From Streptobacillus ratti (GTDB lineage: Bacteria; Fusobacteriota; Fusobacteriia; Fusobacteriales; Leptotrichiaceae), in the NCBI RefSeq assembly GCF_001891165.1, contig NZ_LKKW01000015.1, positions 1 through 32,325 of the forward strand: a DNA stretch of 32,325 nucleotides, read 5' to 3'. Shown here in pieces: positions 1-32,325 of this stretch. Each line of letters opens with the position of its first letter. Positions within the stretch are counted from its first letter, which is position 1. The notes beneath the pieces were generated by a model. That model saw only the letters and a list, made by a program, of their open reading frames with translations, made no database searches and was not told the origin of the DNA. Both the position numbers and the translations under genes were made by a program.

Positions 1-34
1 AAATATTTTGTTACATATGTTTGACAACTAAACA
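1..34. mobile_element. Terminal end of an insertion sequence (left copy)
   Basis: Bases 1-34 are the exact reverse complement of 32061-32094, which is the end of a transposase-bearing insertion sequence at the right edge. The identity runs one base further (35/32060) and then stops. The outermost bases of the element read TG on the outgoing strand, as is usual for IS3/IS481-type ends. Only this tip is in the window, so it could be either end of the element and its orientation cannot be told. The insertion lies inside the reading frame of the outer-membrane protein gene at 1973. Confidence 0.8.
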
Positions 35-1973
35 ATTTAATTTTATTGTCATTCTTCTTTGCACTTGCTTTTACATCTATTCCAAATCTAGGTTTAATTG
101 ATAACTTATCATTTAAATATTTAAGTTGTACTTCTGCACTAGGAGATATTACTAATAATGATTGAGTATCCATACCAAAGTTTTTTTCTTCTTCATCTAT
201 TTTTCTTGAATCTTCTTTAGTAAAACCTTCAAATCCTTCTTCTCCAACCTGATTTCTCTTTATTCTATTTAAACTTTCATAAAGTCTTTCAGATTTCAAT
301 CCGTCTGAATAACTTGCAACTAGTTTTCCAGTTAAACCTATATTATCTTTTAATTGATATTTTAACTCATTTTCATTATATACTTTGTAAGCATATTGTG
401 TACTTAAATGTAACTTATTACCATTATTTTCTTTATAGTTAGTAAATAATGAGATAGTTTTTGCTCCTAATGTTGAACTAAAATCTGTCTTATTATTTAT
501 TTTATAATCTAATGTACCTTTAGTATCAGCTAATAATAGTATTTCATCAGTCTGTGAATCATGATTTAATATTGATAATCTATTTGAACTTGTAAAGTTT
601 AATTCTCCTTTTAATGTTAATTTATCATTAACCTTATAGTCTGCCTTATTATCACTCCATACATTTATTACACTAAATGTTTTATTATCTGCATAACCAA
701 CTATATATCTTCCATCTATACTATTTTTTGTTTCAACATTTTTAGTTTTTCTATCATATGTTATTCCAGCACCAATTGAAGCTAAATGTTCTAATCCATC
801 AAATTTAGCAGTATTCTTATCGTTTTTTATATTTACTATACCAGAATATTTTCCTACTCCTCTTACATCAAAGATTCCTAACTTGTAACTTAACATATTA
901 CCTGTATAGAACATTCCTATTTTAGGATCTTTTTTAGATTTATCATATTCAACTGCATTTAATTTTAAATCTTTAATTTCTATTCTTGATTTTAATTTAT
1001 TCTTCGATTCTATTTGTAATTTATCCTTATTATATTTAACCTCAAATTTTAATTCTGGTTTATATAATAATTCTTTAGGTGTTTGACCTTTTAATACTTT
1101 TTTAATTACAAATTCATTACCTATTCCACCTAATAATTCTAAGTTATTATTAACAGTATATTTAGCTTCATTCTCAATTGATATTGAGTAATCTTTTCCA
1201 CCTGGTACTATAGTTCCTAAATATATTTTACCTTTATTACGTATTTCTAATTTATCTAATGTACTTGTTGTCTTTAATTCTAATTTTAATCTTCCATAAT
1301 TCTTATATGTATCTTTTTTTAATTTATGATTTAAATCAACATCTATTTCATGATTATCTTTCTTAGTCTTTACATTTACAAAACTTTCTACTCTAAAATC
1401 ACCCTTTTGTAAATATCCTGCTGTATATATACTTCCAGTATGTAATTTAAAAAGTTTATGATTATAGTTTACTATACCTGAAAATAGAGTTTCTTCTCCT
1501 TTAAATCTTAATCCTTGACTATGGTAATAATCTTTTAAAGCTTCTTCATCATATTCAAATTTTTTATCCCATTCTCCTCTACTTTTTAGTAAATGTTTTA
1601 TAGAATTTTCATATCCACCCTCATTTTTTTCATCATAATTGTAAGCTGCATTTAATATTAATTCTATTTCATTTGTAAGTGATTTTTTAAGATTTAATCC
1701 AAAATATCCTTTAGGAATTAAAGTTCCATCTCCACCTTTTCCATTTAATGCTTTAGAACCCTCTAATTTTACTCCACCAAAAGTGAATACTTCTTTATTT
1801 TTCCCAAATATCGCTCCTAAATTTATATCATTCGATGCTTTTATTTTTGTAGTACTAGTATTATTGTCTTTTGAATGCTCTAATCCTAAATTAGTATCAT
1901 TGTTTACATAGTATTCTGCACCAAAAACACTAGCACTTATAGTCATCAATCCAATAAGTTTATTTCTAAACAT
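1..1973 (-). pseudogene. Large outer-membrane beta-barrel protein, 3' end interrupted by an IS end
   Basis: This reading frame starts at the ATG at 1971-1973, behind a strong AGGAGG ribosome binding site (about 1978-1985), and stays open off the left edge for 657 codons. The first 19 residues look like a signal peptide (basic start, hydrophobic core, cleavage after VFGA). The rest alternates polar and hydrophobic residues with many Asn, Lys, Tyr and Gly, as in big fusobacterial outer-membrane barrels; I recognise no named family. About 646 residues are native. From base 35 downwards the frame reads into an insertion-sequence end, adding foreign residues (LFSCQTYVTKY) in place of the natural C-terminus. 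Because the C-terminal strand normally carries the BAM recognition signal, the product is probably misassembled. The gene has its own promoter with a nine-G spacer. If the left join is an assembly artefact, the gene may be intact in the organism. Confidence 0.8.
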
Positions 1974-2046
1974 ATTTTCCTCCTTGTTTTCTAACAAATT
2001 ATGTGTTATTAATTTATATGTCATGTGATAAATTACAGACATAGCA

Positions 2047-2076
2047 ATTATACCCCCCCCCTTAATACTTTGTCAA
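2047..2076 (-). promoter_or_regulatory. Promoter with nine-G homopolymer in the -35/-10 spacer
   Basis: On the minus strand a perfect -35 TTGACA (2071-2076) and a perfect -10 TATAAT (2047-2052) are 18 bases apart. The spacer contains nine consecutive G (C at 2053-2061 on the plus strand). The start of transcription would be near 2040, leaving a leader of about 66 bases before the ATG at 1973. A 6-bp inverted repeat (TATGTC/GACATA, 2017-2022 and 2038-2043) lies at the start of that leader and could be a hairpin or an operator. Length change in such a tract alters spacer length and so promoter strength, as known for Neisseria porA. Confidence 0.8.
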
Positions 2077-2162
2077 TCATTTTATAAATATTCATAATAT
2101 TTTTTTATCATTTGTAAAACATTTTATTATTAATGTATATTATTTGCTTGCTTTTTTAAAAT

Positions 2163-2189
2163 AAAAAAATACTGAATAAATTCAGTATT
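2163..2189 (-). terminator. Rho-independent terminator of the glycosyltransferase unit
   Basis: A perfect 9-bp stem (AATACTGAA 2168-2176 with TTCAGTATT 2181-2189) has a 4-base loop. On the minus strand a run of T (A at 2163-2169) follows it. It begins directly after the stop codon of the gene at 2190. Confidence 0.85.
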
Positions 2190-3494
2190 CTATATTTTAT
2201 TTTCTCTAATTATATTTAAAGTAGATTTATCAATCTTATTATTTATCTTCAATTCTAACTTATTAAATAACTCTTTACTAACCCTATAACTTCTATTTCT
2301 CACATAAACTTTAAAGCTTCCGTCTTTATTTAATTTTATTTTTTGTATTCTGTATATCTTACCTAAATTATTTTTATAAATATCTTCTACTTTTTTGATA
2401 AATAGTGTTAAGTCATATTTTTCTGATATTTCTATAGATTTATTACTCATTGATTTTCTCTTATCTGAATCTAAAGAATAAAATATATCTATTTTCTCAT
2501 TTAATTCTTCTATACTTTCAAAAAAATATCCATTTTCATTTTCAAATAATAAGTCTTTAAGAACAACTCTATCACTACAGAATAAAATTTTACCTGTAGA
2601 CATAGCTTCTATAAAAGTAAGTCCTTGAGTTTCTGAAGTACTTGCAGAAATAAAGGCATCAGCTAAGCTATAGTAATCTGGAACTTCATGATATTCTTTT
2701 TTACCACAGAATATTATATTTTCTAAATCATATTTTTCTTTAAAATATTTAAGTTCTGGTCCCTCTCCTACTACAAGTAATATGATATCTTTCCTATTTT
2801 TTATTGTTTCTAATATTATTTCAATATTTTTTTCCTTAGCTACTCTTCCTAAATACATCAAAACCTTTTTACCTTTTAAATCAAATTCTTCTCTTAATTT
2901 TTCAATATTTGCTTGATTAGGGTTTTTGAATATATTAAGATCAATACCAGATGGCAATACTCTTACATCTGTATTTTTTATAGCATATTTCATTAAAACA
3001 TCATATGTCTTTTTAGACGGAACTATTACTGTATTTGCTGGATAACAATACATTTTAGAAATCATCTCAACAAATTTTACAAAAGGTTTATTTAATATAT
3101 CAATATTCATAAAATTAATATAGTGGACATAATCTTCTAACATAGTATGATAAGTGTATACCAATGGAATACCAAGCGTTTTAGCAAGTATTCTTCCTAA
3201 AATAGCAGTACCAAATTCTGTATGTATGTGTATTATATCTAATTTCAATTTTCTTATTTCATTAAAAGCTGAAAAATGAAAAGGACCAGTAACTGAATAG
3301 TTATAAAAATCCTTTAATAGGAAAGATGGTAATTTTATTACCTTGTCTTCAACACTTAATTTCATACTATTATTACATGTAATTACATAAACATCATGAC
3401 CTAATTCTTCTAATCCTTTTTTCAATGTATGAACACAAACTGCAACTCCATTTGCATGAGGTAAGTATGTGTCTGAAAATAAACCAATTTTCAT
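2190..3494 (-). CDS. GT4-family glycosyltransferase, 1,2-diacylglycerol 3-glucosyltransferase-like
   Basis: This is a 434-residue GT-B fold enzyme. The N-terminal Rossmann domain opens with MKIGLFSDTYLPHANGV, which forms the acceptor-side glycine loop. It is followed by HIHTEF (about 89-94) and YTYHTMLEDYVHYI (about 113-126), which resemble bacterial enzymes that glucosylate diacylglycerol (LafA/alMGS type). The C-terminal donor domain has PSGID (181-185), LGRVAKEKN (215-223), GEGPE (243-247) and SETQGLTFIEAM (287-298), including the EX7E-type nucleotide-sugar site. About 60 extra residues follow the usual end of the family. It would act at the inner face of the cytoplasmic membrane to make a glycolipid from a nucleotide sugar. 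The start is set by AGAGGA upstream. It is last in the mtnN unit and followed by a terminator. The family is secure; the acceptor is inferred. Confidence 0.85.
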   Translation of the reverse strand: MKIGLFSDTYLPHANGVAVCVHTLKKGLEELGHDVYVITCNNSMKLSVEDKVIKLPSFLLKDFYNYSVTGPFHFSAFNEIRKLKLDIIHIHTEFGTAILGRILAKTLGIPLVYTYHTMLEDYVHYINFMNIDILNKPFVKFVEMISKMYCYPANTVIVPSKKTYDVLMKYAIKNTDVRVLPSGIDLNIFKNPNQANIEKLREEFDLKGKKVLMYLGRVAKEKNIEIILETIKNRKDIILLVVGEGPELKYFKEKYDLENIIFCGKKEYHEVPDYYSLADAFISASTSETQGLTFIEAMSTGKILFCSDRVVLKDLLFENENGYFFESIEELNEKIDIFYSLDSDKRKSMSNKSIEISEKYDLTLFIKKVEDIYKNNLGKIYRIQKIKLNKDGSFKVYVRNRSYRVSKELFNKLELKINNKIDKSTLNIIRENKI

Positions 3495-3497
3495 ATT

Positions 3498-3635
3498 TTA
3501 ATCCTCTTTCTCTAATTCTACAATTCTGAATTTAATATAATCTTCAAATGATAAAATCTCACAACCACAAACTAATTCATTTTCTTTTTCATATTCTTCT
3601 AGTAATTTTTGATAAATATCTTTATTGATTTTCAT
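3498..3635 (-). CDS. Small hypothetical protein (45 residues)
   Basis: This short frame fills the gap between the genes at 3622 and 3494. It encodes a charged, mostly helical 45-residue protein starting MKINKDIYQK, with a Cys-Gly-Cys pair near the middle and an acidic end (ELEKED). It overlaps the 3' end of the upstream gene by 14 bases and its stop codon lies three bases before the next ATG, an arrangement typical of coupled translation. An in-frame ATG at 3647 would add four residues. The ribosome binding site is weak (GGTAAAG). I do not recognise it. The fit into the operon and absence of other coding content support it being real. Confidence 0.55.
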   Translation of the reverse strand: MKINKDIYQKLLEEYEKENELVCGCEILSFEDYIKFRIVELEKED

Positions 3636-4011
3636 TTTCTTTACCATTATTTTTATTCTCAATGTGTTGTTTTATTATTTTATCAACTTCTTTATCTGTT
3701 TCACTTTTATTTTCTTCATTAACATTTTCATCTGTTTCATTTTTGTTTTCTTCATTAACATTATTTTCTTCGACTTTTTCTTGTTTTTGTTCTTCATTAA
3801 CATTATTTTCTTCGACTTTTTCTTGTTTTTGTTCTTCATTAACATTATTTTCATAAAATCCACTTTTTCTAATACTAAAATCTTGTAATATTAAATTTGT
3901 ATTATTATATGCAGATTTTCTAATATATTTTATTTTAGAATATGTATAAAATACTCCTAAAAAAAATATTATCCAAAATATTATTCTTAAAATTTTTATT
4001 AATCTTCTCAT
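3622..4011 (-). CDS. Single-pass membrane protein with acidic tandem-repeat tail
   Basis: This 129-residue protein has a basic start (MRRLIKILR) and one hydrophobic segment at about residues 8-24. A long hydrophilic tail rich in Glu, Asn and Lys follows. The tail holds two identical 14-residue repeats (ENNVNEEQKQEKVE), the start of a third, and two diverged units (NVNEENKNETDE, NVNEENKSETDK). The tail probably lies in the periplasm or cytoplasm as an extended, disordered region; topology cannot be decided. The start codon has AGGTGG four bases upstream. It sits 8 bases after mtnN and overlaps the small ORF that follows. I recognise no family, and the composition resembles low-complexity surface or scaffold proteins rather than an enzyme. 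Confidence 0.75.
   Translation of the reverse strand: MRRLIKILRIIFWIIFFLGVFYTYSKIKYIRKSAYNNTNLILQDFSIRKSGFYENNVNEEQKQEKVEENNVNEEQKQEKVEENNVNEENKNETDENVNEENKSETDKEVDKIIKQHIENKNNGKENENQ
3748..3852. repeat. 42-bp tandem repeat, 2.5 perfect copies
   Basis: Bases 3748-3789 and 3790-3831 are identical 42-base units, and 3832-3852 repeats the first 21 bases. The unit is a multiple of three, so changes in copy number keep the frame of the membrane protein at 3622-4011 and alter only the length of its acidic tail. Perfect identity at DNA level, next to diverged units downstream, suggests recent duplication. Confidence 0.9.
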
Positions 4012-4019
4012 TTTTCCAC

Positions 4020-4688
4020 CTATATTAATTTAGTAATTATATTTTTTGAATTTTCAGATGCTAAATTAACAAATTTTTCAAATTCCATAGTTGACTCATC
4101 TGTCAATGTATCCGATATAGAACGAATTATTAAAAAATCTACACCTAATAAATATGAACAGTGAGCAACTGAAGCAGATTCCATATCTACACATAACGCA
4201 TTAAAATCTTTACCAATTTTAATTTTTTCTTCAGCATTTGAAACAAATTTATCTCCAGATACTATTTTACCAAAATGTATTTTCTCTCCCTCTAGTTTAA
4301 TCATAGCATCTTCAAGCATTTTTTTAGGTTTAAAAATAGATGTTTCCATTCTAGGAATTATACCTATTTCATATCCAAATTCTGTTGTATCGAATAGATA
4401 TTCTTGAACTTCAGTTGATATTACAATATCCCCTATTTTAAGTTTATTTGAAGTAGAACCTGCAACTCCTGAAAAATATATTTTTTCAACTTTAAATTCA
4501 TTAACTAATAAAGTTGTAATAATAGCTGAATTAACCATACCAATTCCACAACCAACTAAAATTACTTTTTTATTATTTAATAATCCACTATAAAAAGTAT
4601 TTCCACTAACTGTTTTAATTTCTACATCTTTCATTTCTTGCATAATTACATTTATTTCTTCATACATTGCACCTATTATTCCTATCAT
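4020..4688 (-). CDS. mtnN: 5'-methylthioadenosine/S-adenosylhomocysteine nucleosidase
   Basis: This enzyme hydrolyses 5'-methylthioadenosine and S-adenosylhomocysteine to adenine and the thioribose sugars. It recycles SAM by-products and, in LuxS bacteria, leads to AI-2. The 222-residue length is close to the E. coli enzyme (232). Family marks are GIIGAMYEEI at 3-12, in which Glu11 matches the catalytic Glu12 of E. coli, GVAGS (75-79), VDMESA (167-172) and the catalytic aspartate in RSISD (Asp193). I chose the ATG at 4686-4688 because GGGAG lies five bases upstream; an upstream in-frame ATG at 4700 has no ribosome binding site. It appears to be first in a four-gene unit ending with the glycosyltransferase. 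The SAM-consuming methyltransferases elsewhere in the window are natural metabolic partners. Confidence 0.95.
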   Translation of the reverse strand: MIGIIGAMYEEINVIMQEMKDVEIKTVSGNTFYSGLLNNKKVILVGCGIGMVNSAIITTLLVNEFKVEKIYFSGVAGSTSNKLKIGDIVISTEVQEYLFDTTEFGYEIGIIPRMETSIFKPKKMLEDAMIKLEGEKIHFGKIVSGDKFVSNAEEKIKIGKDFNALCVDMESASVAHCSYLLGVDFLIIRSISDTLTDESTMEFEKFVNLASENSKNIITKLI

Positions 4689-4716
4689 GTATACTCCCAT
4701 TTGTTTTAATACAAAT

Positions 4717-4745
4717 ATTCTAACATTTTAAAAAAGAAAATACAA
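4717..4745 (-). promoter_or_regulatory. Probable promoter of mtnN unit
   Basis: A -10 TAGAAT (4717-4722) and a weak -35 TTGTAT (4740-4745) are separated by 17 bases, directly downstream of a terminator and about 30 bases before the mtnN start. The elements are imperfect in an A/T-rich background, so confidence is moderate. Confidence 0.4.
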
Positions 4746-4757
4746 ATAGTTTTTAAC

Positions 4758-4792
4758 AAAAAAAGAGTAGTTCTTTAAAGCCTACTACTCTT
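4758..4792 (-). terminator. Rho-independent terminator (second of a tandem pair)
   Basis: A 9-bp stem (AAGAGTAGT 4763-4771 with ACTACTCTT 4784-4792) has a 12-base loop. On the minus strand it is followed by a run of seven T. It backs up the hairpin at 4824-4863 and insulates mtnN from the upstream gene. Confidence 0.7.
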
Positions 4793-4823
4793 AAAAAAGG
4801 CGAATTATATTTATAATTTATAA

Positions 4824-4863
4824 ATAAAAATAGGTCAGTATGTTATAAACTTTCTAACCTATT
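4824..4863 (-). terminator. Rho-independent terminator after the 94-residue unknown
   Basis: A 10-bp stem (4829-4838 with 4854-4863) contains one mismatch that is a G-U pair only in minus-strand RNA. It is followed by TTTTTATTT on the minus strand. It lies about ten bases after the stop codon of the gene at 4874. Confidence 0.7.
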
Positions 4864-4873
4864 ACAATTTTAA

Positions 4874-5158
4874 TTAACTATTTGCATATTCTTCAAATTT
4901 TCTTAATAGTTCTTCTTCTACTTCTTTTCTTTTTTTCTTGCCATATGTATCAAATATGTTGTCATGGTGCATAAATTCTTGCAATAAATCATCGTAAACT
5001 GGGTCTATATCATATAAATGCAATTGTGCTGCAAAAAAACTTGCTATATAATCTATAATAGATTCTCCATGTTCTTCATAATCTTTTCTTAAAATTTGTG
5101 TATGCTCTTTTACATATTGTTTAAGTTCTTCTTTGGTTACTTTTCTAACTTCTTCCAT
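4874..5158 (-). CDS. Hypothetical protein, 94 residues
   Basis: This is a small, soluble, strongly charged and probably helical protein with no signal peptide or membrane segment. It begins MEEVRKVTKEELKQ and ends with an amphipathic helix rich in Lys and Glu. The middle is more hydrophobic (IIDYIASFFAAQLHLYDI) and contains two adjacent His (about 64-65). The start has AGAGG about nine bases upstream. It sits alone between the dps terminator and its own tandem terminators. No clear promoter is visible, since the best TATAAT (5207-5212) lies in the tail of the dps terminator without a good -35. Read-through from dps is therefore possible. I do not recognise the family. Confidence 0.75.
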   Translation of the reverse strand: MEEVRKVTKEELKQYVKEHTQILRKDYEEHGESIIDYIASFFAAQLHLYDIDPVYDDLLQEFMHHDNIFDTYGKKKRKEVEEELLRKFEEYANS

Positions 5159-5204
5159 TTTTATATACCTCTTATTTCCTAATTGTTATATATTTTTGAT
5201 ATGA

Positions 5205-5235
5205 TATTATAAAAGCTAGGTCATTCCTAGCTTTT
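5205..5235 (-). terminator. Rho-independent terminator of dps
   Basis: A perfect 10-bp stem (AAAAGCTAGG 5211-5220 with CCTAGCTTTT 5226-5235) has a 5-base loop and is followed on the minus strand by TTTTATAAT. It lies 6 bases after the dps stop codon. Confidence 0.85.
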
Positions 5236-5241
5236 ACTTAA

Positions 5242-5679
5242 TTATTTAATGTATGCTTTAAACATCCAAAGAAGTTTTTCATATTCAGAAATATGATTAT
5301 CAAGTTCAGCACTTGTACCAAAATCCTTTTCTTCATCTGTTATATTTTTTAAGTTTTTCACTTGTGCAAGTAAATTTTCTATATCTATTATTAATATTTT
5401 TAACAATTCAACTACATTAATATCTTCATCATTAGCTTCTTTTATTGTTGTAACTTCTAAATATTTTTTCATATTTCCATATGGTCTTCCACCTATAGCT
5501 AATATTCTTTCAGCTATAATATCAATTTTTTCATTAACAGCATTATATATTTCTTCTAATTTTGAATGTACTGTAAAGAACCCTTGACCAACAACATTCC
5601 AGTGATAGTTTTGAACCTTTCTATAAAATACATTTAAATCTGCTAAATATATGTTTAGAGCATCAATTGTTTTATTCAT
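5242..5679 (-). CDS. dps: Dps-family ferritin (DNA-binding protein from starved cells)
   Basis: This mini-ferritin assembles as a 12-subunit shell that oxidises Fe(II) with peroxide and stores the iron, protecting DNA from oxidative damage. The 145-residue four-helix protein carries the intersubunit ferroxidase site His26, His38, Asp53 and Glu57. Its spacing (12, 15, 4) is identical to the site of Listeria Dps/Flp (31, 43, 58, 62). YHWNV (25-29) is a family hallmark. I chose the ATG at 5677-5679 because GGAGG lies seven bases upstream; the longer frame to 5751 begins in the promoter and covers the operator. There is no lysine-rich N-terminal tail, so direct DNA binding is uncertain. A strong promoter, a PerR/Fur-like operator and a terminator make it a single-gene unit, probably induced by peroxide or metal limitation. 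Confidence 0.95.
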   Translation of the reverse strand: MNKTIDALNIYLADLNVFYRKVQNYHWNVVGQGFFTVHSKLEEIYNAVNEKIDIIAERILAIGGRPYGNMKKYLEVTTIKEANDEDINVVELLKILIIDIENLLAQVKNLKNITDEEKDFGTSAELDNHISEYEKLLWMFKAYIK

Positions 5680-5707
5680 TTTTATTCCTCCTGTTTTTGT
5701 TTTAAAT

Positions 5708-5722
5708 TTGTAATTATTACAA
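5708..5722 (-). promoter_or_regulatory. PerR/Fur-like operator at the dps start site
   Basis: A perfect 7-1-7 palindrome, TTGTAAT-N-ATTACAA, lies about ten bases downstream of the dps -10. It differs from the PerR consensus (TTATAATNATTATAA) at one symmetrical position in each half. Its place over the first transcribed bases suits a repressor. No perR or fur gene is in the window. Confidence 0.65.
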
Positions 5723-5731
5723 TATATAATT

Positions 5732-5760
5732 ATATTATCATTAATATTCATTTATGTCAA
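5732..5760 (-). promoter_or_regulatory. Promoter of dps
   Basis: The -35 TTGACA (5755-5760) is perfect and the -10 TAATAT (5732-5737) is close to consensus; the spacer is 17 bases. Transcription would start near 5725, just before the palindromic operator. Confidence 0.8.
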
Positions 5761-5769
5761 GATATTTGA

Positions 5770-5797
5770 TTAAAAGAAATGAGAGCATTAGCTCTCA
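5770..5797 (-). terminator. Terminator of hpf
   Basis: A 7-bp stem (TGAGAGC 5780-5786 with GCTCTCA 5791-5797) with a 4-base loop lies just after the hpf stop codon. It is followed on the minus strand by TTTCTTTT. The stem is short but GC-rich for this genome. Confidence 0.65.
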
Positions 5798-5805
5798 ATT
5801 CCTTA

Positions 5806-6114
5806 TTATTCATCTCTATTTTTCATTTTTTCCTTATATTTTCTTACTTGTCTTTCTAAACCTGAAGATAGATTATCAATAGCTGCATATAAGTCTGCAT
5901 CACTTTCTTCTTGTCTTATAGTTTTATTAGGAGCATAAACTGTAGCTATCGCTTTATACAATTTACCCTCTGACTTAGTAGGTTCAACAGTTAAGGTAAC
6001 ATCAACTTCTGGAATATTTTCTAAATACTTTGTAATTTTAGATATTTTAGTTTCCACATATTTTTTGATAGGTTCTGTCATTTCTAATTGTTTTCCACTA
6101 ATAATTATTTTCAT
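5806..6114 (-). CDS. hpf: Ribosome hibernation promoting factor, short form
   Basis: This 102-residue protein of the HPF/YfiA family binds the 30S decoding region and stabilises inactive ribosomes when growth stops. The start MKIIISGKQLEMTEPIKKYV is the typical beta-alpha opening of the family. The basic C-terminal helix (ERQVRKYKEKMKNR) is the usual rRNA-contacting part. It is the short type; the C-terminal dimerisation domain of long HPF is absent. I chose the ATG at 6112-6114, eight bases after GGAAG, over the GTG at 6123, which overlaps that site. It has its own promoter directly after lolD and its own terminator. It lies beside dps, another stationary-phase protein, though they are separate units. 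Confidence 0.92.
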   Translation of the reverse strand: MKIIISGKQLEMTEPIKKYVETKISKITKYLENIPEVDVTLTVEPTKSEGKLYKAIATVYAPNKTIRQEESDADLYAAIDNLSSGLERQVRKYKEKMKNRDE

Positions 6115-6147
6115 AATAAGCACTTCCTTTCATTGCTTCCTTACTAT

Positions 6148-6175
6148 ATTATACCCTCAATTTCTTTTTTTTCAA
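6148..6175 (-). promoter_or_regulatory. Promoter of hpf
   Basis: A perfect -10 TATAAT (6148-6153) and -35 TTGAAA (6170-6175) are 16 bases apart, within the 63-base gap between lolD and hpf. No terminator hairpin is visible between lolD and this promoter, so read-through from the upstream run is possible. Confidence 0.7.
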
Positions 6176-6177
6176 GT

Positions 6178-6837
6178 TTAAATCTGTTTTAATTCACCAT
6201 TTTTTATCTTATATTTTACTTTGGCTAAATTTGCAAGTTCTATACTATGAGTTACAATTATTATACCTTGTCCCTTTTTATTTATTTTAACAAATAATTC
6301 ATTGATTAAATTACTTGTTTCATAATCTAAATTTCCAGTAGGTTCATCTGCAAGTATTATTTCTGGATCATTAATTAAAGCTCTTGCTATTGCAACTCTT
6401 TGTTTTTCTCCACCTGATAATTCTTGAGGTTTATGATTGATTCTATGTTCTAAACCTACTTCTTTTAATAAATTTATAGCCTTATTTTCCACTTCTTTTC
6501 TTGATTTTTTATCATCTACTAAAGCTGGTATCATAACATTTTCAAGTGCTGTAAATTCATTTAATAAATAATGAAATTGAAACACAAACCCTATCTTTTT
6601 TCTTCTAATTTCTATAATATTTTTGTTATTTATATTTTCTCCATCAATAAATATATCACCCTCTGTCGCATTATCAAGTAATCCAAGTATATTAAGTAAT
6701 GTTGTTTTACCACTACCTGATTTTCCTTGTATTGAAAAAAAATCACCATTTTCAAATTTAAAATTGATATCTTTTAATATATCTATTTTTTCAGCTTTAG
6801 TAACATATGTCTTATATACATTTTTTAATTCTAACAT
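6178..6837 (-). CDS. lolD: ABC transporter ATP-binding protein, LolD-like
   Basis: This 219-residue ATPase of the LolD/MacB class would power release of lipoproteins from the inner membrane. It has Walker A GKSGSGKTT (38-46), the Q-loop Gln87, the signature LSGGEKQR (140-147), Walker B IILADEPTGNLD (160-171) and the switch His197. The DEPTGNLD form and the length are typical of the LolD/FtsE/MacB branch. GGGAG lies five bases before the ATG. The gene follows a LolC/E-like permease by 11 bases, which supports a lipoprotein exporter rather than a drug or heme transporter. LolD against another MacB-class partner cannot be told from this protein alone. Confidence 0.88.
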   Translation of the reverse strand: MLELKNVYKTYVTKAEKIDILKDINFKFENGDFFSIQGKSGSGKTTLLNILGLLDNATEGDIFIDGENINNKNIIEIRRKKIGFVFQFHYLLNEFTALENVMIPALVDDKKSRKEVENKAINLLKEVGLEHRINHKPQELSGGEKQRVAIARALINDPEIILADEPTGNLDYETSNLINELFVKINKKGQGIIIVTHSIELANLAKVKYKIKNGELKQI

Positions 6838-6848
6838 ATTATCTCCCT

Positions 6849-8000
6849 CTAATTATTGTATTTTATAGCTTCTGTTGTATTCATCTTTGATGCCTTAATT
6901 GATGGCATTATTGTAGAAACTAAAATTAATACAAAAGAGGTAAAATAAATAACTAACATTTCTATTAAACTCATACTTATTGGAAGTGTTTCTAAGTAAT
7001 AAGTAGAGGTAATATAGTATTTAAATAATAATTTTAAAAGTATAATAATAATAGGTGATAATAACAATGAAATTAACATACCTATTATTCCAATAATCAA
7101 TCCCTCAAATAAGAAGATTTTCAAAATATTTTTATCAGCAAATCCCATTGCTTTTAATATTCCTATATCTGTTATTTTTTCTCTAACTATCATATTTAAT
7201 ATTACTGATATAGCAAACGAAGCAATAAGTATTATCATACTTAAAATTGATACTAAAACAAATTTTTCAAAATTTATTGCACTTAATAAACTTTGATTGT
7301 CCATATTCCAACTTCTTGCATAAACTTTATCTCCATAATTCTCATTTATATCTTTTACTAATAAATTCAAATTATCAGTTTTGGTTGGATTATCAACTAT
7401 AACAGAAATTGTTGAGGCAACTTCTCCTCTTTCCTCTAATAGCTGTAATGTTTCAAGAGGAAAAAGTAATAAATCTGAATCATAGTTATAGAATCCTGTT
7501 TTAAAAACTCCTGAAATAACTGCTTTTATTTCTCTCATTTCAGATGTAAGTACAGTTATTTCATCTCCTATCATAGTTCCTGTATTTTTTATAAATTCAT
7601 TTCCAACTAGAACTGAAGTTAAATTATCTTTTTCTATTTTCCCCTCAATAACATTTAAATTAAGTCTTTCTAAATTAGTTCCAATAATTAATGTAGATTT
7701 AGAAATTCCATTTACCTTAATTAAACCTTGTGAATCAATTCTATAATTAATATCTTTAAATTTATATTTTTCAAATTTCTTACTAATATCTATATATTCT
7801 TGTTGATAATCTTGATAAATTCCAACACTAATATGTGGAGAAAGTGTTAATATTGAATTTAACATATTATTTTTCAAACCATTAGATATTGCAAGTGATA
7901 CCACAAAAACTGTAAGAGCAATTGCAATTCCTAAAATAGAAACTATAGACTGAAATTTTCTTTCTATTATATGTCTTTTTGCTATAAAAAATTCTATCAT
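6849..8000 (-). CDS. Lipoprotein-releasing permease, LolC/LolE family
   Basis: This 383-residue permease has the MacB-type layout: one transmembrane helix near the N-terminus (about 16-40), a periplasmic domain of about 200 residues, then three helices (about 247-268, 293-325, 343-368) forming the FtsX domain. The opening MIEFFIAKRHIIERKFQSIVS with its conserved arginine region matches LolC/E proteins (FIxxRYLxxR..). The segment between helices two and three (EKITDIGILKAMGF) is the coupling region that meets the ATPase. Only one permease gene is present next to lolD, so the complex may be a homodimer or use a second permease elsewhere. It extracts lipoproteins from the cytoplasmic membrane and hands them to a LolA-like carrier; a candidate lies at 10417-10920 in the same run. 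Confidence 0.85.
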   Translation of the reverse strand: MIEFFIAKRHIIERKFQSIVSILGIAIALTVFVVSLAISNGLKNNMLNSILTLSPHISVGIYQDYQQEYIDISKKFEKYKFKDINYRIDSQGLIKVNGISKSTLIIGTNLERLNLNVIEGKIEKDNLTSVLVGNEFIKNTGTMIGDEITVLTSEMREIKAVISGVFKTGFYNYDSDLLLFPLETLQLLEERGEVASTISVIVDNPTKTDNLNLLVKDINENYGDKVYARSWNMDNQSLLSAINFEKFVLVSILSMIILIASFAISVILNMIVREKITDIGILKAMGFADKNILKIFLFEGLIIGIIGMLISLLLSPIIIILLKLLFKYYITSTYYLETLPISMSLIEMLVIYFTSFVLILVSTIMPSIKASKMNTTEAIKYNN

Positions 8001-8007
8001 TTATCCT

Positions 8008-8490
8008 CTATTCCTCTATAATTACATCAAGACTTGTAAGAATAGATATTTGCTTTATAAACTTATATTTATTATTAATATTTAATCTATATATAAGTTC
8101 TTTTTTATCTTTTGTTTTTATTATTAAACAATTTTCATTTGAATTTTTAGAAATTCTCATGATTCTAATACTTAATTTCTCTATTTGATTTATTAATACT
8201 TTATTATTTTTATCTATTATTTCATTTTCATCTACATATATTCTAAATTTTAATATAGTATTTAAATGAAATATTATATATACAATTAAAGCTAAAAGAA
8301 TAAAAATAGTAAAATAATTATCAGATAAATCTTCTTTAAATAAATTCATACCAACATAAAATATGGTAAATAAGATAACTCCAATTAAAATAAATGATCT
8401 AAAAAAGTATAAATTTGAAAGTCTATATACCGTTTTTATTCTAGGATTAGAAACTATAGTATCATCTATTTCCATTTTAATTTTATTCAT
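8008..8490 (-). CDS. Two-helix membrane protein, unknown
   Basis: This 160-residue protein has two hydrophobic helices at about 28-49 and 60-80, linked by a short loop, followed by a beta-rich cytoplasmic domain of about 80 residues with repeating strands (FRIYVDENEIID, LIIKTKDKKELIYRL). The layout resembles small membrane proteins with a PH-like domain, but I cannot assign a family. I chose the ATG at 8488-8490, directly after the upstream stop, because GGAG lies six bases before it, inside the end of that gene. Longer starts at 8502 and 8541 would overlap the upstream gene. It sits between an FtsB-like gene and the lolC/E-like gene with gaps of 1 and 7 bases. Confidence 0.7.
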   Translation of the reverse strand: MNKIKMEIDDTIVSNPRIKTVYRLSNLYFFRSFILIGVILFTIFYVGMNLFKEDLSDNYFTIFILLALIVYIIFHLNTILKFRIYVDENEIIDKNNKVLINQIEKLSIRIMRISKNSNENCLIIKTKDKKELIYRLNINNKYKFIKQISILTSLDVIIEE

Positions 8491-8491
8491 A

Positions 8492-8812
8492 TTATTCTCC
8501 ATTTTCTTTTTCTGATGTTTCAGTTTCTTGAACATCTTCATCTACAATTTTATATATTCTTTCACCATCTTTTTTAAAATTTAGATTATCTCTTACAAAT
8601 TTTTCTTTGTTAGTCCCTTTTCTTGATTCTTCTAATTCTTTTTGTAATTTTTCTTTCTCTTCTTTTAATTTCTCATATTTTTGATTACTTTCAATTAATT
8701 TTATATTTATTTCTCTACTTTTCTTAATATTATTATATATCCTAAAAATTAATGATGAAAATATCACAAAAAACAGAAATATAATTGCTAAAGTATATAG
8801 CTTTTTCTTCAT
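8492..8812 (-). CDS. Septum formation initiator family protein (FtsB/DivIC-like)
   Basis: This 106-residue bitopic protein has a short basic cytoplasmic start, one transmembrane helix (about 4-24), a coiled coil (about 38-68, rich in KLKEEKEKLQKELEE) and a conserved end FVRDNLNFKKDGERIYKI. That end matches the R-D/E-x-L-x-x-x-x-x-G-E-x-x-Y pattern of FtsB and DivIC. Such proteins join FtsL and FtsQ/DivIB and help activate septal peptidoglycan synthesis. A short acidic tail follows. It is one base after nrdR, in the run that also carries mreC, so envelope growth genes are grouped. FtsB against DivIC naming is arbitrary here. Confidence 0.8.
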   Translation of the reverse strand: MKKKLYTLAIIFLFFVIFSSLIFRIYNNIKKSREINIKLIESNQKYEKLKEEKEKLQKELEESRKGTNKEKFVRDNLNFKKDGERIYKIVDEDVQETETSEKENGE

Positions 8813-8813
8813 T

Positions 8814-9278
8814 TTATCTCTTCCTTTTTCTCTTTTTAACTTCTTTAATCGTATTTAAAAAACTATCCAAATTTTCAAATTTATTATAAACAGAAGCAAA
8901 TCTAATATATGCTACTTCATCAAATAAAAATAACTTTTCAAGTATAGTATCTCCCAATGTATTACTATGTATTTTACCATCATAATTAGTTAATATTTCT
9001 CTTTCTATTTCATCTATCATTTCATCAACTTTATTTTGTACATAATTTCTTTTAACTAAAGATCTTATTATTCCTTGGTATATTTTATTTCTATCGAATT
9101 CTTCAACTTCTCCATTTTTCTTAATTACTACTATTGGTAAATTAAAAATTTTTTCTATTGTATTAAACCTTTTATTACATAAATCACATTGACGTCTTCT
9201 TTTTATTGAATTTCCATCACTATATGAGCGACTATCAACTACCCTTGTTTCTTTATCACCACAATAAGGACATTTCAT
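8814..9278 (-). CDS. nrdR: Transcriptional repressor NrdR
   Basis: NrdR represses ribonucleotide reductase genes when bound to dATP/ATP. The 154-residue length is standard. The N-terminal zinc ribbon has Cys3, Cys6, Cys31 and Cys34, with SIKRRRQC before the second pair as in known NrdR. An ATP-cone domain follows from about residue 49 (VVIKKNGEVEEFDRNKI) to about 139, with the family element VAYIRFASVY. The C-terminus is unusually basic (VKKRKRKR). GGGAG precedes the ATG. No nrd gene is in the window, so its targets lie elsewhere. Confidence 0.96.
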   Translation of the reverse strand: MKCPYCGDKETRVVDSRSYSDGNSIKRRRQCDLCNKRFNTIEKIFNLPIVVIKKNGEVEEFDRNKIYQGIIRSLVKRNYVQNKVDEMIDEIEREILTNYDGKIHSNTLGDTILEKLFLFDEVAYIRFASVYNKFENLDSFLNTIKEVKKRKRKR

Positions 9279-9289
9279 AGTTGTTCTCC

Positions 9290-9754
9290 CTATATTTCCA
9301 TATTCTTAATCAATTCTATCATTTCTTCTTTTGTCTTAACTTCTAACATAGATTTTCTAAACTCAGAATCTTGACAAAATCTTGAAATTTTTGCAAGTAT
9401 AATTAAATATTCTCTACTTAATTCAACTGGAGATAAAAACATAAATAAAATATTTACTTTTTCTTCATCTACTGCTTCATATTCTATTCCCTCTTTAAAT
9501 ATACCTACACTTATTACAATATCTTTAACAGCATCTGTTTTAGCATGTGGTATAGCAACACCTCTACCTATACCAGTAGTTCCCAAGATTTCTCTTTCCA
9601 TTAAATCTTCAAATGCTTTTTCTTTATCTAAAATATTTTCATTATTTTCTAATCCTTTAAACATTTCTTTTAATAAGGCATTTTTATTTTTTGCCTGTAA
9701 ATCTAAATTTATTCCATCTACATATATTTTTTCAAAGATATAATTGGTTTTCAT
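9290..9754 (-). CDS. PTS IIA domain protein, fructose/nitrogen type (PtsN-like)
   Basis: This 154-residue stand-alone IIA domain (PTS EIIA type 2) has the phospho-accepting histidine at 70 within GIGRGVAIPHAK. The segment ILGTTGIGRG and the phrase FMFLSPVELSREYL are common to PtsN/FruA-type IIA domains. No IIB or IIC domain is attached or nearby, so a regulatory role like that of PtsN is likelier than sugar uptake, but a partner could be elsewhere. Enzyme I (20257-21966), the likely phosphate source through HPr, is in the same window but in a different unit. AAGGAG precedes the start. It lies between recO and nrdR with gaps of 15 and 11 bases. Confidence 0.85.
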   Translation of the reverse strand: MKTNYIFEKIYVDGINLDLQAKNKNALLKEMFKGLENNENILDKEKAFEDLMEREILGTTGIGRGVAIPHAKTDAVKDIVISVGIFKEGIEYEAVDEEKVNILFMFLSPVELSREYLIILAKISRFCQDSEFRKSMLEVKTKEEMIELIKNMEI

Positions 9755-9769
9755 TAATTTTCTCCTTTA

Positions 9770-10417
9770 TTAAAGTATCAATATTTTTTTATAATCTAAT
9801 CTAATATTAAAATAATTATTTATATAATCTTGAAAACAATTTAATATAGTAATAAGACTCTCAGAGTTTTCAAGATTAGCACTTTTAGAATATTCTATAT
9901 AATCCTTATATTCATCAAATAATCCATATTGATTAATTAATTGACTTATATCATATATTCCAAGTTCTATCATTAATCTTCTTAAAAATGTAACTAAAAT
10001 AAATATATTAAAATTAATATCTACAAATGTATCTTCATCTAATTCATTTATATATTCTAATATCTCCATACTTTTATTATATAGTTCCTCTTCTGGATTA
10101 TCAAATTCTAATACTTGATTTAATGAATGAAGCACATAAAGTGATAATTGTAATTTTTCTATTTTTGATAATGATTTATCAAAACTCTTTTTTAATATAC
10201 TATTTTTTATTATTTTAGAATTAGATTTAATTTCTAACTCTACATCACTAACACTTAATGGCATTAAAGATGCTAAATGTTTTTTCTTTGAATTTCTAGC
10301 ATTAAAAATTATTGCAGAAATTTTACCATGTTCTTTTGTAAACATTGTAACTAATACACTACTACCAGAAATTTCTTTTTTATTTAAAATAATAGCAACA
10401 TCATTTATTAACTTCAT
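9770..10417 (-). CDS. recO: DNA repair protein RecO
   Basis: RecO anneals single strands and loads RecA with RecR in recombinational repair. The 215-residue protein begins with the family N-terminal OB-fold (AIILNKKEISGSSVLVTMFTKEHG), followed by an alpha-helical C-terminal domain. It is shorter than the usual 230-250 residues and has no cysteines for the zinc finger seen in some RecO proteins. Its ATG overlaps the upstream stop by one base (TAATG) and has no clear ribosome binding site, so translation is probably coupled. It is placed in the run from mreC to lolD. Confidence 0.88.
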   Translation of the reverse strand: MKLINDVAIILNKKEISGSSVLVTMFTKEHGKISAIIFNARNSKKKHLASLMPLSVSDVELEIKSNSKIIKNSILKKSFDKSLSKIEKLQLSLYVLHSLNQVLEFDNPEEELYNKSMEILEYINELDEDTFVDINFNIFILVTFLRRLMIELGIYDISQLINQYGLFDEYKDYIEYSKSANLENSESLITILNCFQDYINNYFNIRLDYKKILIL

Positions 10418-10920
10418 TAGTATCTTATCAAGTATTCAAAATTTGCATAATTAGAAATATATTGTATTTTTTGAGGTTTTTTATCAATATATTCACTAAA
10501 GTTTATAACATATTTATCTGCTATTATTTTTACTAAAACCTTGTTTTCAAATATATATTTCCTATTTTTTGCTTCATATGTAGTATTTTTATCCATATTA
10601 GATAATTCTTCTAATATAGAATAAAGTGAGGTATCATCAAAACTTAATTTTTGCTCTATTGTCTGCTTTAATTTAGGAGAATAAAGAGTCTTTTTACCAT
10701 TTGAATATGTAATTATCTCACCTTTATTTAACTTAGGTTCTAAAACTTCAAATTTCACTGTATTTGGCATATATTCTAAATTATATATTTTCTTCTTTTT
10801 CTTATTATTTATTTCTGAAAATTCAGTAATTTCAGCATTAAAATTTTTCTGTAAAAAATCAAATGTTTTAGAAAAAGTTAAACTAGTTAATAGAATAGTT
10901 AGCATAAAAATTTTCTTCAT
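10417..10920 (-). CDS. Secreted protein with LolA-like features
   Basis: This 167-residue protein has a signal peptide (MKKIFMLTILLTSLTFS, cleavage near 17-19) and a beta-rich mature part. The stretch VKFEVLEPKLNKGEIITYSNGKKTLYSPKLKQ resembles the fold of LolA and related outer-membrane lipoprotein carriers, where a strand pair ending in a modelled substrate and a 'KxxxYxP' turn are common. If so, it ferries lipoproteins from the LolC/E-LolD exporter encoded downstream in the same run. It overlaps mreC by four bases (ATGA) and recO by one. The assignment rests on pattern and context only; a periplasmic protein of another family is possible. Confidence 0.55.
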   Translation of the reverse strand: MKKIFMLTILLTSLTFSKTFDFLQKNFNAEITEFSEINNKKKKKIYNLEYMPNTVKFEVLEPKLNKGEIITYSNGKKTLYSPKLKQTIEQKLSFDDTSLYSILEELSNMDKNTTYEAKNRKYIFENKVLVKIIADKYVINFSEYIDKKPQKIQYISNYANFEYLIRY

Positions 10921-11771
10921 ATTACTTCATCCCTTTCTATATTTTTCAATAAATTAAGTTTAGTATTATTAAATTTATATACTACTACTGTATTTATTCC
11001 TATTAATTTATCACTAATACTAAAATTTAATTCTTTACTATCTATTAATTTTGTTTTGTCTTGTAAATTAAATGTTCCTATAGGTAATTTTTTAGGATAT
11101 ATTTCACTAATACCTGATGTTTCTATATCAAATTTATCTATTTTATCAGCTTTTTCAACATTAAAATTCTTAATAACAAAATTTAATGACCCTTTACCAC
11201 GTATTATACCTGTAAATATTCCATTTACATTGACTGACATTTTAAAGTTAGGGTTTGATAATAAATAAACTTCTGAATAATCTTCTGATACTTTATTAAT
11301 CTTTCCTATAATTTTAGAATTTAATATAACAGGTAAATTTGTTTCTATTCCATCTTTACTTCCCTTGTTAATAAAAATTATATCATGATCATGTAAATCA
11401 TCTTTTAATATTACTTCTGCTGCTATAAATTTTCTATTAGAATTATTTTCAAGTTTAAAATATGATCTTAACTCTATATTTTCTTTTTCAAACTTCTCTA
11501 ATTCCATTTTTTCAGCACTTAATAACTGAATTTCTGATTTTAATTTTTCTAATTCTTTAATATTTTCTTGTACATTATTTAAATAATTTAGTTTATTATT
11601 ATATTTAGAATAACTATCATATATTAATGTTTTAGTTTCAACTAATTTAAAATTAATGTCTGATAACATATTTTTAGTAAATTTAAATAAATTATCCTTG
11701 TTTAGAAAAAATACAACTGTTACAAATGCTAGAAAAATTAATCTTTTAACAATCTTTTTTTTCTTTTTCAT
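10917..11771 (-). CDS. mreC: Rod shape-determining protein MreC
   Basis: MreC is the periplasmic scaffold of the elongation machinery, linking MreB and MreD to PBP2/RodA. The 284-residue protein has a basic cytoplasmic start (MKKKKKIVKRL), one transmembrane helix (about 11-24), a coiled coil (about 60-105, ending near ELRSYFKL) and two beta-barrel domains. The family phrases are FIAAEVILKD, IFINKGSKDGIETNLPV and IGKINKVSEDYSEVYLLSNPNF. The start has GGAGAG upstream. It lies only 8 bases after groEL with no terminator between. mreB and mreD are not in the window. Its presence implies a rod shape. Confidence 0.92.
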   Translation of the reverse strand: MKKKKKIVKRLIFLAFVTVVFFLNKDNLFKFTKNMLSDINFKLVETKTLIYDSYSKYNNKLNYLNNVQENIKELEKLKSEIQLLSAEKMELEKFEKENIELRSYFKLENNSNRKFIAAEVILKDDLHDHDIIFINKGSKDGIETNLPVILNSKIIGKINKVSEDYSEVYLLSNPNFKMSVNVNGIFTGIIRGKGSLNFVIKNFNVEKADKIDKFDIETSGISEIYPKKLPIGTFNLQDKTKLIDSKELNFSISDKLIGINTVVVYKFNNTKLNLLKNIERDEVI

Positions 11772-11779
11772 TTTCTCTC

Positions 11780-13649
<1,870 letters not shown>

Positions 13650-13684
13650 TTAACTTCCCTCTCTCTAGTCAAATTTTTCTTTAA

Positions 13685-13713
13685 ATTATACCATATGTTG
13701 TGATTATTTTCAA
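13685..13713 (-). promoter_or_regulatory. Promoter of groES-groEL
   Basis: A perfect -10 TATAAT (13685-13690) with an extended TGG in front, and -35 TTGAAA (13708-13713), have a 17-base spacer. The leader to the groES ATG is about 30 bases. The rest of the gap (13714-13795) holds an unexplained patch (GGGTGTCT at 13731-13739 region and GAGCGTCGTTG near 13748-13758) richer in G+C than its surroundings. Confidence 0.8.
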
Positions 13714-13795
13714 TACAAAAAGGGTGTCTAAAAATCTTGATTATAAAGAGCGTCGTTGTATTTTAATATCAAATTTTATATTTTAATTTTTTGTC

Positions 13796-13838
13796 AAAAA
13801 AAGAAGCTAAACTCAAAATTTTAATCTAAGTTAGCTCC
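13796..13838 (-). terminator. Terminator of the 1324-residue barrel gene
   Basis: An interrupted stem (AGCTAA 13805-13810 with TTAGCT 13831-13836, plus a few inner pairs) is followed on the minus strand by TTCTTTTTTT. It lies about 20 bases after the stop codon at 13856. Confidence 0.6.
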
Positions 13839-13855
13839 CTATTTCTATTAAACAA

Positions 13856-16800
13856 TTACCATCTATATTCAAGTCCTGTTTTAACATTAAATTTAGTACC
13901 CTTAAAATCTTTATTTTCAAAACCAAATGGCATCTCTGCACTAAGTCTTGCATTTAAGTTACTAATTAAGTTGTATTTCATCTTTATTTCTGGACTTAAA
14001 GTGTTTTTAAATATCATCTTTCTACTTCCAAATAACTTAATATCTTCTAATATTATCTTATTACTTGAAATATATTCTGCATTTAAATTATACTTCATTC
14101 CAAGTGATACTGTCATTTTTTCATTATATCTAAAATTATACCCTAAATATGTATCTAAATTTGCATCTATTTTCTTTGTACGTAAAAAATGTGTTTCTTC
14201 TGATTTATTTTCCTTTTTTATCCTATTTGGATAATCTAATATTTCTTTTAGTTTTTCTTCATTAATTTTAGGATATATACCTAAAGTACTATCTTTTTCA
14301 TATATTGTATCATCATATGATTTTTTATTCTTAACATATTTTTTTAATGATTCTAGTATATTTTTTTCATCTATATCAACAACTTCATGATTTTGTTCTA
14401 CATGTTCTAAAATTTTAAGTGGATCTTTTGCTTTTGAAGTATGGCTAACAACTTTTGATTTTGTTTCAGTTGTTGTAGTAATTTCTTTTAATCCTCTTAA
14501 TCTAGTTTCATTGTATACTATCCCTAAATTTAAATCAAAATTAATACCCTTATCCTGTCTATATTCTGTATCAATCTCAAAGTTATATATTTGATTATCT
14601 AAAAATATACTATTTTTCGTTTCCTTAGTTATTTTTTGTGATTTTTTATCAAAGAAATAATTATATGATTTATTACCAAACCAACCATTTATATGATAAT
14701 TCCATGCAAAATAACTAAGAGGTAAGTCTACGAAGTTGCCCTCTTCAACATTTTTCTTTTCTGTATATCCTGTTCTTTTAACTGAATCAGCCTTAGCCCT
14801 TATCCTAAAGTTACCCTCTTCCTTTTTGATGTCTATAAAAGGTGTTAATGTATAATCTAATTCTCCTTTAAATAATAAATTAGGTAACTTCTCTTTAACT
14901 TTATTATACTCCTTATTATTTCTATCCTTTAATATACTTAATATATTAGGCTTTAATTCTTGTTCTACTATATCCTTACTCGATTTTAATACTTTCCTAA
15001 ATCCTAATATAGTTGAAAATTCTGTCCCCTTTGTATATTCAAGCCCTACCTTTGTCGATATCTCTTCTTTATCCTTAGCAATTATCAATCTTGGTTTAAC
15101 TTGAAAATTTACTATTAATGGATTTAATGATAAGCTAAAGTCTATATTCTTATCATTCCCTCTTACATCTCCTCTTAAGAAAGTTAAATCTGCCATCGCT
15201 CTATATGATAAATAATAACCTGGGTCATTCCCTAATACTCCTCCAGCTTCTATATCTCCCATACTCTTAAACTTAATTGGATTTAATTTAGTAAATATTA
15301 CATCTTTAAAACTATCATCTATTAAATATTTTATCTCCCCTGTATATATTCCTCTTATACCAGCAGGTGATGAATTCCTAATACTTATCGGTAATTCTAA
15401 ATGACTACTAAATAATATATTATCATAGGGTCTGTATAATAAGGTTAATCTTGGTGATAATATATTATACATCTCATATGATGATTTTACTGCTTTGCCT
15501 TTCTCTGTTTGTATATAGTCTGATTGATGTATATCTCTTTTTAGTTTCTTCTCATTACCTGTCATTAATGCTTCTTTATCAACCAATTCTTTTTCTGTTG
15601 TTTGTGATGTTATTATAGACTTATTATCTTTACCTATAGGGTTATTGTCTTTATCTCTCTTAGCTATATCAAACTCTACTTCTTTCCCATTCTTATCTAA
15701 ACTCTTTCTTAGGTCTATCCAACCATATATTCCTATATGTCTTAATCCTAATAAGACATTTAGTTTATCATTTGTAGGTATATTAAGTCCTAAATATGTA
15801 TCTGTATTTAAACTTGTTGTATCATATACATGTTTTTCTTGATTGTCTTTTCTATATAAATAGTTTTTAGATACATTTAATAATAGTTTTGTATTAAATT
15901 CTATTATTCCCTCTTTATATGTTCCAGTTACTCCTAAATTATTTGATTTTTTAACATATCCATATTTTTCTGCATTAACATTTACATTATCATTTAATAA
16001 TAGTTCTACTCCTAGTTTATAGTTTCTTCCTATATGTCCTGCATTTAATTTTAATTTAGTTGAGTATTCTGCTTTGTTTTCTTTTAAGTTTACATCAGCA
16101 AAGTTTGCTCTTAATATGTCTTCATATTTTAGTATGTTTCTTTCTTTTTCACTTTGATGTAGATATAGTCCTCTTAATATGTCAAGACCTTTCATTTCAT
16201 ATGGGTTCTTTATTAATTCTTGTATCTTTGGTAATTTATCTATTATTTTACTAATCTTATCACCTAAGAAAAAATCTCCTAATATTCCCAAAATACTTGA
16301 TCCAGCAATCGCTTTAATTTTATCTAGTTCATATTCTCTAGTTATTTCATCAATTAAATATTTTTTAGCATCTGAATCAAAATCATGCCATCTTTCTTCA
16401 AATTTATATTTATTTTGAGATGAAGATCTACTTTGAGCTAGAACTCTATTCATACTTAATGAGCTAGGTAATACTGGAGTTTTAAGTCCGTCATATAAAT
16501 AATTTGGATCTAATTCTTCTCCTTTAATTTTAGAATAATCAAAATCTTTATAGTATCCCGGTAAAAGATGTTGAAAATCACTTGGTATTTGTGTCCAAGC
16601 TCCTATAGTCGAATATTTTCTATCAAGTCCTAATCCTAATCTTTTATAAAGTTTTTGGGCAATTCTATTAGCCATATCATTAAGTCCTTTAGCATTCTTA
16701 ACCTCTTTACTTAATCCTATACCCGGTGCAATAAAAGATGTAGCTGTAGGCTTTTCTTCTTTTTCAAGTATTTTTGTTAAATCTGAAAGATTTCTAAAAT

Positions 16801-17830
16801 TTTTATTTGAATGTATCTCATCAAACAAAGTCTTAGTTACATACCTAATTGGAGAATCTCCATAAAGCGAACCTGAATAATGTCCAAGTATTCTACTTGT
16901 CCCCTTAAATCCAGATACTTCTGCCTTTTCTAAGTCTGCATGTTCATTCTCATACTCATCTTTGCTAATTTCTGGCTTAAGTTCTTTATACTTATCCTTT
17001 AATGTCCACTTCTTAAAATACTCTACCTTATCATAACCAGGTGCCGTATATTTAATCTTATCTAACTCATCTGTTAAATCATATGACCTCTTATAATTAT
17101 TAAATAAGACTGAAGCACTAACATAACTACCACCATTTTTATACACAACTGTTGGTCCTATATTTATACTCTTATCTTGTCCTGCAAAATATAGGGATAA
17201 AGATAAATTCCTATCAGGTGTTGGATTAACTCTAAAGTTATAATCAACTACCTTATTCTTTAAAGGCTTTTCATCATCTATTTTGTCTATGTCTACTTTC
17301 TCTTTACTTTCTCCCTTAACATAATAGTTAATCTCTCCATTAACATACTTATTATCAGAAGTTAATGTTAGTTTTATTTTATCTATCTCATTATCTCCTA
17401 AAAATTTTGTATGTGTAATCTTTTTACCAAATATATCTGCCTTTATTCCTAAACCTATATAGTTCTCTTTTAATTTAACACTTAATTTCTTTCTTAATTC
17501 TACATTCCTTGATAAATACTTTCCAGCTAACTCTATATCTCTAGCTGTTGGATTGTATTTTGGAATATATAAATCAAGATCTTGATTAGGCTTAGGATTG
17601 GGACTAGGTTGAGTGTTCCCACCATTATTATTTTCTTTTTCATAATCTTTATATTTTTTTGCTCTAAATAAATCCACTACTTGAGGTATTAATTTACTTA
17701 CATTCTCTAGTCCATCAACACCAAAAGTTGCATCAACACCGAAAGTTACCTCTCCACTTATTTTACTTTTTTCTTCTGAGTATGCAAGTGAAGATAATAG
17801 TAGTAAAAATAATATCTTTTTTTGTTTCAT
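13856..17830 (-). CDS. Giant outer-membrane beta-barrel protein (1324 residues)
   Basis: This is a secreted protein with a signal peptide (MKQKKILFLLLLSSLAYS) and a short region of two near-repeats (TFGVDATFGVDG, about 29-40). A Pro/Asn-rich linker (about 72-88) and a very long region of alternating polar and hydrophobic residues follow. The last residue is Trp in GLEYRW, the aromatic end that BAM recognises. Repeated strand-turn-strand patterns up to the end suggest a large barrel or several beta modules, perhaps a porin-like or adhesin protein. I see no passenger, TonB box or enzyme motif, and no named family. Nothing but the general style links it with the barrel at 1-1973. It has its own promoter and terminator, so it is a single-gene unit. 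Its start is unusual: the GGAGG ribosome site is 29 bases upstream, separated by a perfect hairpin that contains a five-codon mini-ORF. Confidence 0.88.
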   Translation of the reverse strand: MKQKKILFLLLLSSLAYSEEKSKISGEVTFGVDATFGVDGLENVSKLIPQVVDLFRAKKYKDYEKENNNGGNTQPSPNPKPNQDLDLYIPKYNPTARDIELAGKYLSRNVELRKKLSVKLKENYIGLGIKADIFGKKITHTKFLGDNEIDKIKLTLTSDNKYVNGEINYYVKGESKEKVDIDKIDDEKPLKNKVVDYNFRVNPTPDRNLSLSLYFAGQDKSINIGPTVVYKNGGSYVSASVLFNNYKRSYDLTDELDKIKYTAPGYDKVEYFKKWTLKDKYKELKPEISKDEYENEHADLEKAEVSGFKGTSRILGHYSGSLYGDSPIRYVTKTLFDEIHSNKNFRNLSDLTKILEKEEKPTATSFIAPGIGLSKEVKNAKGLNDMANRIAQKLYKRLGLGLDRKYSTIGAWTQIPSDFQHLLPGYYKDFDYSKIKGEELDPNYLYDGLKTPVLPSSLSMNRVLAQSRSSSQNKYKFEERWHDFDSDAKKYLIDEITREYELDKIKAIAGSSILGILGDFFLGDKISKIIDKLPKIQELIKNPYEMKGLDILRGLYLHQSEKERNILKYEDILRANFADVNLKENKAEYSTKLKLNAGHIGRNYKLGVELLLNDNVNVNAEKYGYVKKSNNLGVTGTYKEGIIEFNTKLLLNVSKNYLYRKDNQEKHVYDTTSLNTDTYLGLNIPTNDKLNVLLGLRHIGIYGWIDLRKSLDKNGKEVEFDIAKRDKDNNPIGKDNKSIITSQTTEKELVDKEALMTGNEKKLKRDIHQSDYIQTEKGKAVKSSYEMYNILSPRLTLLYRPYDNILFSSHLELPISIRNSSPAGIRGIYTGEIKYLIDDSFKDVIFTKLNPIKFKSMGDIEAGGVLGNDPGYYLSYRAMADLTFLRGDVRGNDKNIDFSLSLNPLIVNFQVKPRLIIAKDKEEISTKVGLEYTKGTEFSTILGFRKVLKSSKDIVEQELKPNILSILKDRNNKEYNKVKEKLPNLLFKGELDYTLTPFIDIKKEEGNFRIRAKADSVKRTGYTEKKNVEEGNFVDLPLSYFAWNYHINGWFGNKSYNYFFDKKSQKITKETKNSIFLDNQIYNFEIDTEYRQDKGINFDLNLGIVYNETRLRGLKEITTTTETKSKVVSHTSKAKDPLKILEHVEQNHEVVDIDEKNILESLKKYVKNKKSYDDTIYEKDSTLGIYPKINEEKLKEILDYPNRIKKENKSEETHFLRTKKIDANLDTYLGYNFRYNEKMTVSLGMKYNLNAEYISSNKIILEDIKLFGSRKMIFKNTLSPEIKMKYNLISNLNARLSAEMPFGFENKDFKGTKFNVKTGLEYRW

Positions 17831-17838
17831 AATTTAAT

Positions 17839-17869
17839 TTATGATAAAAATATCATAATCCTCCTTTTT
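17839..17869 (-). promoter_or_regulatory. Strong SD, perfect hairpin and mini-ORF ahead of the barrel start
   Basis: On the minus strand AAAAAGGAGGA (17859-17869) is followed immediately by an 8-bp perfect stem (TTATGATA 17851-17858 with TATCATAA 17839-17846, loop 17847-17850), then eight bases and the ATG at 17830. Inside the hairpin is ATG-ATA-TTT-TTA-TCA-TAA (17856-17839). Folding would bring the SD to about nine bases from the real start. The same palindrome could instead be a protein binding site. Confidence 0.65.
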
Positions 17870-17896
17870 ATGACTTTACCCATTTAACCTTAAGAC

Positions 17897-17925
17897 ATTA
17901 TATCTTAAAAAGATTAATTTTACAA
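17897..17925 (-). promoter_or_regulatory. Promoter of the 1324-residue barrel gene
   Basis: A perfect -10 TATAAT (17897-17902) and -35 TTGTAA (17920-17925) have a 17-base spacer. A 6-bp inverted repeat (TTAAGA 17890-17895, TCTTAA 17903-17908) brackets the -10 and might be an operator. Confidence 0.65.
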
Positions 17926-18056
17926 TAAAAATCAAGTATTAAAAAATCACTTTTTTTACAATGTTAAAATACATTTGCTTACAAGCGTTTAAAAATCATA
18001 TTTATATTTAATTTATATAAGTTATATTTTCTTTGTTATTTATAAAAGTAGCGTTT

Positions 18057-18085
18057 TAAAAAAAAGACCGAGATAAAATCTCGGT
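18057..18085 (-). terminator. Rho-independent terminator after the aminopeptidase gene
   Basis: A perfect 8-bp stem (ACCGAGAT 18067-18074 with ATCTCGGT 18078-18085) and 3-base loop are followed on the minus strand by C and nine T. It ends the unit from the ankyrin gene to the aminopeptidase. Confidence 0.92.
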
Positions 18086-18099
18086 TAAAATATAAATTA

Positions 18100-19326
18100 T
18101 TATGCCCAATTTCCATTTATAAATACTGGAATTTCTTCTCCATTTTCCTTAATTCCAACTATTTTTAGTGTTTCATCTCCTATCATAAAATCTTCATGCA
18201 CTAAACTATTATTTACACCAGATTCTAAAGCCTCTAATTCAGACATATCTGTCCCACCTTTAATACACACTGGGTATGCCTTACCTAAGGCTAAATGACA
18301 TGAAGCATTTTCATCATATAGTGTTTCACTAAACATAATATTAGTATTAGATATAGGGGAATCAAATGGTACTAATGCTACCTCACCTAAAAATAATGCT
18401 CCCTCATCAGTTTCAAGTAATGATTTTAATACTTCTTCTCCCTTTTTAGCACTATAATCTACTACTTTTCCATCTTTAAATACTAATTTAAATTCATCTA
18501 TTAAATTTCCACTATAATTTAAAGGTTTTGTACTATAAACAACACCATTTACACCATTTCTATGTGGCAGAGTAAATATTTCTTCTGTAGGCATATTAGC
18601 AGTAAATTCTACCCCATTAGCATTTACTGATTTACCAGATATCCATATATGTCCTTTTGGTAATTCTATAGTTAAATCTGTTCCTTTTTCACTACTATAT
18701 TTCAAATATTTAAACTGCATATTATTTAAATACTCAGCTTTGTCATCTAAATTATTTAAATGATTTTCCCAATTTTTTATAACATCTCCATCTATTCTCA
18801 TAGTATAGAATATTAAGTCCCATAATTTAGAAACTGCATCTTCCACACATAAATCAGGGAATACTACCTTTGCCCAAGCTTCTGTAGCTGCACCTATAAC
18901 AACCCATGAATTTTCATTATTCATTAAAGCTTTTCTAAATCCAGTCAGTGCCTTAGACATTGCAATAGTTCCTGCCTTAATTTTTTCTTGATCTAGTCCC
19001 TCTAAATTATTTGGATCTGAACCTATTATTGAAATAAACACAGCATTTCTTTTAACATTATCTTCATTTTGTAAAACTACATATTCTCTAACATCTTCTA
19101 AAGTTTCTTGTGAGGCATATTCAAACCTTTGTCTATTTAATACATCATCTCTCCACATTACTTGCACATCTCCTGCACCAGCCTTATATACTTCCTCACT
19201 TAATAAATACACAAAGTCCCTATTTTCAGTTAAAGCTCTAATAACCACTAATTGATTTTTTTGTACATTAGTCCCTATTTTTATTACAGCTTCTGCATAT
19301 TTTCTCAATTTTTCATTAAATAACAT
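18100..19326 (-). CDS. M29-family aminopeptidase (AmpS/PepS-like)
   Basis: This is a 408-residue cytoplasmic metal-dependent aminopeptidase that removes N-terminal residues from peptides. Family marks are the N-terminal domain (KLRKYAEAVIKIGTNVQKNQ), ANMPTEEIFTLPHR (about 245-258) with metal-site Glu and His, GEVALVP (about 315), ASCHLALG (about 345) and VHEDFMIG (about 376-383), which supply further metal ligands. Length fits the family (about 410). I chose the ATG at 19324-19326, after AGAGG; a GTG two codons earlier overlaps that site. It follows the DJ-1 gene by 52 bases that hold a strong hairpin, and ends at a clear terminator. Confidence 0.9.
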   Translation of the reverse strand: MLFNEKLRKYAEAVIKIGTNVQKNQLVVIRALTENRDFVYLLSEEVYKAGAGDVQVMWRDDVLNRQRFEYASQETLEDVREYVVLQNEDNVKRNAVFISIIGSDPNNLEGLDQEKIKAGTIAMSKALTGFRKALMNNENSWVVIGAATEAWAKVVFPDLCVEDAVSKLWDLIFYTMRIDGDVIKNWENHLNNLDDKAEYLNNMQFKYLKYSSEKGTDLTIELPKGHIWISGKSVNANGVEFTANMPTEEIFTLPHRNGVNGVVYSTKPLNYSGNLIDEFKLVFKDGKVVDYSAKKGEEVLKSLLETDEGALFLGEVALVPFDSPISNTNIMFSETLYDENASCHLALGKAYPVCIKGGTDMSELEALESGVNNSLVHEDFMIGDETLKIVGIKENGEEIPVFINGNWA

Positions 19327-19346
19327 TTCCACCTCTTTCTAATAAT

Positions 19347-19374
19347 AGAGGATTACTGTAAACAGCAATCCTCT
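19347..19374 (-). other. Intercistronic hairpin before the aminopeptidase gene
   Basis: Twelve pairs (19347-19358 with 19363-19374, 4-base loop) include one position that is G-U in minus-strand RNA but a mismatch in the other, so it is a minus-strand RNA structure. No T run follows, so it is not a standard terminator. Its 3' arm ends CCTCT, complementary to the aminopeptidase SD (AGAGG, 19332-19336), allowing an alternative fold that hides the SD. Confidence 0.6.
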
Positions 19375-19378
19375 AATA

Positions 19379-19930
19379 TTAATAATTTATAATTTCAATT
19401 TTTAATTTATTAACTTCATCTTCACCTAATAAATATTCAATAACTGCTAAACCAAAATCTTTTGCAGCTGCTACCGATCTACCTGTAATAATATTTTCAC
19501 ATTCTACTACTGGTGAATTTTCTATTATAGCTCCATTTTCAATTAATTCTTCTTCAAGACCATTAAAAACTGTAGCTTTTTTATCTTTTAAAAATCCAAG
19601 TTTTGCTAAATATTTAGGAGCTGCACAAATAGCTGCTACTAAATTATTTTTGTTATAGTAATCTGTTAATTTATTTTTCAAAATTTCTGACTTAAAATAC
19701 TCAGAAGTTCCTAAACCTCCTGGTAAAAATATACAATCATAATCCATAAAATCTACTTCATCTAATATTTTTTCAGCAAATATTTCAATATTATGTGAAC
19801 CTTTAATCTTTTTTTCAACATAAAGACTTACTAAATCTACATGTATACCTGCTCTTCTAAACAAATCAACAGGGAATAAAGCTTCTATTTCTTCTATATC
19901 ATTAAATATCATAACTGCTATTTTTTTCAT
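19379..19930 (-). CDS. DJ-1/PfpI family protein
   Basis: This 183-residue flavodoxin-like protein belongs to the DJ-1/ThiJ/PfpI superfamily. The reactive cysteine is Cys102 in AAICAAP, at the nucleophile elbow, with the partner acid near Glu16 (EEIEAL) and the FLPGGLGT loop (68-75). It is closest in style to YajL/DJ-1 proteins, whose roles (protein deglycase, oxidative-stress chaperone) are debated. AGGATC precedes the ATG, which lies one base after the upstream stop. It is in the ptsI unit, ahead of the aminopeptidase. Confidence 0.9.
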   Translation of the reverse strand: MKKIAVMIFNDIEEIEALFPVDLFRRAGIHVDLVSLYVEKKIKGSHNIEIFAEKILDEVDFMDYDCIFLPGGLGTSEYFKSEILKNKLTDYYNKNNLVAAICAAPKYLAKLGFLKDKKATVFNGLEEELIENGAIIENSPVVECENIITGRSVAAAKDFGLAVIEYLLGEDEVNKLKIEIINY

Positions 19931-19931
19931 A

Positions 19932-20249
19932 TTATGATCCTAAAAAATATTTTATCAATACATTTACTGGCCATGCTAATAAAGATAATAATGCGAATAC
20001 AAACATTCTATAAACAAATCCTATAGAAAGTCTATCAGAAAATCTTTTAAATAATACTGATGCACCAAATATTGCAAATATTATTAATACTAATCTTCCA
20101 GGTGTTTCATTTATTACTGAAACAATAAAAAATATGAAATATAGTATGTAGTCAAATTTTGAAAAAGGTAAATTTTTTAATTCATTATTTTCTTGTTTAT
20201 CAACTGTTTCTTGTTTTACTTCTTCTTTTTTTATTTTTAATTTTCTCAT
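19932..20249 (-). CDS. Small membrane protein, unknown
   Basis: This 105-residue protein has a charged, probably cytoplasmic start (MRKLKIKKEEVKQETVDKQE) and three likely membrane helices (about 32-46, 52-67 and 78-98). The second is followed by a basic loop (KRFSDRLS). It lies 7 bases after ptsI and one base before the DJ-1 gene, with AGGAATGAT before the ATG, so it is translated from the same message. I recognise no family. Its position next to ptsI does not indicate a PTS role, since it has no IIC-like features. Confidence 0.7.
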   Translation of the reverse strand: MRKLKIKKEEVKQETVDKQENNELKNLPFSKFDYILYFIFFIVSVINETPGRLVLIIFAIFGASVLFKRFSDRLSIGFVYRMFVFALLSLLAWPVNVLIKYFLGS

Positions 20250-20256
20250 ATCATTC

Positions 20257-21966
20257 CTATCTTAAAGCATCAATTACTTCTTGTGGAGTATCTTTACTTA
20301 AAATTAAATCTCTATATTTTTGTGCTTCTGCATAATTTGATTCTAATATTTTTTTCTTAACTTGTAATACTGATGATGCTGACATACTAAATGCGTCAAG
20401 TCCCATTCCAAGTAATAATTCTGTTGATTGTTTGTTTCCTGCAAACTCTCCACACATACTTATAGGTATTCCTCTATCATGTGCAGCATCTATAACTTTT
20501 TGTATAGCTTCAAGTACCGCAGGGTTAAATGCAGAGTAAAGGTCTGAAACCATTTCATTACCTCTATCTACTGCTAAGAAATATTGTGTTAAATCATTAG
20601 TACCTATAGAGAAGAAATCAACTTCTTTTGCAAATTTATATGCAATTATAGCTGAAGATGGTGTTTCTATCATTATACCAACCTTAATATTTCTATCAAA
20701 TTTTTTACCAATTTCATCTAATTCTTTTTTACATTCTTCAAGAATAACATTTGCTGCTCTTACTTCGTTTATTGAAGTTATCATTGGATACATGATTTTA
20801 ACAGTTCCATATGCAGATGCTCTTAATATAGCTTTTAATTGAGTTTTAAACATATCTTTATGTACTAAAGAAATTCTAATCGCTCTATATCCTAAAAATG
20901 GATTCATTTCTTTTGGTAAATCTAAATAAGGTAATTCCTTATCTCCACCTATATCCATAGTACGAATAGTTATAGGGCAATTTTTCATTTTTTCAACAAC
21001 TTCTCTATACGCTTTATATTGTTCTTCTTCTGTTGGCATATGACCAGAATTCATAAATAGAAATTCAGTTCTATATAATCCTACACCTGTTGCTCCTGCT
21101 TCCATAACAGCATCTATATCTTCTGGTTTACCTATGTTACCCCAAATTTCTACTGCATGTCCATCTTTAGTAATTGGTTTTAAATCTTTAATTTTCTTTA
21201 ATTCTTCTTTTGCCTTTAATTGTTCTTCTCTTTTAATTTCATATTCTTTAATTAATTCATCACTTGGATTTAAATAAATTTCTCCTTTATCTCCATCAAT
21301 AATTATACTTTGACCATCTACAACTTCAGAAAGTATAGATCTTGTTCCTACTACTGCTGGAATTTCAAGTGATCTTGCCATAATAGCAGAGTGAGCTGTT
21401 TTCCCTCCTATTTCTGTTACAAATCCATTACAATGAACTAGATCAAGTTGTGCAGTATCAGATGGTGTTAAGTCATTAGTAACAATAATTGTATTCGGCT
21501 CTAAATTACCTAAATCGCTTATTTTAATATTTAATAAATTTTTTAACCATCTCTTACCAATATCTTGGAAATCTGCTGCTCTTTCTCTTAAATAAGGATC
21601 ATCTAGTTGAGAAAGCATTAGTGAATATTCATCTATTCCATCTTTTAATGCGTGAGCTGCTTTTAAACCCTCTTCCATTATTTTATTTTTGATTTCATCC
21701 ATTAAATCTTCATCTTCTAATAATAGAATATGACCATCAAAAATATCAGCCTTATCATCACCCATTTTAATTCTTACTTTTTCTCTAATAGCAATAAGTT
21801 GAGTTTTAGATTTTTTCATAGCCTCTTCTAGTTTAATAATTTCAGATTCTGATGTTTCACCTGAAAGCGATTTTTCTTCAGGAAGTTGTATTTCTTCTTC
21901 ATGAAACACATAAACTTTACCAATAGCAACTCCCTCAGAAGCTCCAATACCTGTTAATCTCATCAT
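20257..21966 (-). CDS. ptsI: Phosphoenolpyruvate-protein phosphotransferase (PTS enzyme I)
   Basis: Enzyme I takes phosphate from phosphoenolpyruvate to HPr, starting the sugar PTS chain. The 569-residue protein is of normal length (about 575). It has the N-terminal HPr-binding helical domain, the phosphohistidine His192 in GGKTAHSAIMARS, and the PEP-binding TIM barrel with TRTEFLFM, GTNDLTQY, AVDRGN and the active-site cysteine (about 505) in CGEFAG. The usual residue after CGE is Met; here it is Phe. I chose the ATG at 21964-21966, eight bases after GGAGG; the TTG at 21981 overlaps this site. It lies downstream of an ankyrin gene and is followed by a small membrane protein. HPr is not in the window. 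The IIA protein at 9290 and the DhaM-like protein at 24576 are candidate acceptors further down the chain. Confidence 0.97.
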   Translation of the reverse strand: MMRLTGIGASEGVAIGKVYVFHEEEIQLPEEKSLSGETSESEIIKLEEAMKKSKTQLIAIREKVRIKMGDDKADIFDGHILLLEDEDLMDEIKNKIMEEGLKAAHALKDGIDEYSLMLSQLDDPYLRERAADFQDIGKRWLKNLLNIKISDLGNLEPNTIIVTNDLTPSDTAQLDLVHCNGFVTEIGGKTAHSAIMARSLEIPAVVGTRSILSEVVDGQSIIIDGDKGEIYLNPSDELIKEYEIKREEQLKAKEELKKIKDLKPITKDGHAVEIWGNIGKPEDIDAVMEAGATGVGLYRTEFLFMNSGHMPTEEEQYKAYREVVEKMKNCPITIRTMDIGGDKELPYLDLPKEMNPFLGYRAIRISLVHKDMFKTQLKAILRASAYGTVKIMYPMITSINEVRAANVILEECKKELDEIGKKFDRNIKVGIMIETPSSAIIAYKFAKEVDFFSIGTNDLTQYFLAVDRGNEMVSDLYSAFNPAVLEAIQKVIDAAHDRGIPISMCGEFAGNKQSTELLLGMGLDAFSMSASSVLQVKKKILESNYAEAQKYRDLILSKDTPQEVIDALR

Positions 21967-21982
21967 AGTAATTTCCTCCAAT

Positions 21983-22678
21983 TTATTTATTATTTCTTAA
22001 TTCTTTTATTTTGTCCCTTAACAACTTAACTATATCGCCTTTTCCAAAATTAGCAGCTAAATCTATAGCACTACCACCATTAAAATCTCTATGTAATGGA
22101 TTTGCACCTTTTTCAATTAAAAATTTTGCAATTTCATAATTTCCTTTAAGTGCAGCATCTTCAAGTGGATGCCACCCATCTACATCATTTTGAAAATTTA
22201 CCATTTCAGGATATTTTTCAACCAGTAATTTAACTGCTTCAAAATTTTCAAAAAAAATAGCAGTATGCAAAGGGTATTTACCTAATACATGATGTTTAAC
22301 ATTTATATTAACATCTTTTTTTAACAACTCTTCTAATATATATATATTATCATATTCTATAGCAATTATTAGTGCCGTTTCTCCAATCTTATTTTCTGCA
22401 TTAATATCTATTTTTTCCACTCCTTTTTTTACTATTGGAGCAAATCCCGGAGAATACGCATTTTCTGGATAAATACTAATATTTCTTTCTTCATCTCCAG
22501 ATATATATGAAGATGCTAAAGTATTATTTGAAAATTTAATTGCAGTAAAAAATTCATTTAATATCTTTTCTTTTTTTTGTTCAACTTCTAATTTTTCTTT
22601 TGAAATTAATAGAGTTTCTTCAGCAAAAATATTGATATTTAATATAATAATAGATAGTAGTAATAATATTTTTTTCAT
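21983..22678 (-). CDS. Secreted ankyrin-repeat protein
   Basis: This 231-residue protein has a signal peptide (MKKILLLLSIIILNINIFA, cleavage near 19) and four recognisable ankyrin repeats in its C-terminal two-thirds: GETALIIAIEYDN, GKYPLHTAIFFEN, GWHPLEDAALKGN and GGSAIDLAANFGK. Such repeats bind other proteins; a periplasmic ankyrin protein in Gram-negatives is often an anti-toxin or catalase partner, but nothing here indicates which. It has its own promoter in the 3' end of trmD and is 16 bases ahead of ptsI. The N-terminal third (about 20-90) is unlike any family I know. Confidence 0.85.
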   Translation of the reverse strand: MKKILLLLSIIILNINIFAEETLLISKEKLEVEQKKEKILNEFFTAIKFSNNTLASSYISGDEERNISIYPENAYSPGFAPIVKKGVEKIDINAENKIGETALIIAIEYDNIYILEELLKKDVNINVKHHVLGKYPLHTAIFFENFEAVKLLVEKYPEMVNFQNDVDGWHPLEDAALKGNYEIAKFLIEKGANPLHRDFNGGSAIDLAANFGKGDIVKLLRDKIKELRNNK

Positions 22679-22706
22679 ACATTCACCACTTTTTACAATT
22701 TGTTTA

Positions 22707-22735
22707 ATTATATCACATTACAGTGTTTCTATCAA
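22707..22735 (-). promoter_or_regulatory. Promoter of the ankyrin-ptsI unit, inside the end of trmD
   Basis: The -10 TATAAT (22707-22712) is perfect and the -35 TTGATA (22730-22735) differs by one base, with a 17-base spacer. The -35 and part of the spacer lie within the last codons of trmD. No terminator is seen after trmD, so the two units may also be joined by read-through. Confidence 0.75.
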
Positions 22736-23455
22736 CTTTAAAAATCTGTCATATTTTTTCAAAAATTCTTTATCTTTAAGTTTTTCTTTTAATAAATCTG
22801 GTCTATTTTTCAAAGTTTTAAGTATTGCTTTTATTTCTCTATATTCATTAATTTTTTTATGATTTCCTGAAATTAACACCTCTGGGACTTCCATTTTATC
22901 TATTATTTGTGGTCTAGTATATTGAGGAAATCCTAACAATCCATTATAGAAAGAATCTGTTTCATACGATTCTTTTTTAATTATTCCCTCTTTCATACGC
23001 ATAATACCGTCTATTATAACTAAGGCTGGTAAATCTCCACTACTTAATACATAATCTCCTATAGAAATCTCTTCATCTACAAACTTATCTATTACTCTTT
23101 GATCAAGACCCTCATATTTACCTGATATTATACATAAATCTTCAATTTTAGATAATTCTATTAATTTTTCTTGAGTTAATTTTTTACCCTGAGGTGTAAC
23201 AAAAACAGTAAATGGTTTTTTAACTTTTGATTTTCTTAAATTTACAAAATATTTCCAAAAAGGTTCTGGTTTAAGTACCATACCTGCTCCACCACCAAAA
23301 GGTGTATCATCTACTTGTTTATGTTTATTATCACTGTAATCCCTAATATTTTCTATATCTATTTCAATATTTTGTTCATTTGCTCTTTGCATAATAGTCT
23401 GTGATAAATACATCTCAAATATTTCATTAAATAAAGTTAAAACCCTTATTTTCAT
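22718..23455 (-). CDS. trmD: tRNA (guanine37-N1)-methyltransferase TrmD
   Basis: TrmD makes m1G37 next to the anticodon with SAM, which prevents +1 frameshifts. The 245-residue length is standard. The family marks are MKIRVLTLFNEIFEMYL, DDTPFGGGAGMVLKPEPF (about 50-67), the knot region CIISGKYEGLDQRV with Asp/Glu of the active loop, EEISIGDYVLSSGDLPALVIID, and FYNGLLGFPQYTRP (about 168-181). The knot phrase reads SSGDLP where most have TGGELP. It follows rimM by one base, an ancient rimM-trmD pairing. The usual partners rpsP and rplS are not adjacent. Confidence 0.97.
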   Translation of the reverse strand: MKIRVLTLFNEIFEMYLSQTIMQRANEQNIEIDIENIRDYSDNKHKQVDDTPFGGGAGMVLKPEPFWKYFVNLRKSKVKKPFTVFVTPQGKKLTQEKLIELSKIEDLCIISGKYEGLDQRVIDKFVDEEISIGDYVLSSGDLPALVIIDGIMRMKEGIIKKESYETDSFYNGLLGFPQYTRPQIIDKMEVPEVLISGNHKKINEYREIKAILKTLKNRPDLLKEKLKDKEFLKKYDRFLKLIETL

Positions 23456-23456
23456 A

Positions 23457-23948
23457 TCACATCATTCCTTCTAATAACTCCACTTTTATTATTTTTTGAC
23501 TATCATCTATTTCTTTTACAAAAACATCTATAAATGGAATTAATACTTCTCTTTCTTCTTTAACAACTACTAAAATTGAATGTGCAGCTGTATCCATAAT
23601 ATCAACAACTTCACCAATATTTTCTGAATTATTTAATACATTATAGCCAATAACTGATTCCTCTTCTTCATATTCTGGTATTAAATCTGCTCTAACATAT
23701 ATCTTATACCCTATTAAAGCTTTAGCTTCATCAATATTTTTTATCTTATCTAAATCTAATAAAGCTCTTTTACCAGTAATACCTTTAACATCTTCAACTT
23801 TAGCAATCTTAACATCATTAAAATCGTTTTTAATTATGACATTTAAGTCTTTTAATTCCTCTAAAAGAGGAAATATAGTATTAACTTTTACTGTACCTAA
23901 AAGTCTATGTGTTCCTGTAATTGTCCCTATTAATATTAAATTTTCCAT
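23457..23948 (-). CDS. rimM: Ribosome maturation factor RimM
   Basis: RimM helps assemble the head of the 30S subunit, acting through S19 and 16S rRNA. The 163-residue protein has the N-terminal RimM domain starting LILIGTITGTHRLLGTVKVN, the central KGITGKRALL, and a PRC-barrel from about residue 95 with VIGYNVLN, GEVVDIMDTAAHSILVV and VLIPFIDVFVKEID. The start has GAGGAT upstream. It is one base before trmD. Confidence 0.95.
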   Translation of the reverse strand: MENLILIGTITGTHRLLGTVKVNTIFPLLEELKDLNVIIKNDFNDVKIAKVEDVKGITGKRALLDLDKIKNIDEAKALIGYKIYVRADLIPEYEEEESVIGYNVLNNSENIGEVVDIMDTAAHSILVVVKEEREVLIPFIDVFVKEIDDSQKIIKVELLEGMM

Positions 23949-23950
23949 TT

Positions 23951-24571
23951 TTAATCCTCGTTTTCTTTTTTATAATTTGTTCTTATTTTAAAAGTAAAAT
24001 ATAGGGAAGAAATATATAAGCTCATAATTAAATTAATTAATATTATTAAATAATTATACAATGGATTATATCCAGAGATATAATTATGAAATGTTAAAAT
24101 TACCATAGATACCGTATAAGGTAATAAGAAAGCTAATAAATATATGAATAATTTAGCAACTAATTCAATAGAAAATCTTATAGATGATTTTAAGTCTAAA
24201 TTTTCTATAAAAAAGAAATAAGGCAAAAATACTAAAAGCATTCTTAATATATCTGAAATAATTGATAATTGAGGTATTAATATATGTAATGCTCCAAGTG
24301 ATGTATAAAAAATTAAATATATTCCAGCTTTTTTATAATTTACACTATAACCCATACTTTTAGATAAAACAATTAATAGTGATATAATTAAAATAGAGTT
24401 TAATAAAAGTATTAATAATACTACCATTCCATATGAATATATATTATCTATCCTATGTTCAAATATTGGAGCAATTCTTCCAGTTAAAATATTAAAAATA
24501 AAGAAAAGTATCAAGAATATATAGTTTTTCTCTACAAGTTTCAAAATAGTTTTAAAAATTTCTGTAAACAT
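23951..24571 (-). CDS. Multi-pass membrane protein, unknown
   Basis: This 206-residue hydrophobic protein has about five or six transmembrane helices (roughly 17-30, 47-68, 80-98, 105-120, 140-160 and 172-192). It starts with an amphipathic stretch (MFTEIFKTILKLVEKN) and ends with a basic, charged tail (RTNYKKENED). No catalytic motif or transporter signature is visible. The ribosome site is weak (AAGTGAT). It lies between the DhaM-like gene and rimM with gaps of 4 and 2 bases. It could belong to a generic small membrane family such as DUF-type proteins but I cannot name one. Confidence 0.75.
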   Translation of the reverse strand: MFTEIFKTILKLVEKNYIFLILFFIFNILTGRIAPIFEHRIDNIYSYGMVVLLILLLNSILIISLLIVLSKSMGYSVNYKKAGIYLIFYTSLGALHILIPQLSIISDILRMLLVFLPYFFFIENLDLKSSIRFSIELVAKLFIYLLAFLLPYTVSMVILTFHNYISGYNPLYNYLIILINLIMSLYISSLYFTFKIRTNYKKENED

Positions 24572-24575
24572 ATTA

Positions 24576-24977
24576 TCACTTTATTTTCTTAAAATTAATA
24601 CTATCCTCTGCAATAGCCTTTAATTTTTTTAAATTCATATTTTCATCATTAGCAACTATAGCTGACACAGTTCCCTCAACTAACGGACAGTCTGCTATTT
24701 CAACATCTATTTCACCATCTATTAATTTTATTGCACCTTTTACTGCATTTATTGAACTTCCAAAGTCCACAAGTACTAATACACCTTTTCCTCTATTTGC
24801 TTTTTTGATTACGCTTGCAACTATCTCAGGTGTAGTTCCATAAGTATCATAATTACTTCCACCACCATTTAATAATTCAAAATCTTCTTGCTTTAAAACA
24901 TTACAAAATTCTAAAAAAGCATCTGTCATGGAATTACTATGACAAACTAATACTATTCCTACTGTTTCTTTTTTCAT
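24576..24977 (-). CDS. DhaM-type PTS IIA domain protein, stand-alone
   Basis: This 133-residue protein matches the IIA domain of DhaM, the phosphocarrier that re-energises the PTS-dependent dihydroxyacetone kinase. The phosphohistidine is probably His13 in GIVLVCHSNS. Other family phrases are GGGSNYDTYGTTPEIV (about 38-53), VLVLVDFGSSINAVKGAI and CPLVEGTVSAIV. It lacks the HPr and enzyme I-like domains of long DhaM proteins. Neither dhaK nor dhaL is beside it; it sits among RNA modification genes. GGAGG is four bases before the ATG. It could serve a Dha kinase encoded elsewhere or have become regulatory. The cysteine preceding His13 replaces the usual serine (VSHS). Confidence 0.85.
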   Translation of the reverse strand: MKKETVGIVLVCHSNSMTDAFLEFCNVLKQEDFELLNGGGSNYDTYGTTPEIVASVIKKANRGKGVLVLVDFGSSINAVKGAIKLIDGEIDVEIADCPLVEGTVSAIVANDENMNLKKLKAIAEDSINFKKIK

Positions 24978-24985
24978 TATTCCTC

Positions 24986-25549
24986 CTAATTTTCTCCAAA
25001 TAATCTATCTAAAATAATTGATACTGCTGCTCTTACAGAAAGATGATTGTATCTTGTATTTATTCTTATTGGTTCTAAGATATAATCTGAAATATCCATA
25101 ATTTCTTGAGTTAATCCCCAACCTGTTCCAAATAAAATGAAATAAACTTCATCATCATTAAATATTTTTTCTGATAATTTTTCAAATGAAATTGTCTTTT
25201 CAAATAATCTTGCTGAAGTTGTAACAAGCTTTGGTTTTTTCCCTGTAATCTTTATTATTTCTTCTATACTTTTTTCTATACTATCTGATAAAAGTGTATT
25301 TTCAAATGCTTCATTTCTATCTTTATTAAAATCTATTCCGTCTCCCTCTTGCCAAAATCCTAATATTCTTGACGTTAGTTCTTTTTGTGCATCTACTGGA
25401 GTAATAATAAAGTATTTATTTACATCATATGTTCTACAAGTTCTTGATATATCATGTATATCAAAATTTGTAACAGAAGTTGCAACTACTTCACTATTTT
25501 TATTATACACTGGATAATGTACTAATCCTAAAAAAATATTATTTCTCAT
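24986..25549 (-). CDS. SPOUT-class RNA methyltransferase
   Basis: This 187-residue protein looks like the SAM-dependent RNA methyltransferase family represented by Thermotoga TM1570 (Methyltrn_RNA_4). Marks are the opening IFLGLVHYPVYNKNSEVVATSVTNFDIHDISRT, the middle KPKLVTTSARL and the knot region FILFGTGWGLTQEIMD...LEPIR. The fold is the trefoil knot class shared with TrmD, and some bacteria carry this domain next to or fused with TrmD. The substrate is not known. I chose the ATG at 25547-25549, six bases after AAGGA; the TTG at 25552 is an unlikely start. It follows the CCA-Nudix gene by about ten bases. Confidence 0.8.
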   Translation of the reverse strand: MRNNIFLGLVHYPVYNKNSEVVATSVTNFDIHDISRTCRTYDVNKYFIITPVDAQKELTSRILGFWQEGDGIDFNKDRNEAFENTLLSDSIEKSIEEIIKITGKKPKLVTTSARLFEKTISFEKLSEKIFNDDEVYFILFGTGWGLTQEIMDISDYILEPIRINTRYNHLSVRAAVSIILDRLFGEN

Positions 25550-25561
25550 CAATTTTCCTTT

Positions 25562-27295
25562 CTATTCTTTAAATATATATAATCTTGCCTCTTGTAATAA
25601 TTTTCTATGCGATGAATAAGTTAATATCTTTAATGCGTCTCCATAACTACACCATTTATATTCACTAATTTCTCCTATATCAATTAATACATTATGACTA
25701 ATAGCTCTAGCTAAGAAAAAAGTAACATATTTCAATTCTCCTGTATTTGTAATATATGAAATATCTTTTTGGAAATTTTCAGAATCTATTATTATAGTTT
25801 CAAGATTTGTTTCTTCTTTAATTTCTCTAATAGCTGTCATTACTTTAGTTTCATTATCTTCTATATGACCTTTTGGAAATCCCCAATTACCTCCTAATAT
25901 TTTAACTAATAAAAATTCAATATTATTATCCTTATTTACTCTATATACAATCCCACCTGCTGAAGATACTTTAACTACATTAAATTTTACATCATATTTA
26001 TTTTTAATATATTCAATAATATCTTCTTTTTTATTATTTAAATTCCCTTCATTAACATGTTTATATATATCTTGTCTTATAGACTCTTTACTTATTTCAG
26101 TATCTAGTCCTATGTTGTATAAATCAACTAAATTAATATCTAAATCATTGATAAATACTACTTCTCCCTCAAAATATATTGATTGTATTCTACTTAACAA
26201 TTCTAAAGTTTTTTTCATTATTTCGTTATAATTATCATTATGATGATGAATAAAAGAAATAAAATTAAGTAATTTAGAAACATTTTTATTATTTCTAAAT
26301 TCAAATAACATTCTTTTTACAGTTTCCTTATTTATCGCTCTACTTACTATATTACTATAATAAATGAGATTTTTAACTAAAATAATATCTGTCATATTCA
26401 AACCAATTTTTTTTAAGTATGATTCTGCAATTATCATACTATTTACTAAAAATTTATTATCATCTAATGTATTTTTACCTGAATATAGAAAAAGTATTGC
26501 ATATCCTATTGTTTTATCCTCAAAAACATTATATTTGCAATATACATTATATGTATTTATAATATTTTTAATAGTGGTATTATCTAAATTATCTATAGAT
26601 AATTCAGGAATAAAAAATCTAAATAAATCATTATCTAACATTATTTTTAAAGCTTTGTATGAATATCTATCAAATAAGATTTTATCCAATAATTTACCAA
26701 ACCCACTTATACTTACATTAAGTTTTCTATGATTTTTAAAATTAGATATTGCATTTTTTGTTTCACATGATAATTTAAAATTATATTTTGAAACTAAATA
26801 CAAGGCTCTATATATTCTTGTGTTATCTTCAGCAAGTCTAAGTGCCTTATCTTCTCCTATAATATTTAATTCAAGATTTTCAATATCTTTAATTGAACCA
26901 TATTTATCTATTAAACCTTTATTATTGTTGTAAGCTAAAGCATTTACAGTAAAATCTCTTCTCGATAAATCTTCTTCAATATTTTCTACAAATTCAAAAT
27001 TTTGTGGATTTCTACCGTCTAATACTCCATTTTCTTTTCTAAATCTTGCAATCTCTATTTTATATTCATCAACTTGTATTGATATAACTTGATATCTTTC
27101 AGAAATTATTATCGGACTATACTCGCTTAAAATATGTAATAATTCTTCCATGGGAATATTAGTTGCCATATCAAAATCAGTAGGTTTAAATCCTAAAAAT
27201 ATATCTCTTAATGCTCCACCTACTAAATATCCCTCTCCATATTCATTTAAAATATTTAATATAAATTGCAATCTTTCATCTAAATTTATGTACAT
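25562..27295 (-). CDS. CCA tRNA nucleotidyltransferase fused to a Nudix hydrolase domain
   Basis: The N-terminal 420 or so residues form a class II nucleotidyltransferase that adds or repairs the tRNA CCA end: GGALRD (26-31), catalytic DFD (Asp40, Asp42), EIARFRKE, RRDFTVNALA (about 112-121), IDKYGSIKDI and RIYRALYLVSK (about 160-170). The middle (about 250-420) is helical, like the tail or HD region, but I see no intact HD motif. From 441 to 577 there is a Nudix domain resembling Ap4A hydrolases: SSAGGIVYRV, WGFPKGHIED, then Gly476, Glu482, Arg490, Glu491, Glu494 and Glu495 of the Nudix box, with Asn497 replacing the final Gly. No stop or shift separates the parts. AGGAAT precedes the start. 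The Nudix part might clear nucleotides or caps; its role is unknown. It might also be a poly(A) polymerase, but context favours CCA. Confidence 0.9.
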   Translation of the reverse strand: MYINLDERLQFILNILNEYGEGYLVGGALRDIFLGFKPTDFDMATNIPMEELLHILSEYSPIIISERYQVISIQVDEYKIEIARFRKENGVLDGRNPQNFEFVENIEEDLSRRDFTVNALAYNNNKGLIDKYGSIKDIENLELNIIGEDKALRLAEDNTRIYRALYLVSKYNFKLSCETKNAISNFKNHRKLNVSISGFGKLLDKILFDRYSYKALKIMLDNDLFRFFIPELSIDNLDNTTIKNIINTYNVYCKYNVFEDKTIGYAILFLYSGKNTLDDNKFLVNSMIIAESYLKKIGLNMTDIILVKNLIYYSNIVSRAINKETVKRMLFEFRNNKNVSKLLNFISFIHHHNDNYNEIMKKTLELLSRIQSIYFEGEVVFINDLDINLVDLYNIGLDTEISKESIRQDIYKHVNEGNLNNKKEDIIEYIKNKYDVKFNVVKVSSAGGIVYRVNKDNNIEFLLVKILGGNWGFPKGHIEDNETKVMTAIREIKEETNLETIIIDSENFQKDISYITNTGELKYVTFFLARAISHNVLIDIGEISEYKWCSYGDALKILTYSSHRKLLQEARLYIFKE

Positions 27296-27304
27296 ATTAT
27301 ATTC

Positions 27305-28573
27305 CTACTTTTTTCTAAATTTTATCATATAAAATCCATCTAAATACTTATTTTCATATGAAATTAAATTACCACCAAACTCATCTTTTATTATCTTTAT
27401 ATCTTTAGGAAAATCTACGTTTATAACTTCAAGGTTGCTATATTTTTCAAGAAAATATGACACATTATTAGTATTTTCATTTTCAAGTATGGTACATGTA
27501 CTATATACTATCTCTCCACCTTGTTTTAGTAACTTATATGTATTATCAAATATTTTCTTTTGTAATTTTTTTATTGATTTAATAACCTTTAAGTCTATTT
27601 CATAAACTTTTTCAGGCTTTTTAGTTAAAACACCTAATCCAGAACATGGAACATCAAGTAATATTTTATCATACATACCCTCTGAAAATTCTCTACCATC
27701 AGCTAATAAAGCAGTAAAATTAGTATACTTCTTTTCAAATTCTTTAAGCATTTTTACTTTATGTTCGTGTATATCTGTTGCTACTAATTTTTTAGGATTG
27801 TATTTTTGTAATATTGCAAGAGATTTACCACCAGGTGCAGCTGCAACATCTAATACTACATCTTCACTACTTGGTGCCAACATATCTACAACTAATAAAG
27901 AAGAACCATCTTGTATCACTATATCTTCTGTTAAATAAGCTTTTGTTTTAAGTACATTATTGTTATTTAAATAATATACATCTGATACATTAAATAGTAT
28001 TTCTGTACCTATAATTTCTAATAATTTTTTAAAATCTTCAACAGATAAATTTTTATGGTTAACTCTTACCGAAAAAGTGCTTTTTTCTTTATATCTTTTT
28101 AAAACTTCTCTAAAGTTATCTTCTCCAAATTGATTTCTAACTTTATCATAAAACCATGTTGGATAAGACATTTTAATATTTTCTGGAGTATCATTAAAAA
28201 TTTCATCTTTTTTTCTAACAAAATTTCTTAATGTTGAGTTAATGAAATTAGCTTGATATATATTTCCCTCTTTCCCAAGCTCAACAGCTTCATATATTAT
28301 TCCGGCTACATCTGCATCAGTATACATTATCTGAGCTATACTTAATCTTAATATTTGTTTTGTTTTTCTCTTAATACTTCTAGCTAATTTTGAAATTACA
28401 TAATCAATATACATTAAATTTTTCAAAGTAACATTTAACATATTATTTAAAAATGCTTTTTCACCTTTAGTATATGAATTATTTTCAAACATATATTTTA
28501 ATTGTAAATTACTATATTTTTTGTTTTCTATTACTTCATCAAGTAATAATATCAAATCTTTTTTAATTTTCAT
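27305..28573 (-). CDS. rsmB: 16S rRNA (cytosine967-C5)-methyltransferase RsmB
   Basis: This enzyme methylates C967 of 16S rRNA with SAM. The 422-residue protein has the NusB-like N-terminal helical domain (LLLDEVIENKKYSN...IYEAVELGK) and the catalytic Rossmann domain with SAM motif DVAAAPGGKS (about 242-251), DVPCSGLG with the release cysteine (310) and STCTI with the catalytic cysteine (360). The length is normal (about 430). I chose the ATG at 28571-28573, seven bases after GGAG; the longer frame to 28594 overlaps the upstream gene by 32 bases. It still overlaps that gene by 11 bases, suggesting coupled translation. Confidence 0.95.
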   Translation of the reverse strand: MKIKKDLILLLDEVIENKKYSNLQLKYMFENNSYTKGEKAFLNNMLNVTLKNLMYIDYVISKLARSIKRKTKQILRLSIAQIMYTDADVAGIIYEAVELGKEGNIYQANFINSTLRNFVRKKDEIFNDTPENIKMSYPTWFYDKVRNQFGEDNFREVLKRYKEKSTFSVRVNHKNLSVEDFKKLLEIIGTEILFNVSDVYYLNNNNVLKTKAYLTEDIVIQDGSSLLVVDMLAPSSEDVVLDVAAAPGGKSLAILQKYNPKKLVATDIHEHKVKMLKEFEKKYTNFTALLADGREFSEGMYDKILLDVPCSGLGVLTKKPEKVYEIDLKVIKSIKKLQKKIFDNTYKLLKQGGEIVYSTCTILENENTNNVSYFLEKYSNLEVINVDFPKDIKIIKDEFGGNLISYENKYLDGFYMIKFRKK

Positions 28574-29084
28574 TCTTACTCTCCATAAAATCAAATATCA
28601 TCAATAATATTATTCCAAATATATATACCTTAGGTATTAAAAATGTTATTACTTCTACATACAGGCATATACCAAAAAAAGCATTCATTAATGGAATGAA
28701 TATATATTTTTTCTTTCCTAAATCATGTAAATGATATATTGTTAATAGGCTTGTTATAAAATAGATAAACCTAACAAAAAATATTAATATTGATAAATAG
28801 TAATTTTTAATTATCATATCACTTAAGTAAAATGATGATGACAAAGCTGCTTCAAAAAGAAATGCAATAAAAGTTGTAGTAATAAGCATAGTATATGTAG
28901 ATTTACTCTTACTTTTTATAGTTAATAAAAAATCAAAATTTGTATATGTTACTGCCATCATAAAAATTAATCCTGATACAAACATAACTAAATTTGAGTT
29001 TGGCATACTACATACTATATGGTATAAAAAAGCAATAAAAACAGCTATAAATCTATACTTATTTTTAATTATTATTTCTTTCAA
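28563..29084 (-). CDS. Multi-pass membrane protein, unknown
   Basis: This 173-residue protein has about five hydrophobic helices separated by short loops, with a basic loop (TIKSKSKSTY) after the second. It starts probably at the TTG 29082-29084, because GGTGAG lies five bases before it and the upstream stop codon (29086-29088) is directly adjacent; a GTG at 29093 and an ATG at 29111 are also in frame but overlap the SD or the upstream gene. It ends 11 bases inside rsmB. I recognise no family and no catalytic residues. The helix count and length are compatible with a small integral-membrane regulator or YhhN-like protein, but this is a guess. Confidence 0.65.
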   Translation of the reverse strand: MKEIIIKNKYRFIAVFIAFLYHIVCSMPNSNLVMFVSGLIFMMAVTYTNFDFLLTIKSKSKSTYTMLITTTFIAFLFEAALSSSFYLSDMIIKNYYLSILIFFVRFIYFITSLLTIYHLHDLGKKKYIFIPLMNAFFGICLYVEVITFLIPKVYIFGIILLMIFDFMESKNEN

Positions 29085-29085
29085 A

Positions 29086-30876
29086 CTACTCACCTCTATT
29101 TTCAAAAACAAAATTAATTAATCTTCTAATTTCTGGATTATCAAATATTTGAAGATTTTTTTCATAAAATATATTCTTATATTCTAAATCATATTCTATT
29201 TTATATATATTCATAAAATGTACAATAGATAATGCTATTAATAATTCATCTTCATTTTTAATTTTTGAAATATAGTAATTTAATAAGTATAGTAAATTCC
29301 ATTTTCTATATACATTATTAGCATCAAAGTCAAAGAATAATCCTAATCTCTTAGAACAGTTATATATATCTTCTATTTCAAGAATAGATTGTAAATCAAA
29401 GACTTTTATTCCAAAACATTCTTTTATACTATCTATATATTCTCTAGCTATATCAGCCTCATTATTTTCTACTTTAGTTGGTGATATAATTTTAAAGATT
29501 TCTTTTTTTACACAATCATATCCATATATACTTAAAAGTTTATCCCCTGAATTTTCTTCTTCAAATAAACCTGTAATTATATGTTTTAACTTTGGATTTG
29601 CATTACTAATACCCTCAAAGAATTTTTCATCATAATCTCTAATTTTTTCTTTAATTGATATATCATCTTTACTTAAAGTTATTTGCATTTTTACATCTGT
29701 AGATCTATACACTTTTTCTAATAAAAGTATAGGTAGTGTATTTATAAACGCTGATTCTTTATCACTTAATTTATCAAGTAATGAAGTTGCTATTGGTAAA
29801 AACATAACATTTTTTTCAGAACTTTTTTCTACCAATAATTTTTCATCTCTATTTAATATATAGTAAGACATAAGATGTGATATATTAAAGTATTTCACTT
29901 CTCCCACTTCTTTACCATTTATTAATGATTCATAACTTGCTGGTAATTCTGACTTAAATTTTAATTTTAAATATTCTTCTTCATAATAGGCTATAGTCTT
30001 AATCATTTCTTTATAGTATCTTCTATAGATGTATAATTCATTTGTAAGTTTTAATCCATCTTCATATCTCAGCATTTCTTTATAAAATTTAAGTACAAGT
30101 TTTGTAAATTGTATATCCTTTTTTTCTACTGAGTATCTAATTAATATATGATTTTCAAATTCTATATATTGCTTATTTTTAAATAATATATCTGTAACTT
30201 CAGTAATAACATCTGTTCTGTAATTACCGTGATTTAAAGCTTTAACTATATAATTATTTGCTTTATTATAGTTTCCGTTAGCATATTCTACTTCAGAAAA
30301 ATATATTGAAAGCTTATATGCCCCCTCTAAATCTGATAAAGTCTGCATATACTTATCTTGTATATCATAGTTTTTATTCTTAAATATTTCTTTAAATTCC
30401 CCTATTAATTTATCATTATTTGGATATGAATAAAGACCCTCTAAAATAGTTTCAACGTATTCTATATCTAATCCTGTATAAAGTAAAGAAAGTCCATAAT
30501 AATAGTACATCATTTGACTCATTTCACCTTTATAGTTCTCATATAGTTCCACAATTTCATTATAAACTGATGATTGGAAATATATTTCTGTTAATACCTC
30601 TGTAGACCTTTTAGAATTTTCTTCCATTTCTCTAAATTTTAAAGTAGGTTCTAATAATTCTTCATATACATTATAATTTAATCCAACTAATATTAAATTA
30701 TATAGCATTTCTTTATTATTAATATTTTGGTCAATTTTTGGTATTAAAAATTTTTTTATCCAATCTTCTTTAACAACTATTATTTCTTCACCTTTTTCAT
30801 CATCATATACTTTGATTTTTTCTTTTTCAACTATTTCTTTTTGTTTTTCACTTTTTTTGAACCAGTCCCAAAACAT
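29086..30876 (-). CDS. Large cytoplasmic helical-repeat protein, unknown
   Basis: This 596-residue protein has no signal peptide or membrane segment. It begins with an amphipathic, tryptophan-rich end (MFWDWFKKSEKQ) and a charged linker. Then come many pairs of helices with Tyr, Asn and Gly at the turns (for example YYYYGLSLLYTG and YFSEVEYANGNYNKANNYIVKALNHGNY), as in TPR or similar solenoids. The last 200 residues are less repetitive. I recognise no enzyme motif or named family. GGAGG lies six bases before the ATG. It sits 9 bases after mnmA and one base before the membrane-protein gene, and so shares their message; a scaffold that brings proteins together is the obvious inference, but only that. 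Confidence 0.75.
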   Translation of the reverse strand: MFWDWFKKSEKQKEIVEKEKIKVYDDEKGEEIIVVKEDWIKKFLIPKIDQNINNKEMLYNLILVGLNYNVYEELLEPTLKFREMEENSKRSTEVLTEIYFQSSVYNEIVELYENYKGEMSQMMYYYYGLSLLYTGLDIEYVETILEGLYSYPNNDKLIGEFKEIFKNKNYDIQDKYMQTLSDLEGAYKLSIYFSEVEYANGNYNKANNYIVKALNHGNYRTDVITEVTDILFKNKQYIEFENHILIRYSVEKKDIQFTKLVLKFYKEMLRYEDGLKLTNELYIYRRYYKEMIKTIAYYEEEYLKLKFKSELPASYESLINGKEVGEVKYFNISHLMSYYILNRDEKLLVEKSSEKNVMFLPIATSLLDKLSDKESAFINTLPILLLEKVYRSTDVKMQITLSKDDISIKEKIRDYDEKFFEGISNANPKLKHIITGLFEEENSGDKLLSIYGYDCVKKEIFKIISPTKVENNEADIAREYIDSIKECFGIKVFDLQSILEIEDIYNCSKRLGLFFDFDANNVYRKWNLLYLLNYYISKIKNEDELLIALSIVHFMNIYKIEYDLEYKNIFYEKNLQIFDNPEIRRLINFVFENRGE

Positions 30877-30885
30877 TTTTACCTC

Positions 30886-31989
<1,104 letters not shown>

Positions 31990-32002
31990 TTAGACTAATT
32001 TT

Positions 32003-32032
32003 ATTATACTATATTTTACCCTACATTTACAA
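32003..32032 (-). promoter_or_regulatory. Promoter of the mnmA-trmD run
   Basis: A perfect -10 TATAAT (32003-32008) and -35 TTGTAA (32027-32032) are 18 bases apart, about 40 bases upstream of the mnmA ATG. The insertion sequence ends only 28 bases upstream of the -35, so the element may have replaced any upstream activator site. Confidence 0.6.
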
Positions 32033-32060
32033 CAACAAAGCCTTTTAAAATTATTTTTTT

Positions 32061-32325
32061 TGTTTAGTTGTCAAACATATGTAACAAAATATTTAAAAAG
32101 TTTCTGTATAAGTGTGTAATTAACCACTTAGTCACCTTTTTTACATTTTTATTAATTTGTTAAACTATTTTGATACTCTCTTACTACCTCATTCGGACTC
32201 TTAAAGTTTAGTACTTTTCTCCTTATATTATTATATCTACTACAATACTTTTTTACTCCTCTTTTTAACTCCTCTATACTCCTAAATACTCTCCTTAAAT
32301 AATACTTACTATCCTCCCTATGACT
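32061..32325 (-). mobile_element. Insertion sequence end (IS3/IS481-like), right copy
   Basis: The element enters from the right edge and ends at 32061, with TG as its outermost bases. It holds the last 57 codons of a transposase and about 90 bases of 3' non-coding sequence. The terminal 34 bases (32061-32094) are repeated exactly, in inverted orientation, at 1-34, which marks the element's boundary. A target duplication cannot be tested because the other ends are outside the window. Confidence 0.85.
32152..32325 (-). CDS. Transposase C-terminus (partial, IS3/IS481-like rve integrase)
   Basis: The reading frame is open from the right edge to a TAA at 32152-32154 and gives 57 residues. They include SHREDSKYYLRRVF near the start and NFKSPNEVVREY near the end. 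These resemble the last part of rve-type DDE transposases, where S-H-R-x-D follows the third catalytic residue and a 'W/F-x-S-P-x-E' box comes near the C-terminus. The catalytic triad itself is outside the window. I cannot decide between the IS3 (OrfB) and IS481 families from this fragment. The many arginines written AGA/AGG match the A/T-rich neighbours. Confidence 0.8.
   Translation of the reverse strand, partial: SHREDSKYYLRRVFRSIEELKRGVKKYCSRYNNIRRKVLNFKSPNEVVREYQNSLTN

What the first reader, a model, noticed from the sequence alone, without database searches (positions are those of the whole stretch)
2047..2076. Nine-G tract between -35 and -10: likely phase-variable promoter of an outer-membrane protein
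The sequence shows perfect TTGACA and TATAAT boxes 18 bases apart, with nine consecutive G filling half of the spacer, in a genome where G+C is about a quarter. I see no other G or C run of this length in the window. In Neisseria (porA, opc) homopolymers in this exact place switch surface proteins by changing spacer length through slipped-strand mispairing. The gene behind it is a secreted barrel protein, the class normally switched this way. With nine G the spacer is 18; losing one would give the optimum 17. I do not know of this mechanism being described for this group of bacteria, but I could not search.
Basis: partly seen in the sequence, partly recalled or inferred. Interest (0 to 1): 0.85.

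Follow-up and report, generated by a model that had tools for sequence, protein, structure and literature searches.

The report
Poly-G promoter switches for surface proteins
A run of nine G's inside the promoter of an outer-membrane protein gene is one of about twenty such elements in this Streptobacillus genome, nearly all ahead of surface or secreted protein genes, and they look like slippery on/off switches that would let this rat-bite-fever genus shuffle its surface coat.

Summary
It is not a curiosity of one gene. All 20 runs of eight or more G in the window's genome (a Streptobacillus species) lie between a perfect TTGACA and a -10 box, on the coding strand, at the -10 (random insertion points: 35 in 200,000). 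The same holds for 36/40 tracts in S. moniliformis, 23/27 in S. notomytis and 2/2 in a fourth species. They drive trimeric and classical autotransporters, other barrel-like families and the window's large barrel. Six of eight orthologous promoters with near-identical downstream flanks differ in spacer length. Ordinary perfect promoters of the genus peak at a 17-bp spacer and never use 19; intact poly-G promoters range from 15 to 21 and peak at 19; interrupted G-rich versions return to 16-18. This fits promoter-spacing phase variation by slippage, as in Neisseria porA, used as the main architecture of a genus-wide adhesin phasome. Switching itself (reads, transcripts) is not shown. I found no description for Streptobacillus or Fusobacteriota in the searchable literature. 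The same architecture also precedes secreted-protein genes in other phyla.

The parts
2071..2076 (-). -35 box TTGACA (perfect)
2053..2061 (-). nine-G tract (G on the coding strand), directly next to the -10 box; proposed slippage site
   Evidence: recurrence
2053..2070 (-). 18-bp promoter spacer AAGTATTAAGGGGGGGGG
2047..2052 (-). -10 box TATAAT (perfect)
1976..1986 (-). ribosome-binding site region (AAGGAGGAAAA) ahead of the ATG at 1973
   Evidence: read directly
3..1973 (-). outer-membrane beta-barrel protein, 657 aa seen, C-terminus cut by the contig end; signal peptide MFRNKLIGLMTISASVFGA
2160..2190 (-). terminator-like hairpin with T run (ATACTGAA TTTA TTCAGTAT TTTTTTT), separating the barrel gene from the glycosyltransferase gene upstream
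   Evidence: read directly; the G+C-based scan does not list it
2190..3494 (-). upstream neighbour, glycosyltransferase (families 4 and 1); not part of the switch

Best explanation
The element is a phase-variable promoter. Slipped-strand mispairing during replication adds or removes G's in the tract next to the -10 box. That changes the -35/-10 distance, so sigma-70 RNA polymerase starts transcription of the barrel gene strongly, weakly or not at all. It is one copy of an architecture (TTGACA, 6-10 variable bases, G8-G13 on the coding strand, TATAAT or TATACT) repeated at about 20 loci in this genome and 20-36 in its two close relatives. It would control many autotransporter and barrel genes independently of each other, which gives a combinatorial surface repertoire. 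Shown here: the architecture, its recurrence, gene class and strand bias, length differences between orthologs, and spacer statistics. Inferred: slippage within a culture, and the effect of length on transcription.
For: (1) All 20 G>=8 tracts in the genome lie in this position, against 35/200,000 random insertion points. Also 36/40, 23/27 and 2/2 in the three congeners. Backwards-read control pattern: 0 matches. Poly-C version: 0 in four genomes. (2) Downstream genes are autotransporters with YadA head, stalk and anchor domains or PF03797/PF18883 domains, families ending in GYTF, GYNW or VEYRW, and small secreted proteins. Signal-peptide-like: 16/20 against 9/43 of other ORFs on the same stretches of the window's genome, 29/31 against 33/118 in S. 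moniliformis. (3) Eight orthologous promoters with near-identical downstream flanks: six differ in spacer length, for example G11 vs G9 with 1 mismatch in 306 bp downstream, G11 vs G10, G10 vs G11. (4) Ordinary perfect promoters: 72/142 have spacer 17 and none has 19. Intact poly-G: 23/52 have 19, range 15-21, only 12/52 at 16-17 (Fisher P=3.5e-8). Interrupted G-rich versions, several ahead of the same gene families: all 16-18, five of nine at 17 (P=0.003 against intact). (5) Among paralogous barrel promoters little is conserved apart from the boxes, the G tract and the leader.
Against: No read-level or strain-level data were available; each species is one genome, so within-clone variation is not shown. 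Single-base length differences between draft assemblies could partly be homopolymer calling errors, although the S. moniliformis genome is finished with Sanger plus 454 reads at a stated <1 error per 100,000 (PMC3035246). Two of eight ortholog groups have identical spacers, and in some of the eight only the downstream flank matches. The window's own locus has no ortholog with matching flanks. Transcription start sites are unmapped. MutS is present, so nothing points to a raised genome-wide slippage rate.
Confidence: 0.87

Rival explanations
1. The G tract is a fixed regulatory element: it marks an adhesin regulon by binding a regulator or by giving the spacer a special DNA shape, and length change is incidental.
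For: Strict strand and position next to the -10 box; the most frequent spacer, 19, could be the real optimum for a G-filled spacer if such DNA has a shorter rise per base pair.
Against: Tract and spacer lengths vary widely within and between species; interrupted versions settle at 16-18 like ordinary promoters; a binding site would not need an uninterrupted homopolymer.
Confidence: 0.08
2. The tract is a by-product of promoter duplication: these gene families spread with their promoter, and the homopolymer is neutral baggage.
For: Some promoters share TTGACAAAATAT-type starts, and the genes are paralogous within families.
Against: Several unrelated protein families carry it; among barrel paralogs the flanks have diverged while boxes and tract stay; neutral G runs should erode in a 25% G+C genome, and long G runs outside promoters are almost absent.
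Confidence: 0.04
3. Assembly artefact: the tract or its length is wrong.
For: Homopolymers are error-prone in 454 and draft assemblies.
Against: The same architecture appears in four separate genomes, one finished with Sanger reads, and placement in promoters cannot come from sequencing error.
Confidence: 0.01

Closest known systems
Neisseria meningitidis porA promoter
   Same: Poly-G between -35 and -10 of an outer-membrane protein gene; length sets expression (11G high, 10G about 2-fold less, 9G about 13-fold less; PMC3639595; mechanism paper van der Ende 1995, cited in PMC5084427).
   Different: One gene in Neisseria, where most other switches work by other repeats; here one architecture serves about 20 loci and several protein families, in another phylum.
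Neisseria opc and fetA promoters
   Same: [quoted passage not shown] fetA as a promoter homopolymer case is from my own knowledge.
   Different: C on the coding strand at opc (own knowledge); in Streptobacillus the poly-C orientation is absent.
Mycoplasma hyorhinis vlp family
   Same: Every member of a surface lipoprotein family switches through a homopolymer (A) tract in its promoter region (Citti and Wise 1995, via PMC10502178).
   Different: Poly-A, one gene family, a wall-less bacterium.
Treponema pallidum tpr genes and TP0126 poly-G tracts
   Same: Several outer-membrane protein genes with variable poly-G near the promoter; length modulates transcription (PMC10118025, citing Giacani 2007).
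   Different: Described there as upstream of the transcription start or promoter and combined with a CRP-type regulator; fewer gene families.

Membership tests
promoter-spacer simple-sequence-repeat phase-variable promoter (porA type) | Homopolymer lies between -35 and -10 boxes | tested here: met
promoter-spacer simple-sequence-repeat phase-variable promoter (porA type) | Drives a surface-exposed or secreted protein | tested here: met
promoter-spacer simple-sequence-repeat phase-variable promoter (porA type) | Tract length differs between closely related genomes at the same locus | tested here: met
   6 of 8 orthologous promoters; met for sister promoters, the window's own locus has no ortholog with matching flanks
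promoter-spacer simple-sequence-repeat phase-variable promoter (porA type) | Tract length varies within a clonal population at high rate | not testable with these tools
   no reads, one genome per species
promoter-spacer simple-sequence-repeat phase-variable promoter (porA type) | Transcription depends on tract length | not testable with these tools
   only indirect: spacer statistics
promoter-spacer simple-sequence-repeat phase-variable promoter (porA type) | Switch is reversible slippage, not recombination | tested here: inconclusive
   pure homopolymer of G8-G13, some with GT repeats beside it; inversions were not looked for systematically

The most novel reading that the evidence does not exclude
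A consensus promoter with a G-filled spacer is a general, repeatedly evolved bacterial device for switching secreted and surface proteins, used as a whole-genome adhesin phasome in Streptobacillus and present in many uncultured gut Clostridia, Bacilli and Saccharibacteria in which it has not been recognised.
Probability: 0.6. Interest if true: 0.8.

Novelty: new member of a known kind. Interest (0 to 1): 0.72.

Why it matters
Streptobacillus causes rat-bite fever; haemagglutination work concluded that it must have adhesins but did not identify them (PMC4529157). The poly-G promoters point to a candidate adhesin repertoire and predict that single strains vary their surface at random, which bears on serology and strain comparison. 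The switch states can be read directly from sequencing reads, so the idea is testable at once. The result also gives a sequence signature for finding phase-variable surface genes in uncultured bacteria.

Tried and rejected
Loss of mismatch repair as a cause of tract abundance: rejected, the MutS mismatch-recognition domain is present in all four Streptobacillus and 94 of 96 Fusobacteriales genomes. Poly-C version of the element: absent. Viral contigs: four scattered hits, nothing informative. Pfam on the window barrel: no family above cut-off. Literature searches for phase variation, homopolymers, autotransporters and adhesins in Streptobacillus, Sneathia and Fusobacteria gave nothing relevant; the library lacks most subscription papers. 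The window's own species was not identified beyond genus.

Full report
What is there. The minus strand of the window carries TTGACA (2076-2071), an 18-base spacer AAGTATTAAGGGGGGGGG and TATAAT (2052-2047). The nine G touch the -10 box. No other G or C run in the window is longer than five, and a run this long is expected at most 0.006 times in the window. Upstream, a hairpin with a T run appears to end the glycosyltransferase gene (read), so the barrel gene looks like a separate transcription unit. Its start codon is at 1973, behind AAGGAGG, not at 2042.

The organism. The window is contig 15 of a 1.43 Mb assembly. Its genus holds G001, whose chromosome of 1,662,578 bases equals that of the S. 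moniliformis type strain, and G002, which matches S. notomytis AHL 370-1 by a pair of sites with identical spacing on a contig of the same length, 98,448 bases. The window is therefore from a Streptobacillus (Fusobacteriota, Leptotrichiaceae); the species was not settled.

The gene. The encoded protein has a signal peptide, no Pfam family above cut-off, and 15 aligned relatives in the genus, most of which end in VEYRW-like motifs. AlphaFold gives about 27 strands (mean pLDDT 80, pTM 0.68), and Foldseek's best matches are large outer-membrane barrels such as LptD, the Mtr complex and TonB-dependent receptors, with low TM-scores of about 0.24-0.43. It is a large outer-membrane barrel of unknown function.

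The element is genus-wide. A search with both boxes perfect found 14 in the window's genome, 22 in S. moniliformis, 21 in S. notomytis, 5 in a fourth Streptobacillus, and 0-2 in each of the other 92 Fusobacteriales genomes; the pattern read backwards gave none. Turned round, every one of the 20 G>=8 runs of the window's genome lies between TTGACA and a -10 box (TATAAT, TATACT or TCTAAT), always with G on the coding strand. By my count (plus two G002 sites listed), 36 of 40 do so in S. moniliformis, 23 of 27 in S. notomytis and 2 of 2 in G003. Random insertion points meet the criterion 35 times in 200,000. The poly-C orientation does not occur. Sister genera have a few, some ahead of genes with the long signal peptide typical of trimeric autotransporters.

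The controlled genes. Clustering of the first downstream ORFs gives trimeric autotransporters (YadA head, stalk and anchor), classical autotransporters (PF03797 with an autochaperone domain), a family of about 180-230 aa ending in GYTF, the window's 650-690 aa barrel family, a 480-490 aa family ending in GYNW, and a 180 aa secreted family. Signal-peptide-like starts are strongly enriched against other ORFs on the same stretches.

Length varies. Eight orthologous promoters have near-identical downstream flanks across species. Six differ in spacer length: 20 vs 18 (1 mismatch in 306 bp downstream), 19 vs 18, 18 vs 19, 16 vs 17 vs 20 (the last through a TGT insertion beside the tract), 17 vs 19, and 19 vs 20; two are the same. 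Spacer statistics point the same way. Ordinary perfect promoters of the genus have mode 17 (72 of 142) and none at 19. Intact poly-G promoters run from 15 to 21, mode 19 (23 of 52). G-rich spacers without an unbroken run, several of them ahead of the same gene families, lie at 16-18, with 17 most common. This looks like locking at a working length once slippage stops, though the number is small (nine, some only loosely G-rich). The promoter lists behind this test are those printed; the G002 list was cut short.

Mechanism. The best explanation is promoter-spacing phase variation by slipped-strand mispairing, the mechanism established for Neisseria porA (PMC3639595). The architecture, recurrence, gene class and between-genome length differences are shown; within-culture switching and expression effects are inferred. 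At 18 the window promoter would be intermediate if 17 is optimal. Because 19 is the commonest poly-G spacer, either most sites in the sequenced cultures are off, or G-filled spacers have a longer optimum.

Beyond the genus. There, 41 of 51 downstream genes start with a signal-peptide-like segment, against 45 of 224 leader genes without it and 9 of 51 genes with an ordinary strong promoter on the same stretches (P=7e-16 and 2e-10). The predictor is crude and includes N-terminal membrane helices, but the effect is large. It suggests repeated independent use of this switch.

Novelty. The mechanism is known; using one promoter architecture for much of an adhesin repertoire is close to the M. hyorhinis vlp and T. 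pallidum tpr cases but broader in gene families. I found no report for Fusobacteriota in the searchable library, which lacks many subscription papers.

Noticed in passing
L090-L169 (loci outside Fusobacteriota): Consensus promoters with G>=8 spacers in other phyla sit ahead of signal-peptide-like genes in 41 of 51 cases against about 18-20% of controls; several genomes (Candidatus Ancillula, rabbit-gut Clostridia and Bacilli) have more than one.
   Followed up: partly
window 3694-3852: Tandem 42-bp and 36-bp units inside the 129-aa membrane protein gene (3622-4011, minus strand) encode repeated NNVNEEQKQEKVEE segments; copy number could vary.
   Followed up: no
L242 near 3982, L305 near 17516, L244 near 3994: GT repeats beside the G tract differ between orthologs (CGGGG vs CGTGTGGGG), a second way to change the spacer length.
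   Followed up: partly
L248, L261, L263, L272, L275 (S. moniliformis): Several genes behind poly-G promoters have shortened or altered reading frames compared with relatives, as if silent copies decay.
   Followed up: no
window 13856-17830, minus strand: A second very large signal-peptide protein (1324 aa, ends in EYRW) without a Pfam family above cut-off and without a poly-G promoter.
   Followed up: no
L259:1120-6430 and L290:30-5347: Behind the poly-G promoter two barrel genes of related sequence follow each other with a short gap, so one switch may control a pair.
   Followed up: partly
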